Positions 1-64,000 of a stretch of 64,000 nucleotides of DNA are shown piece after piece; position 1 is the first letter of the stretch; each line of letters starts with the position of its first letter. The notes under the pieces were generated by a model. It was not told the origin of the DNA, did no database searches, and saw only the letters and a list, made by a program, of their open reading frames with translations. This DNA comes from Comamonas testosteroni (GTDB lineage: Bacteria > Pseudomonadota > Gammaproteobacteria > Burkholderiales > Burkholderiaceae_C): assembly GCF_003569915.1 (NCBI RefSeq), contig NZ_KZ984439.1, positions 248,001 to 312,000 on the forward strand. Direction: 5' to 3'. A program made the position numbers and the translations under genes.

Positions 1-893
1 GCGAGATCCCGATGTTCTACGACTCGATGATCGCCAAGCTCATCGTGCACGGCAAGGACCGCAACGACGCCATCGCCAAGATGCGTGAAGCCCTGAACGG
101 CTTTGCCATTCGCGGCATCAGCTCCAACATCCCGTTCCAAGCGGCGCTGCTGGCTCACCCGGACTTTGTCTCGGGCAAGTTCAACACCGGCTTTATTGCT
201 CAGCACTATGCCCACGGCTTCCACGCTGAAGATGTGCCGCACGCCGATCCGGACTTCCTGGTCGCACTGGCCATGTTCCGCAACCGCCGCTACCGTGCCC
301 GCGCATCGACCATCTCCGGTCAGATGCAAGGCCACCATGTGCAAGTGGGCCACAGCTACACCGCCGTGGTGCTGGGTGCCGAAGGCAAGAATCAGTATGT
401 GAGCGGCGATGTCACCGACTTTGACGCCGAAGCCCGCGTGTGCAAGGTCGTCATCGGCGGCAAGACCTACGAGTTCCGCAGCAATGCCGACATTCGTGAT
501 CTGGTGGTGCACGGAAGCTGCAACGGTCAGCCCTTCACCTGCCAGATCGAGCGCGGCACGGCCAAGAACCCGCTGGCTCTGCGCGTGATCCACAACGGCA
601 CGCAAGCCGATGTGCTGGTGCTCTCGCCCAAGGGCGCGGAAATGCACAAGCTCATGCCTTACAAGGCTCCGCCCGATCTGTCCAAGTTCCTGCTCTCGCC
701 CATGCCCGGCCTGCTGGTCGACGTGGCCGTGCAGCCCGGCCAGAAGGTGCAAGCTGGCGAAAAGCTGGCCGTCATTGAAGCCATGAAGATGGAAAACATC
801 CTGTTCGCGGCGCAAGACGGCGTGGTGAGCAAGATCAGCGCCGGCAAGGGCGACTCCCTCGCTGTGGACGACATCATTCTGGAATTCGAATGA
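1..893 (+). CDS. Propionyl/acetyl-CoA carboxylase, biotin carboxylase plus biotin carrier subunit, 3' part
   Basis: The frame is open from the first base, so the 5' end lies outside the window; about 296 codons remain. Visible are the end of the biotin carboxylase C-terminal domain (EIPMFYDSMIAKL near the start), a central linker, and a C-terminal biotinyl domain with the EAMKMEN biotin-lysine motif. It would carboxylate propionyl-CoA (or acetyl-CoA) together with a separate beta subunit, presumably upstream. The nearby VOC gene and the distant prpE favour propionyl-CoA, which is inference. A strong hairpin terminator follows. Family assignment is firm; substrate is less so. Confidence 0.93.
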   Translation, partial: EIPMFYDSMIAKLIVHGKDRNDAIAKMREALNGFAIRGISSNIPFQAALLAHPDFVSGKFNTGFIAQHYAHGFHAEDVPHADPDFLVALAMFRNRRYRARASTISGQMQGHHVQVGHSYTAVVLGAEGKNQYVSGDVTDFDAEARVCKVVIGGKTYEFRSNADIRDLVVHGSCNGQPFTCQIERGTAKNPLALRVIHNGTQADVLVLSPKGAEMHKLMPYKAPPDLSKFLLSPMPGLLVDVAVQPGQKVQAGEKLAVIEAMKMENILFAAQDGVVSKISAGKGDSLAVDDIILEFE

Positions 894-960
894 TGCAAGA
901 GGTTCGGAGCTGGCCGTCTGCGCTGACATGGCTGAACGCGCAGGCTCAAAAGCTCTGAAT

Positions 961-1000
961 TGGAAAAGCCCGCAGGGTTCAAGCTCTGCGGGCTTTTCCA
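961..1000 (+). terminator. Rho-independent terminator after the carboxylase gene
   Basis: A perfect 15-bp inverted repeat (961-975 with 986-1000, stem containing AAAAGCCCGCAG) surrounds a 10-nt loop and ends in CTTTTCC. It sits 67 bp after the carboxylase stop codon. Because this stem occupies the upstream TTG start option of the next gene, it also argues for the later ATG there. Confidence 0.85.
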
Positions 1001-1014
1001 TGCCAGTTTTAGGC

Positions 1015-1062
1015 AAAATAGACCTCTAGTCCATACAAAATATAGGCAAGCAGCTATGAAAT
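1015..1062 (+). repeat. Dispersed intergenic hairpin repeat, copy 1
   Basis: This is one of about 13 related A+T-rich segments in the window. The shared core is CTCTAGTCC, a short A+T loop, then GGCAAGCAGCTAT. It overlaps the start codon of the YdcF-like gene. Confidence 0.7.
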
Positions 1063-1862
1063 CAGAAGCAAACTCCAATAGCGCAAGCAAGCTCGCCAGA
1101 GTCTTGCTCGTCGCCGTGGGCGGCTTGCTGCTGATCGACGCACTGGTGCTGATGGCCATGGGCCACTTCAATGTCGGCGTGCTGCTGCCTGCGGCCATGG
1201 GCGCGGCCGTGCTGCTGCTGAGCTGGAAATGGCGCGCCGTGCAACGCTGGCGCGCGGCCAAACCTCTGCATGCGCGCCTGTGGTCGCTGGGCTGGGTGGG
1301 GCTGTTTGTCTGGCTGTTCAGCCTGCTGTGGTTCTGGAGCCGTCTTTTCAGTCTGGGTCTGGAGCCGCAGCAGGTGCCGCAGGTTCAGGCCATTGTGGTG
1401 CTGGGCAGCGGTACCTTGAACGGCCAACCGCGCCCGGTGCTGGCCGCGCGACTCGATACGGCCGCCGAGCTGGCAAAGCTGCAACCTAAGGCTTTGATCG
1501 CCGTCTGCGGCGGCATCGACTGGGGCGAGACCGAGTCTGAAGCCGAGGTCATGGCCCGCTATCTGGAGCACCGCCATGGCATTGCGCCAGAGCGTCTGGT
1601 GCTGGAAAAGCTCAGCACCAGCACGGAGCTGAACCTCAAGCTCAGCCGCCCATTCCTGCTGGAGCGCGGCATGGCGGCCGATGCGCCCTGGGCCATGGTC
1701 AGCAGCGATTTCCATCTGATGCGTGCCATGGACATGGCCAAACGCCAGCAACTACCCAATGTCTATCCCGTGGCTGCACCCACACCTCTGGCGACGCGAT
1801 TCAACGCCTGGCTGCGCGAATATTTCGCCATGGCCAGCAGCTGGGTGCTGGGCGAGGTCTGA
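1056..1862 (+). CDS. YdcF/DUF218-family membrane protein
   Basis: The 268-residue protein has three predicted membrane segments (about 15-36, 38-56 and 75-96) followed by a soluble DUF218/YdcF domain that begins with AIVVLGSG near residue 112 and carries the SSDFHLMRA motif typical of the family. The family is linked to envelope or vancomycin-sensitivity phenotypes (SanA, ElyC), but the reaction is unknown. I chose ATG 1056. The in-frame TTG at 960 lies inside a terminator stem. The ATG is part of a copy of the dispersed intergenic repeat (1015-1062), so the repeat seems to supply the start codon. No strong ribosome binding site is visible. Confidence 0.82.
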   Translation: MKSEANSNSASKLARVLLVAVGGLLLIDALVLMAMGHFNVGVLLPAAMGAAVLLLSWKWRAVQRWRAAKPLHARLWSLGWVGLFVWLFSLLWFWSRLFSLGLEPQQVPQVQAIVVLGSGTLNGQPRPVLAARLDTAAELAKLQPKALIAVCGGIDWGETESEAEVMARYLEHRHGIAPERLVLEKLSTSTELNLKLSRPFLLERGMAADAPWAMVSSDFHLMRAMDMAKRQQLPNVYPVAAPTPLATRFNAWLREYFAMASSWVLGEV

Positions 1863-1889
1863 ACGGCACAGCAGAGCAGGGTAGCGATC

Positions 1890-1945
1890 AATTTTTAATA
1901 AAAACCGGCTCTAGTATATTATTTATATAGGCTAGTAGCTATCAA
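1890..1945 (+). repeat. Dispersed intergenic hairpin repeat, copy 2
   Basis: The copy contains GGCTCTAGTATATT, an A+T loop and GGCTAGTAGCTATCAAA. It lies directly upstream of the ribosome binding site AAGGAG of the VOC gene. Confidence 0.7.
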
Positions 1946-1959
1946 ACAAGGAGTAAATC

Positions 1960-2424
1960 ATGAGCAACCGTCCTTTCAAGGTTCTGGGCATTCAGCAAGT
2001 CGCCATCGGCGGCACCGACAAGGGCCGCATGAAAAAGCTGTGGGTCGATATGCTGGGTCTGGAACAGACCGGCACCTTCCAGAGCGAGCGCGAAAACGTG
2101 GACGAAGACATCCTGGCCATGGGCAAGGGCGCCAACAAGGTGGAAGTGGACATCATGCAGCCCATGGACATCGACAAAAAGCCCGCCGTGCACGCCACGC
2201 CGCTCAACCACATTGGCCTGTGGATCGACGACCTGCGCAAGGCCGTGGAATGGCTGACTGCTAACGGCGTGCGCTTTGCCCCCGGCGGCATCCGCAAGGG
2301 CGCAGCAGGTTATGACATCACTTTTCTGCACCCCAAGAGCAATGACGAGTTCCCGATTGCCGGCGAAGGCGTGCTGATCGAGCTGGTGCAGGCTCCTGCG
2401 GATGTGATTGCGGCGCTGGGCTGA
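1960..2424 (+). CDS. VOC-superfamily protein, possible methylmalonyl-CoA epimerase
   Basis: The 154-residue protein has two VOC half-domains. ATG 1960 follows a good AAGGAG site. [10 protein letters not shown] and GVLIELVQ carry the His and Glu expected of metal ligands in the second half. In the first half the usual His of methylmalonyl-CoA epimerase (HVAIAV-like) is replaced by Gln in [10 protein letters not shown]. It lies one gene downstream of the propionyl-CoA carboxylase subunit, and methylmalonyl-CoA epimerase is the VOC enzyme of that pathway, so this role is a reasonable inference. A lactoylglutathione lyase or other lyase remains possible. Confidence 0.75.
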
Positions 2425-2482
2425 TCACGCGAAGATGGCGACCATGCAACGCTGGATCACCATCTTTACTGATACTCCATTC

Positions 2483-2520
2483 ATGCTTGAGGTACCGGCT
2501 CAGTACGGACTCAAGCATTT
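2483..2520 (+). terminator. Possible terminator hairpin
   Basis: The arms ATGCTTGAG (2483-2491) and CTCAAGCAT (2510-2518) flank an 18-nt loop that itself contains GTAC/GTAC arms. Only a short T run follows, so function is uncertain. Confidence 0.35.
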
Positions 2521-2580
2521 CAAATAGGTGGGCTATTTCGCTGTAACGTAGGCAATCTGAAAACCTTGCCTGCCTCGCCC

Positions 2581-3498
2581 ATGACTTCCACCCAAGCCCA
2601 CTACGACCGCCAGTACAACGCCCGCGCCAGCGTGCAGGACCCGCTGGCCTATATCGCGCGCTACCAGCAGGAAAGCCAGGCCGCTTTGAATTTGCCCGGT
2701 GCCGTGCGCAATCAGCGCTACAGCCCCAGAGCCACCGACGTTCTGGATATCTATCTGCCCCAAGTCCAGGCAGAACATAGACAGGCTGCTCCTGTTTTCA
2801 TATTCATTCACGGCGGCTACTGGAAGGCGCTGAGCAAGAATGAATCGGCCTTTATGGCTCCTGCGTTGACTCAGGCCGGTGCCGTAGTGGTTGTGCCTGA
2901 ATATGATCTGGCGCCCGCCGTCACACTCGACCATATCGTCGATCAGATGCGCCAGGCCTATGCCTGGGTGGTGCGCAATATCGCCATCTACGGCGGGGAC
3001 GCACGCAATATCTGTGTCTGCGGCAGCTCGGCCGGCGGCCATCTGGTGGGCATGCTGCTGGCCCAAGGCTGGCAGCAGGACTATGACTTGCCTGCAGATG
3101 CCGTGCCTGCTTCGGCTTTCCCCTTGAGCGGCCTGTTTGATCTGCAGCCGCTGTTGACGACCCATATCAACGCGTGGATGAAGCTGGACGATGCAGCCGC
3201 CATGCGCAACAGCCCGCGCTTTGCGCTGCCCGATACCAGCACCCACGGCCAATGCCAGCTGCGCGTAGCTTGCGGTGAGTTTGAAACCCATGAATTCAAA
3301 CGCCAGTCGCGCGAGTATCTGGCGGCTTGGCAAGCCCGCTGTCTGCCGGGGCAGTGGGTGGAGGCTTCAGCGACCAATCATTTTGATTTGCCGCTGCAAC
3401 TGGCGGACCCGCAATCCATCGTTCACCAGACAGCCTTGCAGCTGATGGGGCTGGCCAGACCGCAGGGCGATAACAGTAGGGCGATAACGGGCAACTGA
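2581..3498 (+). CDS. Alpha/beta hydrolase, kynurenine-formamidase-like esterase
   Basis: The protein has about 305 residues with the HGGYW oxyanion-hole motif, the nucleophile elbow GSSAGGH and a C-terminal NHFD histidine, all typical of the arylformamidase/HSL-type esterase family. It is cytosolic with no signal peptide. I took ATG 2581 (MTSTQAHYDRQYN) over an in-frame TTG 15 bases upstream, because the family sequence normally begins at this position. No kynurenine-pathway neighbours are present, so formamidase activity is only suggested by sequence type. It is convergent with the recombinase gene, ten bases away. Confidence 0.8.
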   Translation: MTSTQAHYDRQYNARASVQDPLAYIARYQQESQAALNLPGAVRNQRYSPRATDVLDIYLPQVQAEHRQAAPVFIFIHGGYWKALSKNESAFMAPALTQAGAVVVVPEYDLAPAVTLDHIVDQMRQAYAWVVRNIAIYGGDARNICVCGSSAGGHLVGMLLAQGWQQDYDLPADAVPASAFPLSGLFDLQPLLTTHINAWMKLDDAAAMRNSPRFALPDTSTHGQCQLRVACGEFETHEFKRQSREYLAAWQARCLPGQWVEASATNHFDLPLQLADPQSIVHQTALQLMGLARPQGDNSRAITGN

Positions 3499-3507
3499 AG
3501 CCGCGCT

Positions 3508-4626
3508 TCAGTCCTCATCCATCATGCGCGCCGCCGGGTTGTTCAAGGCCGTATCGGCGCGGAAGTAGCCCAGCACCGTTGCCACGCTGTGGTGGCCGGT
3601 CAGCGCCATGGTGTCGGGCAAGGGAATATTGCGCCGCCCGGCCTCCGTCACAAAGCCCGATCTCAGCGAGTGCGCAGAAAAATCGCCTTCCACGCCCGCC
3701 AGCTCGCAGCGCTGCTTGACGATATTGCGCACGGCCGCCGGGCTCAAAGGCTCGGCCACATGGCCACCCTTGCGGATACGCCGAAAAATCGGCCCCTCCA
3801 CAATCTGAGCGGCCTGCAGCCAGGCCTTGAGCGCCTCTGCGGCGCGGCCCGTCACCGGCTTGTTGTTTTCCGGGGCGTCTGTGCCGCTCTGGTTGGTCTT
3901 GCTATGGGCTAGCGTGTAGATAAATTCGCAGTCACCCGACTTGCTGTCCATGGCGCGCAGATAACGCATATCCGCAGCCGCCACTTCAGAGCGCCGCCGT
4001 CCACCGCTCGCCCAGGCAAACAGCAGCAAGGCCCGGTCACGCACACCGCGCAGGCTATCGTCACAGGTGGCCAGCAGTTCCTCCAGCACATCACGGGTCA
4101 GTGCTTCTTTTTTCTGCGGTAACTCCCCCCGGCGTGCATAGGCCTTGCGGGTGCGCGACATCAGCTCCTTGACTGCGCCATCCTGGCAAGGGTTGACCAG
4201 CGCATGCACCTGGTGCGCCTTGGACATCACCGCCATCCGGTGCACCAGCGTGTTGTGGGAAGGCGGCCCCTTTTTCCCCTTGTAGCCCGCCGCGACCAGC
4301 GCCTCATCCACTTCGGCAGGCATCTCGCTTTGCAGACCGGTACCGGTCTGGCGCTCGGCATGGTCAATGATGAACTGCAGCACCGTCGCCACGCTCAGCG
4401 GCAACTGCATAGGCTGGCCCAGGCGCAACACATGCCAGGCTGCCCAATAGCGCATGGCGCTCTGGTAACTGCTGCGGGTATTGGCGGACTCGCCTTCGTG
4501 CATCAGCTCCTTGATCGCCGCATGCGCCTGCGGAGCCAGAGCTTGCATCGGGCCTGCAGGCATGGGCAGTTCATCGGCCTCAAAAGCAACCGGGGTAGGG
4601 AAGAGGGCAGGCTTGCGGAAATCCAT
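3508..4626 (-). CDS. Tyrosine recombinase/integrase
   Basis: The 372-residue protein has a SAM-like N-terminal domain (about 40-170) and a catalytic domain. A complete active site is visible: Arg in GGRRRSE (about 211), Lys in HSKTN (243), HSLR (His319, Arg322), His345 in TGHHSV and the nucleophile Tyr354 in GYFRA. I chose ATG 4626 (MDFRKP) because AAGGGA lies upstream; a longer frame to 4731 has no support. It is divergent from the KfrA-like gene across an A+T-rich control region. It may be an integrase of a mobile element or a resolvase-type partner of KfrA; no attachment repeats for it were found. Confidence 0.85.
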   Translation of the reverse strand: MDFRKPALFPTPVAFEADELPMPAGPMQALAPQAHAAIKELMHEGESANTRSSYQSAMRYWAAWHVLRLGQPMQLPLSVATVLQFIIDHAERQTGTGLQSEMPAEVDEALVAAGYKGKKGPPSHNTLVHRMAVMSKAHQVHALVNPCQDGAVKELMSRTRKAYARRGELPQKKEALTRDVLEELLATCDDSLRGVRDRALLLFAWASGGRRRSEVAAADMRYLRAMDSKSGDCEFIYTLAHSKTNQSGTDAPENNKPVTGRAAEALKAWLQAAQIVEGPIFRRIRKGGHVAEPLSPAAVRNIVKQRCELAGVEGDFSAHSLRSGFVTEAGRRNIPLPDTMALTGHHSVATVLGYFRADTALNNPAARMMDED

Positions 4627-5090
4627 GACGCTATTGTCCCTTGCTTGGTACAGCGCGATCTGCGGCGTCGGATGTTTTTGCCATCTGGCCCATCCCGGCG
4701 GCTTTCTGCCACTTCGGCGCGCGCCGGTCATTCAGCGGGCTAGCTGAGCCGCGATCTCTGCGATTTCTACAAAGCAATGCGCACCTGGCCCATGCGCAGG
4801 TCATGCCGCAGTTCTCAGTATCCGTGGCCGCACGCGCATCGATCGATGGGCTCTGACGCTTGATCAAAAGACTGGAGTCTTCAATCCGGTCTGAATTCAA
4901 TTTTTTTACAAGCCAAGGCCCGTAAAGGCCGAAATCTGGCTCCAAGGCCGAAAAAACGCAGTAATGTACGTTTTCATCTGTATGAAAATTTCATACGTAA
5001 TATTTAATACGTTAGATGTATTGTGTATTACATTGATAATTAATAAATCACGATAACAATCACTTATCGTTAGTAAAATAGACTTTAGAT
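4627..5090. promoter_or_regulatory. Divergent control region between recombinase and KfrA-like gene
   Basis: This 464-bp gap becomes markedly A+T-rich after 4960. It contains three palindromic elements (4980-5033, listed separately) that probably hold the promoters and operators of both genes. The first half (4740-4960) shows nothing I can name. Confidence 0.5.
4980..5033. promoter_or_regulatory. Palindrome cluster, probable KfrA-type operators
   Basis: There is a perfect 8-1-8 palindrome, GTATGAAA-A-TTTCATAC (4980-4996). Two 18-bp inverted repeats of identical design follow: ACGTA-N8-TACGT (4995-5012) and ATGTA-N8-TACAT (5016-5033). The centres of the last two are 21 bp apart, two helical turns. 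KfrA of plasmid RK2 is known to repress its own promoter through a palindromic operator, so autoregulation is inferred. Confidence 0.5.
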
Positions 5091-6086
5091 ATGAATACAG
5101 CCAAAACAACGTCCAGAGGTGTGCAGGAGGCCGATGTCTGGGCTGCAGCAGACGCTTTGATCGCCCAGGGCCTGCGCCCAACCATTGAGCGCGTGCGCCA
5201 GCACATTGGCCGAGGCTCGCCCAATACCGTCAGTCCGATGTTGGAAACCTGGTTTGCCACGCTGGGTCGCAGGCTGGGCGTAGCCGGAGAGCAAGACCCA
5301 GCAGTGCTGCAATCCGTGCCAGACCCTGTGCAACGCATGGCTCAGGAGTTATGGGAAACAGCGCAGGAAGAAGCCAAAGCCGCAGCCAGCGCTGTTCTTG
5401 CCCAACGCGAAGAAGCGCTGAGAAATTCCGAGCAGGACTTGCAGGGGCAAAAAGATCAGATTGCCCAGCGCGAGGCCACCATGCAGGCGCAAAAAGAGGC
5501 CATGAATCAGGCCTTGCAGGCCGCCCAGGCACAGGCGCAGGACTTGGCGCGCCGCCTTGATGAAATGCAGCAACAACTGCAGGATCGGGATCAGCGTCTG
5601 CAAGAGCTCCGTGACGAACTGAGCCAGGCAGTTCGCCAACGTGAGCAGCAGCAGCACAAGCACAGCGAAGAAATCCAGGCCGCTGCTGCAGAGCGCCAGC
5701 GCATGGCAGAGCAATATGCGGGCAATGAACGCCACATGCTCCACGAAGTCGATCGTGCTCGCCAGGAGCTAGCAACCGCACGCAAGAGCCAACAGGAGCA
5801 GGAGCGCAAGTCGGAAGCCAGATATCAGGAGCTGTTGGGTCGTTTTGAGCAGTCCGAGCAAGACATCCTGAATCTGCATGCGCAGTTGCAAACGGCGCAA
5901 AACACTGCAGCATTGGCTCAGGAGCGTGCAGCGGACCTAAAAAGCTTGCTGGATGCCCAGCAGCGTCTGGCTTCCGTTGCCAGCACAGGTCAGGAAGTTC
6001 AAACCATCGCCGCACAACCGCGCCGAAGTACTTTGGCCACCACGCGCAGATCCATCAACCGCAATCGTGGGCGTTCTCTGCGTTGA
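5091..6086 (+). CDS. KfrA-like DNA-binding coiled-coil protein
   Basis: The 331-residue protein has an N-terminal KfrA_N DNA-binding domain (about 8-70, VWAAADALIAQGLRPTIERVRQHIGRGSPNTV in segments) and then a very long Gln/Glu/Ala-rich coiled coil (about 85-300). It ends in a basic tail, RRSINRNRGRSLR. KfrA proteins are plasmid-borne repressors and partition accessories that multimerise through the coiled coil. Here it sits beside a recombinase and a dif-like site, so a chromosomal or element-maintenance role is possible. ATG 5091 has no strong ribosome binding site. A palindrome cluster lies upstream. Confidence 0.82.
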   Translation: MNTAKTTSRGVQEADVWAAADALIAQGLRPTIERVRQHIGRGSPNTVSPMLETWFATLGRRLGVAGEQDPAVLQSVPDPVQRMAQELWETAQEEAKAAASAVLAQREEALRNSEQDLQGQKDQIAQREATMQAQKEAMNQALQAAQAQAQDLARRLDEMQQQLQDRDQRLQELRDELSQAVRQREQQQHKHSEEIQAAAAERQRMAEQYAGNERHMLHEVDRARQELATARKSQQEQERKSEARYQELLGRFEQSEQDILNLHAQLQTAQNTAALAQERAADLKSLLDAQQRLASVASTGQEVQTIAAQPRRSTLATTRRSINRNRGRSLR

Positions 6087-6112
6087 ATCAGCAGAGTTTG
6101 CTTGTGCGCCTG

Positions 6113-6261
6113 AATCGTAGTTATAGAAGCTTCGTACAGGCGTGCAGATCCATGCTGAGACCGATAATGGACTGGAAGTTGCGAGCAAGCTGGAGGCGGG
6201 TCTCAGGGTCGTGACGCCTGAAGCTCAGCTTCTATTTTACTAGATACGATGTATCAGGCAT
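6113..6261 (-). pseudogene. Remnant of an xafT (VC1465-family) gene
   Basis: Reading leftwards from ATG 6261, the frame gives MPDTSYLVK, a TAG stop at 6234-6232, then in the same frame KLSFRRHDPETRLQLARNF and SMDLHACTKLL before another stop. This aligns codon by codon with the 5' part of the intact xafT gene (7520-8086), apart from one missing codon. The repeat offset is 1,831 bp near the junction and 1,828 bp further left. Nothing homologous remains left of about 6125. I read it as the surviving 5' end of an earlier, mostly deleted neighbouring element. Confidence 0.72.
6239..6255 (+). other. Left attachment junction: XerC-arm plus central region, no XerD arm
   Basis: ACTAGATACGA plus TGTATC matches the XerC arm and central hexamer of the right site (8070-8086) at 16 of 17 bases. 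The following AGGCATTATCT bears no resemblance to a XerD arm. A partner site lacking a XerD arm is what is described for the attachment site of TLC-phi of Vibrio cholerae. Confidence 0.65.
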
Positions 6262-6514
6262 TATCTGGACTCCCCGAGATAATAATCTTCATCAGCGAAT
6301 AAATAAACCCTATTTAACCCCCGTTGAGGATTTATTTTCAGGGTTTCTTGTTTATCAGGACGCGCACGGCCGCTCCGTTGATTCAACGGAAGTTAATCGC
6401 GGATATCGCCAGTGGTTAATCGACGGCAGTCGGGTTTCGCTTCGCTACATCAGGGGCTACGCCCCCGATACCCCCTGGAGTGCTGCGATCGCGTGAATCA
6501 CTCAAACCAACCTG
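6256..6514. other. Hairpin-rich non-coding left end of the IMEX
   Basis: The stretch holds ATTATCT/AGATAAT arms (6260-6266, 6277-6283) and a long-loop pair AAACCCT/AGGGTTT (6305-6346). It also holds a perfect 8-1-8 palindrome TCCGTTGA-T-TCAACGGA (6374-6390), a GTTAATCG direct repeat, and GGGGC/GCCCC (6453-6465). Such clusters suit a single-strand or replication origin plus the promoter for the leftward operon in the circular form; that role is inference. Confidence 0.4.
6259..6275 (-). promoter_or_regulatory. Detached ribosome binding site and start codon of xafT
   Basis: On the minus strand GGGGAG (6275-6270), an 8-base spacer and ATG (6261-6259) precede CCT-GAT-ACA-TCG-TAT-CTA. In a circle joining 6255 and 8086 this ATG runs in frame into the xafT body with no stop. 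In the integrated state the body instead meets TAA at 8089-8087. Confidence 0.65.
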
Positions 6515-6751
6515 TCACACCCCCGTGGCCTCAAACGCGGCAAGACCCAGAGAGGCTGCGATCCCCATGTTTTCCAACCAAGCTTCAACCTCCCGAGCCT
6601 GAGGACGCTGATCTGCCTTGGCAGGGGCCAGCAGGAGCGCTGCGCCTTGCTGCAGTTGGAGCAACGAATCCTTGCTCAACTGGTTTTTCTGAGCGTCAGC
6701 AACGACATTCGACCACGCGGCTTGAGCCGCCTTAAAATTTTCAGTAGCCAT
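6515..6751 (-). CDS. Small element protein, 78 residues, unknown
   Basis: The start MATENF at 6751 follows an excellent AAAGGA site, six bases away, so the frame is well supported. The protein is Ala/Gln-rich with a helical pattern (SNVVADAQKNQLSKD, LLQLQQGAALLLAPAKA) and no signal peptide or clear membrane segment. It is the last gene of the element's leftward operon. I do not recognise a family. Size and position would suit a phage accessory or structural protein, but nothing in the sequence proves it. Confidence 0.6.
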   Translation of the reverse strand: MATENFKAAQAAWSNVVADAQKNQLSKDSLLQLQQGAALLLAPAKADQRPQAREVEAWLENMGIAASLGLAAFEATGV

Positions 6752-6785
6752 TTCAGTTCCTTTCAACTGCTTTTGGTTAGGGGCG

Positions 6786-6929
6786 TCAGGTGGCTGTAAC
6801 ACCGAGCGGCCCCGCTTGAACAACACATTCCTGAGGCAAGCAAGCCCCAGAAGAAGAGGGCATCACACCTGCGAGGTGCAAGGCCAAGGCCACCGCAAAG
6901 GCCAGAGCATCAAGATCATTGCGGTCCAT
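6786..6929 (-). CDS. Small hydrophobic element protein, 47 residues
   Basis: ATG 6929 overlaps the end of the preceding 217-residue gene by 14 bases, which suggests translational coupling. Residues about 8-22 (ALAFAVALALHLAGV) are hydrophobic enough for one membrane segment, followed by a Ser/Cys/Gly-rich tail. Small one-span proteins are common in filamentous phages, so a coat or assembly role is conceivable but unproven. No clear ribosome binding site; it depends on coupling if real. Confidence 0.45.
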   Translation of the reverse strand: MDRNDLDALAFAVALALHLAGVMPSSSGACLPQECVVQAGPLGVTAT

Positions 6930-7569
6930 CAGACGACACACTCTGACCGAACATAGGTAGACGCAAAGCTGTCTTCTTGACCTCATTCAGGTACCAGCCG
7001 TCCTGAGCCCTGGACAACCGGTCAACAAGCAGGTCCTTGAGGTCATCCATGACGCCACAAACCATGTGCGCCATGGTGGCAAACGCTGCATCCTGGTCGC
7101 CATCACGCACAGCCTTCAGCTGCTTAATGGAAGGCTTACCAGCCACACCCATCTCCTTAAAGAACCATTGAACGTCCCGCGCGGCTGCATGCCAGCGAAC
7201 ACATTCCTCCAAAACATCGGCATCATCAGGATCACCCCAGTTGAAGGTCGTAAACGTAGTAGGGGGCGGCAGGATCAAAAGCTCGCCTTGCCGCACCAGC
7301 TCTGAGGCCATGTTGGACGACATGTCACGGAGCATGGACGCTGTCAGTCGAAGACGCTTCCACTCAGCTGAGTTCAGCTCGACGGCATCAGCCATAGACT
7401 GGAGCATTGGCAGCAGCACGTCCGTCGCCTTCACATAGATTCGAACGCCTTGGAGGAACCGAGGATTCGCCAGCTGCGACAACTCCTCAAAGCGGCCGGT
7501 CTTCTTGCTGCGCTTGACCTTATCGCCGGGCATAGGCCATCCCATGACGAATTTCATATGACGGGACAC
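6916..7569 (-). CDS. Element protein of unknown function, 217 residues
   Basis: The preferred start is GTG 7569 because GGGGAG lies eight bases upstream; ATG 7557 is the alternative. It overlaps the 3' end of xafT by 50 bases and the next small gene by 14, a tightly packed phage-like arrangement. The protein is soluble, mixed helical, with clusters SKKTGRFEELSQLANPRF near the N terminus and an acidic/aromatic middle (FNWGDPDDADVLEECVRW). I see no replication-initiator, zonula-occludens or capsid motif and cannot name a family. Confidence 0.65.
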   Translation of the reverse strand: MSRHMKFVMGWPMPGDKVKRSKKTGRFEELSQLANPRFLQGVRIYVKATDVLLPMLQSMADAVELNSAEWKRLRLTASMLRDMSSNMASELVRQGELLILPPPTTFTTFNWGDPDDADVLEECVRWHAAARDVQWFFKEMGVAGKPSIKQLKAVRDGDQDAAFATMAHMVCGVMDDLKDLLVDRLSRAQDGWYLNEVKKTALRLPMFGQSVSSDGPQ

Positions 7570-7999
7570 CGTACGATCTCCCCGTGATTACCAAGGGGGA
7601 TGGAAGGAGACGCGCGCCCAGCGCAACGGCTGCGGCGCTCCGCTGGCCTGCTGCCGCTTGCGCTTGGGCGCTGGCTTCACGCTCACGCACTTGCATCACA
7701 GCTGCTCGCAACTTCTCTTGAAACTCGCTGCACATCCTTGCTTGCAGGGTCAGCCGCCCCCACCAAGCACTGTCGGTACCCTCAAACGTACGCCCCTCCG
7801 GCGATATCAGCTTGCCGCCATGGAAGCACCAACCTTGCCAAGTTCGACCCGGCAGTTCCATACGGTTAAGCAAGCGCAGCAGCCTGTACGTTGCATACGG
7901 GATGTCATGCTTGCCGGTCTCCCAATTATGTACAGTCCTGGTCGACACATGAAGAAACTTCGCGCACGCAGGCAGATCCATGCCCAGGCTTCTGTACAT
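7520..7999 (-). CDS. xafT: XafT-like Xer recombination activation factor (VC1465 family), 5' end detached by integration
   Basis: From ATG 7999 it encodes 159 residues that match, as I recall the family, VC1465-type Xer activators: MDLPACAKFLHVSTRTVHNWETG (a Cro-like helix-turn-helix), LLRLLNRMELPG, WCFHGGKL and an Ala/Gln-rich basic tail. The frame stays open upstream to 8086 and encodes KKKFGQRRHDRDTRSQL, which is conserved in the neighbouring remnant. It has no start codon there and ends in TAA at the XerD arm. In the circular element the missing start would come from 6259-6275, giving about 190 residues. XafT of TLC-phi activates XerD-first recombination at dif. Confidence 0.75.
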   Translation of the reverse strand: MYRSLGMDLPACAKFLHVSTRTVHNWETGKHDIPYATYRLLRLLNRMELPGRTWQGWCFHGGKLISPEGRTFEGTDSAWWGRLTLQARMCSEFQEKLRAAVMQVREREASAQAQAAAGQRSAAAVALGARLLPSPLVITGRSYGVPSYEIRHGMAYARR

Positions 8000-8067
8000 G
8001 GAGCGGAAATTCTGAGCAAGCTGGGAGCGGGTATCACGGTCGTGACGCCTCTGTCCGAACTTCTTCT

Positions 8068-8712
8068 TTAGTAGATACGATGTATCTTATGTTTAATTAA
8101 TGATCGGTACGGGCTCCAGTTAACACCGTTCTCTGCGCAATGGCCCTTGAATTGGGCATCGAACGCACGCCGGGCACGAATGTGCTCGTTTGCGCAGTCA
8201 ACGGTTGCCGGGTCACGCTGACAAGCGGCAGAAGGCTTGTAGTAGCTTTCCCAGGCCGCCGCTTTTCGGGCTTGATACTGCTTTTCAAGGACTGCCGTGC
8301 GATCCTGTGCTGCGAGGGCATCACCTAATGCTTTTGCTCTTTCAAGCTCTGCCTGATTTTTCTGCTCGTTTTTCAACGCCTGTTGGTGTGCGATCTGACT
8401 GGCGATGAGTTGCTGTTCGCGCATCTGTTCGGCGGCCTGTTGCGCAATCGCCTCCAGTTGCTTTAATGCCCGATGTTCTTGCCAGGCACGGAACCCAAGA
8501 GTCAGCGCGGCAACAATGACCGCAAGACCAAGCACCCAGGACCAGAATCTAAGAATGTCTTCACTACCAAAATTGGTGCTGTTCCGAGCCGTAAAAGTCT
8601 GGCCACTACTGCCTTGATTGAGTTCATCTTCACGCCAATGGGTCGGGTCAATGCGCCCCGCTTCCTGTGCCCTCTTCCAGTCGCGCAAGTAGTCACGGTC
8701 TTGTATGCCCAT
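8068..8712 (-). CDS. Membrane-anchored hypothetical protein with coiled coil
   Basis: The 214-residue protein starts MGIQDRDYLRDW at ATG 8712 with AGGAGG four bases upstream. One membrane segment (about residues 56-75) is followed by an Ala/Gln/Glu-rich coiled coil (about 80-150) and a C-terminal domain with two Cys-containing segments (SAACQRDPATVDCANEH). The last codons (KHKIHRIY and the stop) are encoded by the dif-like site itself. It is tandem with the next DUF4124-like gene upstream, so they may form a leftward unit. Family unknown to me. Confidence 0.72.
   Translation of the reverse strand: MGIQDRDYLRDWKRAQEAGRIDPTHWREDELNQGSSGQTFTARNSTNFGSEDILRFWSWVLGLAVIVAALTLGFRAWQEHRALKQLEAIAQQAAEQMREQQLIASQIAHQQALKNEQKNQAELERAKALGDALAAQDRTAVLEKQYQARKAAAWESYYKPSAACQRDPATVDCANEHIRARRAFDAQFKGHCAENGVNWSPYRSLIKHKIHRIY
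8070..8097 (+). other. dif-like site / right attachment junction
   Basis: The XerC-arm position is AGTAGATACGA (weak match to the usual arm), the central region TGTATC (5/6 to the E. coli hexamer) and the XerD arm TTATGTTTAAT (10/11 to E. coli dif). I interpret it as the host XerD arm joined to the element's own XerC half, that is, the integrated form of chromosomal dif. If right, the replication terminus is here. Confidence 0.62.
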
Positions 8713-8778
8713 AAAGCCTCCTGGACAAAATCATAGGACAGAGCACCTTTGGCAGTCTTTGCGCAGAGTGGGGCAAGC

Positions 8779-9483
8779 TCAGCATTTCAATCGAAACTGA
8801 CGATCGCGCGCTATTTTTCGTTCTGCTCTGATCCAGTCCATGGTGTAGCCGCTTCCACCGGCGCGCCCAAGGGAATCGAGCCAGTTGACACGAGCTTCCA
8901 GCGCCTGGCATTCACTGGTGTTGGAAGGCGATGTCTGTTGCTGCGTCCGAACGGCTGATGCAACGATTTGCTCTGAACCGATGGCTTCTGCCTTGTCTCT
9001 TTGCTGCCTTGCTGTCGCGACCTGGGCATCCCAGGAGATATTGCTGGGAACTCTGGCTATGCGTAGCGTGCTTTGGTTGCTGGCCGAACAATGCTCGGAC
9101 TGCCAGTAGCGGTTGCCGGATGTGGATTCGCACAGATAGATCTCCCTGGTCTGCGGGCCAGTGGAGTCGGAATAGCTTGGCGCTGTGCTCACCAGCTTTG
9201 CGCCAGCGCAGGGCTGATCGGAGTACACATTGCCGCATCGATAGACCTGCCCGGATGCCGCAGCTTTTGAAGTCGCAGCAGGTGCTGAACGGGAAGGATC
9301 TTGCGAGGCTTGCTGGGCGGATGGCTGCGGTGGCAACTGACGATTTGCTGCAGGCGGGGCGGGCACTGCATGCCTGGCTTGCCAGCTGGCAAAGGCTTCA
9401 AAGCCGATCCAGATAATGGCCGCAGCAACCACCAGCCATAACCAGAGCCCCCAACCACTGTCATTTGCATATCGGCGCCGCAT
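8779..9483 (-). CDS. DUF4124-like membrane-anchored protein
   Basis: The 234-residue protein has an N-terminal membrane segment (about 13-33), a Pro/Ala/Gln-rich linker and a DUF4124-like core, QVYRCGNVYSDQPC. A Cys-containing C-terminal part follows (YLCESTSGNRYW, ECQALEARVNWLDSLGRAG). Such proteins are periplasmic in beta-proteobacteria and of unknown function. ATG 9483 is preferred over GTG 9489 because AAAGGAG is then correctly spaced. Confidence 0.75.
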   Translation of the reverse strand: MRRRYANDSGWGLWLWLVVAAAIIWIGFEAFASWQARHAVPAPPAANRQLPPQPSAQQASQDPSRSAPAATSKAAASGQVYRCGNVYSDQPCAGAKLVSTAPSYSDSTGPQTREIYLCESTSGNRYWQSEHCSASNQSTLRIARVPSNISWDAQVATARQQRDKAEAIGSEQIVASAVRTQQQTSPSNTSECQALEARVNWLDSLGRAGGSGYTMDWIRAERKIARDRQFRLKC

Positions 9484-9568
9484 GCACACTCCTTTTCTCC
9501 CCCGATCTTAGGGCTGCACATGCACTACTGGCCTTACGGAAATCGCTCTTGCTGGCACAATATTCCCC

Positions 9569-9985
9569 ATGCGATTTCTCCACACGATGCTGCGCGTTGG
9601 CAATCTCCAGCGCTCTATTGATTTCTATACCAATGTGATCGGCATGCAGCTGCTGCGTACGTCCGAGAACACGGAGTACAAGTACTCGCTGGCGTTTCTG
9701 GGCTTTGAAGGCGGCAATCCCGGCCAGGCCGAGATCGAGCTGACCTACAACTGGGGCACGGAAAGCTATGACATGGGCACGGCCTATGGTCATATCGCGC
9801 TGGGCGTGCCTGATGCCTATGCAGCCTGCGAAAAGATCAAGGCTGCTGGCGGCAATGTGACGCGTGAAGCGGGCCCCGTCAAAGGCGGCAGCACCGTGAT
9901 TGCGTTTGTGACCGACCCCGATGGCTACAAGATTGAGTTGATTGAGCGCAAGGATGACCTGGGCACAGGAACCGGTCTGCGATAA
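9569..9985 (+). CDS. gloA: Glyoxalase I (lactoylglutathione lyase)
   Basis: The 138-residue protein matches bacterial Ni-dependent GloA over its whole length. The four metal ligands are visible: His5, Glu57, His75 (YGHIA) and Glu123 (YKIELIER). It isomerises the methylglyoxal-glutathione hemithioacetal to S-lactoylglutathione in the cytosol. It stands alone, followed by a hairpin terminator. The ChaC-like and YbdK genes further on also touch glutathione chemistry but are not adjacent. Confidence 0.95.
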
Positions 9986-10010
9986 ACATCCCAAGCTAAA
10001 GGCTCACCAC

Positions 10011-10036
10011 AAAGCGGCACATCGATGCCGCTTTTT
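10011..10036 (+). terminator. Terminator after gloA
   Basis: AAAGCGGCA (10011-10019) pairs with TGCCGCTTT (10026-10034) over a six-base loop, followed by TTCTTT. Confidence 0.75.
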
Positions 10037-10130
10037 CTTTGCCTGTTTTACCGCTCATCGTCCGAATGCAGGTTTCGCCAAAGCCTGCTGTTTTCAGAAT
10101 CTCCGGTTCAAACAACAACGGAGACAGACC

Positions 10131-10658
10131 ATGAGCGATAGCATCCTTGCCGATGTGCAGCAGCGCCTGCGCAGGCTTGAGGACATTCAGACCATACAGA
10201 GCTTGAAGGCGCAGTACCTGCGCGCCTGCGACCGCAAGCAGCCTGCGTTGATGCGTGAATGCTTTGTGGAGCATGGCGCGGTGATCGAGGCTGATGGATT
10301 TCCGCCCATTCATGGGCGCGATGGCTGGGTGGAGGTGTTTACCAAGCTGGCGGTGGAGAACCCCTCCATTCAGGACATGCACCACGGCCATAATCCGCAG
10401 ATCACGTTTGACGGAAACGATAGTGCCACGGGCTTATGGGATCTGGACTTCTGCCAAATCAATGTGAAAGAACGCACGATTGCCAATCTCTCGGGCCAGT
10501 ACACCGATGAGTACCAGCGCATTGATGGCCGCTGGCAGATTCGCAGCATGCGGTTTCAGCGCGGCTCGTTTGTGCTGCGCCAAATTGATGCAGATGGTCA
10601 GGAAAAAGTTCTGGCGCTGGGCGAGCCACCGGCTGCCGGATTTATCGAGAACAGCTGA
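10131..10658 (+). CDS. SnoaL/NTF2-like domain protein
   Basis: The 175-residue protein has an NTF2-like fold pattern: an initial helix (IQSLKAQYLRACDRKQPALMRECF), then alternating strands ending in YQRIDGRWQIRSMRFQRGSF. The family includes small hydratases, isomerases and dehydratases of aromatic and steroid degradation, and also binding-only proteins. ATG 10131 follows GGAGAC at correct spacing. A terminator that also serves the convergent OmpA-like gene follows. The substrate cannot be read from context. Confidence 0.8.
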   Translation: MSDSILADVQQRLRRLEDIQTIQSLKAQYLRACDRKQPALMRECFVEHGAVIEADGFPPIHGRDGWVEVFTKLAVENPSIQDMHHGHNPQITFDGNDSATGLWDLDFCQINVKERTIANLSGQYTDEYQRIDGRWQIRSMRFQRGSFVLRQIDADGQEKVLALGEPPAAGFIENS

Positions 10659-10676
10659 TCTCGCCCGCCCATGAAA

Positions 10677-10710
10677 AAAGCCCGATACGGCCTGTGCCAT
10701 ATCGGGCTTT
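10677..10710. terminator. Bidirectional terminator
   Basis: An 11-bp stem AAAGCCCGATA (10677-10687) / TATCGGGCTTT (10700-10710), with A and T runs on both sides, lies between the convergent SnoaL-like and OmpA-like genes. Confidence 0.8.
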
Positions 10711-10729
10711 GCGTTGAAGATCCTGCGAC

Positions 10730-11254
10730 TTAGTCGGCCAGGATCACTTCCACGCGGCGGGCTTCGGCGTTGGAGCCGGAAGCTTGCATTTGCTCGGGCT
10801 TCTTCAGCTCGACCTTGTCTTCAGCCACGCCCAGAGCGATCAGGGCTGCCTGCACAGCCTTGGCGCGTTGCTTGGACAGTTCCTGGTTCACTTCAACGCT
10901 GCCGGTGGCGTCGTGGTAGCCGGAAACCACAGCGCGCTTGCCGTCTGCAATGCCCTTGACCACGTCGGCCAGGGCAGCGTTGCCGCCTTCGGCGACTTCA
11001 GCCTTGCCGGAAGCAAAGTAGAACTTGACCACGCCGTTGTCCACGACCACGCTGGCCACGTCTTCCTGAATCACCACGGGCACATTGGTGGCTGCGGGAG
11101 CGGCTGCAGAGGCGGAAGCCTTGGGAGCGTGAGCAATGCCACGCTTGTAGACCACGGTACCGACGACGGTGGAGACCACCAGAGCGATGATGGCGAACAG
11201 AAAACCCAGGGCAAAGCGTTGTTGGCTGTCGTCGTCAGAGCTGTTGAAAGACAT
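10730..11254 (-). CDS. OmpA-family protein with N-terminal anchor
   Basis: The 174-residue protein has one membrane segment (about 14-36), an Ala/Pro linker and an OmpA C-terminal peptidoglycan-binding domain. This contains GYHDATGSVEVNQELSKQRA and ALIALGVAEDKVELKKP. It is probably inner-membrane anchored with the OmpA domain in the periplasm. ATG 11254 has GGAG at proper spacing (CGGAGATTTC). No outer-membrane barrel is present. Single-gene unit with a shared terminator. Confidence 0.88.
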   Translation of the reverse strand: MSFNSSDDDSQQRFALGFLFAIIALVVSTVVGTVVYKRGIAHAPKASASAAAPAATNVPVVIQEDVASVVVDNGVVKFYFASGKAEVAEGGNAALADVVKGIADGKRAVVSGYHDATGSVEVNQELSKQRAKAVQAALIALGVAEDKVELKKPEQMQASGSNAEARRVEVILAD

Positions 11255-11558
11255 GAATGAAATCTCCGTAATTGCGAGTGAATGTGGAAGTGCGAAATCT
11301 GTCTTCATCACGCCGAAGCCGCGCACGGCGCTGACCCGGGTGGCAAAACCCAGCATTGTAGAGGTTTGCCATGAAACGCCCTACCTGCTGGCGCCTCGTC
11401 AACGATAAAAATCCTTCGACCAACACATCTTGCTACGCAGAATGCGTTGCTTTTTTGTGCCTTGATGCAGCTCGGGGCGTGGCAATGTGCACCAAATCTG
11501 TTTCCCTGCGTTATACATAGCAATCAAGTGAGTCCTGACGCTGGTTACGGGAGTTTCT
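11255..11558. other. Intergenic region upstream of OmpA-like and ChaC-like genes
   Basis: The 304-bp divergent gap probably carries both promoters. I see no clear operator, RNA or conserved open frame. A 49-codon frame at 11373 has no ribosome binding site and is not called. Confidence 0.4.
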
Positions 11559-12188
11559 ATGTCCACCCTGCCCTTGTTGAATATGCACAGACGCGATGCC
11601 GACCAGATGCTGGATCAGGCTTTGCAGCAATGGGGTGGCGAGCAGGATTTGTGGATTTTTGGCTATGGCTCGCTGATCTGGCGGCCCGATTTTGAGTTTA
11701 GTGAACGCCGTGCAGCCCATGTGCATGGCTGGCATCGTGCTCTCAAAATGTGGAGCACCATCAACCGCGGCACGCCGCAATGCCCGGGGTTGGTGTTTGG
11801 CATGCTCTCGGGCGGCAGCTGCCAGGGCATGGTGTTTCGTATTCCGCGCGGTGAAGGTCATGCCGTCATGCGCAAGCTGTGGCAGCGCGAAATGCCCAAC
11901 GCCGTCTATGACCCGCGCTGGCTGCCTTGCAGAACGCAGCATGGCAATGTCAAAGCGCTGGCCTTTACGCTGTCGCGCCAGAGTCCGCACCACACGGGCG
12001 AGCTGGCGCCGGATGAGTACCGCCGCATTTTTTCTGAAGCGCAGGGCATTTACGGCACCACGCTGGACTATGCCCAGGCCACGTTTGACGAGTTGCAGCG
12101 GCTTGGCATTGACGACAAGGCCCTGAAACGTCTGCTAGCCTATGCCGAGAGAAATAGCCAGCAGTTTGCCGCCAATCGCGCTATATAA
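11559..12188 (+). CDS. ChaC-like gamma-glutamylcyclotransferase
   Basis: The 209-residue protein has the family signature FGYGSLIWRPDFEF near residue 34, followed by RRAAHVHGWHRAL and the NRGTPQCPGLVFGML region. ChaC enzymes cleave glutathione or gamma-glutamyl peptides to 5-oxoproline in the cytosol. I did not pin the catalytic Glu with certainty. It appears to be a single-gene unit; a partial copy of the dispersed repeat follows the stop. Confidence 0.88.
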   Translation: MSTLPLLNMHRRDADQMLDQALQQWGGEQDLWIFGYGSLIWRPDFEFSERRAAHVHGWHRALKMWSTINRGTPQCPGLVFGMLSGGSCQGMVFRIPRGEGHAVMRKLWQREMPNAVYDPRWLPCRTQHGNVKALAFTLSRQSPHHTGELAPDEYRRIFSEAQGIYGTTLDYAQATFDELQRLGIDDKALKRLLAYAERNSQQFAANRAI

Positions 12189-12220
12189 AATATAGCTGCT
12201 GGCGCAGCTAATCAGCAGAC
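12181..12220 (+). repeat. Partial dispersed intergenic repeat
   Basis: TATAAAATATAGCTGCTGGC followed by GCAGCTAATC resembles the distal half of the repeat family; the proximal half is missing. Confidence 0.4.
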
Positions 12221-12311
12221 TGCAAGGCTCTGAGACTCAAAAAGCTGCGCAGAGGTCATTGCAGCGCGGCTCTGCGGCACAATGGGCTTTTGACTTTTAC
12301 AAGAGATTGCC

Positions 12312-12920
12312 ATGTTGCCAAGCCGAGTCGCCCCCCTCTTCTCTCGCCCCGTCTGGATGGGCCTGTCGCTGGCGGCCACTCTGTCTTTGACGGCATGCTC
12401 AACCACGGCTCCTGTCGAATCAGCCAAGCCAGAAACTGCTGCAGCAAGCGCAGTCCATAAAGGCGTGCAATCCATCGCCCGGCTGGAAGCGACCAAGGGC
12501 AGCAGCGTCACCGGCACCGTGCAGTTTTTCCCGCTGGCAGAAGGCGGTGTGCGCGTGCAGGGCCGTGTGCAAGGGCTGGCACCGAACAGCGAGCACGGTT
12601 TTCACATTCATGAAAAAGGCGATTGCTCCAGCGGCGATGGTCTGAGCGCCGGCGGCCACTTCAACCCTGCGCAGCAGGCCCACGGCAAGTTCAATGACAG
12701 CAAAGCTCATCACGCAGGTGATCTGCCCAGCCTGGATGCAGACCCACAAGGCGTGGCGAATATCGATTTTGTGAGCAAGGAGCTGACTCTGGACCGAGGC
12801 AGCAACGGCATTCTGGGCCGAGGTCTGATCGTGCACAACGACCCCGATGACTACACGACCCAGCCCACAGGCAACTCTGGTGCTCGTCTGGCTTGCGCAG
12901 TGATTGAGCGTGGCGCCTGA
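12312..12920 (+). CDS. sodC: Cu/Zn superoxide dismutase, lipoprotein
   Basis: The 202-residue protein has a lipoprotein signal (hydrophobic stretch then LTACS lipobox, Cys about 29) and a Cu/Zn SOD domain. HGFHIHEKGDCSSGDG carries Cu ligands and the first disulfide Cys. HFNPAQQAHGKFNDSKAHHAGDLP carries Zn ligands, and LACAVIERG closes the disulfide. It removes superoxide in the periplasm. It is convergent with the nucleotidyltransferase gene and ends at a terminator. Confidence 0.95.
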   Translation: MLPSRVAPLFSRPVWMGLSLAATLSLTACSTTAPVESAKPETAAASAVHKGVQSIARLEATKGSSVTGTVQFFPLAEGGVRVQGRVQGLAPNSEHGFHIHEKGDCSSGDGLSAGGHFNPAQQAHGKFNDSKAHHAGDLPSLDADPQGVANIDFVSKELTLDRGSNGILGRGLIVHNDPDDYTTQPTGNSGARLACAVIERGA

Positions 12921-12941
12921 GGCTTCAAGCTTCTGATTCAG

Positions 12942-12966
12942 CAGCCCCAATTCAGGGGCTGTTTTT
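12942..12966. terminator. Terminator between sodC and the convergent gene
   Basis: CAGCCCC (12942-12948) pairs with GGGGCTG (12955-12961), followed by five T. The T run touches the last base of the opposite gene. Confidence 0.75.
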
Positions 12967-13559
12967 CATTGTGAGAGCGTAGATTGGCGCTCGCGCCAGA
13001 TCTGGTGGGCCTGCTCCAGCGAATCCACCGTATCGACATCGAGAATGCAGCCGATATCGTCGCAGTCCCAGCGCTGGAACTGCTGGGTTTGTGCGGCTTT
13101 GCGCACAATGCTGGATGCGCCCTGGTCGCCGGACAGCCGCTGCAACTCATCACCTGCGGCGCGGCTGAAGGCGACGGGATGGCCTTTTTGACCTTCGTAA
13201 AAAGGCTGGATGACTTGCAACTGCCCGACTTCGGCTTGCATGAGCTGTCGGGCCAGCGCCTGCAGCGTCTGAGGTCGCACCAGCGGCAGGTCTGCAGGCA
13301 AGATCAACCAGCCGTTCGCCTGCGCTGTGGCTTTGACGGCAGCGGCAATGCTGTCGCCCATGCCGGGGTGCGGGCCATGCTCCACATGCCATGGCAGACC
13401 GCTGACTTCAACGGCAGCCAGCGTAGTCTGCAGCACGGTTTGTGCGCCCAGCATCGCTTGCAGCTTGTGCGTAGCGCCGCCGGAGGCCAGAAAGCGCTCT
13501 CCCCGGCCTGCGGCCAGCACCAGAACGCAGGGATGGTTGCTCAAATCTTTTGAAGTCAT
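12966..13559 (-). CDS. MobA-like NTP transferase (MocA-type)
   Basis: The 197-residue protein has the nucleotidyltransferase signature VLVLAAGRGERFLASGG at the N terminus, LPADLPLVRP in the middle and ILDVDTVDSLEQ near the end. The family transfers CMP or GMP to molybdopterin or handles related sugar nucleotides. With no molybdoenzyme nearby the exact substrate is open. ATG 13559 (MTSKDLSN) is chosen over an upstream TTG. It is divergent from pdxH with a gap of about 50 bases. Confidence 0.83.
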   Translation of the reverse strand: MTSKDLSNHPCVLVLAAGRGERFLASGGATHKLQAMLGAQTVLQTTLAAVEVSGLPWHVEHGPHPGMGDSIAAAVKATAQANGWLILPADLPLVRPQTLQALARQLMQAEVGQLQVIQPFYEGQKGHPVAFSRAAGDELQRLSGDQGASSIVRKAAQTQQFQRWDCDDIGCILDVDTVDSLEQAHQIWRERQSTLSQ

Positions 13560-13609
13560 ATTGCGGCCGAGCATAACGCTGGCTTTGGCGGCGCGGCACA
13601 ATGCGTTTT

Positions 13610-14257
13610 ATGAGCAGCCTATCTTCTTCCATTGCCGATCTGCGCAAAAGCTATGAGCGCGCAGAGCTGAGCGAGTCCGCGTCAAACGCCAACCCTTTTC
13701 AACAATTTGACCAGTGGTTGCAGGAAGCCTTGCGCGCCGAAGTGCCCGAGCCGAATGCCATGACCGTGGCCACGGTCGGCGGCGATATCCGCCCCAGCAC
13801 CCGCATTGTGCTGATCAAGGGCTATGACGAGCGCGGCATCGTCTGGTACACCAATTACGACAGCCGCAAGGGCCAGCAACTGGCGGGCAACCCGTTTGCG
13901 GCGTTGCAGTTTCACTGGGTGGAGCTGGAACGCGTGGTGCGCATCGAAGGCCGTGTGGAAAAAGTCAGCGCCGAAGAAAGCGACGCCTACTTTGCCAGCC
14001 GCCCTCTGGACTCGCGCATCGGCGCTTGGGCCAGCCCGCAAAGCCAGGTCATCAGCGGCCGCAGCGTGCTGGTGGCCAATGCCGCCAAATACAGCGCCCA
14101 GTTTCTGCTAAACCCGCCCCGCCCCCCGCACTGGGGAGGCTTCCGCCTGGTGCCCGACCGCTGGGAGTTCTGGCAAGGCCGCAAGAGCCGTCTGCATGAC
14201 CGTCTGCGTTATACGCAGGAAGGCGATACATGGATGCGTGAGCGTCTGGCGCCCTGA
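13610..14257 (+). CDS. pdxH: Pyridoxamine 5'-phosphate oxidase
   Basis: The 215-residue protein is full length for Pdx[18 protein letters not shown] at the N terminus, [26 protein letters not shown] (FMN contact) and the C-terminal [20 protein letters not shown] signature are all present. It oxidises pyridoxamine or pyridoxine phosphate to pyridoxal phosphate with FMN. Start could be ATG 13601 or 13610; neither has a clear ribosome binding site, and the second fits the family length. A terminator follows. Confidence 0.95.
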
Positions 14258-14270
14258 GGATTTGATGATG

Positions 14271-14297
14271 GAGGGGCTGAGGGCCCCTCTTCTTTTT
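14271..14297 (+). terminator. Terminator after pdxH
   Basis: GAGGGGC (14271-14277) pairs with GCCCCTC (14283-14289) over five bases, followed by TTCTTTTT. Confidence 0.78.
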
Positions 14298-14373
14298 AGA
14301 CAGGTACTGGTTCTTTCAATTCTCCTTGGAAGGATTATTGAAATATCCATGTAAGTTACATTAAAATTAAAAC

Positions 14374-15483
<1,110 letters not shown>

Positions 15484-15486
<3 letters not shown>

Positions 15487-15531
15487 CATTCAGCCTATAT
15501 TTTGTATGGACTGAATGCTGGTTTGACTCTT
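15484..15531 (-). repeat. Dispersed intergenic hairpin repeat, copy 4
   Basis: This copy is in inverse orientation (reverse complement contains ATTCAGTCCATACAAAATAT) and fills the 53-bp gap between the convergent recombinase-like and TonB-receptor genes. Confidence 0.65.
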
Positions 15532-15539
15532 AATCTGGC

Positions 15540-17582
15540 TTAGAAGTCCATGCGCACACCGACCACCAGATTACGCCCCGTCAACGGAGCAGCCGTCTTG
15601 ATGAACGATGTTGCAGCATAGGCCAGGCGGTTGGTCAGGTTCTGGCCTTTGACATAGACCTGCCACTGGTTGCCGCCGCTCTTCCAGCCATAGCTGGCCG
15701 CCAGATTGAGCATGCCGTAGCCTGCGGTTTCGGACTCATAGGCGGCAGTGCGGTTCTGGCGCAGCACCTGCACCCATTCGGCCATGCCATCCCAGCCGGC
15801 AACACGCGTATTGACTCGCAGGCCAGCGCGCAAGGCGGGAATGCGGGGCAAGGCCGAGCCATCGGACAACCGCGCACGCACGCCGTCGCCAAACGCTGTC
15901 ACGCTCAGGCGGCTGTTAAAACGCTGGGTCAATTGTGCCTCCCAGCCGGTAAAGCGCGCATCGCCTTGCGTGTATTGCAGCAGTTGCAGGCCTTCATGTG
16001 CGTCCAGCGTCTGGCCGTAGATATACCCTTTGATGCGGTAGTGATAGGCGTTGAGCTTCCACTGCGTATCGCCGGAGTTCTTGCTCAGACCCAGATCCAG
16101 TGCCTGAGAACGTTCACGCCCCAGATTGGAATTTCCGCGTTCATAGGTGGCTGTAGCCATGTGCAGGCCGTTGGCAAACAGCTCTTCAGCCGTGGGCATG
16201 CGGCTGCCACTGGTCAGCGATGCGGTGGCGCTATAGCCGGGCTGGAACCTCCAGACCGTGCCCAGCGATGCCGATGTGGCGCTGTGACGGCGCGAGATAT
16301 CGCTCAGATCGGCGTCGATGCGCTGGCGGTCATGGCGCAGCGCGGCCTGCAGGCTCCAGTCCTGCCAGCGATATTCTTCGAGCAGATACAGGCTCTGGCG
16401 CTGGGTTTCGGTGGGCTGCACATAGGCTTCTTCACCCGTGGCGCTAAAGCGGCGGTTTAAGGTCTGCAGACCCACCGTGCTGCGCCAGCCAGCGATGGGC
16501 TGGTGCTCCAGCTCCAGCCGCAGATCATGGGCACGGTTCTTGAATTGCGTGGCCACGCTGCCGTCTTCGATTTCGGCATGGCGATAGTCAGTCCAGCCGC
16601 CGCGCAGGCGCAGCGCGGCAATGCCTGCCGCGGGGTTGCGCCATTCGCCGCGCAGATCCCAGCGCTCGCTGGTCATATCGACCACGGGCACGCTGGCCGA
16701 GCCAGCGCTATCGCCCGAATGGTCATGGCCGTCATGGTCGCCGCAGTGCAGATGGTCACCATGTGCATGGCAGCCTTCAAAGCTGTGCTGGTGGCCCGGC
16801 AGACCATATTTGGCCGTCTGGCGCGTATAGGCCAGGCCGATATAGCCGCTATTGCCCACCCAGGACAGGCCCACACTGCCCGTATTGCCCCGGCTGAAGC
16901 TGCCCGGCACCTTGCCGCCTTGCGCCCAGCCACTGCCCACGCGGTAGTCGCCGGCGTTGCGGGCCACGCCTTCGGCATGCAGCACCAGTTGGCCGTTATT
17001 GTTTTTGAGCGGCGTAGCGCCCGTGAGCGAAAACGCCCCGGCGGCCATGCCTGCCGCACTACCGGCCTGCACTTCTGCCGAGCCTTCCATGTCCTTGGCG
17101 GGCACCTCGGTAAGGATTTTGTTGTCCAGCACATTGACCACACCGCCCATGGCACCTGGCGCATACAGCAAGGCGGACGGGCCGCGCAGCACTTCCATCT
17201 GGCGGGCCAGCAGCGGCTCGGTGGTTACGGCGTGATCAGGGCTGACGGTGGAGGCATCAAGCAGCTCAGATCCATCGCTGAGCACCGATACCCGCGCGCC
17301 ATCCATGCCGCGAATGACGGGGCGGCTGGCCCCTGCGCCAAAGTGGCTGGCGTTGATGCCAGGCTCGGCCGCCAGCGTCTCGCCCAGCGTGGCTGCGCGG
17401 CGAAGGCGCAGTTCCTCCTCGCCCAGCACCTGCACGGGCGTGGCAATATCGCCAGCGGCCATGCCGGTGGCCGAGACTGTGACTTCGCCCAGCGTGGCAT
17501 CGGCCTGGACTGCCTCCTGCGCATAGCTCAAAGGCGCAGCGGCCAGCACAGAAGAAATAAACAAAGTTGAACGGTAAGACAT
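15540..17582 (-). CDS. znuD: ZnuD-like TonB-dependent receptor, probable zinc uptake
   Basis: The 680-residue protein has a signal peptide (cleavage near SYA-QE, about residue 21), a plug domain with ASRPVIRGMDGARVSVLSDG and STVSPDHAV as in ZnuD, a barrel and a C-terminal Phe. Residues 264-289 form a loop with nine His and two Cys, typical of metal-binding loops in ZnuD. It would import zinc, or heme/metal complexes, across the outer membrane with TonB energy. ATG 17582 is chosen over 17603. I saw no Zur box. The upstream same-strand gene encodes a small His-containing protein. Confidence 0.87.
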   Translation of the reverse strand: MSYRSTLFISSVLAAAPLSYAQEAVQADATLGEVTVSATGMAAGDIATPVQVLGEEELRLRRAATLGETLAAEPGINASHFGAGASRPVIRGMDGARVSVLSDGSELLDASTVSPDHAVTTEPLLARQMEVLRGPSALLYAPGAMGGVVNVLDNKILTEVPAKDMEGSAEVQAGSAAGMAAGAFSLTGATPLKNNNGQLVLHAEGVARNAGDYRVGSGWAQGGKVPGSFSRGNTGSVGLSWVGNSGYIGLAYTRQTAKYGLPGHQHSFEGCHAHGDHLHCGDHDGHDHSGDSAGSASVPVVDMTSERWDLRGEWRNPAAGIAALRLRGGWTDYRHAEIEDGSVATQFKNRAHDLRLELEHQPIAGWRSTVGLQTLNRRFSATGEEAYVQPTETQRQSLYLLEEYRWQDWSLQAALRHDRQRIDADLSDISRRHSATSASLGTVWRFQPGYSATASLTSGSRMPTAEELFANGLHMATATYERGNSNLGRERSQALDLGLSKNSGDTQWKLNAYHYRIKGYIYGQTLDAHEGLQLLQYTQGDARFTGWEAQLTQRFNSRLSVTAFGDGVRARLSDGSALPRIPALRAGLRVNTRVAGWDGMAEWVQVLRQNRTAAYESETAGYGMLNLAASYGWKSGGNQWQVYVKGQNLTNRLAYAATSFIKTAAPLTGRNLVVGVRMDF

Positions 17583-17637
17583 CGCAATTCCACACGGCTG
17601 CACCCACCCGGCTCTGATGCGGGCGAATGCAGCAAAA

Positions 17638-17695
17638 TTTGAATCAAAACAGGCTCTAGTCCATATATTTCATGGACTAGCTGCTATGAATTTAA
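17638..17695 (+). repeat. Dispersed intergenic hairpin repeat, copy 5
   Basis: The core is a perfect hairpin: CTAGTCCAT, ATATTTC, ATGGACTAG, followed by CTGCTATGAA. It lies between two minus-strand genes. Confidence 0.75.
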
Positions 17696-17737
17696 ATATG
17701 CGCAGAGAGATGGCCCAGACTTTGCAGGGCCAGACAC

Positions 17738-18232
17738 TCAGGCGCTTGGGAAGTGCGAAATCGGAGGTGCGCGTGCATCAAACGATGCCGCGACAAAGAT
17801 GGCGCGAGGCCGGGTGAAGATGACCGCAACTTGCGCCGACTCTGGCGCAACAGCCGCCAGTTGAAGCAGCGCGGGCGGGCCTGCATAGCCGTGGCCTGCC
17901 TGGTCGAGCAACTGACAGTCCGCAGGGCCGTGGCCTGCAAACAGTGCATGAACCCAGTCGCCAGAGCCGCAGGCATTTGCCGCAGCCGTTGAGACACAAG
18001 CCGCTGCATCGGCGGACGATGCATGGGCAGTATGAGCACTGCTGCCATAGCCCAGCGCGGGCGCAACAGCCGCAGCATGTACGGCCCGGTGCATCTGGCC
18101 CAGCGTGGGGCCCAGCACCATGGCCAGTGCCAGCATGGCCACCAGCCAGTAGCCACGCCAACCGCGCGCGCTGGCGCTTCGCTCAGACGGTGCTGTGCGA
18201 GGCTTATGTGAGCGATGCAGCGAGAAAAGCAA
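17738..18232 (-). CDS. Hypothetical His/Cys-containing protein beside the ZnuD-like receptor
   Basis: Up to 164 residues. An N-terminal hydrophobic stretch (GYWLVAMLALAMVLGPTLGQ) leads into MHRAVH, and later WVHALFAGHGPADCQLLDQAGHG. This pattern is, from memory, common beside metal-related TonB receptors in this family and resembles DUF2946-type proteins. The start is uncertain: TTG 18232 is the first usable codon, with no ribosome binding site, and an internal ATG lies at 18136. The protein is probably exported or membrane bound. Linkage to the receptor is positional inference. Confidence 0.55.
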   Translation of the reverse strand: MLFSLHRSHKPRTAPSERSASARGWRGYWLVAMLALAMVLGPTLGQMHRAVHAAAVAPALGYGSSAHTAHASSADAAACVSTAAANACGSGDWVHALFAGHGPADCQLLDQAGHGYAGPPALLQLAAVAPESAQVAVIFTRPRAIFVAASFDARAPPISHFPSA

Positions 18233-18334
18233 GATGGACAGGTGGTGAAGTCAGCTCAGCACGAACGCAGATCCGTGCCAAGCAAAGACCGCAAAGTGTA
18301 GCGCCCTGCAGGGCAGGCTACTGGCTTGCGGGCC

Positions 18335-18871
18335 TTAATCTTTCTTCCACTGCGCAAAAGCCTTCTGAAACTTCTGCACCTTGGGGCCCACCACAAAAGC
18401 GCAGTAGCCCTGATTGGGGTGCTGCGCAAAATAGTCCTGGTGATAGGCCTCGGCAGGCCAGTAGGCCTTGATGGGCTGCAACTCGGTCACGATGGGCGCG
18501 TCAAACGCCCCCTCGTCGCGCATTTCCTGCATCAGCGCGCTGGCGGTCTGGGTCTGCTCGTCGCTGGTGGTATAGATGCCGCTGCGGTATTGCGTGCCCA
18601 CATCATTGCCCTGACGGTTGAGCGTGGTGGGGTCATGCGTGCCAAAGAAGATCAGCAGCACATCACGCAGGCTGATGATGGCCGGGTCAAACTCCAGCTT
18701 CACCACCTCGGCGTGGCCGGTCTGGCCGGTGCAGATGTCTTCGTAGCTGGGGTGGTCCAGATGGCCGTTGGCATAGCCGCTTTCCACATCCACAATGCCG
18801 CGCACGCGGTCGAAGACCGCCTCGGTACACCAGAAGCAACCACCACCGAGATAAATCGTCTGAACTGCCAT
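18335..18871 (-). CDS. msrA: Peptide methionine sulfoxide reductase MsrA
   Basis: The 178-residue protein has the catalytic motif GGGCFWCTE (nucleophile Cys12), GYANGHLDHPSYEDICTGQTGHAE and the C-terminal QGYC resolving region. It reduces methionine-S-sulfoxide in proteins using thioredoxin. ATG 18871 is set by AAAGGAG six bases upstream; the in-frame ATG at 18889 lies upstream of that site. Single gene. Confidence 0.96.
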   Translation of the reverse strand: MAVQTIYLGGGCFWCTEAVFDRVRGIVDVESGYANGHLDHPSYEDICTGQTGHAEVVKLEFDPAIISLRDVLLIFFGTHDPTTLNRQGNDVGTQYRSGIYTTSDEQTQTASALMQEMRDEGAFDAPIVTELQPIKAYWPAEAYHQDYFAQHPNQGYCAFVVGPKVQKFQKAFAQWKKD

Positions 18872-19065
18872 CACGCACTCCTTTTTCACGCCTTGGCTGG
18901 CCGGGTTGCCAATCTACCCGCTTTCACTAGCTGTTTGCACCAATGCCTGCTGAGCTTGCCAAGGCCTACATTCTGGCTGCCCCGTACACTTGCCGCTGAA
19001 ATTGCAATAAAGCCCCGGCGCTCATCGCTCAGGATGTTCTTGTCTACTTCTCCCTGCCTCAAACC

Positions 19066-20325
19066 ATGAAGTCTCCCGCCCACTGGGCCATCGCCCTGCT
19101 TGTGGTCGGTCTGCTGACCATCGTCGGCTGGCGTGCATTCAGCAATCAGCAGCATAAAAAACAGGCCATGGCCGCGTCCAGCGCGCCGATGGAGCTTCCC
19201 ATACAAATAGCCGCCCATGAGGTGCTGGAGGTTGCACCCATGCAACTGGCGCTGACGGTGCCCGTCAACGGCACGGTGCAGGCCGTGCATTCCGCCGTCG
19301 TCAAAGCCTATGTGGCCGGAGAGCTGCGCGGGCTGGAGGTGCGCGAAGGCGATAGCGTCAAAAAAGGCCAGGTGCTGGCCCGCATCGACGCCACCGAAGC
19401 CACGGCGCGCTGGCGGCAGGCCCAGCAGCAGGCCGATGCCTCCAAGGGACAGCTGGCGATTGCCCAGCGCAATCACGACAACAATGCCGCGCTGGTGCAA
19501 AAAGGCTTTATCTCCACCACGGCGCTGGTGACTTCTCAGGCCAATCTGGAAACCGCGCGCGCCAATCTGGCCGCCGCCCAGTCGGCAGCGGACGCCGCGC
19601 GCAAGGCTGTGAGTGACGCCGTCATCACCAGCCCCATGGACGGCCAGATTGCGCAGCGCTTTGTGCAAAGCGGCGAACGCGTGGGCATAGAGGCCCGTGT
19701 GGTGGAAGTGGTCAACACGGCCCAGCTGGAAATACAGGCCCAGCTGGCCCCTGCGGATTCGGTACAGGTGCAGGTCGGCCAGAACGCACTGTTGCAAGTG
19801 CCCGGCGCGTCGACCGACCTGCCTGCCGTGCAAGCCAAGGTGGTGCGCATCAACCCCAGTGCGCAGACGGGCTCACGTACCGTGGCGGCTTATCTGGCGG
19901 TGGATTCAGCAATCACCAAAAACAATAGCAACCTGCCTGCGGTGAATCTACGCCCCGGCCTGTTTTTGCAAGGCAGCATCATCACTGGCAACACCAGCCA
20001 GCTGGCCGTGCCTTTGAGCGCTGTGCGCACCGACAAGCCCCAGCCCTATGTGCAACTGGTGCGCCTGAGCCAGCCCGAAGCGGCCACCGTCTCCCCGGAC
20101 CGCAATGACCAGCTGGCGGCCCGCCCTGTGCTGCGCGTGGTACACCAGAGCGTGACGCTGGGCAGCCAGACCGCCCACCAGGGCGCAACCTGGGTGCAGA
20201 TCAGCCAGGGCATCAAGGCGGGCGACAAGGTGCTGGCCGGTACCGCAGGCGGTCTGCGCGAAGGCACGGCGGTGGAGATTCAGGCAGCCGAAGCCAAGAC
20301 CGATGCCACTGGCGGGAGCCGTTAA
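19066..20325 (+). CDS. RND efflux periplasmic adaptor (membrane fusion protein)
   Basis: The 419-residue protein has an N-terminal anchor (about 7-24), a lipoyl/barrel-sandwich half (VKAYVAGELRGLEVREGDSVKKGQVLARID), a hairpin (about 115-180) and the second lipoyl half (VITSPMDGQIAQRFVQSGERVG). A beta-barrel domain follows. It links the inner-membrane pump to the outer-membrane channel. The stop codon TAA is immediately followed by the pump ATG, so the two are one operon. The substrate cannot be read from sequence. Confidence 0.93.
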   Translation: MKSPAHWAIALLVVGLLTIVGWRAFSNQQHKKQAMAASSAPMELPIQIAAHEVLEVAPMQLALTVPVNGTVQAVHSAVVKAYVAGELRGLEVREGDSVKKGQVLARIDATEATARWRQAQQQADASKGQLAIAQRNHDNNAALVQKGFISTTALVTSQANLETARANLAAAQSAADAARKAVSDAVITSPMDGQIAQRFVQSGERVGIEARVVEVVNTAQLEIQAQLAPADSVQVQVGQNALLQVPGASTDLPAVQAKVVRINPSAQTGSRTVAAYLAVDSAITKNNSNLPAVNLRPGLFLQGSIITGNTSQLAVPLSAVRTDKPQPYVQLVRLSQPEAATVSPDRNDQLAARPVLRVVHQSVTLGSQTAHQGATWVQISQGIKAGDKVLAGTAGGLREGTAVEIQAAEAKTDATGGSR

Positions 20326-23300
20326 ATGTGGTTCACCCGCATCAGTCTGAAGAACCCGGTTCTGGCCACCATGCTCATGCTGGCCTTTGTCGTGCTGGGC
20401 GTATTTTCCTACCAGCGGCTCAAGGTCGACCAGTTCCCGAATATCGAATTCCCCGTGGTCGTGGTCACGGTGAACTATCCCGGTGCCTCGCCCGAGATTG
20501 TGGAGAGCGAGGTCACCAAAAAGATCGAGGAGGCCGTCAACTCGGTCGCCGGCATCAACTCTCTGACTTCGCGCAGCTATGAAGGCACCAGCGTTGTCAT
20601 CATCGAATTCCAGCTGCATATCGATGGCCGCCGCGCCGCCGATGATGTGCGTGAGAAAGTCGCCTCCGTGCGCCCCACGCTGCGCGACGAGGTCAAGGAG
20701 CCGCGCGTCATCCGCTTTGACCCGGCAAGCGCCGCCGTCTGGTCGCTGGCCGTGCTGCCCGACCCGCATGCCATCAAAGGCATCAGCAGCCCACAAAACC
20801 CGGCAGTAACGCCGCCCGACGCGATTGCGCTGAGCAACTGGGCCGATCAGGTGCTCAAAAAGCGACTGGAAAACGTGCGTGGCGTGGGTGCCGTAAATCT
20901 GGTCGGCGCGACGCAGCGCGAGATCAATATCTATCTGGACCCCAAGGCGCTGGAGGCCTATTCCATCACGCCGGATCAGGTGGCACAGGCCGTGCGCGCT
21001 GAGAATCAGGATCTGCCTGTGGGCTCGATTCGCTCGCTCACGCAGGAGCGCGTGGTGCAGATCGATGCCCGCATCAAGCGCCCTGAGGAGTTTGCTAACA
21101 TCATCGTCACCCAGCGCACCGGTGCGCCCATTCGCGTGGGGCAACTGGCCCGCGTGCAGGATGATGCTGCGGAATTGCAGACGCTGGCCCTGTACAACGG
21201 CGAGCGCACGCTGCTGATGTCCGTGCAAAAAGCGCAGGACGAGAACACCATTGAAGTTGTCGACGGCCTGAGCGCCGCCGCGCTGGCCATGGCGCCTGAG
21301 CTGCCGCCGGGCGTGCGGCTGCAGGCCGTGTCCGATAACTCGCGCTCCATCCGCGTAGGCGTGAGCAATGTGCGCCAGACGCTGATTGAAGGCGCGGTGC
21401 TCACGGTGCTGATCGTTTTTCTGTTCCTGAACTCCTGGCGCTCCACCATCATCACCGGGCTGACGCTGCCCATTGCGCTGATCGGCACGTTCCTGTTCAT
21501 GTACTGGTTTGGCTTTTCCATCAATATGGTCACGCTGATGGCGCTGTCGCTATGCGTGGGCCTGCTGATCGATGACGCCATCGTGGTGCGCGAGAACATC
21601 GTGCGCCATGTGCAGATGGGCAAGAACGCCTATCAGGCAGCGCTGGAAGGCACGCAGGAAATTGGCCTAGCCGTGCTGGCCACCACGCTGTCCATCGTGG
21701 CCGTATTCCTGCCCATTGGCTTCATGGGCGGCATCATCGGTCAGTTCTTTCATGAGTTCGGTATCACCATCGTGGCGGCGGTGCTGATTTCGATGTTTGT
21801 GAGCTTTACGCTGGACCCCATGCTCTCCAGCGTCTGGCATGACCCTGCGATTCATGCGCATGGAGATCACGCCAACAAAAGCCTGTATGACCGCACACTG
21901 GGGCGCATCACTGGCTGGGTGGAGCGTGCCAGCGACAGACTATCGGACTTTTACCAGTCCATCCTGCGCTGGTCGCTGGCGCACAAGCTGCTCACGCTGT
22001 TTATGGCGTTCATTATTTTCATAGCAAGCATCGCAATGGTGCCGCTGCTGGGAACCGAATTTGTACCCAAGGCGGACTTCTCGGAAACCCAGGTCAGCTT
22101 CAACACGCCCGAGGGCTCGTCCATCGAGGCCACGGAGGCCAAGGCCCGCCAGGTCAACGCCATCATCCGCAGCATGCCCGAGGTGCGCTATACGCTGACC
22201 ACCATCAACTCTGGCAACGCCAATGGCAAGAACTACGCCAGCATCTATGTGCGGCTGGTGGACCGCAATCAGCGCAGCCGCAATGTGGATGCCATTTCTG
22301 CCGAACTGCGCACACAGTTGCGCGCCGTGGCCGGCATCACCGTCACCCATGTGGGCCTGCGCGAGGCTGTGGGTGGTCAAAAACAGGTGGAGTTCTCACT
22401 GATCGGGCCGGATCTGGACGAGCTGGCCCGGCTGAGCAAGTTTGCGCAGGAGCAGATTCGCAATATTCCGGGTCTGGTCGATCTGGACTCCAGCCTCAAG
22501 CCCAACAAGCCCATGGTCAATATCGATGTGCGGCGTGACGCAGCCTCCGATCTGGGTCTGTCCGTGGGCGGGATGGCCAGCGCGCTGCGCACCTGGGTCG
22601 CAGGCCAGACTGTGGGCAACTGGCGCGCCAGCGATGATCAGACCTATGATGTGAACGTGCGTCTGGCCCCCGAGGCCCGCACCACGCCGCAGGACCTGGA
22701 GCGGCTGCCCTTTGCGCTGACAGCCAATGACGGCAGCCAGCGCATCGTGCGCCTGAACCAGGTGGCCAGCGTGGTCGACAGCACCGGCCCCAGCCAGATC
22801 AACCGCCGCAACCTCAACCGCGAAGTGGCGCTCAACGCCAACGTCTATATGCGCAGCGCCGGTGAAGTCACGGCGGACATCAAGACCGCTTTGGCCAAAA
22901 TTCCCATGCCACCCGGCTACAGCTACCAGTTCAGCGGCGCGGCCAAGAACATGGCGGAGTCGTTTGGCTATGCGGGCTCGGCCCTGGCGCTGGCCATCAT
23001 CTTCATCTACATGATTCTGGCCAGCCAGTTCAAGAGTTTTCTACAGCCTCTGGCTCTGATGACTTCACTGCCTCTAACGCTGATCGGCGTGGTGTTGGCT
23101 TTGATGACGTTTGGCTCCGCCCTGTCCATGTTCTCCATCATCGGCGTGGTGATGCTGATGGGGCTCGTGACCAAGAACGCCATCTTGCTGGTGGACTTTG
23201 CCATTCGCGCCCGTGAGCCGCACAGAGATGAGGCCAGCGGCGAGACCGTGCCCGGCCTGCCCCGCTCCGAAGCGCTGCTGCTGGCCGCAAGGGTGCGGCT

Positions 23301-23580
23301 GCGCCCTATTTTGATGACCACGCTGGCCATGATCTTTGGCATGGTGCCGCTGGCCTTTGCCGTCACCGAAGGCTCTGAGCAACGCGCGCCCATGGGCCAG
23401 GCGGTGATCGGCGGTGTGATCACCTCCTCGCTGCTGACCCTGGTGGTCGTGCCCGTGGTGTACTGCTATCTGGACGATTTTGCGAGCTGGATGCGTCGCA
23501 AATGGTCCGGAGCCCCTGCAAAAAACGACGAACTGCCGCACAAAGCCTCCGAGGCTCGTAGAATCGATGGTTTGTCCTGA
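20326..23580 (+). CDS. RND-family multidrug efflux pump (AcrB/HAE1 type)
   Basis: The 1,084-residue protein is the usual length. It has the N-terminal [17 protein letters not shown] helix, large periplasmic loops (about 40-340 and 560-880) and the proton-relay pair Asp-Asp in TM4 ([17 protein letters not shown]). [17 protein letters not shown] lies in TM10. It works as an inner-membrane trimer driven by protons. It starts one base after the adaptor gene. The pump probably pairs with the TolC-like gene downstream, although two unrelated genes intervene. Confidence 0.95.
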
Positions 23581-23606
23581 TAAGTAAGTCTTTCCCGGAG
23601 ATAGCC

Positions 23607-24317
23607 ATGGCCCTGCCAATGAACGCCCAAGTGGACCCGCGCGACGTGCACGCGCAGGCTCGTTTCAACATGATCGAACAGCAAGTGCGCCCCTGGAACG
23701 TGCTGGACGAGAATGTGCTGGAGCTGATGGGCAAGCTCCGCCGTGAGGACTTTGTGCCGCCCGAGCACATCAACCTGGCCTATATGGACATTGAAGTCCC
23801 CCTCAAGGGTACGCCTGAAGAGGCCGCCGCCAAGGGCTGGCACATGCTGGCGCCCAAGATCGAGGCCCGCGTGCTGCAGGATGTGCAGCTCAAGCCCACG
23901 GACCGCGTGCTCGAAATCGGCTCCGGCTCCGGCTATATGGCTGCCATGCTGGCCGCTCAGGCCAAGGAAGTCGTGACCCTGGAAATCGACCCCGAACTGG
24001 CCGAAATGGCCCGCGAAAACCTGCTCAGCGCCGGGGTGAAGAATGTGGAAGTCAAGCTGGCCAACGGTGCCACGGCTTCTCTGGCTCAAGGCACGTTCGA
24101 TGTCATCGTGCTCAGCGGCTCGGTCGCTGAAGTGCCCGACGCGCTGTATGCCCAGCTCAACGAAGGTGGCCGCATCGCCGCCATCGTGGGCAAGCTGCCC
24201 GTAATGCGTTTCACACTGGTCACCAAGACCGGTAACAACTTTGAAGTCAAGCAACCCTGGGATACCGCTGCCACGCGCCTGGTGGGCTTCGAAGAGCCTT
24301 CGCGCTTCACGTTCTAA
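23607..24317 (+). CDS. Protein-L-isoaspartate O-methyltransferase-like SAM methyltransferase
   Basis: The 236-residue protein has MIEQQVRPWNVLD at the N terminus and the SAM motif VLEIGSGSGYMAAMLA, followed by VVTLEIDPELAEMA and FDVIVLSGSV. This is a PCMT-family variant common in Burkholderiales, often lying between efflux and tolC genes. Whether it repairs isoaspartate is untested; the catalytic TSP-type loop of classic Pcm is not obvious. The gene begins 26 bases after the pump and ends at a terminator. Confidence 0.85.
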   Translation: MALPMNAQVDPRDVHAQARFNMIEQQVRPWNVLDENVLELMGKLRREDFVPPEHINLAYMDIEVPLKGTPEEAAAKGWHMLAPKIEARVLQDVQLKPTDRVLEIGSGSGYMAAMLAAQAKEVVTLEIDPELAEMARENLLSAGVKNVEVKLANGATASLAQGTFDVIVLSGSVAEVPDALYAQLNEGGRIAAIVGKLPVMRFTLVTKTGNNFEVKQPWDTAATRLVGFEEPSRFTF

Positions 24318-24326
24318 ACGACACTC

Positions 24327-24363
24327 AGCCCTGTTTGATGGCACTTCAAGCAGGGCTTTTTCA
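24327..24363 (+). terminator. Terminator after the methyltransferase gene
   Basis: AGCCCTG (24327-24333) pairs with CAGGGCT (24351-24357), with further pairing inside the loop, followed by TTTT. Confidence 0.65.
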
Positions 24364-24413
24364 TCAGTGCCCAGGCGGGCTTGCATAGGTTTGAGCCGCC
24401 ACCAGGAGTTTTT

Positions 24414-24758
24414 ATGTTGTCCCAGGTTTTGCCCGCACAGTTCAACCAATGGCTGGCCACCCATGCAGCCAATGGCATCACTCCCGTGGTGCTGGACGTG
24501 CGCGAGCCCTGGGAGATCGCCCAGGCCAGCGTCAAGCCCGAAGGTTTTGAGCTGCGCTGCATCCCCATGCACGAGATTCCAGCCCGCCTTGAAGAGCTGG
24601 ACCCCGACCACCCCATCGCCTGCCTTTGCCACCACGGCGCACGCAGCATGAGCGTGGCGTCCTTTCTGGTGAATCGCGGGTTTGAGAACGTCAGCAATAT
24701 CACCGGCGGTATCGATGCCTGGTCGCTGAGCGCTGACCCCAGCGTGCCGCGCTACTAA
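24414..24758 (+). CDS. Single-domain rhodanese-like protein
   Basis: The 114-residue protein has VVLDVREPWE near the N terminus and the active-site loop CLCHHGARS with the expected Cys. The end is the usual NITGGIDAWS. Such proteins transfer sulfane sulfur or act as carriers in the cytosol. ATG 24414 follows AGGAG. Its place between the pcm-like gene and tolC is conserved-looking but functionally unexplained. Confidence 0.92.
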   Translation: MLSQVLPAQFNQWLATHAANGITPVVLDVREPWEIAQASVKPEGFELRCIPMHEIPARLEELDPDHPIACLCHHGARSMSVASFLVNRGFENVSNITGGIDAWSLSADPSVPRY

Positions 24759-24810
24759 CCGTCTTTTTGTCCGACCGAGACTGCACCCTAACAACGTCTT
24801 GACAACGTCC

Positions 24811-26196
24811 ATGACCAAGCTGCCCCGGCCCCTGAACTCCCTTTCAATACATGCGCTTCGCGCTATTTCTTTGGGAGTACTGCTCGGAGGCCTCGGGGCT
24901 CAGCTGCAGGCGCAGACATTGTCAGAGCTGGTGACGCAGGCTCGTGGCTTTGATGCATCCTGGCAAGCCCAGCAGGCCGATGCCAGAGCCGCCGCCAGCC
25001 GGGCCGATCAGGCACGCTCGGGACTGTTACCCAGCGTGGGAATGTCTGCTGGGGTGACTCGCACCCATGTGGACATCAATACCTCGGTGCCCATTGCCAG
25101 TTTGCCTGGCAGCAGCAATAACACGCAGCAAAACCTGCAAGTCACGGCACAGCAGCCGCTGTACCGCCCGGCCAACAAGATTGCCTACGAACAAGGCCGG
25201 CGCGGCATGGATGTGGCACAAGCCCAGCTCGATACCGCCAGCCAGAACCTGATCATTCGCGTGGCTCAGGCCTATTTCGATGTGCTGGCCGCGCAGGACA
25301 GCGTGCAGGTGGCCCAGGCGCAGAAAAAAGCCATCAGCACCCAACTGGAAATGGCCAAGCGCAATTTTGAAGTCGGCACGGCAACGATTACCGACTCCCA
25401 CGAAGCCCAGTCCCGTTTCGACTTGGTGACTGCGCAGGAAATCGCAGCCCAAAACGATCTGCAGATCAAACGTGTGGTGCTTGACCAACTGGTAGGCCGC
25501 GTTGGCGTTCAACCCACAAGACTGGCAGCGCCGCTGACCCTGCCCAAGGTTGACCCCGACAATGTGCAAAGCTGGGTCGACACCGCACTGGCCACCCAGC
25601 CGCAGATTCGCCAGGCACAACTGGCTCTTGATATCGCCAAGCTTGATACCCAGAAGGCCGAAGCAGGCCACAAGCCCACGGTGGATCTGCAAGCTGGCTA
25701 CGTCGTCAATCGCTATCCCAATGGCTCGATGACTCCGGCCATCCCCTTGAGCTATCGCACCAACGCCGCCCAGATCGGCGTGGTGATGAATGTGCCGCTG
25801 TTTGCCGGCTTTGCCGTGCAAAACCGCATCAAGGAAACCGTTGCGCTGGAAGAAAAAGCCCGCGCCCAGCTTGATGATGCGCGCCGCAGCGTTGAGCAAG
25901 CCACGCGCACTGCCTTCCTGGGCGTGCAATCGGGTCAGGCCCAGGTCAAGGCCCTGGAAGCAGCTCTGGCCTCCAGCAAAAGCGCGCTGGATGCCAACAA
26001 AACCGGCTACGAAGTCGGTGTGCGCATCAATATCGATGTGCTCAACGCCCAAAGCCAGGTCTTCCAGACCGAACGCGATCTAGCCAATGCCCGCTATCAG
26101 GTGCTGCTGGGCCAGCTCAAGCTGCGTCAGGCCTCAGGCGTGCTCAGCGATGACAGCTTGCGCAGTATTGATGCACTGACGCTGTCTGCACGCTGA
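24811..26196 (+). CDS. TolC-family outer membrane channel
   Basis: The 461-residue protein has a signal peptide (hydrophobic region to GAQLQAQT) and two OEP repeats with typical patterns: YFDVLAAQDSVQVAQAQKKA and the later GVQSGQAQVKALEAALASSKSALDANKTGYEVGVR. It forms the outer-membrane exit duct of RND or type I systems and most likely serves the pump upstream. I chose ATG 24811 over TTG 24799; neither has a strong ribosome binding site. It is convergent with the TetR gene. Confidence 0.93.
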   Translation: MTKLPRPLNSLSIHALRAISLGVLLGGLGAQLQAQTLSELVTQARGFDASWQAQQADARAAASRADQARSGLLPSVGMSAGVTRTHVDINTSVPIASLPGSSNNTQQNLQVTAQQPLYRPANKIAYEQGRRGMDVAQAQLDTASQNLIIRVAQAYFDVLAAQDSVQVAQAQKKAISTQLEMAKRNFEVGTATITDSHEAQSRFDLVTAQEIAAQNDLQIKRVVLDQLVGRVGVQPTRLAAPLTLPKVDPDNVQSWVDTALATQPQIRQAQLALDIAKLDTQKAEAGHKPTVDLQAGYVVNRYPNGSMTPAIPLSYRTNAAQIGVVMNVPLFAGFAVQNRIKETVALEEKARAQLDDARRSVEQATRTAFLGVQSGQAQVKALEAALASSKSALDANKTGYEVGVRINIDVLNAQSQVFQTERDLANARYQVLLGQLKLRQASGVLSDDSLRSIDALTLSAR

Positions 26197-26214
26197 TTCA
26201 AATCAGAACAGGCT

Positions 26215-26844
26215 TCAAAGATCACGCGCCAGCAGCATGCGCGTGATGAAGCGGCGTCGCTCTTTCTTGTCAGCCTCCGTGCCCTGATTGCGAAACAGCG
26301 ACTCTGACTGCATATAGCAGTACAGCGCAAAAGCTCTGGCCTTGGCCTCAGCAGCCTCAAAACCCAGCGAGGCAAAGCATTCTTCGATATAGGTCAGGCG
26401 CTTGGCATCGACCGCATCCACCACCATACGGGCCGTGTCATCGCGTCTGGCCCAGGCTCGGATGGCCAGTTCCACCGATGAGCCTTTCATCGCTGCACGG
26501 CCGTGGAAGGGCAACTCCACCAGCTCCCGAATCAAGGCCTGGGCTTCCACACCCTGCTTGCGGTAGCGGGAGATGATCTGCTCGGTCTGCGCCTCCTGCC
26601 AGCTCATCAAAACACGCTTGAGCAAATCGTCCCGGTCCGAGAAATGCCAGTAAAAACTGCCGCGCGTCACCTCCATCTGCTTGGCCAGCACATCAACGCG
26701 TACGGCATCAATGCTCTTATGCACCAGCAACTCGGTGGCAGCGGCAATCCAGTCATTGGGGCTTAGCTGAGCTTTTGCTTCAGCAGATCCAGACAGTTCT
26801 GTCTTGGATTTGACTTTGTCTTTGCTGGTTTGATCAAGTGACAT
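26215..26844 (-). CDS. TetR-family transcriptional regulator
   Basis: The 209-residue protein has an N-terminal helix-turn-helix (DVLAKQMEVTRGSFYWHFSDRDDLL, about 55-80) and a helical ligand domain. ATG 26844 (MSLDQTSKD) is chosen; an upstream extension to 26931 lacks support. It is convergent with tolC and divergent from the crotonase operon. A CATACA/TGTATG palindrome lies just before the crotonase start, so I infer it represses that operon; control of the efflux genes is the alternative. Confidence 0.88.
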   Translation of the reverse strand: MSLDQTSKDKVKSKTELSGSAEAKAQLSPNDWIAAATELLVHKSIDAVRVDVLAKQMEVTRGSFYWHFSDRDDLLKRVLMSWQEAQTEQIISRYRKQGVEAQALIRELVELPFHGRAAMKGSSVELAIRAWARRDDTARMVVDAVDAKRLTYIEECFASLGFEAAEAKARAFALYCYMQSESLFRNQGTEADKKERRRFITRMLLARDL

Positions 26845-26972
26845 TTGCCCATTATAGATGTGCAGCACCCCGCAGCTGCCAGTACCAAGCAAGCTAACAA
26901 CAGCTAGAACTAACCCGCAATCCGAGGGCAAACGCTAGGCGGTGCCAAGCAAAGACTGTCTTACAACCATTT

Positions 26973-26990
26973 CCATACAGATATGTATGG
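26973..26990. promoter_or_regulatory. Palindromic operator in front of the crotonase operon
   Basis: CCATACA (26973-26979), GATA, TGTATGG (26984-26990) is a perfect 7-4-7 palindrome that ends at the first possible start codon. AcrR-type TetR regulators bind CATACA/TGTATG half-sites, which supports binding by the divergent TetR protein. Confidence 0.55.
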
Positions 26991-26996
26991 ATGAAT

Positions 26997-27770
26997 ATGA
27001 CAGATCAGCTTCTGGATATCCAACAACGCGACGCCATTCTTCTGGTTCGCCTCAACCGCATGCACAAACGCAATGCACTGAGCGACGAGCTGGTGATTGC
27101 ACTGCGCAATACCTTCGAGAACCTGCCCACCGATGTACGGGCCGTAGTTCTCGGTGCTCATGGAGAGCATTTCTGCGCGGGGCTGGATCTCGGTGAGCTG
27201 ACGCAGCGCAATCCCGGCCAGGGCGTGGTGCATTCGCGCATGTGGCACCAGGCTTTTCACGCCATTCAGTTCGCCACAGCACCGGTCATTGCAGCGCTGC
27301 ATGGCGCGGTGGTCGGCGGTGGGCTAGAGCTGGCTGCGTCCTGCCATATCCGCGTGGCCGACGAAACCAGCTACTACGCCTTGCCCGAGGGAGTGCGCGG
27401 CATATTTGTGGGCGGCGGAGGTTCGGTGCGCATCCCCAAGCTGATTGGCCTGGCCCGCATGACAGACATGATGCTCACGGGCCGCGTCTACCAAGCCGAA
27501 GAAGGCGAGCGCGCAGGCTTTGCCCAGTACCTGGTGCCGGCAGGCCAGTCTTTTGCCAAAGCGCTGGAGCTGGCTGAGCGCGCAGCGCAAAACGCCCCGC
27601 TGACCAATTACGCCATCACGCAGGCCCTCCCGCTGATTGCCGAGCAAGCCGCCGACCACGGCTACCTGACCGAAGCGCTGATGACTGCCGTGACACAGAG
27701 CGCCCCCGAAGCCAAGCAGCGTCTGCAAGCTTTTTTGCAAGGCAAGGCCGAACGCGTGAGAGCCTGCTGA
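26997..27770 (+). CDS. Enoyl-CoA hydratase/isomerase (crotonase) family protein
   Basis: About 257 residues. The oxyanion-hole region (HGEHFCAGLDLGEL) and both usual catalytic Glu positions are present (VVGGGLELAASCH and ALPEGVRGIF). It probably hydrates or cleaves an aromatic enoyl-CoA made by the ligase of the same cluster. ATG 26997 has GGA at fitting distance; ATG 26991 two codons earlier abuts the operator. First gene of a likely operon with the Bug protein, ligase and thiolase. Confidence 0.88.
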   Translation: MTDQLLDIQQRDAILLVRLNRMHKRNALSDELVIALRNTFENLPTDVRAVVLGAHGEHFCAGLDLGELTQRNPGQGVVHSRMWHQAFHAIQFATAPVIAALHGAVVGGGLELAASCHIRVADETSYYALPEGVRGIFVGGGGSVRIPKLIGLARMTDMMLTGRVYQAEEGERAGFAQYLVPAGQSFAKALELAERAAQNAPLTNYAITQALPLIAEQAADHGYLTEALMTAVTQSAPEAKQRLQAFLQGKAERVRAC

Positions 27771-27805
27771 GCCGATTTCCCATACCCACAAAGAGAGGAG
27801 ACATC

Positions 27806-28813
27806 ATGACTTTATCGCGCCGTCAATTCACCCAGACCATGGGGAGCGCATTGGGTTCCAGCGCCCTGCTCAGCGCCTTTACCCCATTGCTGGCCCATGC
27901 CCAAGCGCTGGAGCAGGTCAAGATTTTCTATGGCTTTCCCGCAGGCAGCGCGGGCGACAGTGTGGCGCGCCGCGTGGGTGAAAAAATGGCGGGCTCGGCC
28001 TACGCACGCAACCCCGGTGTGGTGGAAAACCGGCCCGGCGCCGGTGGCCGCATTGCGCTGGAGTCACTCAAGTCTGCCCCGGCAGACGGCAGTGTGCTGG
28101 CGGTCGCGCCGTTTTCCTGCACCTCGATCTACCCGCATATCTACAGCAGGCTGGCCTACGACCCATTCAAGGACCTTGTTCCCGTCAGCATCGGCGCCGT
28201 GTTTCACCATGGACTGGCTGTGGGCCCGCTGGTGCCCGCCAGCGTCAAGACGGTCAAGGACTATCTGGCCTGGTGCAAGGCCAACCCCAAGGATGCCAAC
28301 TATGGCTCGCCCGCCGCTGGCTCCACGCCCCATTTCATCGGTGCCCTGCTGGGCTTGAACAACGGGGTCGATCTCAAGCATGTGCCCTACAAAGGCTCGG
28401 TGCCCGGCGTGACCGATGTGGTGGGCGGGCAGATTGCTTCCATGGTCACGCCCAGCGGCGACTTCATCGCCAACCACAAGGCCGGCAAGCTGCGCGTGAT
28501 TGCCACATCTGGGCGCCAGCGCTCGCCCTTCTATCCCGATGTCGCAACGTTCGCGGAGCAAGGCTTTGCGGATTTTGTCGTCGAAGAGTGGTTCGGCTTC
28601 TACGCCCCGGCCCGCACACCCGCCCCCGTGCTGTCCGCCGCCAATGCGGCCATCAACCAGGCCATCAAGGACAAGACCGTGATCGACAGCCTGGCCGTGG
28701 TGGGGCTGATCGCCCAGGGCTCGACCGCCGCCGAGATGGCGGCTTCACAGAAAGTGGAGTACGAACGCTGGGGCCCGCTGGTCAAAAAGATCGGCTTTAC
28801 TGCGGAGTCCTGA
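27806..28813 (+). CDS. Bug-family tripartite tricarboxylate transporter binding protein
   Basis: The 335-residue protein has an RRQF twin-arginine-like signal (RRQFTQTMGSALGSS, cleavage near AHA-QA) and the family motifs FPAGSAGDSVARRVGEKM, VENRPGAGGRIALESL and HVPYKGSVPGVTDVVGGQI. It is a periplasmic solute receptor. No TctA/TctB membrane genes accompany it, as is usual for Bug proteins in this order. Within this operon it may bind an aromatic acid (inference). AGAGGAG precedes ATG. Confidence 0.93.
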   Translation: MTLSRRQFTQTMGSALGSSALLSAFTPLLAHAQALEQVKIFYGFPAGSAGDSVARRVGEKMAGSAYARNPGVVENRPGAGGRIALESLKSAPADGSVLAVAPFSCTSIYPHIYSRLAYDPFKDLVPVSIGAVFHHGLAVGPLVPASVKTVKDYLAWCKANPKDANYGSPAAGSTPHFIGALLGLNNGVDLKHVPYKGSVPGVTDVVGGQIASMVTPSGDFIANHKAGKLRVIATSGRQRSPFYPDVATFAEQGFADFVVEEWFGFYAPARTPAPVLSAANAAINQAIKDKTVIDSLAVVGLIAQGSTAAEMAASQKVEYERWGPLVKKIGFTAES

Positions 28814-28817
28814 CGCC

Positions 28818-30635
28818 ATGTATGAGACTGTTGAACTTTTTGGAGATGTGAACGCCCTCGCCCGCCCCCGCACGGTGCGACAAGAGCTGGCAGGCGGAGG
28901 CTTCATCTTGCGCAACCCCGAGCCGCTGCAAGCCGCCACGCGCTGCATTGGAGACTGGCTGGAGCGCTGGGCCAAGGAAACGCCGAACGCCCTTTTCATT
29001 GCCGAGCGTGACGTTCAAGCCATCCAGCAAAGCCAGTGGCGTCGCCTGAACTACCTGCAAACCCGCCAGCAGGTAGGCTGCGTAGCGCAGGGACTCATCG
29101 ATTTGAATCTGCCGCCGGGCCCGGTGGTGATTCTTTCCGATAACTCGGTCGATCACGCCTTGCTGATACTGGCCGCCATGCATATTGGCCGGCCGGTCTG
29201 CACGGTATCGAGTGCCTATAGCCGTCTGAGCAAGGATTTCATCAAGCTCAAGGCCATTCTCGACCAGCTTCAACCTGCGCTGATCTACGCCAGTGATGCC
29301 GCGACCTACGGCCCAGCGCTCAACAGCTGGAGCGGCCCAGCTCTGCGCATGCTGAGCCACGGCGCGCAGGAAGTCCCCGCGGCCCTGCCCTTTTCCAGAT
29401 TGCTGGAAACCACTGAAACACCTGCAGTAGCCGCCGCTTTTGCGGCCTTGACGCCGCAAACCGAAGCCAAGTACCTGCTGACCAGCGGCTCCACCGGCTC
29501 GCCCAAGGTGGTCATCAACACCCACCGGATGCTGTGCGCCAACCAGCAGCAAATGGCCCAGGTCTGGCCTTTCCTCACGCGCCACAAGCTGGTCCTGCTG
29601 GAATGGCTGCCGTGGAGCCACACATTTGGCGCCAATCACAACTTCAATATGGTGCTGGCGCACGGCGGCAGTCTCTATATCGATGAAGGGCGGCCCGTGC
29701 CGGGGCTGATCGAGAAGACGCTGCGCAATCTGCGCGAAGTGCAACCCAATTTCTACTTCAACGTGCCCAAGGGCTTTGACATGCTGCTGCCCTATCTGGA
29801 GCAGGACGCGCAGGCCGCGCGGGATGTCTTCGAGCGCCTTGAAGCCGTGTTCTATGCAGGTGCGGCCCTGCCACAGGCTCTGTGGGAACGACTCGAAGCC
29901 GTGGCCCGGCGCGTACGCGAGCGGCCCGTGTGGTTCACCTCATCGTGGGGCGCAACGGAGACATCGCCCGCGATTACCTCGGTGTACTGGCGCATCGAGC
30001 GTGCCGGCTGCATCGGCCTGCCGCTGCCGGGCACGGAGCTGAAATTCATCCCCAATGGCAACAAGCTGGAAATGCGCGTGCGCGGCCCCAATGTCTTCAG
30101 CCAGTACCGCCATGCACCCGAGATGACGGCCAAGGCCTTTGACGAGGAAGGCTACTACCTGATTGGCGACGCTGGCCGGCTGGTGGATGAAAGCGACCCG
30201 AGCTGCGGCGTGAGCTTTGACGGCCGCGTGGCCGAGGACTTCAAGCTCACGACGGGTACCTGGGTGTCGGTGGGCATGTTGCGCCTGCGCTGCGTTACCG
30301 CCATGGCGCCGCATGTGGCCGATGTCGTCATCACCGGCCATGACCGAGCCGAAATCGGACTGTTGGTCTTTCCCACTCCACAGGCCAGGGAGCTGCTGCC
30401 GCAGCAACTGGCCGAACATATCGCCCAGGCATTGCACCAACTGCAGCAGCAAGGCGGCGGAACATCGCAAACGCCCGTGTGTGCACTGGTCCTGCCCGAG
30501 CCACCCAATGTGGAGGCTGGCGAGATCACCGACAAGGGCTATATCAACCAGCGCGGCGTCATTGCCCGCCGCGCCGAGGCCGTCGAGCGCCTCCATGACA
30601 TCACCCAACGCGCCCCGGATGTGATTCGCATCTGA
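28818..30635 (+). CDS. AMP-forming acyl-CoA ligase, feruloyl-CoA synthetase type
   Basis: The 605-residue protein has the adenylation motifs LLTSGSTGSPKVVI (about 216) and SSWGATETSP. LEWLPWSHTFGANHNFN and HRMLCANQQQM are, from memory, typical of feruloyl-CoA synthetases, as are IGDAGRLVD and the DGRVAEDFKL region. It would activate a hydroxycinnamate or similar acid with ATP and CoA. It begins four bases after the Bug gene and is followed by the thiolase, consistent with CoA-dependent side-chain shortening. Exact substrate unproven. Confidence 0.85.
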   Translation: MYETVELFGDVNALARPRTVRQELAGGGFILRNPEPLQAATRCIGDWLERWAKETPNALFIAERDVQAIQQSQWRRLNYLQTRQQVGCVAQGLIDLNLPPGPVVILSDNSVDHALLILAAMHIGRPVCTVSSAYSRLSKDFIKLKAILDQLQPALIYASDAATYGPALNSWSGPALRMLSHGAQEVPAALPFSRLLETTETPAVAAAFAALTPQTEAKYLLTSGSTGSPKVVINTHRMLCANQQQMAQVWPFLTRHKLVLLEWLPWSHTFGANHNFNMVLAHGGSLYIDEGRPVPGLIEKTLRNLREVQPNFYFNVPKGFDMLLPYLEQDAQAARDVFERLEAVFYAGAALPQALWERLEAVARRVRERPVWFTSSWGATETSPAITSVYWRIERAGCIGLPLPGTELKFIPNGNKLEMRVRGPNVFSQYRHAPEMTAKAFDEEGYYLIGDAGRLVDESDPSCGVSFDGRVAEDFKLTTGTWVSVGMLRLRCVTAMAPHVADVVITGHDRAEIGLLVFPTPQARELLPQQLAEHIAQALHQLQQQGGGTSQTPVCALVLPEPPNVEAGEITDKGYINQRGVIARRAEAVERLHDITQRAPDVIRI

Positions 30636-30663
30636 CGCCGCCAACACGAAAACGCAAGCTCCC

Positions 30664-31854
30664 ATGAAATTCAACGACGTCTTTATTCCCGCTCCGCTGC
30701 TCTGGTCCTCGCCATTCATTCGCTGGCAAGGTCAGGCTGCGGATATCTCCAGCATGGATCTGGCCGTGCAGGTCACGCGTGACGCCTTGCAGCAGCGCCA
30801 GTTTGACGCAACTGAGGTCGATCAACTGGTCTTTGGCAGCACCATTCCCCAGCACAACAGCTTTTATGCGCCGCCCTGGATTGCCGCCCAGCTGGGGCTG
30901 AGCAATATCGGCGGGCCGCTGATTTCACAAGCCTGCGCCACCGCAGTGGCCTGCCTGGCCAGCGCTGCGGCAGCCAACAGCCTGTCGGGCGGCAGCACGC
31001 AACTGGTGGTCACGGCAGACCGCACCAGCAACGGGCCTTTGATGGTCTACCCACGCTCCAGCGGCATGGGCGGCGCACCCAGCACCGAGCACTGGGTGCT
31101 GCAGTCCTTCGCCGCCGACCCCTGGACCGGGGAATCGATGGTGCACACCGCAGAAGCCACGGCCCGCGACGGCGGCTTCAGCCGCACGCAGTGCGATGAG
31201 CTGACGCTTCTGCGTTTCAACCAATACCAAAGCGCACTGAAAAACGAGCGCGAAGCGCAAAAGCGCTATCTGCAACCCATCGTCATCACGCAGCGAAAAG
31301 GCCGCCTGGTGCTTGATGCCGACGAAGGCGTGGCCGACTACAGCACCGAAGGTCTGGCACGGCTCAAGCCCGCGCTGCCCGATGGTGTCATTACTTCCGG
31401 CGCGCAGACCCATCCGGCGGACGGCAGTGCGGGAGCCGTCGTCACCAGCCGCGAAAATGCCCGCCGCATGGCTTCAGGCCTGGGCGTGGTGGAGATTCTT
31501 TCCGTGGGCTTTGCCCGCGCTGAAAAAGGCCGCATGCCCAAGGCGCCCGCCATTGCAGCGCAAAAAGCCTTGCTCAGCGCGGGACTTGCGATGTCCGAGG
31601 TCAAGACCATCACCACGCACAACCCGTTCGCCGTCAACGACCTGTGGCTCCATCAGGCCACGGGCTTCGCGCTGGAGAAGATGAACCCGTTGGGCTGCAG
31701 CCTGATCTACGGCCACCCGCAAGCACCTACCGGCATGCGCGCGATTGCCGAGCTGGTGCAGGCGCTGCGCATGCAAGGCGGTGGTGTTGGCTTATTTGCA
31801 GGCTGCGCCGCTGGAGATATGGGCGCGGCGCTGGTTTTACGGCTCAGCGAATGA
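30664..31854 (+). CDS. Thiolase-family acyl-CoA acetyltransferase
   Basis: The 396-residue protein has the nucleophile region SQACATAVACLASAA (Cys about 91), the THNPFAVND His motif and the C-terminal GLFAGCAAGDMGAAL, which holds the second catalytic Cys. Thiolase would release acetyl-CoA from a 3-ketoacyl-CoA. With ligase and crotonase upstream this suggests a beta-oxidative route for an aromatic side chain; a dehydrogenase step is missing from the cluster. Convergent with waaA. Confidence 0.9.
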   Translation: MKFNDVFIPAPLLWSSPFIRWQGQAADISSMDLAVQVTRDALQQRQFDATEVDQLVFGSTIPQHNSFYAPPWIAAQLGLSNIGGPLISQACATAVACLASAAAANSLSGGSTQLVVTADRTSNGPLMVYPRSSGMGGAPSTEHWVLQSFAADPWTGESMVHTAEATARDGGFSRTQCDELTLLRFNQYQSALKNEREAQKRYLQPIVITQRKGRLVLDADEGVADYSTEGLARLKPALPDGVITSGAQTHPADGSAGAVVTSRENARRMASGLGVVEILSVGFARAEKGRMPKAPAIAAQKALLSAGLAMSEVKTITTHNPFAVNDLWLHQATGFALEKMNPLGCSLIYGHPQAPTGMRAIAELVQALRMQGGGVGLFAGCAAGDMGAALVLRLSE

Positions 31855-31861
31855 TTATGAG

Positions 31862-31912
31862 CCAAATAGCGCCATAGTCTAATCAATATATAGACTTATA
31901 GCTATCTATTTA
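31862..31912 (+). repeat. Dispersed intergenic hairpin repeat, copy 6
   Basis: It contains AGTCTA, an A+T loop and TAGACTTATAGCTATC. It fills the gap between the convergent thiolase and waaA genes, where no other terminator is seen. Confidence 0.7.
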
Positions 31913-33219
31913 GGAGCATTCAATTTCATCAGCTGCACAATCGCATCAGCAGTCGCTCCCGCTGCGCCGCGATGCTGCTGGGTAAAACTGCGTGCTTTGC
32001 CCTGCATGGTTTGCAGTTGCTGCGCGTCGGCCACCAGAGCCAGTGCGTCCTCTACGCCAGCAGCCATATCTGCGCTGCGCAAAGCGGCACCGGCTTGCAC
32101 CGCCATTTCAGACGCCTGACTGAAGTTAAAGGTATGCGGCCCCAGTACCACGGGCGTGCCGCAGGCCAGAGACTCAATCAGGTTCTGGCCGCCCAGCGGC
32201 TCAAAACTGCCGCCCATCAGCGCTACCGAGGCGAGGCCGTAGTACAGCGGCATTTCACCCAGCGAGTCACCCAGCCAGATGGTATGCGCATCGGCAGGCA
32301 GTATATCACCCCACTGACTGCGGCGAGACAGGGCAAAGCCTGCATCGCTGATGAGCTGTGCCACCTCATCAAAGCGCTGCGGGTGGCGCGGAACGATCAA
32401 CCATTGCGCGGCCTGCAGCGCGGCTGGGTTCTGCTGCAATTGCTGCAGCAGCAGCGCTTCTTCGCCTTCGCGGCTGCTGGCGAACAGAATGACGGGCTTG
32501 GCCAGCGCCTTGCGCCAGTTCGCCGCCCTGGCAAGCTGCACCTCATCAGGCTGCACATCAAATTTCAGATTGCCCAGCACCGCGCTGACCTGTGCGCCGA
32601 CATTGCGCAAGCGCTTGGCATCGTCTTCGGTCTGTGCCCAGACTGCCGCCAGCGCTGCGTAGGTGGGGCGCGAAATCGGCCCCATTTTCAGCGCACCCGC
32701 TTCAGACTTTTCATTGAGCCGCGCATTGGCCAGAGCCAGCGGAATACCCGCATTGGCACAGCCTGCAATCAGATTGGGCCAGATTTCGGTTTCCATCAGC
32801 ACGCCGACAGCGGGGCGAAACTGCGCAATAAAGCTGCGCGTGGCGCGCAGGCTGTCCCAGGGCAGCCAGACCTGCACATCGCCTTTTTGCAGCAGCTTGG
32901 CACCCTCTTCACGGCCTGTGGCTGTGCTGTGTGTCAGCAGCAGCCGCATCTGCGGCAGCCGCTCGCGCAAGGCCTTGATCAATATTGCAGCTGCGCGGGT
33001 CTCGCCCAGAGACACCGAATGAATCCACACCCACTGACCTTGTCCGTCACGGCCCAGATCAGCAGGCGTGTAATGCCCAAAACGCTCGGGCACGGCCACG
33101 GCATAGCCGGGCTCGGCCACCGCACGGCGGCGCAGCTTGCGCCGCAGCAATGGCTGGGCAGCCCAGGCCAGCGCACTGTAGAGCGCGCGGGCAAAGGTCA
33201 TGGGGGCCGGTTTGGCCAT
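31906..33219 (-). CDS. waaA: 3-deoxy-D-manno-octulosonic acid transferase
   Basis: The 437-residue protein is typical WaaA/KdtA: an N-terminal membrane-proximal helix (ALYSALAWAAQPLLRRKL) and the first-domain motif WIHSVSLGETRAA with the catalytic Glu. Later it has ETEIWPNLI and the donor-site region GGSFEPLGGQNLIE. It adds Kdo residues to lipid A precursor at the cytoplasmic membrane face. Start may be ATG 33219 or 33201. The phosphomannomutase gene lies 18 bases upstream on the same strand. Confidence 0.95.
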   Translation of the reverse strand: MAKPAPMTFARALYSALAWAAQPLLRRKLRRRAVAEPGYAVAVPERFGHYTPADLGRDGQGQWVWIHSVSLGETRAAAILIKALRERLPQMRLLLTHSTATGREEGAKLLQKGDVQVWLPWDSLRATRSFIAQFRPAVGVLMETEIWPNLIAGCANAGIPLALANARLNEKSEAGALKMGPISRPTYAALAAVWAQTEDDAKRLRNVGAQVSAVLGNLKFDVQPDEVQLARAANWRKALAKPVILFASSREGEEALLLQQLQQNPAALQAAQWLIVPRHPQRFDEVAQLISDAGFALSRRSQWGDILPADAHTIWLGDSLGEMPLYYGLASVALMGGSFEPLGGQNLIESLACGTPVVLGPHTFNFSQASEMAVQAGAALRSADMAAGVEDALALVADAQQLQTMQGKARSFTQQHRGAAGATADAIVQLMKLNAPK

Positions 33220-33237
33220 TTCTATGGCGTGGAGCGA

Positions 33238-34626
33238 TCAGTGGGCTGCTGCACCCACATGCGCATCGGGCTTGACGCGCTTGAGCAAGGCCAGCATCTG
33301 CGCCTCGATGCGGTGCAGCGCTTCCTGGCTATGGCCTTCAAAGCGCAGCACCAGCACGGGCGTGGTGTTGCTGGCGCGAATCAGGCCAAAGCCGTCTTCC
33401 CAGTCCACACGCAGGCCGTCAATGGTGCTGACTTGGGCAGGTGCAGCAAACTCGGTGGCTGCCAGCGCTTGCAGCTCGGCAGCCAGACGGTGAGGCTCAC
33501 CCTCGGCGCAGGCCACGTTCAGCTCGGGCGTGGAAAAGCTGGTGGGCAGCGCATTGAGCACGGCGCTGGGGTCGGCTTCACGGCTCAGGATTTCCAGCAG
33601 GCGGCAACCGGCGTAGGTGCCGTCGTCAAAACCGTACCAGCGCTCCTTGAAGAAGATATGGCCGCTCATCTCTCCACCCAGCGGAGCGCCCAGTTCCTTC
33701 ATGCGGGCCTTGACCAGTGAGTGACCGGTCTTGAACATCACGGCCTTGCCGCCAGCGGCTTCGATCTCGGGGGCCAGGCGCTGTGTGCACTTGACGTCAA
33801 ACACGATAGAGCCGCCGGGCACGCGCGAGAGCACGTCCTTGGCGAACAGCATCATCTGGCGGTCGGGGTAAATGGTCTGGCCGTCCTTGGTCACAATGCC
33901 CAGGCGGTCGCCGTCGCCGTCAAAGGCCAGGCCCAACTCGGCGTCCGTGGTCTGCAGCGCCTTGATGACGTCGCGCAGATTCTCGGGCTTGCTGGGGTCG
34001 GGGTGGTGGTTGGGGAAGTCGCCATCGACCTCAGAGAACAGCTCGATCACCTCACAGCCCAGTTGGCGGAAGATACCGGGAGCCGAAGCACCGGCCACGC
34101 CGTTGCCGCAGTCCACCACAATCTTCATGGGGCGGGCAATCTTCACATCGCCAATGATGCGCGCCGTGTAGTCGGCCAGCACATCGGCCTTGGTGATCTG
34201 GCCTGCGCCGGTGATGGTCCAGTCATCGCTTTCCATGCGAATGCGCAGGGCCTGAATCTCGTCGCCATAGATGGCGCGGCCCGCCAGCACCATCTTGAAG
34301 CCGTTGTAATCCTTGGGGTTGTGGCTGCCCGTGACCTGGATGCCGCTGGTGCACAGCGTGGCAGCCGCAAAGTACAGCATGGGCGTGGTGGCCATGCCGA
34401 TATCGATCACGTTCACGCCCACATCGGTCAGGCCCTGCATCAGCGCAGCAGACAGCGCGGGGCCAGAGATACGGCCATCGCGACCCACGGCTACAGTTTT
34501 TTCACCGGCAGCGATTGCCGCCATACCGAAAGCGCGGCCAATGCCACGGGCGACTTCTTCGGTCAGTGTGGACGGCACGATGCCGCGAATGTCATAGGCT
34601 TTGAAGATGGATGCTGCAACTTGCAC
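33238..34626 (-). CDS. Phosphomannomutase/phosphoglucomutase (AlgC/ManB type)
   Basis: The 462-residue protein has IFKAYDIRGI at the N terminus, the phosphoserine loop TGSHNPKDYNGFK, the metal loop GLAFDGDGDRLG and the sugar-specificity region GGEMSGHIFFKE. It interconverts hexose 1- and 6-phosphates for LPS and exopolysaccharide. GTG 34626 (VQVAASIFKAYD) is the likely start; no in-frame ATG fits. Probably co-transcribed with waaA. Confidence 0.94.
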   Translation of the reverse strand: MQVAASIFKAYDIRGIVPSTLTEEVARGIGRAFGMAAIAAGEKTVAVGRDGRISGPALSAALMQGLTDVGVNVIDIGMATTPMLYFAAATLCTSGIQVTGSHNPKDYNGFKMVLAGRAIYGDEIQALRIRMESDDWTITGAGQITKADVLADYTARIIGDVKIARPMKIVVDCGNGVAGASAPGIFRQLGCEVIELFSEVDGDFPNHHPDPSKPENLRDVIKALQTTDAELGLAFDGDGDRLGIVTKDGQTIYPDRQMMLFAKDVLSRVPGGSIVFDVKCTQRLAPEIEAAGGKAVMFKTGHSLVKARMKELGAPLGGEMSGHIFFKERWYGFDDGTYAGCRLLEILSREADPSAVLNALPTSFSTPELNVACAEGEPHRLAAELQALAATEFAAPAQVSTIDGLRVDWEDGFGLIRASNTTPVLVLRFEGHSQEALHRIEAQMLALLKRVKPDAHVGAAAH

Positions 34627-34713
34627 GACGACTCTTTCTCGTAAAGTTTGAATTCCGTAGCGCCTGACCTGAGCCAGAACAGCCGAACCGGGCGATTTTA
34701 GGCCCCAAACAAC

Positions 34714-34742
34714 AAAGCCCAGGGCTTCAAACCCCGGGCTTT
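34714..34742 (-). terminator. Terminator after prpE
   Basis: AAAGCCC-A-GGG pairs with CCC-C-GGGCTTT (34714-34742) across a seven-base loop. It lies between the end of prpE and the start of the mutase gene, both leftward. Confidence 0.7.
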
Positions 34743-34774
34743 GCAATCACTGACGCTCGAAACCTGCTCGTAAT

Positions 34775-36667
<1,893 letters not shown>

Positions 36668-36939
36668 CAATATGTCTCCTTTGGCTTTCCATCCTTTGCA
36701 GAAAGCCTTCTGAATTCATAATTATTCATAACGCGCTTGCCAAAAACTGACAAATCCAGCCTCTTGAACATGCCCGCCCCGTGAAGCTTGATTCAACTCA
36801 AGCCCGCCAGAATTTCCCATCAGGGCTTACCTCAGGCACTACCTATATAGATTGAAGCGCTGGGACTTCACACAGCACTCACAGGGCTGGGGCAAAGTGC
36901 GCTGTACAGCAACTACCGGCAACTACCGCTCTGCCTGCC
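36668..36939. other. Intergenic region upstream of prpE
   Basis: A 272-bp stretch with the prpE promoter. It contains a tandem CAACTACCG pair (about 36910-36928). I see no open frame or RNA I can support. Confidence 0.4.
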
Positions 36940-37023
36940 ATGTATATCTCGCCTCTGTACTCAATTGGCGCTCTCGCTCTAGTCGTCCTGGTGGGCGTGT
37001 GTATTGCCATCATGCGCAAGTAG
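36940..37023 (+). CDS. Possible 27-residue single-span membrane peptide
   Basis: ATG 36940 opens a 27-codon frame ending TAG 37023. The product begins MYISPLYSIG, continues as an unbroken hydrophobic span (ALALVVLVGVCIAIM) and ends RK, the layout of a small inner-membrane peptide. A strong terminator begins 31 bases after the stop. No ribosome binding site is visible, which keeps confidence low. It could resemble small subunits of larger membrane complexes, but no such complex is adjacent. Confidence 0.42.
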   Translation: MYISPLYSIGALALVVLVGVCIAIMRK

Positions 37024-37053
37024 CACTGATGCAGGCGCCGCTAAAATGCCATA

Positions 37054-37084
37054 AAAAAAGCGCCCGGTCATCAGGCGCTTTTTT
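37054..37084. terminator. Bidirectional terminator
   Basis: AAAAAAGCGCC (37054-37064) pairs perfectly with GGCGCTTTTTT (37074-37084) over a nine-base loop. It lies between the small peptide frame and the convergent isochorismatase-like gene. Confidence 0.85.
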
Positions 37085-37117
37085 ATCGGACGCTTTTCAT
37101 TTAATAGCTGCCAGCGC

Positions 37118-37720
37118 TTATTTCACCAAGGCCAGCATCTCTTTGAAGGCAGGGTCTTCACAGGTGCGCAGCCACTCGAACAGCACCATCTCGGTCGTCA
37201 CCAGCTCGGCTCCGGCACCGGCCAGACGGTCAAACGCCGCATCGCGGTTGCGCTCGGTGCGCGAGCCGCAGGCGTCCGTCACCACCCACACATCAAACTC
37301 TTCTTCCAGCAGTTCCAGCGCAGTCTGCATCAGGCAGACATGGGTTTCGCAACCGGCAATGACCACCATATTGCGCTCAGGGGCCTGCTGCTGAGGTTTT
37401 TGCAGATGCTTTGGCAGGCTGCGCGCATTGCCGCCCTGGGGCTTGGCCGGTGGACGCAGCCATTCGCCCAGACCTTCGGGCACGGCGCTGAAATACATCT
37501 TCTCCAGCGTCTTGTTGCACAGCGCCTTCAGCTCGGCATTGTTGGCACCCAGGCGCGATGGGTTCTGCTCCGTGCCCCAAACGGGCAGTTCCAGCAGCTG
37601 GGCCATCTTGGCCAGCTTGACGGCATTGGCCAGCGCTTCGGCACCTTCGTGAATGACGGGCATGAGCTTGTCCTGGTAGTCCACCAGAACCAGCTGTGAC
37701 TCGGCTACGTCTAATAACAT
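37118..37720 (-). CDS. Isochorismatase-family cysteine hydrolase
   Basis: The 200-residue protein has the catalytic Asp near QLVLVDYQDKLMPVI and the nucleophile Cys in VVIAGCETHVCLMQTALELLEE. VVTDACGSRTERNRDAAFDRL follows, the usual family end. An insert with PKHLQKPQQQAPERN precedes the Cys motif. The family hydrolyses isochorismate, nicotinamide or carbamoyl compounds; no pathway context decides. ATG 37720. It ends beside a bidirectional terminator. Confidence 0.88.
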   Translation of the reverse strand: MLLDVAESQLVLVDYQDKLMPVIHEGAEALANAVKLAKMAQLLELPVWGTEQNPSRLGANNAELKALCNKTLEKMYFSAVPEGLGEWLRPPAKPQGGNARSLPKHLQKPQQQAPERNMVVIAGCETHVCLMQTALELLEEEFDVWVVTDACGSRTERNRDAAFDRLAGAGAELVTTEMVLFEWLRTCEDPAFKEMLALVK

Positions 37721-38091
37721 GGCAAATCTTTCGAAAAATTATGTAACCACAGCAGCCTAAACTTGCTGCAGTCTGTGATGAATGATGTCACTGCACCACA
37801 TTGGTGCAGGCATGAGGAATCATGAAGGCCTCTATTGTCGCCGCAAGCAGGCGATACCCCTTCAAACCTGCATGAACATTGGCAACATCAGTGCTAACAC
37901 GCAATGGTGCATACCAAGCTTACGTTCACCAGAATAGGGAAAATACCTGGCAAATTCCGCTGCAAATTTAAGAGCAGCACATGTAATAAGCTCATAAGCA
38001 AAGCGCATTTAATGCGGGAGATCAAAAACCTGGACAAAAACCGGGAAATAGAGGCCCTATCCTACAAATTAACGTGGTACCCTCACGCCCC
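37721..38091. other. Intergenic region between isochorismatase-like and NlpC/P60 genes
   Basis: A 371-bp divergent gap, clearly richer in A+T between 37,900 and 38,080. It should contain both promoters. No RNA, repeat or well-supported open frame is seen. Confidence 0.4.
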
Positions 38092-38718
38092 ATGTCCAGA
38101 TGGCTTATTGCACTCCTCCTTGTCGGCGTTACGTCCGCACATGCGGCGCCCAGCGAACAGCGTGACGACGACATGACCCAGTTGCTGGTCAACCGCGGTC
38201 TCATTACCCAGCTGCGTGAAGCTCGCCACACGGTGGCCGAGAAGACGGGCGACTTCGTTCGCGAAGCGCGTCAGAACGTAGCCGAGAAAACCTCCGACCT
38301 GGTCGTCACGGCCATGGGTTTTCTGGGTGTTCCCTATCGCCTTGGTGGCACCAACGCAGAAACCGGCTTTGACTGCAGCGGTTTTGTGCGCGCCATCTAC
38401 TCCCAGACCATGGGCAAGGTTCTGCCTCGCGTCTCTGCTGAACAGGCCAACGCCACCAAGCAGATTGACCGCGAAGAACTCAAGCCCGGCGATCTGGTCT
38501 TCTTCAACACCATGCGCCGCACTTTCAGCCATGTGGGCATCTATGTGGGTGACGGCAAGTTCATCCACGCTCCCCGCACCGGTGCCAGCGTGCGCGTGGA
38601 GAGCATGCAGACCTCTTACTGGGCACGCCGTTTTGACGGCGCCCGCCGCGTGGAAGGTGCCGACGCAGCAACCACCACGGCTGCCGCCTACGGCGCGTTG
38701 GGCCCGCTACAGCCCTGA
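38092..38718 (+). CDS. NlpC/P60-family cell-wall hydrolase
   Basis: The 208-residue protein has a signal peptide (SRWLIALLLVGVTSAHA) and a short helical linker with two similar repeats (RHTVAEKTGDFVREA, RQNVAEKTSDLVVTA). The NlpC/P60 domain has nucleophile Cys in TGFDCSGFVRAIY, His in TFSHVGIYVGDG and His in FIHAPRTG. It cleaves peptidoglycan stem peptides in the periplasm. ATG 38092 is used; an upstream GTG at 38074 would lengthen the signal. Terminator follows. Confidence 0.92.
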   Translation: MSRWLIALLLVGVTSAHAAPSEQRDDDMTQLLVNRGLITQLREARHTVAEKTGDFVREARQNVAEKTSDLVVTAMGFLGVPYRLGGTNAETGFDCSGFVRAIYSQTMGKVLPRVSAEQANATKQIDREELKPGDLVFFNTMRRTFSHVGIYVGDGKFIHAPRTGASVRVESMQTSYWARRFDGARRVEGADAATTTAAAYGALGPLQP

Positions 38719-38741
38719 GCGCCCAAGCCCTCTGTCCAAAG

Positions 38742-38767
38742 ACGCCTGCTTCACGCAGGCGTTTTTG
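38742..38767 (+). terminator. Terminator after NlpC/P60 gene
   Basis: ACGCCTGC (38742-38749) pairs with GCAGGCGT (38755-38762), followed by TTTTG. Confidence 0.8.
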
Positions 38768-38904
38768 TTTTGCAAGCAGCCATTGCCACAGCAGACAAAT
38801 GTGGAAGAATCACACCCGCGCCCACACCCTACTCCGTCCGACAGGAGTGCCCGCGTGACGGCTCATAGAGTCAGGTTCTGTTTTTCATTACAAGGGAATT
38901 CACC

Positions 38905-39156
38905 ATGTCCATTATTGGCACCATCATCGTTGGCCTGATCGTTGGCCTTATCGCGCGCGCCATCAAACCCGGCAACGACAGCATGGGCTGGATCATGACC
39001 ATTTTGCTCGGTATCGCAGGCTCGTTTGTGGCGTCCTACCTTGGCGTGGCCCTGGGCTGGTACCAAGCCGGTCAGGCGGCGGGATGGATTGCCTCGGTGG
39101 TCGGTGCCATCATCTTGCTGTTCATCTACGAATTTGTACGCAGCAAGACCAAGTAA
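38905..39156 (+). CDS. GlsB/YeaQ/YmgE-family stress membrane protein
   Basis: The 83-residue protein has three hydrophobic segments with the family pattern SIIGTIIVGLIVGLIARAIKPGND, then ILLGIAGSFVASYLG and a Gly/Ala-rich third span. It is a small inner-membrane protein linked to general stress responses; the molecular role is unknown. AAGGGAATTC precedes ATG. A strong terminator follows, so it is a single-gene unit. Confidence 0.92.
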   Translation: MSIIGTIIVGLIVGLIARAIKPGNDSMGWIMTILLGIAGSFVASYLGVALGWYQAGQAAGWIASVVGAIILLFIYEFVRSKTK

Positions 39157-39165
39157 GTGATATTC

Positions 39166-39193
39166 AAGGCAGTGCAGACGCACTGCCTTTTTT
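39166..39193 (+). terminator. Terminator after GlsB-like gene
   Basis: AAGGCAGTGC (39166-39175) pairs with GCACTGCCTT (39180-39189) over a four-base loop, followed by TTTT. Confidence 0.88.
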
Positions 39194-39210
39194 GATGGAG
39201 CCACGCTGTC

Positions 39211-39852
39211 ATGTGGAAAAAAGACACCCGCCCCTTGCCCCAGCCCCTGATCAGCCGCCGCGTAGATGTGGCTGAAGCCGCACAGCGATCACGCAAGCTG
39301 CTCAGGCAGCGCGCGCTGATCAGCGCCGCCGCCAGCACGGTGCCCGTGCCGGGGCTGGACTGGGCAACCGACGCCGCTTTGCTCTCGGGTCTTTTTCCGC
39401 GCATCAATGCAGAGTTCGGCCTCACGCCCGAGCAGCTTGATCAGCTCACCCCCAGCAAGCGCGAGCAGGTGCAGAAAGCCATTGCCATGGTGGGCTCGGT
39501 GCTGATTGGCAAATTCATCACACGCGATATGGTGCTGCGCCTCGGCCGTATCGTCGGCATGCGGCTCAGTACCAAGCAAGCCGCCAAATATGTACCCATC
39601 GCGGGCCAGATTGCCGCAGCCGCCCTTGGCTACGCCACGCTGCGCTATCTGGGCGAGCGGCATATTCAGGACTGCATCCGCGTGGTCGAGCAGGCCGAGC
39701 TTGATATTCCACAGCGCCTGCGCAAAACCCGTGACCTTGTGCAAAGAAGCGAGCACGATGCCAGCGCCTGGGGCCGCAGCAGCGCCCGCATCCTGCGACC
39801 ACGTCACTTGAGCCAGCCCGACCGCGGCCCCTGGAAGCGCGGCAAAGACTAG
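39211..39852 (+). CDS. Hypothetical protein with DUF697-like hydrophobic region
   Basis: The 213-residue protein has two moderately hydrophobic regions: ALISAAASTVPVPGLDWATDAALLSGLF (residues about 35-62) and YVPIAGQIAAAALGYATLRYLG. These recall DUF697/YcjF-type proteins, and a basic Arg-rich C terminus follows. It may be a peripheral or inner-membrane protein. It is followed after 25 bases by the EVE-domain gene, so the two may be co-transcribed. Function unknown. Confidence 0.7.
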   Translation: MWKKDTRPLPQPLISRRVDVAEAAQRSRKLLRQRALISAAASTVPVPGLDWATDAALLSGLFPRINAEFGLTPEQLDQLTPSKREQVQKAIAMVGSVLIGKFITRDMVLRLGRIVGMRLSTKQAAKYVPIAGQIAAAALGYATLRYLGERHIQDCIRVVEQAELDIPQRLRKTRDLVQRSEHDASAWGRSSARILRPRHLSQPDRGPWKRGKD

Positions 39853-39877
39853 GTCACAGGCCTGAGACAATGCGCCC

Positions 39878-40357
39878 ATGACCACCACCGCCCCGCGCTA
39901 CTGGCTCATGAAAAATGAGCCCGACGAATACTCCATCGACCACGCCCTGGCCGCCCCCAGCCAGACCATCGCCTGGAACGGCGTGCGCAACTATCAGGCG
40001 CGCAACTTCATGCGTGACGATATGCAGGTGGGCGACGGCGTGCTGTACTGGCATTCGAGCTGCGCCGAACCGGGCATTTACGGCATTGCCCGCATTGCCG
40101 GCAATCTGCGCGTGGACCCGTCCCAGTTCGATGCAGCCGACCCGTATTACGACCCCAAGTCCTCGCCCGACAAGCCGCGCTGGCTGACGCTGGATGTGCA
40201 GGCCGTGCGCAAGACCCGCCCGCTGCTGATTGCCGAGCTGCGCGAGCAGCCCGAGCTGGCCGAGATGCGCGTGCTGCAAAAAGGCAACCGCCTGTCCATC
40301 ACGCCCGTGAGCGAAGCCGAGTGGCAGCTGATTGAAGCGCTGCTGCAGGGCCGTTGA
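39878..40357 (+). CDS. EVE-domain protein
   Basis: The 159-residue protein is full length for the EVE/PUA-like family: YWLMKNEPDEYSIDH, the pocket region WNGVRNYQARNFMRDDM and VLYWHSSCAEPGIYGIARI. The C-terminal LPRWLTLDVQ-type segment is also present. EVE domains are thought to bind modified bases in DNA or RNA. No restriction or modification genes adjoin, so this is a stand-alone housekeeping version. Confidence 0.93.
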   Translation: MTTTAPRYWLMKNEPDEYSIDHALAAPSQTIAWNGVRNYQARNFMRDDMQVGDGVLYWHSSCAEPGIYGIARIAGNLRVDPSQFDAADPYYDPKSSPDKPRWLTLDVQAVRKTRPLLIAELREQPELAEMRVLQKGNRLSITPVSEAEWQLIEALLQGR

Positions 40358-40379
40358 GCCAACTCTGCAAGCTTTCACA

Positions 40380-40440
40380 GCATCAAAATTGATAGCTAAT
40401 AACGTATATTGCACCGGGACATTAGTGCGTTTTTTCTTTA
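40380..40440 (-). repeat. Dispersed intergenic hairpin repeat, copy 7
   Basis: Inverse orientation: TCAAAATTGATAGCTAATAA, then a diverged core ending in TTAGTGCG. It lies between the EVE gene and the permease gene. Confidence 0.5.
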
Positions 40441-40567
40441 AATCCAGCGCGCAAACAGCATTGAGCCGATAATTTCGCGTTTTTCGACGCCCGCACAAGC
40501 TCCACCGGCTTGATGCGGCATTCTCAAAGTGCGGTTGCCGCCGCGCTTTTGGCAAAGGAAAACAGCA

Positions 40568-42010
40568 TTGACCGATCGCGCGCCAGCCACCGCCACGGCT
40601 CAGTACCCCGGCTCTGACTCCATGGCTGCGCCTGCGCAGCCAACGCCGCTGCGCCTGCAAAAGACGCTGCTGCTGTGGCATGTGATCATCATTGGTCTGG
40701 CCTATATCCAGCCCATGACGCTGCTGGACACCTTCGGCATGGTCTCGCGCGATTCGCTGCAGCATGTGCCGACCTCGTACTTTGTCGCGCTGCTGGCTGT
40801 GCTGCTGACCTCGCTGAGCTACGGCCACATGATCCGGCGCTACCCCTCGTCCGGCTCGGCCTACACCTATGCGCAAAAGGCCATTCACCCCAATGTGGGC
40901 TTCATGGTGGGCTGGTCTTCGCTGCTGGACTATCTGCTCTCGCCCATGGTCAATATCCTGCTGGCCAAGATCTACCTGACTTCCATCTTTCCCGAGGTCA
41001 ACCACTGGGTCTGGATCATCGGCCTGACGGCGCTGATGGTGGCCGTCAATCTGCGCGGTATCCGCTTTGTGGCCAATTTCAACGGGCTGATTGTGTTCTT
41101 TCAGCTGCTCATCATTGCCATCTTCACGTTCTTGGTCTGGCGTCAGCTCCACGCGGGCCAGAACGCGCTAGGCGCGATTGCCGAGCATGGCGGCCAGGCG
41201 CTGTGGAGCCTGTCACCATTCTGGAGCGCGCAGGCCAACGTGGGCGCACTGATTACCGGGGCGACGATTCTGTGCTTCTCGTTCACAGGCTTTGACTCGC
41301 TGTCCTCACTGGCCGAGGAAACTCACAACACCGAAAAAACGCTGCCCAAGGCCATCTTTCTGACGGCGCTGATTTCCGGTCTGATCTTTATTGCCGCCAC
41401 CTATTTTCTGCAGCTGTACTTCCCCGGCGATCCACAGCAGTACTTCAAGGCCGTGGACGAGACCCAGCCCGAGATCCTCTATCTGGTGGGCGGCTCCATG
41501 TTCAAGGCCGTGGTGCTGGCGTTTGCGATCGTCACGGTCATGGCTTCGGGCATTGCCGCCCACGCCGGGGTCTCGCGCCTGATGTATGTGATGGGGCGCG
41601 ACGGCGTGATTCACAAGCGCTTTTTCGGCCACCTCGACCCCAAAAGCTTCACGCCCTCCTACAACATTCTGCTGGTCGGTGCCGTGGCGCTGACGGCGGG
41701 CTTTCTGAGTCTGGAATATGTGGTGGCGCTGATCAGCTTTGGCGCGCTTACGGCTTTCAGCTTTGTGAACCTGTCGGTGCTGGCCGAGTACGTGTGGCGA
41801 CAAGGCCGCTGGCGCACACTGGGCGATGTGCTGCGCTATATCGTCACGCCCGTGCTAGGCTTTATGAGCGTGGGCGCGATGTGGCTGGAGGTGGAGCCCA
41901 CCTCGCTGAGCTCCGGCCTGATCTGGGGCAGTGTCGGCCTGCTGTATCTGGCCATCATCACAGGCGGCTTCAGGCGCGATGCGCCGCAGTATCGCGAAGA
42001 CACTGATTGA
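40568..42010 (+). CDS. APC-family amino acid/amine permease (PuuP-like)
   Basis: About 480 residues with 12 predicted membrane segments. The first includes LLLWHVIIIGLAYIQPMTLLDTFG, followed by SGSAYTYAQKAIHPNVGFMVGWSSLLDYLL and FTGFDSLSSLAEETHNTEKTLPKA, typical of the putrescine-importer branch. It is an inner-membrane secondary transporter; the substrate is inferred from type only. TTG 40568 has AAAGGA eight bases upstream and is preferred; ATG 40621 is the alternative. Convergent with yjjJ, four bases apart. Confidence 0.87.
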   Translation: MTDRAPATATAQYPGSDSMAAPAQPTPLRLQKTLLLWHVIIIGLAYIQPMTLLDTFGMVSRDSLQHVPTSYFVALLAVLLTSLSYGHMIRRYPSSGSAYTYAQKAIHPNVGFMVGWSSLLDYLLSPMVNILLAKIYLTSIFPEVNHWVWIIGLTALMVAVNLRGIRFVANFNGLIVFFQLLIIAIFTFLVWRQLHAGQNALGAIAEHGGQALWSLSPFWSAQANVGALITGATILCFSFTGFDSLSSLAEETHNTEKTLPKAIFLTALISGLIFIAATYFLQLYFPGDPQQYFKAVDETQPEILYLVGGSMFKAVVLAFAIVTVMASGIAAHAGVSRLMYVMGRDGVIHKRFFGHLDPKSFTPSYNILLVGAVALTAGFLSLEYVVALISFGALTAFSFVNLSVLAEYVWRQGRWRTLGDVLRYIVTPVLGFMSVGAMWLEVEPTSLSSGLIWGSVGLLYLAIITGGFRRDAPQYREDTD

Positions 42011-42014
42011 TCCA

Positions 42015-43385
42015 TCAGGCCAGGCGATCAATGCGCAGCTCGGCTGCCGCCAGATGCGCCTGCGTTGCCTCGATACACACTGCAAACCGGGGGCTGAAAC
42101 CCTCCTGCGTCTGCAGCCGCTGCACATAGCGGCGCGCCATGGCCAGTGCCTGACGCCAGATATCACCGCTGATAGCGGGCACGATCTGCGGGGCGCTGAG
42201 CGCATTGTTCATGGCTCCGCCGCTATTGGGCGCAAAGCCCATGGGCGTCATATCGTAGGCAGGGGCAAGCTGGTAAGGCCGCCCTTTTTCAGAGGTGAAT
42301 GACAGATTGCCGTTGTGCTTGTCCGTGTTGCCGATCAGCGTGCCAAAAGCCCAGAGCAAATCGACGGCGGGCGCCGCGCGGCTGACCACACAGTCCTGCG
42401 CAATCAGCGCGCGCGTGACCTCGTACCAGGGGCCGCCGCTGCCAACAAACTCGGCGTCCAGCGCGGACAGCGACAGCAGCGCGACGCGGCCCAGCGCGCC
42501 TATGCGGTCAAAACGCTCCACCTCCAGAAAGCGCTGGCTGGCGGCATCCAGCACGCGGCTGCGCGCAGCCTGCACGCCACTGTCTGCCAGCACGCTGAGC
42601 GCCAGATGCTCGGCCAGCAGCAGATCGCGCCAGCGCTCGCTGACGGCGTTGTCTTCGGCGCTGCTGAACTTGACGATGACATGGGCGGCATCCACCTCAT
42701 CGCCTTCCACCTCGCCGGTTTGCACATAGGCCGTGAACTTGGGCTGCTCGCCACCCGCCGATGAACCCGGCAACTCGCCCGCCTCGGCGGCGCTGGCCAG
42801 CTGCACATAGCGCTGCAGCTTGTCCGCCAATGGCAGGGGCTGGGGCACATCGGCGTTGATAAAGCGCTGCTCGGCAGCTTCGCCAATCAGCAGATTGCCG
42901 GGGAGGTCATCGCCGCTTTGCTGCAGCGCATGAATCACATTGCTATCCGTCCAGTCGCTCAGGCGCTGCGGCAGCGACAGGCGGCTGGCGTTCTGGCGCG
43001 CATAGGCGCGGCCCAGATAGCCCTGGGGCCGCATGTCGTACAGCCACCAGGGCAGGCCTTCGCTGTAGTTGTCCGCGCCCTGCCCGGCCAGCAGCGCAAA
43101 GCCCTCGGGCAGCACGGGCACCAGCTCGCCAATGCGCTGCAGACGCCCCTCGCGCGTGATGCGCGATACATGGGACTGCAAACTGGCTCTGCGCGCATCG
43201 CGCATGCCATACTGAATAGAACCTTGAATAGATATACGAATAACTTCAGAACCCATGGATTTGAGCAGGCGCGAGACCGTAGGCTGGCTGATTTGCAGCG
43301 CCTGCCCTATATCCTTGCTCGTGCAGACACCCGCAGCCAGCAGCTTTCTAAGCAATTCGGCAGGTGTTTCGGGAATGTCTGACAT
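42015..43385 (-). CDS. yjjJ: HipA-like kinase-fold protein YjjJ with N-terminal winged helix
   Basis: The 456-residue protein has an N-terminal DNA-binding helix-turn-helix (CTSKDIGQALQISQPTVSRLLKSMG, about 20-45), then a HipA-like kinase domain. The P-loop-like GSSAGGEQPKFTA, catalytic NTDKHNGN and metal-binding YDMTPM are visible. YjjJ proteins stand alone without a HipB antitoxin, as here. The fused helix-turn-helix may substitute for it. Targets unknown. ATG 43385 follows directly on a repeat-containing promoter region. Confidence 0.9.
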   Translation of the reverse strand: MSDIPETPAELLRKLLAAGVCTSKDIGQALQISQPTVSRLLKSMGSEVIRISIQGSIQYGMRDARRASLQSHVSRITREGRLQRIGELVPVLPEGFALLAGQGADNYSEGLPWWLYDMRPQGYLGRAYARQNASRLSLPQRLSDWTDSNVIHALQQSGDDLPGNLLIGEAAEQRFINADVPQPLPLADKLQRYVQLASAAEAGELPGSSAGGEQPKFTAYVQTGEVEGDEVDAAHVIVKFSSAEDNAVSERWRDLLLAEHLALSVLADSGVQAARSRVLDAASQRFLEVERFDRIGALGRVALLSLSALDAEFVGSGGPWYEVTRALIAQDCVVSRAAPAVDLLWAFGTLIGNTDKHNGNLSFTSEKGRPYQLAPAYDMTPMGFAPNSGGAMNNALSAPQIVPAISGDIWRQALAMARRYVQRLQTQEGFSPRFAVCIEATQAHLAAAELRIDRLA

Positions 43386-43474
43386 GGTTTTTGAATCAAT
43401 AAATGAATAGGTTTCTGAATAACTCTATCACTGTCCAACAAATCCAGCCAACCTGAGGAAATGGGTTTGATGAA

Positions 43475-43530
43475 TTTTTGAATCAAACCAGCCTCAAGTC
43501 CTTATGGCATATAGGCAGGCAGCTATGGTT
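43475..43530 (+). repeat. Dispersed intergenic hairpin repeat, copy 8
   Basis: GAATCAAACCAGCCTCAAGT, then CCTTATGGCATATAGGCAGG and CAGCTATGG. It is in the divergent gap between yjjJ and the FUSC gene. Confidence 0.72.
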
Positions 43531-43616
43531 TGCATAGTTGGCGCTTTTCCGACAGCCCAGCCTGTCCGCGAGCCATAGGATCAGGGTTTGCTATTTCGTA
43601 ATCACGGAGCCTTCTC

Positions 43617-44681
43617 TTGCGCTGGAGCACCCCTTTCATGCTGGCCTGGCGGCGCACCAGGACGACCTTGCCCACGCGCGCTAGGCTGGCTGCGCGTGAT
43701 GCGATTGCTGCAGCTCTGGCCAGCGCTTGCGCCTGGTTGCTGGCCCAGCGCCTGTGGGGCCACACTCACCCGGCGTTTGCCGTGGTCACCGCCGTGCTCT
43801 GCCTCGCGCCCGGCCTGCCCAGCCATCTCAAGCAGGCGCGCAGTCTGCTAATTGGCTGCACGCTGGGCATTGTCATTGGCGATCTGCTGTGGCAACTGCC
43901 CGATCAGCACATGCTTTTGCGCCTGAGCGCGGGCATCTTTATCGCCGTGCTGTTGGGCGCGGTGATCGGCCCTGTGCCCGTGGTGCCGATTCAGTCCGGG
44001 GTCTCGGTCGTGCTGGTGCTGGCCATGGGGCCTGCGGCAGCGGGCAGTGCGCGGCTGCTCGATGTGCTGGTGGGCGCAGCCGTGGGGCTGGTGTTCAGCC
44101 AGGTGCTGTTTACCTCCAACCCGATCAAGGACATGGGCAGCGCGGCCTCCATCTTTCTCAAGCAAGTGGCCAATGGCCTGGATTTGATCTTGCGCGCCTG
44201 TCAGGAGCAAAAGGCCGATGCAGCTGAAGCAGCGTTAGGTCAGCTCTCGCTCGCCCATGAATCTCTGGCTGCGCTGCGTGCCGCCGTCGGCCAAGCCCAT
44301 AGTTCCAGACGCTGGACCTTGCGCGGCAGGCTCAACGCCGAGCGGCTGGCGTTTGTCACCCGCCGCTATGACCGCCATGCGCTGCGTGTCTATGCCACGG
44401 CGCTGCTGCTGGCCGAAAGCCTGAACCGCGCCGCATCGCACACGCACCAGCCGCCGCCCGAGCCGCTGAGCCAGTACTGCCGCTGGCTGATCGAGGCCTG
44501 CCAGGACCTGGCGCGCCAGCCCACAGTGGTGGCGCTCAAAAGCGATGACCCGCTGGCCACGCTGGCAGAGCGCGCGGAGAGCGATGCCGCCCCGCTCTCT
44601 GCCGAATGGCAACCAGTCCATGAAACCGCCCAGCAACTGGAAAACGCGTTGCGAGCGCTGATTGGCTCGCGTGATGCCTGA
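43617..44681 (+). CDS. FUSC-family inner membrane protein
   Basis: The 354-residue protein has an N-terminal block of about five or six membrane segments (LAARDAIAAALASACAWLLAQ through LLDVLVGAAVGLVFSQVLF) and a cytosolic helical tail. FUSC proteins are related to fusaric-acid resistance and aromatic acid efflux subunits, but no adaptor gene accompanies it. TTG 43617 has CGGAG seven bases upstream; ATG 43638 is the alternative. Convergent with the amidohydrolase gene. Confidence 0.83.
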   Translation: MRWSTPFMLAWRRTRTTLPTRARLAARDAIAAALASACAWLLAQRLWGHTHPAFAVVTAVLCLAPGLPSHLKQARSLLIGCTLGIVIGDLLWQLPDQHMLLRLSAGIFIAVLLGAVIGPVPVVPIQSGVSVVLVLAMGPAAAGSARLLDVLVGAAVGLVFSQVLFTSNPIKDMGSAASIFLKQVANGLDLILRACQEQKADAAEAALGQLSLAHESLAALRAAVGQAHSSRRWTLRGRLNAERLAFVTRRYDRHALRVYATALLLAESLNRAASHTHQPPPEPLSQYCRWLIEACQDLARQPTVVALKSDDPLATLAERAESDAAPLSAEWQPVHETAQQLENALRALIGSRDA

Positions 44682-44742
44682 TTTTTGAACCAAACAGCAC
44701 GCTAGTCCTTACAGCATTTAGGCAAGCAGCTACAAAATCAGG
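44681..44742 (+). repeat. Dispersed intergenic hairpin repeat, copy 9
   Basis: TTTTTGAACCAAACAGCACG, CTAGTCCTTACAGCATTTAG and GCAAGCAGCTAC fill the convergent gap between FUSC and amidohydrolase genes. Confidence 0.72.
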
Positions 44743-44750
44743 AGTGTCAA

Positions 44751-46541
44751 TCAAGAATCCTTGCGCTGCCAGACGCTGCGCCCTTCCTTGATGGTCTCCA
44801 TTACCTTGAGCGTGGAGAGCTTGCCCGGCTCCATGGTCAGCGGGTTGTCCGAGAGAATGACCAGGTCGGCCAGCTTGCCCGCTTCCAGCGAGCCTTTGCG
44901 CTCATCTTCAAAGTGCTGATAGGCAGACCATAGCGTCTGCGCCTGCAGCGCCACCCAGGGCGAGACGCGGTGCTCCGCGCCCAGCACCTTGCCCGTGCGG
45001 GTAACGCGGTTCACGGTCGCATCCAGCACGCGAATTGATGACGGCAGCGCCACGGGCGCATCGTGGTGCGAGGTAAAACGCATGCCCTGCTCCAGCACCC
45101 AGCCCGTGGGCGAGATGTTCTGCGCACGCGGATCGCCCAGCACCGAATCGCGGTGCCAGTCGCCCCAGTAAAAGGTATGCATGGGAAACAGCGATGGGAA
45201 GATGCCCAACTGCTTGAGCTGCGGTATCTGGTCGCGGCGCAGCGTCTGGCCGTGAATCAGCACGGGCCGCACGGCGCGAGCCTGCTCCACGGGGCCGCTG
45301 GCGCGCACGGCGGCAATCATCTGGTCAATGGCCGCATCGCCGTTGGCGTGCATGAGAATCTGCCAGCCATTGCTCACCGCCTTGGCAACCTGCTCGCTGG
45401 CCTTGGCATCGGGCAGCACGCCATAGCCGCGATAGCCGGGCTTCTGGCCCTTGGGCGGCGCTTTGTAGGGCTGGGTCAGCCAGGCTGTCTTGCCCTGGGG
45501 CGATCCGTCGAGCGTCAGCTTCACGCCGCCAATGCGAAAGTGGCCGGTATAGCTGCGGCTGTAGTACGGCCCTTTCATGAACGCGCCCTCGCCCATCTGC
45601 AAGATATCGGGGTAGGACACCACATCGAGCTTGAGGCGGCCCGCCTTGGCCGCAGCGATGGCGGTGGCAACGGCTCCGGGGTCGGCGCGGCCATCCTGCA
45701 CTGTCGTGTAGCCAAATTCCAGATACAGCTCCTGCGCTTTTTCCAGCCAGCCAATGGCCTGCTCCAGCGAGAGCTTGGGCATGATCTTGCCCAGCGAGTG
45801 AAAAAACGCGTTTTCTTCGAGCACACCATCGGGCTGCTGGCTGCCACGCTGGCGGCGAATCACACCGCCTTCAGGGTTGGGCGTGCCTGCGCTGATGCCC
45901 GCTTTTTCCAGTGCCACGGAGTTCATCGCCGCAAAGTGGCCGGACTGATGAATCACCACAATCGGCAAGCTGCGCGAGACCGCATCCAGATCGGCCCGCG
46001 TGGGGTGGCGGCGCTCCTTGAGCTGGGAGTCGTCATAGCCAAAGCCAAACACCATGCCCAGTTGCTTGACCTCGGGCGAGGTCTGAATGTACTGGCGCAG
46101 CGTCTTTTGCAGCTGGGCGATGGAGGCATTGGGCCCATCGGGCGGCGGCAGCAGATTGGCCGAAATCGCCTGCAGGCCCACGCCACCGATATGGCTGTGC
46201 GGATCGACAAAACCGGGAATCAGCGTGCGCCCCTGCAAATCCACCATGCGCGTGCCCTGCCCCTGCAGCGCCTTCACGCTGGCCAGGTCGCCCACCGCCG
46301 CAATCTGCGCGCCCTTCACGGCCAGCGCTTCGACCTGACGCTGGGCATCATTCATGGTCAGAATCGGCCCGCCGAAATAGATGACATCGGCCAGCGTGGC
46401 CGCCTGCGTGGACCCTAGAAAAGGCCCCTGCTTTGTCTCATCGACCACGGGTGGCGGGCTTGCGCAGCCTGCAAGCCACGATGTGCCGGAAGCGGCAGCC
46501 ACCGCCGTTGCGGCCCGGGTCAGAAATTGGCGTTTTTGCAT
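44751..46541 (-). CDS. YtcJ-like amidohydrolase, lipoprotein or exported
   Basis: The 596-residue protein has a lipoprotein-like N terminus (KRQFLTRAATAVAAASGTSWLAGCAS, lipobox Cys about 26). The amidohydrolase-3 domain has FVDPHSHIGG metal ligands, MHANGDAAIDQ and FTSHHDAPV, and the C-terminal GKLADLVILSDNPL. It probably hydrolyses amide or ester bonds of small molecules in the periplasm. The start is set by GAGGAGAC just upstream. Substrate unknown. Confidence 0.88.
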   Translation of the reverse strand: MQKRQFLTRAATAVAAASGTSWLAGCASPPPVVDETKQGPFLGSTQAATLADVIYFGGPILTMNDAQRQVEALAVKGAQIAAVGDLASVKALQGQGTRMVDLQGRTLIPGFVDPHSHIGGVGLQAISANLLPPPDGPNASIAQLQKTLRQYIQTSPEVKQLGMVFGFGYDDSQLKERRHPTRADLDAVSRSLPIVVIHQSGHFAAMNSVALEKAGISAGTPNPEGGVIRRQRGSQQPDGVLEENAFFHSLGKIMPKLSLEQAIGWLEKAQELYLEFGYTTVQDGRADPGAVATAIAAAKAGRLKLDVVSYPDILQMGEGAFMKGPYYSRSYTGHFRIGGVKLTLDGSPQGKTAWLTQPYKAPPKGQKPGYRGYGVLPDAKASEQVAKAVSNGWQILMHANGDAAIDQMIAAVRASGPVEQARAVRPVLIHGQTLRRDQIPQLKQLGIFPSLFPMHTFYWGDWHRDSVLGDPRAQNISPTGWVLEQGMRFTSHHDAPVALPSSIRVLDATVNRVTRTGKVLGAEHRVSPWVALQAQTLWSAYQHFEDERKGSLEAGKLADLVILSDNPLTMEPGKLSTLKVMETIKEGRSVWQRKDS

Positions 46542-46623
46542 TCTTGTCTCCTCAAAGTGAGGAACAGCCTAACGGCAAAAACAGGCGCTGCAGCCGATCA
46601 AGCGGACTAGGGATTAGCGCTCA

Positions 46624-46678
46624 AGCATCAAAACAGCTTCAAGTCTATATAAATCATAGACTTATAGCTATCAAATTG
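46624..46678 (+). repeat. Dispersed intergenic hairpin repeat, copy 10
   Basis: AAGTCTAT, ATAAATC, ATAGACTT makes a perfect hairpin, followed by ATAGCTATCAAA. It lies between the MFS gene end and the amidohydrolase promoter. Confidence 0.75.
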
Positions 46679-46709
46679 ATATCACCGACAAAAGCTCAAT
46701 AACAACCAC

Positions 46710-47957
46710 TCAACGACCCAAGCGACGCCAGCAGCGGTCAATCCCCAGCGCCAGCAGCCAACCCGCCATACACATGCAGGCCGTCACCATCCAGGTGAAC
46801 TGCCAGCCGCCCATCAGCGTGGCCACCGCCGCCACCAGCGGCGGGCCTGCAAACTGACCCACGCAAGACCATTGCTGCATAAAGCCCACCGTGGTGGACA
46901 CCGTGCCCGCACTGGGTGCCAGATGCATGGCCGAGGTAAACAGCGTGGCCGGAATCAGCCCGCCTGCCGCAGAAAACAGCACCACCGCCACAAAGCGCAG
47001 CCACATCGGCGCCAGCGGCTCGCCCCCCACCTGCACATAGGCCAGCAGCGCACACAGCCCCATCGCCACATAACCGGTCTGCAAGCAGCGGCGCGCGCTC
47101 CAGCCGCTGTGCAGCAGCTTGCCTGAGGCGATATTGCCTACCATATTCGAGGCCGCCACCACCGCTGTCAGCAAGCCCGTCAAATGCGCACCCAGCCCCG
47201 CCTGCGCATACATGGTCGGCAAAAAGCCGACCACGCCCATCCATTGCCCCGAGTACAGCATGAAGGCCAGCGACACCAGCCAGGGGCCGGGGCTGCGCAG
47301 CGTCAGCGCCAGTCGGGGCCGCCACCCTTCAGCCGGGGCCGCGCTGGTCGCAGCCGAAGCATGAACCGGGTCCGCCGGCACCATGCGCCACACCACCACC
47401 GCCGCCAGCGCCGAGATAATGCCCAGCGCCATCCACCAGAACTGCCAGGACGTGGCCTGCAGCACCCAGGGCCCCAGCAGCAAACCCATGGCGCTGCCTA
47501 TCGGCATATAGGACCCCCACCAGCCCATGCGCCCGCTCAGCTCGGACGGCAGCACATTGCGCCGGATCAGCCCCGGCGCGGGCATGGCCACCAGCAAAAA
47601 GCCCAGCCCTTCCAGCACACGCAGCGCCAGCAGCCATTCAAACCCCGTTGCCGCCGCGCCCACAATGCTCGACAGCGCCATCAGCGCCAGCCCCACCAGC
47701 ATGCTGCGCCGCAAACCCCATTTGTCCGCCCCCAGCCCTACCACCAGCCCCAGCGCCATGCCGGCGACCTGCACGGTAGAGAGCAAAAAACCCGCCTGTA
47801 CCAGCGACACGCCCAGTTGCTCCTGCAACACCGGCACCGCAGGTGGCAGCTTGCCCACATGCAGCGAGCCGCTAACGCCAGCGGCCACCACAATCCACGA
47901 AGGATAGAGGCCACGGCTGGGTGAAGAGGGAGTGCGGGAGTCGGAAAGCTGGGCCAC
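46710..47957 (-). CDS. MFS transporter
   Basis: The 415-residue protein has 12 predicted membrane segments. The conserved loop 2-3 motif appears as GLGADKWGLRRSMLVG, and a longer cytoplasmic loop (VPADPVHASAATSAAPAEGWRPR) divides the halves. It resembles the CynX/NimT branch of anion/drug transporters, which is a weak assignment. GTG 47957 is used since the frame has no better ATG. Substrate unknown; no obvious partner genes. Confidence 0.87.
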   Translation of the reverse strand: MAQLSDSRTPSSPSRGLYPSWIVVAAGVSGSLHVGKLPPAVPVLQEQLGVSLVQAGFLLSTVQVAGMALGLVVGLGADKWGLRRSMLVGLALMALSSIVGAAATGFEWLLALRVLEGLGFLLVAMPAPGLIRRNVLPSELSGRMGWWGSYMPIGSAMGLLLGPWVLQATSWQFWWMALGIISALAAVVVWRMVPADPVHASAATSAAPAEGWRPRLALTLRSPGPWLVSLAFMLYSGQWMGVVGFLPTMYAQAGLGAHLTGLLTAVVAASNMVGNIASGKLLHSGWSARRCLQTGYVAMGLCALLAYVQVGGEPLAPMWLRFVAVVLFSAAGGLIPATLFTSAMHLAPSAGTVSTTVGFMQQWSCVGQFAGPPLVAAVATLMGGWQFTWMVTACMCMAGWLLALGIDRCWRRLGR

Positions 47958-48293
47958 CTGGTTGTCTCTTTGTTCTGGTTAGCTGATATGTCAACTACCG
48001 AGCATAGAGCAAAATGCGTAACGAGGGTGTAGCGGGATCGAGCAAGTGCGACGCCGGGCGCTGTCAGGTGCCGGCTGTCATAGATGACTCGGTGTTTTGG
48101 GACGGTGTTTGGGCTGGTGTTTGGACTGCATTTGCGCCTCATCGAATCACTCTCTGAGCGGTATCAGGACAACCTGCAGCGAAGCGAAATCACCACCAGA
48201 GACAACGCAAACAAAACTGCCTGGCCCGGGACCGCAGTGGCCGCCATCCTATCGGCCATTGTTCTCCTGCCTGCTAGGCGCTCTTGCGTCGCA
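47958..48293. other. Intergenic region upstream of the MFS gene
   Basis: A 336-bp stretch with the MFS promoter (TTGACA at about 47990 on the minus strand is a possible -35) and the end of the EamA gene. A 77-codon plus-strand frame at 48084 has no ribosome binding site and is not called. No RNA or repeat seen. Confidence 0.4.
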
Positions 48294-49160
48294 TCACTGG
48301 GCTGGCCTGGGTCGTGAGGGAAATGCAAGTACGACAATGGCACAGAGAACCGCAACGACGCCAAGGATCTGAACCGCTTCGATCTTTTCGCCGAGCACCA
48401 ACGCGGCAAGTGCCACCGCGGTCAAGGGGGCGACCGCCGTCAATGTCGCCGCCTCACTTCCGCTCACTCGTGCAGCGCCGCCATACCACAGCAGAAAACC
48501 GCCCACCGTAGGGACCAGCGCATACCAGACGATGGCCGACATGGCCAGGGTACTGGGCAGAGCAACCGGTAACTCCCAAAGCGCCACAGGCAGTGACACC
48601 AGCAAGCCTAGCCCCGTCATCGTGGTGGCCTGCAGCAGTGGTTTGAGCGGCACTGGCATGCGCTTGTTGAGCAGGATGAACGCGCTTTCGCAAACCACCG
48701 CTCCAAGGATATAGAGGATGCCGGTCAGCGAAGATGGCCCGCTGTCTTTCCATCCCACGGCCATCACCCCCAGGGTGGAGAGCAACACGCTGATGGTCAG
48801 CCGCCGCCCTGGACGCTCGCCCAGCACCAGCACGGAAAATAAGGCGGAGACCGCTGGCAAGGTGCCAATGACCACTCCCGCATCCGCAGCAGGCAGGTGA
48901 GAGAGACCGGTGATGAGCAGCGTGGTGTAACCCACGCTGCCAGCGCCTGCCTGAAGCAGTAGCAGCCCCCAGTCGCAGCGCGCAAGCCTTGGCCAGGGTT
49001 CACGCTGCGCAAAGACCAGCGCGAGCAACACCGGCAAGGCAAAGGCAAACCGCAGTGCAGTCGCCAGAAACGGCGGCATGCTGAGCGCGATGAGCTTGGA
49101 TGCAATCACCGTCGAGCCGACGGTCATCATGGCCAGCGCCAGCAACAGGTATCCGATCAT
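48294..49160 (-). CDS. EamA/DMT-family exporter
   Basis: The 288-residue protein has ten predicted membrane segments in two EamA repeats (MIGYLLLALAMMTVGSTVIASKL... and GILYILGAVVCESAFILLNKRM...). EAATLTAVAPLTAVALAALVLGEKIE falls in the second. It is an inner-membrane metabolite exporter. ATG 49160 is chosen; TTG 49172 lies at better distance from an AGGGG site. It is divergent from an AraC regulator, which probably controls it. Confidence 0.87.
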   Translation of the reverse strand: MIGYLLLALAMMTVGSTVIASKLIALSMPPFLATALRFAFALPVLLALVFAQREPWPRLARCDWGLLLLQAGAGSVGYTTLLITGLSHLPAADAGVVIGTLPAVSALFSVLVLGERPGRRLTISVLLSTLGVMAVGWKDSGPSSLTGILYILGAVVCESAFILLNKRMPVPLKPLLQATTMTGLGLLVSLPVALWELPVALPSTLAMSAIVWYALVPTVGGFLLWYGGAARVSGSEAATLTAVAPLTAVALAALVLGEKIEAVQILGVVAVLCAIVVLAFPSRPRPAQ

Positions 49161-49369
49161 TCGACTTGACAAGTTTTCCCCTTCTGCCCGCAACGATGCG
49201 CAGCCACAACCGCCCATTGAAGAGGAACTCGGGAAAACAGTCTTGAACGTTATTGCTCTGTGCGGCCTTTCCTCAATCACCACGCCTTATCCGCGAAATG
49301 CACTACCCTTCATCAAAAGGCTGTGCCCGGCCCCCTCTACCGCAGCGGAGCAAAAGGAGCGATCGAACA

Positions 49370-50254
49370 ATGATTCAGGGAGAGACCCAGAAGCAATTCA
49401 AAGTCGGAGTTTGCAGGCCCTCGCACGAGCCGTGGCATGTGGTGACGGTCGAGGCGGTGTCCAGCCGTTCATTTGGCCGTCATACCCATGATCAGTACGG
49501 TATCGGCGTGGTCATGCGTGGCGCCCATGATTCGGCCAGCGGCTGCGGACAGGTGCGCGCCACGCCCGGCAATATGATTACCGTCAACCCCAATGAAGTT
49601 CACGATGGCAGACCGGTTGCTGGGCAGGCACGCTGTTGGCGCATGCTCTATCTTGACCCGGCGCTGATTGCGCAAACCGCCAAGGCCATGGGGCAAAGCG
49701 CGGGCATGGAGTTCATTCACCCGGTTCTCGACCACCGCTCAGCAGCACAAGCATTCGGTCGCCTCTTTGACGCGCTCACCCGGCCCGACCCTGGCCCATG
49801 GCAAGAGATCGTGGAGCAGGAGCTTTTTCAGATTCTGCCCTCTCTGCTGGGCGAGCAACGCCCCACGCAAGTGCAACTGTTGTCCAAAGAACTGGCACAG
49901 GCCAGGGAGCGCATCGACGCCCACCCGCAAGACCCCGTCTCGCTCGCGGAACTTGCCGCCGAAGCGGGCCTCAGCCGCTTTCATTTTCTGCGGGCCTTCA
50001 AGGCCGCGACCCATCTACCGCCGCACGCTTATCGTCTTCAGCGTCAACTGCAGATGGCGCGCCGCCTGATCATGACGGGCCACACGGTGGTGCAAGCGGC
50101 CCATCTCGCCGGTTTTTCGGACCAGAGCCACCTGACACGCCATTTCGCCTCCAGTTATGGGCTGACTCCGGGCGCGCTCTCCTCCTCCCTGCGCAGGCAG
50201 CTTTCACCCGGTGCCTCCGGGCAGAGCCGATACCAACCCTTTCTATCGAGTTAA
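49370..50254 (+). CDS. AraC-family transcriptional regulator
   Basis: The 294-residue protein has an N-terminal cupin-like sensing domain (SFGRHTHDQYGIGVVMRG, VNPNEVHDG) and two C-terminal helix-turn-helix motifs (VSLAELAAEAGLSRFHFLRAFKAATHLPPHAY and VVQAAHLAGFSDQSHLTRHFASSYGLTPG). AAAAGGAG lies upstream of ATG 49370. It is divergent from the EamA exporter, the usual layout for a ligand-responsive exporter regulator. Confidence 0.9.
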   Translation: MIQGETQKQFKVGVCRPSHEPWHVVTVEAVSSRSFGRHTHDQYGIGVVMRGAHDSASGCGQVRATPGNMITVNPNEVHDGRPVAGQARCWRMLYLDPALIAQTAKAMGQSAGMEFIHPVLDHRSAAQAFGRLFDALTRPDPGPWQEIVEQELFQILPSLLGEQRPTQVQLLSKELAQARERIDAHPQDPVSLAELAAEAGLSRFHFLRAFKAATHLPPHAYRLQRQLQMARRLIMTGHTVVQAAHLAGFSDQSHLTRHFASSYGLTPGALSSSLRRQLSPGASGQSRYQPFLSS

Positions 50255-50425
50255 AAGCGCTATGGAGCCCGCCCAGGCGTTGCCGCCTTCTCCTTCAACC
50301 TCTATGAACCGGCCTTTGTGCCCGGCATCAAAGAGGACCCGCTCCTCACACAGGGGCTGGTACTGGTGCTCGGCTTTACCTTTGGCCTTGCAAGCATGCT
50401 GGGCATGGACTTTCGCCTGCCCTGA
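50255..50425 (+). pseudogene. Possible gene remnant after the AraC gene
   Basis: The AraC frame continues open after its stop for 56 codons: KRYGARPGVAAFSFNLYEP, then a hydrophobic span (LTQGLVLVLGFTFGLASMLGM) and FRLP before TGA 50425. There is no start codon near its beginning and no ribosome binding site. It looks like the C-terminal end of a membrane protein, but I cannot name the parent. Confidence 0.35.
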
Positions 50426-50518
50426 GCGCCTGATCAAAGCACCCTGAGCGCGAGCTGATCGCAGGCGCACAGCGCAAATCCGCCACAATGGCAGCGCTAT
50501 CCGCCCCGAAAGCTTTGC

Positions 50519-51223
50519 ATGCGCTCTTCTCTGGATTTCAGTTCCTGGTCTTCTTTGCTGTCTACCGTGCTGGGTCTGCTGCTGGTGACTTGTCTGATGA
50601 TGGGCATACGGCTGCTGTTCATGCAGACGGTGCAAAAGCGGCGCGAGCGCGAGAACCGGCAGATCAATGAACGGCTCAAGTCGCTGATTGCCGCGTACAA
50701 GACCCTGGGCGGCTCGTTCACGGGCACGCTGAGCGTGAGTCCCGAGCATCTGCGTGACCTCAAGCACGCCGAGGCCGAGGAAGGCAGCGCCAGCCTCAAT
50801 GACAGCGCTGCACAGCGCCGCCGCCGCACACGTGATGCGGTGGAGGCCGCGCTCTCCGACATCATCTTGCTGGGCACCGAGGAACAAGTCACTCTTGCAG
50901 CACAAGCCGCGCGGGATATGGTGGAGGGCCGCCCCATTGAAACCAGTGCGCTGGTCACATCTCTGCGTAGCTTTATCCGCGAGGCTCTGGATCTGGAGCC
51001 AATTGCCGCCCATGTGAAGATTCCCGCGCAGGGGCCTGTGCGCCCGGCCAGCGGTGGTAGCTCAGGGCGCCGAGGTGGTGAAGGTGGTAATGCCGGAGGA
51101 GGAAAGAACGGTGGTGGTGGCAGCAGCGGCGCCGGTCAAGGTGGTGCAGGAATGGGAGCTGGCATGGGCGGAGTAGGTATAGGCGCCGGTCTGGGTCTGC
51201 ACCACCGCGACGAGCAGAGCTAA
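50519..51223 (+). CDS. Membrane-anchored hypothetical protein with Gly-rich tail
   Basis: The 234-residue protein has one N-terminal membrane span (LLSTVLGLLLVTCLMMGIRLLFM, about 13-35), a helical soluble middle with many charged residues (to about 165) and a low-complexity Gly/Ser tail (GGSSGRRGGEGGNAGGG and on to GGVGIGAGLG). The middle is well conserved-looking protein; the tail is probably flexible. Family unknown. Convergent with the aldo/keto reductase gene. Confidence 0.72.
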   Translation: MRSSLDFSSWSSLLSTVLGLLLVTCLMMGIRLLFMQTVQKRRERENRQINERLKSLIAAYKTLGGSFTGTLSVSPEHLRDLKHAEAEEGSASLNDSAAQRRRRTRDAVEAALSDIILLGTEEQVTLAAQAARDMVEGRPIETSALVTSLRSFIREALDLEPIAAHVKIPAQGPVRPASGGSSGRRGGEGGNAGGGKNGGGGSSGAGQGGAGMGAGMGGVGIGAGLGLHHRDEQS

Positions 51224-51236
51224 CGCTATCCTTTTG

Positions 51237-51281
51237 CAAGCATCAAGCCTATATATCTTCTAGGCTAAAGCCTTGTTTGAC
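51237..51281 (-). repeat. Dispersed intergenic hairpin repeat, copy 11
   Basis: Inverse orientation: AGCATCAAGCCTATATATCT, TCTAGGCTAAAGCC, TTGTTTGA. It sits in the convergent gap before the aldo/keto reductase gene. Confidence 0.65.
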
Positions 51282-51287
51282 TGAAAT

Positions 51288-52142
51288 TCAGAGAATATCC
51301 AGCGGTTCCTTGAAGCGCGGTGCGGGCCAGTATTGCTCTATCAGCGCCAGCTCTTCGCTGCCGAGTTTGAGCTGCAGCGCCCGCGCGTTATCGCGCACAT
51401 GGTCGGCTGAGCCGCTTTCGGGAATCGCCAGCACTTGGCCGCTGCGCAGCACCCAGGCCAGCGCGACGGCAGCGGCTGTTGCGCCATGCCGCTCGCCAAT
51501 TTCGCGCAGCAGCGGGTGGTCGATCAGCTCGCCATGCCCCAGCGGGCAATAGGCCATGACGGTCACGCCATGCTGCGTGCACCAGGGCAGCAGCTCATAT
51601 TCAATGCCGCGACTGGAGACGTTGTAGAGCACCTGATTGACCACGCAGTTGCGCCCGCCGGGCACCTGCCACAGCTGCTGCATATCGTCGGTATCGAAAT
51701 TGGACACGCCCCAGTGGCGAATCTGCCCCTGCGCCTTCAGTTCCTCCAGCGCGGCCACTGTCTCGGCCAGCGGCGTATTGCCGCGCCAGTGCAGCAGGTA
51801 CAGGTCTATGCAGTCCACACCGAGGCGCTGGCGGCTGGCCTCAAAAGCGCGCTTTACACCCTGTCGGCTGGCGTTCATGGGCAGTACCTTGCTGACAAGA
51901 AAAGGCTGGCGCTCCAGCGCGGGCCAGTCACGCAGCGCGTCGCCAATCAGCGCTTCGGACAGGCCATCGCCATACATCTCGGCCGTGTCGATCACCGTCA
52001 GCCCCAGCTGCAGGCCGGTGAGCAGGGCCGACTTTTCTGCCTCCCAGCTGCGGCGGCCCTGACCCAGATTCCAGCTGCCCATGCCCAGATTTGCATGTGC
52101 TTGCAAAAAAGACGCAAAGGTCTGTGCAGAGTTCGTGTTCAT
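51288..52142 (-). CDS. Aldo/keto reductase
   Basis: The 284-residue protein has IDTAEMYGDGLSEALIG (catalytic Asp and Tyr), LFLVSKVLP with Lys, YLLHWRG with His, and the NADPH site IPESGSADHVRDNARAL. It reduces aldehydes or ketones in the cytosol with NADPH. ATG 52142. Single gene; substrate unknown. Confidence 0.93.
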   Translation of the reverse strand: MNTNSAQTFASFLQAHANLGMGSWNLGQGRRSWEAEKSALLTGLQLGLTVIDTAEMYGDGLSEALIGDALRDWPALERQPFLVSKVLPMNASRQGVKRAFEASRQRLGVDCIDLYLLHWRGNTPLAETVAALEELKAQGQIRHWGVSNFDTDDMQQLWQVPGGRNCVVNQVLYNVSSRGIEYELLPWCTQHGVTVMAYCPLGHGELIDHPLLREIGERHGATAAAVALAWVLRSGQVLAIPESGSADHVRDNARALQLKLGSEELALIEQYWPAPRFKEPLDIL

Positions 52143-52347
52143 GGTTTTAGGACCTTAAATACGTGGATGTCCGCATGTTATATGCGCTGGTCGCTATCAA
52201 TCTTGCTTAATAGGTCAGCGCTGTTTCATCTGCCATGCGCCGAAGGCCCGCGCCTTGGAGGTGGCAGATTTCGATCTTTATGTGAAACTTCGCTCGGCTT
52301 TTGACCGATAGCTTCACCATTAGATTCATAACACGGGAGTTCAATAC

Positions 52348-53217
52348 ATGATCAAGTCCATCGCCGCAGCCGTGCTCGGCCTGTCACTGTCCCTGGGCCT
52401 GTGGGCCAAGACCGAAGCCCCGCAGCAGGAGCTGCCCGCCGAGATCAAAGCGCTGCACTGGCAGGAAAGCGGCAAGGGCGAGATTGCCGGCAAGGCCAGC
52501 ATTCAGATCCCAGCAGGCTATGCCTTCCTCGGCCAGTCCGACACCTCCAAGCTGCTGCAAGCCTTTGGTAACCCACCCAGCAGCAACCACTTTCTGATCG
52601 CACCCAAGTCGCTGGACTGGTTTGCCGTCTTCTCGTATGACGACAGCGGCTATGTGAAGGACGATGAAAAAATCGATGCCGATGAACTGCTCAAGTCCAT
52701 GCAAGCTGGCGACAAGGCCGGCAACGAGCAGCGCAAGAAGCTGGGCCTGGAAGCGCTCTACACCGAAGGCTGGCAGGTCACGCCGCATTACGACAACAAT
52801 ACCAAGCGCCTGGAATGGGGCCTGCGCCTGCGCGATGAATCGGGTGCGAAGAATGTGAACTACACCTCCCGCATTCTGGGCCGCGAAGGCGTGATGAGCG
52901 CCACGCTGGTGTCCGACACCGAAACCCTGGCCCAGAACACAGCAGAGTTCCAGAAAGTGCTGACCGGCTTTAACTACAACGCCGGCCAGACCTATGCCGA
53001 GTTCAAGAACGGCGACAAGGTGGCCGCCATCGGCCTGGGCGCTCTGGTGCTGGGCGGCGCGGCTGCCGTGGCCACCAAGAAGGGCCTGTGGGGTGTGATC
53101 GCGGGCTTTTTTGCAGCCGCCTGGAAGTTCATCGCCGTGGCCGTTGTGGGCCTGTTTGCCGGTATTCGCCGCCTGTTTACCGGCAAAAAAGCGGAAGAAC
53201 CCGGCGCGCAGTCCTGA
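52348..53217 (+). CDS. DUF2167-family membrane protein
   Basis: The 289-residue protein has a signal peptide (MIKSIAAAVLGLSLSLGLWAK) and a conserved periplasmic domain (ALHWQESGKGEIAGKASIQIP, DWFAVFSYDDSGYVKDDEKID). Two C-terminal membrane spans follow (about 225-245 and 250-272), then a basic tail. DUF2167 proteins are of unknown function. The 205-bp upstream gap holds its promoter with nothing else recognised. Confidence 0.9.
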   Translation: MIKSIAAAVLGLSLSLGLWAKTEAPQQELPAEIKALHWQESGKGEIAGKASIQIPAGYAFLGQSDTSKLLQAFGNPPSSNHFLIAPKSLDWFAVFSYDDSGYVKDDEKIDADELLKSMQAGDKAGNEQRKKLGLEALYTEGWQVTPHYDNNTKRLEWGLRLRDESGAKNVNYTSRILGREGVMSATLVSDTETLAQNTAEFQKVLTGFNYNAGQTYAEFKNGDKVAAIGLGALVLGGAAAVATKKGLWGVIAGFFAAAWKFIAVAVVGLFAGIRRLFTGKKAEEPGAQS

Positions 53218-53350
53218 GCCTTGTGGATGGCTGCTTGAGTAGACGCTCAGTAGACGCTCTCAAGCGCATCACAAGCACACCACCCCACCCCGCCCCGCGC
53301 ATCGCTAAGATCGCGGGGTTTGTCCTTTCTGAACCGAAAGCCGCGCCGCC

Positions 53351-54121
53351 TTGTATTTCACCATCAGCATTCAGCTGCAGATTGTTCTGGCCATCTGCCT
53401 GTTCTATCTGTATGACGCCGCCCTGCTGCTCAAGCCCGAAGAAGGTCTGCTGCGCCGCAGCAGCCGTCGCCATCGCTGGCTGGGGCTGCTGGCCAGCCGG
53501 GGCTTTGAGTTGCGCCAGAACTGGCTGCTGTGGCCACCGATTTTTCTGCCGCACCAGCCCATCTACCGCCTGCGCTGGAATGCGGCGCAGATCAGCCTGC
53601 CCGGCGACGCTCAGGCCGCACAGACACTCAACGACCACGCCAGCAGCTTTCGCGCCTTTACCCTGCCGCTATACCTGCTGGCCGCGCTGCTGTTCATCGC
53701 CCTGCCCGTCTCCCTGCTGGTGCTGCATTCCGAGCTGGCACAGCTGATCTCGCTCGCGCTGATCTATCTGTGCACCGCCAGCCTGAGCCTTCTGGCATTG
53801 CGCCATGCCCGCCACGGCCATAGCCCCAAGGCCGTAGCGCGCTCCACCGCGCTGCAAATTTTGCTGTGCCCGCCGTTTGCGCTCAATGTGGTGCGCAAAC
53901 TGTCGCTGGCGCACGAGGTGCAGACGGATCTGCTGCAAAGCGCCCATGCGCTGATGGATGCGGACCAGTGGGGCGAACTCTCAGCCCAGGTCGAGGCCGT
54001 GATGCAGCGCGAGATGCAGGAAATTGCCGAGCTGCCGGAATATGCCGAGCATGTGCAGAAGATGCAGCAGGGGCTGGAGCTGCTCAAGCTGCTCCACGCC
54101 CATCCACCCGGCAGGCATTGA
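53351..54121 (+). CDS. Hypothetical membrane protein
   Basis: The 256-residue protein has an N-terminal span (ISIQLQIVLAICLFYLYDAALLL) and two central spans (FTLPLYLLAALLFIALPVSLLVL and LISLALIYLCTASLSLLAL). A cytosolic C-terminal helical domain rich in Glu and Gln follows. It starts at TTG 53351; no ATG fits and no strong ribosome binding site is visible. It lies upstream of the DUF2322 gene. Family unknown to me. Confidence 0.7.
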   Translation: MYFTISIQLQIVLAICLFYLYDAALLLKPEEGLLRRSSRRHRWLGLLASRGFELRQNWLLWPPIFLPHQPIYRLRWNAAQISLPGDAQAAQTLNDHASSFRAFTLPLYLLAALLFIALPVSLLVLHSELAQLISLALIYLCTASLSLLALRHARHGHSPKAVARSTALQILLCPPFALNVVRKLSLAHEVQTDLLQSAHALMDADQWGELSAQVEAVMQREMQEIAELPEYAEHVQKMQQGLELLKLLHAHPPGRH

Positions 54122-54224
54122 AGCGGAAAGCGCAGAAACTGCGGGCGACTTTGCGTCAACGCCTTGCCCATCGCGCACAATCACCGTTTTCTCAACCCAT
54201 TGCGCAGTTCAGCGCAGTTCAGAC

Positions 54225-54545
54225 ATGGCCTTTGCCGACAACCTCAAGCAACTTCCCTCCATCGCCCATATTGCCGAGCTGCAGCTGATCGACAGCCAGG
54301 GCAATGTTGCCGCGACCATTCCCAATGCGCCCGGCAAGGCCGGCTCGGTCACGGTGTACAACGCGCTGTATGCCAAGCATGGCAGCATCCACCCGGCGGC
54401 AGCCGAAGAAGGCTTGGTGATCTTTGCCGAGCACACCAAAGACGCCAAGGCCCGCCCCGGCGCGCACCCCAATATCGACCGCCTGCTCGAGGTAATTGCC
54501 ACGGGCAAGGGCTATGCGGTGACCGTCATCGCCAAGGCTGAGTAA
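54225..54545 (+). CDS. DUF2322-family protein
   Basis: The 106-residue protein is full length for DUF2322: MAFADNLKQLPSIAHIAEL, VTVYNALYAKHG and EGLVIFAEHTKDAKARPGAHPNIDRLLEV are the conserved blocks. It is small, soluble and of unknown function. ATG 54225. A repeat copy follows in the convergent gap before the YbdK gene. Confidence 0.88.
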   Translation: MAFADNLKQLPSIAHIAELQLIDSQGNVAATIPNAPGKAGSVTVYNALYAKHGSIHPAAAEEGLVIFAEHTKDAKARPGAHPNIDRLLEVIATGKGYAVTVIAKAE

Positions 54546-54550
54546 GTGAT

Positions 54551-54612
54551 TGATGCACCAAAAACCATAGCTTAAAGTCTATGATTTTCAGGGACTAGAA
54601 GGGTTTTTGATG
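54551..54612 (-). repeat. Dispersed intergenic hairpin repeat, copy 12
   Basis: Inverse orientation: TGATGCACCAAAAACCATAG, CTTAAAGTCTATGATTTTCA, GGGACTAGAAGGGTTTTTGA. It lies in the gap between DUF2322 and YbdK genes. Confidence 0.7.
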
Positions 54613-54618
54613 CATTTT

Positions 54619-55737
54619 TCAGCCTGCACTGAAGCGCAGCGCGGCCTGGCGCACGACCTCGGGTAGCTGCTGCGTCTGCTCGTAGCGCTGGCGCAGCCAG
54701 CTGGCGTCGTTGCCATCCTCGCTGCTCACCATGGCCTGCAGCGCCAGCAGCGCCTGACGCCCTTCAAAGCCCGCATGGGGCATGACCTGCTGCAGCGTCT
54801 GCGCAATGTGCTCGCGCAGGCCCGACAGCTCGCAGCTGGCCGGGTCCACATAGCTGCCGTCCAGCCCGAAGCGGCAGGCCTGAAAACGGTTGTAGGTGTA
54901 GACCAGATAGTCGTCTTCCTGCGGCTCGAACGGGCTGTCGTTCAAAAACCAGGCGGCCAGCGCCTGCACATAGGCGGCCAGTTGCGCCGCGCGGTCGATG
55001 GACAGCGGCGTGTCGAACACGCGCACTTCCACCGTGCCAAAGCCGGGCTTGGGGCGGATGTCCCAGTAAAAGTCCTTCATGCTGTGGATGACGCCGGTGG
55101 CTGCCATTTTGTCGAAGTAGCGCTCGAAATCCTCCCAATGCAGCGCAAACGGCGCGCGCCCCGACAGCGGAAAGGCAAACACTGAGTTGAGCCGGGCCGA
55201 GTCAAACGCCGTGTCCTGCCCCTGCACAAAGGGACTGGAGGCCGACAGCGCGATGAAATGCGGGATATAGCGCGAGAGCCGATGCAGCATCAAAAGTGAG
55301 GCATCGGCATCGGGGCAGCCCACATGCACATGCTGACCAAAGATGGTGAACTGCTTGGTCAGGTAGCCGTACAACGCCGTCAGCTCCTTGAAACGCGGCT
55401 TGTCATAGATGCGCTGCTGGTACCACTGCTGAAACGGGTGGGTGCCGCCGCCCGCCACCGCGATGTTGAGCCGCCGCGCGGCACCTATGAGCGCATCGCG
55501 CGTGGTGGCCAGTTGCTGCCAGACGTCCTGTGCATCGCGGCAGATGCCGGTCGATATCTCGATCATGCTGGCCGTGACCTCGGGGACGATGGAGCCGGGC
55601 ACGTCCGCGTTCTTGAGCAGCGCCAGCATGTCGGGCGCATACGGCGTCATATCGTAGTCATGCGTGCTCAGCAGCTGCAGCTCGAGCTCCACGCCCAGCG
55701 TCAGCGCTTTGGAGGGCTGAAAGACTTCAAGCGTCAT
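54619..55737 (-). CDS. ybdK: YbdK-type carboxylate-amine ligase (GCS2 family)
   Basis: The 372-residue protein has [57 protein letters not shown] and [19 protein letters not shown], the hallmarks of GCS2/YbdK. YbdK has weak glutamate-cysteine ligase activity in E. coli; the real substrate is unclear. ATG 55737 lies inside the last codons of the antiporter gene (11-base overlap), so the two are translationally coupled. Confidence 0.93.
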
Positions 55738-56971
55738 GGCGCTTCTCCACTCTGAGCAAGGCCGCACGGCCAATACCGCGCTGGGCATCGCCGCTGCGCC
55801 ATAGCGCGGTGGACGCCAGCAGCACGCCCAGCAGCTCGCAGATCACGATCATGGGCAGGGCAATCGAGCCCAGCAATTGGGCACTGGCCGGTCTGAGTAT
55901 CTGCCACTGCTGGGCCAGCGCCGACACCACCAACAGCGCCACGCCCGACAGTGGCAGCTGCGCACAGGCCACAGGCCACTGCCTGCGCCAGCCGATCGCC
56001 GTGCCGTAGCCCAGCAGCAAAACAAAGCCGAACTTGGCGATCATCCGCGCAAGTATTGCACTTGCCACTATCAAAATAAGAGCAGCCGACCATTCCACCT
56101 GCGACGCCATGCTGGCCACCAGCACAAACATCAGCAGATTGAGCATGGTGTTCGCGGCCAGAAAGGCCGAAGGCCACAGCAAAGGCATGGGGCTGAGATT
56201 GCGCAGCAGCAGCCCTGCGGCAATGAAAGCCAGCACCGCCGAGCCGCCCCACTGCGCCGCGACAATGGCGCAGGCCGTGAGCGCAGCCAGCAAATACAGC
56301 GCGGCAGGATCGCTGCGCGAGGAGCGCCAGCGCAGCACGGGCCAGAGCGCGGCCGTCAGCAGCGCGGCCCACAGCAGGCTCAGCAGCAGGTGCCACAGCA
56401 GCGCCCCCAACCCCACGGCGACAAACTGCAGACCTCCCTCTTCGGTGGGCTTCAGCAGCGCCATCAGCGCCAGCGCCACCAGCAGCGCCAGCGTGGTGCT
56501 CAGCGTGGCCAGCAGCAGGCTGCGGTCCGTCACCGCGCCGCTGGAATTCAGGTCATGCGCAATGCGCAGCAGCACCGTAGGCGATGCCGCCATGGCCACC
56601 ACGCCCACCGCCAGCGAGACGGCCCAGCCGCAGTCCAGCACCAGCAAGACTGCCGTCGTCAGCACCAGTGCCGCGATGGACTCGGCCAGACTTTGCAGCA
56701 TCAGCCAGGGCTGGCGCAGCAGCCAGGGCAACGAGATTTGCGAGGCCGCCAGCAGCAAACTGGTGCCCAGGGCGACTTCCAGCATCAGCGCGGCGCTGCC
56801 CTGCAGCGGCCAGGGCAAGTCGCCAAACCCGGCCCAGCCCGCTGCCAGCCCCACAGCCGTGTAGCCGAGCATGCGCGGGAAACCCGAGAAGCGATGAACC
56901 AGATGCCCCAGCAGCACGGCGGCTGCGGCCAGCAGGCACCAGTTCAGAGTCGTTTGCGATGCAGACAGCAT
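55727..56971 (-). CDS. CPA2-family cation:proton antiporter
   Basis: The 414-residue protein has about 12 membrane segments and the Kef/NhaS3-like N terminus [33 protein letters not shown]. It lacks a C-terminal TrkA nucleotide-binding domain. It probably exchanges K+ or Na+ for protons at the inner membrane. It overlaps the YbdK gene by 11 bases. Kef channels are glutathione gated, so coupling to a GCS2-like ligase is suggestive but unproven. Confidence 0.87.
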
Positions 56972-57335
56972 CGGCGCCCTCCTGTCTCAATGCCCGACCC
57001 CGTGGTCCAGCCACAGGGCTCAGGCTTGCAGCAGGCAGCGTTGCGAGAGGACGGCCCGGTGGCCGCCAAAGATGGCTGAAAAGCCTTGAATTGCAACACC
57101 TGCAAAACCTGCGATAGATGGCTTGGGAAGCTGCAGTCCGTGCAGCCAGCCACCGCGCACGCCCGGCACCGATCGGCGGGCAGGGCACTAAGACCATGAT
57201 AAGCGCATGCTGCAAAGCAGCAAAACCAGCCGTCAGGAACAAGGCAGCCCGCCGAAGCAGACCTACATCGCTTTCGCAGCCCCGCCCTTAAGATCAGCGC
57301 CACCATGAACTGCTGCGCGCCCGCATGACCACTGC
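56972..57335. other. Intergenic region between antiporter and phosphatase-family genes
   Basis: A 364-bp divergent gap. It ends in a short tandem duplication, ATGACCACTGC twice (about 57325-57346), which overlaps the next start codon. Otherwise I see no RNA, repeat or supported frame. Confidence 0.4.
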
Positions 57336-58439
57336 ATGACCACTGCCACCTGGCTTCTTTCCGCCCTGGCGGCTTTTTTGGTAGTGGTGACGCTGCTGCC
57401 CCTGCACAAGCATCCGGTCTGGTGGGTCAGGCTCTGGGACTTTCCCAGGCTGCAACTGGCGCTGCTGTCCTTGCTCGGCCTGCTGGCCAGTCAGTTGCTG
57501 CTGCCTGCTGGCCCCGTCTGCATCGGCCTGGCGATGTGCTTTGGGCTGACGCTGGCCTATCAAAGCTGGTGGATTCTGCCCTATACCCCGCTGTTCAAGA
57601 AGGAAGCCCATGACGCTCCCGCCCCCACCCCTGGCGCGCCAAGGCCGCACCTGAAGGTCATGGCCTGCAATGTGCTCACCCCCAATCGCCAGGCGCCCAG
57701 GCTGCTGGCCCTGATCGAGCGCTACCAGCCCGATGTGCTGGTGCTGCTCGAAAGCGATCTGTGGTGGCAGCAGCAGATGCAGCCGATCGAAGCCGCCTAC
57801 CCTCACCGCGTGGCCGTGCCGCTGGACAACCTCTACGGCATGCATGTGTACTCGCGGCTGCCGCTGTCGCATACCGAGGTCAGCTATCTGGTCGAGCACG
57901 ATGTGCCCAGCATCCATGCCAGCGTGCATGTCACGCCCGAGTTAATCGTGCGCATGCATTTTTTGCACCCCGCACCACCCAGCCCCATCGAAAACGAGGA
58001 GTCCACCGAGCGCGATGTGGAGCTGCTGATGGTGGCCAAGAGCCTGCAGGACGAGACCACGCCCGTGATCGTCACCGGCGACCTCAATGATGTGGCCTGG
58101 TCGCCCACCACGCGCCTGTTTCGCAAGATCAGCGGCTTGCTGGATCCGCGTGTGGGGCGCGGCATGTTCAACAGTTTTCATGCCAAGTACCTCTTTGCGC
58201 GCTGGCCGCTCGATCACTTCTTTCACAGCGATCACTTTCAGGTGGTGCGCATCGAGCGGCTGCCCAGCATGGGCTCGGATCACTTTCCCGTGTTTCTGGA
58301 GCTTCAATATCACCCGGCCAATGACGAAGCGCAGGAAGGCCTGCAGGCCGATGCCGAGGATCATCAACAGGCCGACGAGAAACTGGCCGAAGAAGGGACC
58401 GACCCGGACGATGTGCCAGAGCCGCTGGCCAAGGGTTGA
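57336..58439 (+). CDS. Membrane-anchored endonuclease/exonuclease/phosphatase-family protein
   Basis: The 367-residue protein has three N-terminal membrane spans (about 5-22, 38-58 and 60-80) followed by an EEP domain. LKVMACNVLTPN, VLVLLESD, VIVTGDLNDVAWSPT and MGSDHFPVF carry the metal and catalytic His/Asp/Glu residues. The acidic C-terminal tail (EAQEGLQADAEDHQQADEK) is low complexity. Substrate may be a phosphodiester or phospholipid. The start codon lies in a tandem duplication, giving two possible ATGs in different frames; 57336 is in frame. Confidence 0.88.
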   Translation: MTTATWLLSALAAFLVVVTLLPLHKHPVWWVRLWDFPRLQLALLSLLGLLASQLLLPAGPVCIGLAMCFGLTLAYQSWWILPYTPLFKKEAHDAPAPTPGAPRPHLKVMACNVLTPNRQAPRLLALIERYQPDVLVLLESDLWWQQQMQPIEAAYPHRVAVPLDNLYGMHVYSRLPLSHTEVSYLVEHDVPSIHASVHVTPELIVRMHFLHPAPPSPIENEESTERDVELLMVAKSLQDETTPVIVTGDLNDVAWSPTTRLFRKISGLLDPRVGRGMFNSFHAKYLFARWPLDHFFHSDHFQVVRIERLPSMGSDHFPVFLELQYHPANDEAQEGLQADAEDHQQADEKLAEEGTDPDDVPEPLAKG

Positions 58440-58454
58440 GCGCGCCCCAGGATC

Positions 58455-59312
58455 TCAAGCCTGCAGCATGCGCTGAGTGCGGCTGCGCGCGCTGCCGATC
58501 AGCTCGCTGATGAGCGTGGCCTCGGGCAGGTTTTTCCAGTAGCGGCGTGGCATTTCGCGCTGCATGGCCTGCTCCTTGAGTCGAGCCGGGTTGAAGGTGG
58601 CCCGGTAATAGGCCAGCCACAAGGCCTCACCCGCATCGGCGGCGGGTGCCTGGTCTGCCGTGCAGCCTGCAGCCAGATGCAACTGCTGCAAATCCCAGAT
58701 CACGCTGCACTGCGGCGTCAAAATCGCCCAGCGCATATTGGGAAAGCGCCGCCGGAAAAACCCCGACGCCGCGCGCAGCCCATGGTGCTCTGGCTCGAAC
58801 CAGGCGATCTGCATCGGCTCGCCGTCAGGCGCAGTCGCCGGCCTGAAACGCACAAAGGCATGCATTTTGTGGATTTCCCGGCCTACCGCCTTGGCCAGGC
58901 GCTCGATTTGGCGCCAGTCGGCATCCAGCGCATCGTGGCGCAGCAGCGGCTGGCGCTGCAAACGGTGCAGCCAGCGAAAGCACAGCGCATACCGACCTGC
59001 ATCGCAGTGGCTGCAGGCCAGGCGCAGCGTGGACAGCTGGTGTTTGCCCAGCCTCAGCGGCGCGCTGGGCGGCAGCGGCAGTACCTCCAGATCATCAGGC
59101 GTCAAGGCTCGCCCAGCCAGGCTGCCGACCTCGTCGCTGGCGAACAGGTCCTGAGCCTGCATCTGGCTGTCCAGCGGCTGACACCAGCGCCAGCGAACCG
59201 CCTCTGGCTCGGCGCCCAGCGCCAGCAGCACGCGCGCGGCCTGACGAAAACCGTCAAAGTCATCGGGCTGAGACAGCTCGACGATCACATAGTCGTCATG
59301 GACTGAGGTCAT
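58455..59312 (-). CDS. TIGR03915-family putative DNA repair protein
   Basis: The 285-residue protein has the DUF4130/TIGR03915 pattern: RLACSHCDAGRYALCFRWLHRL, VGREIHKMHAFVRFRP, WFEPEHHGLRAASGFFRRRFPNMRWAILTP and WLAYYRATFNPARLKEQAMQREMPRRYWKNLPEA. This family is typically paired with the radical-SAM protein encoded just upstream and is often fused or linked to a UdgX-type uracil-DNA glycosylase, which is absent here. The pair lies behind a LexA box. Activity is uncharacterised as far as I know. Confidence 0.87.
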   Translation of the reverse strand: MTSVHDDYVIVELSQPDDFDGFRQAARVLLALGAEPEAVRWRWCQPLDSQMQAQDLFASDEVGSLAGRALTPDDLEVLPLPPSAPLRLGKHQLSTLRLACSHCDAGRYALCFRWLHRLQRQPLLRHDALDADWRQIERLAKAVGREIHKMHAFVRFRPATAPDGEPMQIAWFEPEHHGLRAASGFFRRRFPNMRWAILTPQCSVIWDLQQLHLAAGCTADQAPAADAGEALWLAYYRATFNPARLKEQAMQREMPRRYWKNLPEATLISELIGSARSRTQRMLQA

Positions 59313-59344
59313 GGGCAGCAAGCTCGCACCATCAAGGCTAGCTC

Positions 59345-60706
59345 TTAGAACAAAGAGAGCTGCGAGGCACCTGTACGTGGGCCTTCTGCGCTCAAACCCA
59401 TATCAGTCAAGCGCATGCCGCTATGCTTTTGTTGAACTGCACCGTCAGCCATGCGCTGCAGCAGTTGCTGGCGTAGCCAGGGGCTTTCCAGATCGGCGCG
59501 GCGCGGGTGGTAGTCAGCCAGCTCCACAAACGCCAGCACCTTGCTGGTGGCAATGCGCAACTGCTGCAGGTCCGCCAGGCGCAGGCTGCGCACACGCCGA
59601 GCCATCAGCAGGCGCTGCACGCTGCGCACGCCCAGCCCTGGCACACGCAGCAACCACTCCTTGGAAGCGCGGTTGAGGTTGACGGGGAAATGCTGGCGGT
59701 TGGCCAGCGCCCAGGCCAGCTTGGGGTCCACCTCCAGGTCCAGCATGCCTTCGCTGCCGGGCAGCACGATCTCCTGGTGGGCAAAGCCGTAAAAACGCAT
59801 CAGCCAGTCAGCCTGGTAGAGGCGGTGTTCGCGCAGCAGCGGCGGCGCCTGCAGCGGCAGGTCGGCAGATGCATCGGGAATCGGGCTGAAGGCCGAGTAA
59901 TACACGCGCCGCAGGCGGTGGCCGCCGTACAGGCCGCTGCTGGTGCGCAAGATGGCGGCGTCACTGGCGCCGTCTGCGCCCACGATCATTTGCGTGCTCT
60001 GACCACCGGGGGCATAGCGCGGCGGCCTGGTGCGGCGCGCGCGCGTGCTGCCGGGCAGCGAGACAATGCCCCTGGCCTTGTGCGCCTGGGCCTCACTTTG
60101 GGCTGTCAAGATGTGCTGGGCCACATCGCCCATGGCCGACTGAATTTGCAGCGCGTTTTTCTCGGGTGCCAGCTGTTGCAAACCCAGCTCTGTGGGCAGC
60201 TCGATATTGATGCTCAGCCGGTCGGCATAGCGCCCGGCCAGCGCCAGCAGCGCGGGATCGGCGTCGGGAATGGTCTTGAGGTGGATATAGCCCCGAAAGT
60301 CATGGTCTTCGCGCAGACAGCGCGCCACCTCGACCAGTTGCTCCATGGTGTAGTCGCTGGACTGAATGATGCCGCTGGAAAGAAACAGGCCCTCTATGCA
60401 ATTGCGGCGGTAGAAGTCCAGCGTCAACGCCACCACCTCGGCCACCGTGAAGCGTGCGCGCTGCACGTTGGAGCTTTTTCGGTTGATGCAGTAGCGGCAG
60501 TCGTAGATACAGAAATTGGTCAGCAATATCTTGAGCAGCGAGATACAGCGCCCATCCGGCGCATAGCTGTGGCAGATGCCCATGCCTTCGGAGGAGCCCA
60601 TGCCTTTGCCTCCCACAGAGTTGCGCCCCTTGACACCGCTGGAGGCGCAGCTGGCGTCGTATTTGGCGGCATCGGCCAGAATGACGAGCTTGGCAATGGT
60701 TTGCAT
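59345..60706 (-). CDS. Putative DNA modification/repair radical SAM protein (TIGR03916)
   Basis: The 453-residue protein has the 4Fe-4S motif C66xxxC70xxC73 in LTNFCIYDCRYCINRKSSNV and N-terminal GKGMGSSEGMGICHSYAPDGRCISLLKILL with extra Cys. A TIM-barrel body follows, then a C-terminal helix-hairpin-helix (LLRVPGLGVRSVQRLL) typical of DNA-binding repair proteins. It forms an operon with the TIGR03915 gene 32 bases downstream. A LexA box ends 18 bases before ATG 60706, so induction by DNA damage is likely. Confidence 0.9.
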   Translation of the reverse strand: MQTIAKLVILADAAKYDASCASSGVKGRNSVGGKGMGSSEGMGICHSYAPDGRCISLLKILLTNFCIYDCRYCINRKSSNVQRARFTVAEVVALTLDFYRRNCIEGLFLSSGIIQSSDYTMEQLVEVARCLREDHDFRGYIHLKTIPDADPALLALAGRYADRLSINIELPTELGLQQLAPEKNALQIQSAMGDVAQHILTAQSEAQAHKARGIVSLPGSTRARRTRPPRYAPGGQSTQMIVGADGASDAAILRTSSGLYGGHRLRRVYYSAFSPIPDASADLPLQAPPLLREHRLYQADWLMRFYGFAHQEIVLPGSEGMLDLEVDPKLAWALANRQHFPVNLNRASKEWLLRVPGLGVRSVQRLLMARRVRSLRLADLQQLRIATSKVLAFVELADYHPRRADLESPWLRQQLLQRMADGAVQQKHSGMRLTDMGLSAEGPRTGASQLSLF

Positions 60707-60724
60707 GGCTTAAAGGATAGATGA

Positions 60725-60740
60725 CTGTTTATTTATACAG
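60725..60740. promoter_or_regulatory. LexA (SOS) box
   Basis: CTGTTTATTTATACAG matches the LexA consensus CTGT-N8-ACAG exactly, with an A+T-only centre. It lies 18 bp upstream of the radical-SAM start codon. Confidence 0.8.
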
Positions 60741-60824
60741 TACTCTACCATGTCAGCATGCACTGACCATGCAAAGGTTTTGGTCCAGGCACCACGTGAG
60801 CGACCAGCAACCTCGAGAGATTCA

Positions 60825-60880
60825 AGCCGAATCGGGCTCTAGCCCTTATTGCTTATACGCGAGCAGCTATCAAAAACATG
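60825..60880 (+). repeat. Dispersed intergenic hairpin repeat, copy 13
   Basis: AATCGGGCTCTAGCCCTTAT, TGCTTATACGCGAGCAGC, TATCAAAAAC. It lies between the LexA-controlled operon and the M20 gene end. Confidence 0.7.
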
Positions 60881-60928
60881 AACTCCAACCGGGCATGAAC
60901 CCGGCTTCTTGGTGTGAGAGCTGCCCTC

Positions 60929-62104
60929 TCAGACAGGCAGCTTGCCATCGCGCAGCAGCGCGCCGACCAGCTCTACCCAGTAGCGCACGCCCACGGGCAG
61001 CACGCTGTCGTTGAAGTCGTACTTGGGGCTGTGCAGCGATGCACTGCTCTCACCATTGCCCAGCCAGATATAGACGCCCGGGCATTGCTGGGCCATGAAG
61101 GCAAAGTCTTCGGACGCCATGCTGGGCTTGAGGTCACGCTTAACGTTTTCCGCGCCCAGCAGAGCGGTCAGCACATCGGCGCAGACTTCGGCGTGCTGCG
61201 GGTTGTTGATGGTGGCCGGGTAGCTGACGCGGTAGTCCAGATGCGATTCCAGCCCATGCAGCGCACAGGTGGCGGCAATCGCATCGCGCAGGCGCTGCTC
61301 TATGCGCGCGCGCTGATCCATGTCAAAGCAGCGCACGGTGCCACGCAGCTTGACCTGCTCGGGCAGCACGTTGTAGGTATCGCCCGCGTTGAAGCTGGTG
61401 ACGCTGAGCACCGCGGGCTTGTGCACTTCCTGCTCGCGCGCGATGAGTGCGGGCAGATGGGTGACAAGCTGGCAGGCGGCCAGCAGCGTGTCCTTGCCCA
61501 GATGGGGCATGGCACCGTGGCAACCTTTGCCGCTCAATGTCAGGTCAAAAATATCGAAAGCTGCCATCACCGCCGTCGCATGCACGGCCGCTGCGCCCGC
61601 AGGCAGGCCGGGCCAGTTGTGCATGCTGTAGACGGCCTGCATGGGAAAGCGCTCAAACAGCCCGTCCGCCATCATGGCGCGCGCGCCGCCTTCGTTTTCT
61701 TCGGCAGGCTGAAAGATAAAGTGCACCGTGCCCGCAAAGTCCGGGTGCGCGGCCAGCACCTTGGCCGCACCCAGCAGCATGGTGGTGTGGCCGTCGTGGC
61801 CGCAGGCGTGCATGCGGCCCGCGTGGGTCGATGCATGTTCGCACTGGTTCAGTTCGATCACATGCAGCGCATCCATATCGGCGCGCAGGCCAATGCTGGG
61901 GCCGTCGCCCCGGTTGCCCCTGAGCACGGCGACCACGCCGGTACCGGCCAGCCCAGTATGCACTTCCAGGCCAAAGCTGGTCAGCAGCTCCACCACGCGG
62001 GCGCTGGTGCGGTGCTCCTGAAACGCGGTTTCGGGGTGGCGGTGAAAGTCATGGCGCCAGGCTTGCAGCTCTTGCTGACCCGGCCATTGAATGGTGTTCA
62101 ACAT
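60929..62104 (-). CDS. M20D amidohydrolase (hippurate hydrolase-like)
   Basis: The 391-residue protein has LRADMDALHVIE, the metal-binding ACGHDGHTTMLLGAAKVL, PAEENEGGARAM and SEDFAFMAQQCPGVYIWLG. It hydrolyses N-acyl amino acids or similar amides in the cytosol. Its gene follows DUF3100 by 15 bases, both leftward, so transporter and hydrolase probably act together on one amide substrate. Confidence 0.93.
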   Translation of the reverse strand: MLNTIQWPGQQELQAWRHDFHRHPETAFQEHRTSARVVELLTSFGLEVHTGLAGTGVVAVLRGNRGDGPSIGLRADMDALHVIELNQCEHASTHAGRMHACGHDGHTTMLLGAAKVLAAHPDFAGTVHFIFQPAEENEGGARAMMADGLFERFPMQAVYSMHNWPGLPAGAAAVHATAVMAAFDIFDLTLSGKGCHGAMPHLGKDTLLAACQLVTHLPALIAREQEVHKPAVLSVTSFNAGDTYNVLPEQVKLRGTVRCFDMDQRARIEQRLRDAIAATCALHGLESHLDYRVSYPATINNPQHAEVCADVLTALLGAENVKRDLKPSMASEDFAFMAQQCPGVYIWLGNGESSASLHSPKYDFNDSVLPVGVRYWVELVGALLRDGKLPV

Positions 62105-62119
62105 CTCAGTTTTCCAGTC

Positions 62120-63463
62120 TTACAGCGTGTGCACAAAGGTCTGGGCGATCACGGTGGCCGCCAGGAACACGCCGGCATTGGCCATCAGCGAGACCAGCAC
62201 AATGCGCCAGCCCAGGCGGCGAAAGGCCGGAATGTCCTTGGCCAGCGACAGACCCGCAAAGGTCAGCATGGGGGTGATCATGGCCAGGAAGTTGACCTTG
62301 CCGGTCAGTGCCGCCACCTCGGCCGCATACGGTGTGTGCGGGAAGGTCATGGCCATGGCGATGAACGAAATCCAGCACACCGCAGGCAGCATGCGGCGCG
62401 TGCCCACATAGATCAGATCGCCGATCAGCACGGCCACAATCATCAGCAGCACGCCGGGCAGCGCATCCAGCATGGGCACGCCATAGCCGATGCGGTTGCC
62501 GATCAGCACCATCACGCCCACCCACACCCAGCACAGCAGGCGCATCGGCAGGTTCAGCACGGGAGCGTGTACGACTTCTTCAGGCTCTGCATTGCTTGGG
62601 GCCTCAGCGCGCTCGACCTGCACGGCCTTGCGCTTGCGGCCCAGAATCGGCTCCAGAAACTGGTAGGCGCGCACGGCCAGCGGCAGCGAAATGAACAGCG
62701 TGAGATACGTGCCCACGGTGGTGGCAATCAGGTTGGCTGCCGCCGCAAAGGTGGCGATCTGGTCAGCCATATCCGGGTGCTGCGCGGCAATCGCGCCAAC
62801 GGCGGCAGCGGTCATCGAGCCCGAACCCACGCCCGCGCCCATGCCCAACGCCAGCGGGTGAAAAATGCCCAGGCTGGAGACAAAACCGGCCAGCAGCGAG
62901 ATAAAGATAGCACCGATCAGCGTGCCCGTGATGTACTCGGCCAGCACGCCACGGCCTTCGGGCGAATCCATGCCAAAGCGCTCGCCGATGATGGCCAGAC
63001 CCGGCTCGCGGCCAATCGAAAAAGTCGCGCCAATCGCTTCGCGCTTGATGCCCAGCAGCAGCGCCAGCGGCATGCCCATCAAAATGCAGCCCACCAGATT
63101 GCCCAGCTCCTGCAGCACCAGACCGCCGCCCACTTCAGCGAGCTTGGGCAGCGAGCCGCCCACTAGCAGCCCCAGCTTGGCAATGAACAGGAATAAGGCG
63201 CAGGACAGAATCGCCGCTGCCAGATGCTGGCTGTGCAGGCCGAGCTTGAGCGGCGCGGGCAGGCGCTTGCGCAGCAGGCCCAGCACCAAACCGATGAGCA
63301 GCGCCCAGATCATGGGCAGCAGCACCACCTTACCCACGCCCAGATGGATGGGCAAAGCGCCCATCCATTCCGACAGGGTCGCAATCACCAGCGCCAGCGC
63401 AAAAATCTGCAGCACGCTGCCCCACTCCAGCCCCCGCTTGCCGGGACGCATCTCTGTACTCAT
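62120..63463 (-). CDS. DUF3100-family membrane protein, probable transporter
   Basis: About 447 residues with some 11 or 12 membrane segments. LEWGSVLQIFALALVIATLSEW begins the first; GMGAGVGSGSMTAAAVGAIAAQHP is a Gly-rich motif in the middle. From memory DUF3100 genes often sit with amidohydrolases. ATG 63463 (MSTEMRPGK) is preferred because AAAGGA is then six bases upstream; ATG 63469 overlaps that site. Divergent from a LysR gene that probably controls the pair. Confidence 0.88.
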   Translation of the reverse strand: MSTEMRPGKRGLEWGSVLQIFALALVIATLSEWMGALPIHLGVGKVVLLPMIWALLIGLVLGLLRKRLPAPLKLGLHSQHLAAAILSCALFLFIAKLGLLVGGSLPKLAEVGGGLVLQELGNLVGCILMGMPLALLLGIKREAIGATFSIGREPGLAIIGERFGMDSPEGRGVLAEYITGTLIGAIFISLLAGFVSSLGIFHPLALGMGAGVGSGSMTAAAVGAIAAQHPDMADQIATFAAAANLIATTVGTYLTLFISLPLAVRAYQFLEPILGRKRKAVQVERAEAPSNAEPEEVVHAPVLNLPMRLLCWVWVGVMVLIGNRIGYGVPMLDALPGVLLMIVAVLIGDLIYVGTRRMLPAVCWISFIAMAMTFPHTPYAAEVAALTGKVNFLAMITPMLTFAGLSLAKDIPAFRRLGWRIVLVSLMANAGVFLAATVIAQTFVHTL

Positions 63464-63556
63464 CGCCATCCTTTGATTCAGGGCATTGGCGGGCGAAAAA
63501 AGCAGTTCCTCGCCTTGCAGCGCAAAGCTGGCTTGGCCCATCCAATACCTGCGACG

Positions 63557-63576
63557 AATATATCAATGCGTATATT
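63557..63576. promoter_or_regulatory. Possible LysR operator
   Basis: AATATA (63557-63562), TCAATGCG, TATATT (63571-63576) is a 20-bp inverted repeat in the divergent gap between DUF3100 and the LysR gene. Confidence 0.4.
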
Positions 63577-63672
63577 TCATGACTTTGTATTTTCTGTTCT
63601 AAAAAACTGTACACCCACTGCACAATCGCGGCTTCAACCCGCATCTTCCACCTGCATTTCTGATCGACCGCC

Positions 63673-64000
63673 ATGCCTGCTTTTCAAGACGCCCGCGCGC
63701 AATATTTGTATGAGGCCGTGGTCTGCGGCTCGGTGCGCTCGGCGGCGGAAAAGCTGGGCATCGTGCCCTCGGCCGTCAGCCGCCAGATCAGCTTGCTTGA
63801 AGAATCCTTGGGCGTGACGCTGCTGGAGCGCCACCGCAGCGGCGTGGTGCCCACTGCGGCGGGCCAGCTCATCCTCGACTATCACCGCGAAAACCTGGCC
63901 CACCGCCACGACATGCTGGCGCGCATGGATGCGCTGCGCGGCCTGCACAGCGGATCGGTCAGCGTGGTCAGCGGCGAAGGCTTTGCGCAGGAACTGATCG
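63673..64000 (+). CDS. LysR-family transcriptional regulator, 5' part
   Basis: About 109 residues before the window ends. The N-terminal winged helix is complete: LYEAVVCGSVRSAAEKLGIVPSAVSRQISLLEESLGVTLLERHRSGVVPTAAG in segments, and the start of the effector domain (SGSVSVVSGEGFAQEL) follows. ATG 63673. It is divergent from the DUF3100-M20 pair and so probably regulates uptake and hydrolysis of their substrate. Confidence 0.9.
   Translation, partial: MPAFQDARAQYLYEAVVCGSVRSAAEKLGIVPSAVSRQISLLEESLGVTLLERHRSGVVPTAAGQLILDYHRENLAHRHDMLARMDALRGLHSGSVSVVSGEGFAQELI

Follow-up and report, generated by a model that had tools for sequence, protein, structure and literature searches.

The window, a stretch of 64,000 nucleotides from a draft assembly (92 contigs) of Comamonas testosteroni, contains an integrated Xer-exploiting element of 1,831 bp (6256..8086) at the sole dif-like site of its genome, dif being the place at which a bacterial chromosome undergoes resolution. 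The element is delimited by two Xer cores lying 1,831 bp apart. When up to three mismatches were allowed, the dif pattern was matched once genome-wide, at 8075-8097 and with 0 mismatches. This match falls into attR (8070..8097, plus strand), which is composed of a XerC arm contributed by the element (8070-8080), the central region TGTATC (8081-8086) and the XerD arm of the host (8087-8097, TTATGTTTAAT). The opposite site, attL (6239..6266, plus strand), consists of a XerC arm, the same central region (6250-6255) and a degenerate XerD arm (AGGCATTATCT). Both cores are matched in 12/12 positions, their XerD arms in 4/11 (left) and 10/11 (right). Exactly one dif-pattern match was also present in 11/11 tested genomes of the same genus. 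In G128, a genome of this genus without a xafT match, the single dif is empty, and DNA homologous to both flanks lies farther out. Along the contig, cumulative GC skew reaches its maximum some 10 kb from the dif match, and its best single change point is about 20 kb away.

The gene of interest is cut in two. The body of xafT (7520..8086, minus strand; 188 codons and a stop, with HTH and DUF3653) has no start of its own. It scores 101.5 bits against NF040522 (curated cut-off 70), which places it in the VC1465/XafT family, and matches PF12375 with E 4e-8. Its frame is open as far as 8086 and then runs into TAA at 8089-8087, an in-frame stop that belongs to the XerD arm of the host. The earliest ATG, GTG or TTG of this frame is the ATG at 7997..7999 (minus strand, MYRSLG), 28 codons in, and the preceding 18 bases hold no Shine-Dalgarno-like run. 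The missing start is found at the left end, where a separated ATG (6259..6261, minus strand) follows the ribosome-binding-site-like GGGGAG (6270..6275, minus strand) at a distance of eight bases and continues, in the body frame, with CCT GAT ACA TCG TAT CTA. Because the attachment site lies within the first codons of xafT, insertion parts the gene from its own start signal. The first-pass annotation had described this arrangement (frame halted at the XerD arm, no usable start before 7999, left start continuing into the body frame, gene cut from its ribosome site by integration), and each of its parts was confirmed. A complete xafT thus occurs nowhere but on a circle or where two tandem copies join.

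Little else in the element is recognizable. Two ORFs of 217 aa (6916..7569) and 103 aa (6515..6826), both on the minus strand, gave no significant family match. The second xafT suspected earlier beside the left end is indeed a start region (6109..6255, minus strand, 57% identity), but it carries one TAG and one TAA and is therefore a dead copy. No replication family was significantly matched by the scanned ORFs of the element, so the replication module proper to TLC-type IMEX was not recognized among them. A replication-type ORF is common to the relatives L029, L062 and L112 (PF23343 in L062 and L112), and the genome of the window has four PF23343-like places. A search of this genome for Zot, as a sign of a helper phage, gave no match. 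The promoter scan returned two promoter-like matches against 0.9 expected; nothing was found near the left ATG, and the sole minus-strand match within the element, at 6766-6737, is far from it. The ribosome site is surrounded by an inverted repeat, ATTATCT-N10-AGATAAT (6260..6283, minus strand), which overlaps the ATG and is, by its sequence, a candidate operator or attP accessory site. Among 27 compared left ends the repeat has 0 mismatches in the window, L028, L052, L055 and L167, 1 in L048 and L112, 2 in L164 and at least 4 in the remaining 19. More widespread is a phased GAA-N5-TTC motif, present at 17 of the 27 left ends against a shuffle mean of 0.9. The single gene common to the related elements is xafT.

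The same split, which the first-pass annotation proposed to seek in related elements, is present in other genomes. Of 36 right ends located at dif (window included), 31 have a body frame that meets a stop codon within the XerD arm; among the five exceptions, three copies use the f1 frame and two have a XerD arm of variant sequence. The conserved XerD arm gives a stop codon in two of three frames. An in-frame start lies within nine codons at 24 of 25 left-type junctions (22 ATG, 2 GTG), as against any start at 8 and 4 junctions, and ATG at 1 and 4, in the other two frames. For ATG this frame control yields a pooled Fisher P of 3e-11, or 6e-10 without the window and two near-duplicates, a value that ignores kinship among the rest. 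The elements read through the core in all three frames, their start peptides before the core differ and span 2-9 codons, and Shine-Dalgarno-like runs accompany 15 of the 24 left starts. L036 is without a left start, its ATG falling in the core. For 14 of these 36 right ends no left partner was found, and L049, which sits at a non-dif site, lacks a credible one; the partners at 7108 (L049), 12337 (L050) and 12355 (L039) were dropped as chance matches. A complete start inside one end would have spoken against the split, and this was encountered in part: six loci of distant NF040522 members at dif are not split in this way, their start being placed in the core or farther on within one end. This concerns those distant relatives only.

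Both counts leave out duplicates (L056, L058, L067, L068, L110, L111), distant cores (L064, L065, L070, L082, L085, L087), non-dif copies (L049, L112, L113), L057 and L059 (no XerD arm), the frameshifted L116 and hits without a recognised core, e.g. L118-L126; second, internal copies are left out of the right-end count. L066, also frameshifted, was entered in its upstream frame. L163, L164, L166 and L167 are later additions outside both counts.

Tandem arrays serve as a natural control. If tandem copies give complete xafT, as was claimed earlier, then the ORF should be restored at internal junctions where the next copy is in the same frame, and this is the case at four of six (218 aa in L039, 316 aa in L040, 300 aa in L041 and 368 aa in L164). 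Three of these ORFs exceed the NF040522 cut-off, and that of L040 reaches 68.6 bits against 70. Of the other two, one stays open for 33 codons, at which point its contig stops (L048) and one is broken (L062, 80 aa only). In heterologous arrays (L029, L061 and the second junction of L164) the start and the body of the following copy are in different frames. Free circles were sought by comparing the window protein with plasmids and phages, with no match. Viral contigs gave 0 matches in a first scan and eight, two of them weak, in an alignment scan; a 16-base left-end motif matched them eight times, about as expected by chance, and was not used. A divergent XafT query retrieved Xanthomonas, Stenotrophomonas and Vibrio records, all below 60% identity.

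It might be objected that integrated copies still produce XafT from an internal start, either MYRSLG or an earlier ATG, GTG or TTG, and that there is no off switch. Homologues are often listed from MYRSLG or MYRNLG (55 of 120), as are 14 of the 27 whose longest contig is at least 10 kb. Moreover, several right ends offer a start no more than nine codons from the core, namely ATG at codon 3 (L029, L036), 5 (L062), 7 (L033) or 9 (L043), GTG at codon 9 (L040) and TTG at codon 1 (L039, L046, L069, L114), 6 (L054) or 8 (L061), and such an early start could rescue translation in some members. In the window, however, the first start comes 28 codons in and lacks a Shine-Dalgarno-like run, and the codons it bypasses are under purifying selection in the body frame only: across nine sequences, pN/pS for N-terminal codons 6-27 is 0.59 (0.37-0.95) in frame versus 1.56 and 1.06 in the shifted frames. 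In a model of a complete homologue, HTH helix 1 comprises residues 19-35 and the internal Met is residue 32; translation beginning there would leave out most of this predicted helix. A structure search returned weak HTH matches only (best E 0.054). Family members beginning at the MPDTSY-like start, which the first-pass annotation had predicted, do exist: 12 of 120 homologues start with M-x(0-3)-YTS[YHW] or -YIVS (MPYTSY-, MAYTSY-, MSYTSY- or YIVS-like). Their longest contigs measure 0.7-2.1 kb in eleven cases and 3.2 kb in one, and none of these core-bearing starts occurs among the 27 homologues with longest contigs of at least 10 kb. Altogether we regard internal initiation as quite improbable.

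Somewhat less improbable, though still unlikely, is that compactness alone placed the core at the gene border, start loss being a neutral side effect and integrated copies silent passengers. The 26 measured units are indeed only 1.2-2.7 kb in size, attP adjoins the gene, and distant relatives manage without the split. Recurrence of the split with differing start peptides in three frames, and the phased GAA-N5-TTC motif described above, argue against mere compactness, although neither is proof of a selected switch. Finally, the left ATG could be unrelated to the body, or two elements could be mis-joined; in a draft of this kind an exact tandem array might have collapsed. The frame control and the same anatomy in other genomes, including the long contigs of L028 (5.45 Mb) and L041 (4.39 Mb), contradict this explanation, which we consider almost certainly wrong.

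In TLC-type IMEX, recombination is XerD-first, FtsK-independent and helped by XafT. According to passages of two reports, TLC phage inserts at dif with an attachment site in which XerC arm and central region are good and the XerD arm is degenerate (PMC4246890, PMC5357621). XafT is taken to activate XerD on the strength of the family name and of a passage in PMC9765430 that refers to the primary study. Like these Vibrio cholerae elements, the window element lies at dif, shows the same arm pattern and encodes a protein belonging to the VC1465/XafT family. It differs in its length of 1.8 kb, in having no recognisable replication gene and perhaps in placing attP within the 5´ coding part of its activator gene. 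In mycobacteriophage BPs (PMC4557955), attP likewise lies inside a regulator gene and integration changes the product; there the repressor is shortened C-terminally and becomes stable and active, whereas xafT of the window loses its start. Judged by its sequence, the window element would thus not represent integration-dependent immunity, in which attP lies in a repressor gene and the integrated form is active; its gene is of a recombination-activator family. ICEKp1 and ICEclc switch the integrase promoter depending on state, which the authors say favours integration over excision (PMC13023037). There, too, a recombination gene is served from the opposite element end only when the ends are joined; the promoter changes in those elements, while in the window start codon and ribosome site are split from the body. 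In the Xanthomonas filamentous phages phiLf (NC_073754) and Cf2 (NC_073752), an XRE-type HTH gene contains an annotated Xer or attP site, but this HTH gene is a separate one and the site lies toward its 3´ part, and in phiLf a DUF3653-like stretch follows downstream in another frame.

We propose that a very small TLC-phage-like element would enter dif through the host XerC/XerD recombinases, with attP situated within the 5´ coding end of its own Xer activator gene. On the circle, ribosome site and ATG would stand just ahead of the core and xafT would be complete. By analogy with XafT, its product would aid XerD on attP, which has no good XerD arm. The crossover would then carry start and ribosome site to one end and the body to the other, behind the XerD-arm stop, so that integration would turn off full-length XafT and stabilise the insertion. 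The complete gene would return on an excised or replicated circle, or across same-frame tandem internal junctions. The split layout, its repeated occurrence, the intact tandem junctions and the selection acting on N-terminal codons are observations; the explanation as a whole, in which integration shuts off XafT and stabilises the insertion, we consider likely. XafT activity of the window protein is presumed by analogy, and loss of its expression upon integration as well as the stabilising effect are likewise presumed; the reading we favour is an off switch operated by integration. In a more elaborate version the activator would interrupt itself: the host XerD arm acts as its stop, it is off when integrated and on in circles or tandem arrays, the core is read in three frames, and the phased palindrome would enable XafT to bind attP and the xafT gene simultaneously. 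We believe this version has about an even chance of being correct.

If our assumptions are true, then integration is made directional without a repressor, as recombination itself removes the activator. Xer-exploiting elements, dependent on recombinases of their host, would thereby possess built-in directionality, and chromosomal XafT annotations would often begin at an internal start. It would also suggest that, among integrated forms, arrays of tandem copies may be the active one.

On re-reading the sequence, the coordinates given in the first-pass annotation for a split xafT, with the body at the right end of the element and the start codon at the left, proved correct. On the minus strand of the right end, the xafT frame stays open up to 8086 and meets TAA at 8089-8087, the first codon of the XerD arm. 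On the minus strand of the left end, GGGGAG (6275-6270) is followed after 8 bases by ATG (6261-6259) and by core codons in the frame of the body. The body on its own belongs to NF040522 ('VC1465 family Xer recombination activation factor'), scoring 101.5 bits where the cut-off is 70, and DUF3653 was found in it by domain search.

The dif pattern, with up to 3 mismatches, has a single match in the 4.94 Mb genome, at 8075-8097 of the window; exactly one match (up to 2 mismatches) was found in 11 of 11 same-genus genomes tested. In the 387-kb contig, cumulative GC skew has its peak at 245,754, roughly 10 kb off the site at 256,086, and its best single change point near 236 kb. G128, a same-genus genome without xafT match, has a 23-base dif identical to that of the window and DNA homologous to both flanks; homology starts some 175 bases to the left and 280 bases to the right of its dif, and the right side of the window's site holds extra DNA. 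The element therefore lies at dif. Left of the site, 3508-6086 harbors a tyrosine recombinase-like gene (minus strand) and a KfrA-like gene (plus strand), DNA of the latter being retained beside the empty dif of G128. At the left attachment site the XerC arm and central region are kept and the XerD arm is degenerate, which resembles the TLC phage site as described in PMC4246890 and PMC5357621: a good XerC arm and central region, a degenerate XerD arm.

Within the family, 21 of 399 genomes gave homologues, and within the genus 10 of 53; with the protein-family model, 15 of 399 genomes did so at order level and 9 of 369 at class level (all counts include the window's genome). Homologues also occur in 23 named contigs and 8 viral contigs, 2 of the latter weak; these sets overlap. 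Conserved domain, core and frame were placed by script in the retrieved stretches. After removal of duplicates, internal second copies, distant cores, and non-dif, XerD-arm-less, core-less and one frameshifted rows, 36 right ends at dif remained, whose core is read in the TSY (25), IHR (8) or YIVS (3) frame. Because the XerD arm reads TAA in two of three frames, the third being open, the body frame is stopped within it in 31 of the 36. In YIVS-reading copies (L054, P0014, P0019, P0035) the arm is open, and some listed YIVS-type proteins have N-terminal extensions that may derive from flanking DNA. Copies L049 (Comamonas testosteroni JL40), L112 and L113 (same genus) occupy a non-dif site with a common flank; dif itself is matched at a separate place in their genomes.

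Of the 36 right ends, 22 could be paired with a left core; as three loci contribute two, the left-type junctions number 25. At 24 of these (22 ATG, 2 GTG; the exception is L036) an in-frame start codon lies at most 9 codons upstream. The other two frames contain a start codon of any kind at 8 and 4 of the 25 junctions, and ATG at 1 and 4. For ATG in the body frame against the others, pooled Fisher P is 3e-11, and 6e-10 once L051, the window and the second junction of L041 are removed, relatedness being not fully corrected in either. The start peptides differ (MPD, MTY, MAY, MSY, MKSTSCIN, MVPDDYAC, VSKKTKKK and others); it is therefore position and frame that are conserved, not letters. A Shine-Dalgarno-like string precedes 15 of the 24 starts.

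Six internal junctions of tandem arrays with the next copy in the same frame were read. Four give complete ORFs (L039, 218 aa; L040, 316 aa; L041, 300 aa; L164, 368 aa), that of L048 is open until the contig end (33 codons) and that of L062 is broken (80 aa). L164 contains two identical units of 1,958 bp. In heterologous arrays the frame may mismatch (L029, L061, second junction of L164), and the neighbour in the window is a dead remnant. In draft assemblies an apparent single copy may conceal collapsed arrays.

MYRSLG or MYRNLG is the start of 55 of 120 homologues, short contigs included, and of 14 of the 27 whose longest contig is at least 10 kb. A core-bearing start (M, up to 3 residues, then YTS[YHW] or YIVS) was found in 12 of the 120, with longest contigs of 0.7-2.1 kb (eleven) and 3.2 kb (one), about the size of one element; it occurs in 11 of 56 proteins whose longest contig is at most 2.2 kb against none of those 27 (Fisher 0.014). 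The codons ahead of the internal Met (6-27) have, over nine sequences, a pN/pS of 0.59 in frame (bootstrap 0.37-0.95) and of 1.56 and 1.06 in shifted frames. The AlphaFold2 model of the complete homologue P0012 has a mean pLDDT of 68, but its block means exceed 90 over residues 21-70; helix 1 spans residues 19-35 and the conserved Met is residue 32, so by this model most of the helix would be lost with an internal start.

The split layout is not universal. Six distant dif-site loci carry ACATTATG cores; among these six, ATG lies within the core in L064, L065 and L070, and later starts lie within the right end in L082, L085 and L087. Early internal starts also occur in some copies of the main group. 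The nearest known kinds include phages with attP in a repressor gene (PMC4557955), state-dependent integrase promoters (PMC13023037), and phiLf and Cf2, where the annotated site is within an HTH gene; neither the two abstracts nor the phage records describe removal of a start codon from a recombination activator. The primary XafT work is cited in PMC9765430.

Among 27 left ends, 17 have GAA-N5-TTC, 16 of them at a distance of 33-37 bases from the core and one at 46 bases; 200 shuffles gave a mean of 0.9 and a maximum of 4. The window has GAA-N5-TTA in its place, the exact motif being absent; there and in the nearest relatives an inverted repeat, ATTATCT-N10-AGATAAT, encloses the ribosome site and reaches into the ATG. 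That the candidate control site binds XafT is a guess. A region with a CAGG-GCGCGA motif (6262-6520 in the window) aligns across the left ends of many elements, among the matches listed, and may be a replication origin. In the inovirus-like contig L165 (Zot 82 bits, G2P-type Rep 92.8 bits), a small HTH-like ORF (L165:5008-5382), whose final KSRIHRI is encoded by the Xer core, adjoins a xafT body; attP may here cut the 3´ end of a regulator. No match to Zot was found in the window's genome, and two G2P-type replication-domain matches at G000:C4:105541-107842 of that genome represent a possible helper or plasmid. The 26 units examined are 1.2-2.7 kb each, and the sole ORF found in every unit is xafT-like; a further ORF is shared by L029, L062 and L112, with a G2P-type replication domain in the two tested. 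No such domain was seen in the element of the window, for which a helper is therefore probably needed, as for satellites.
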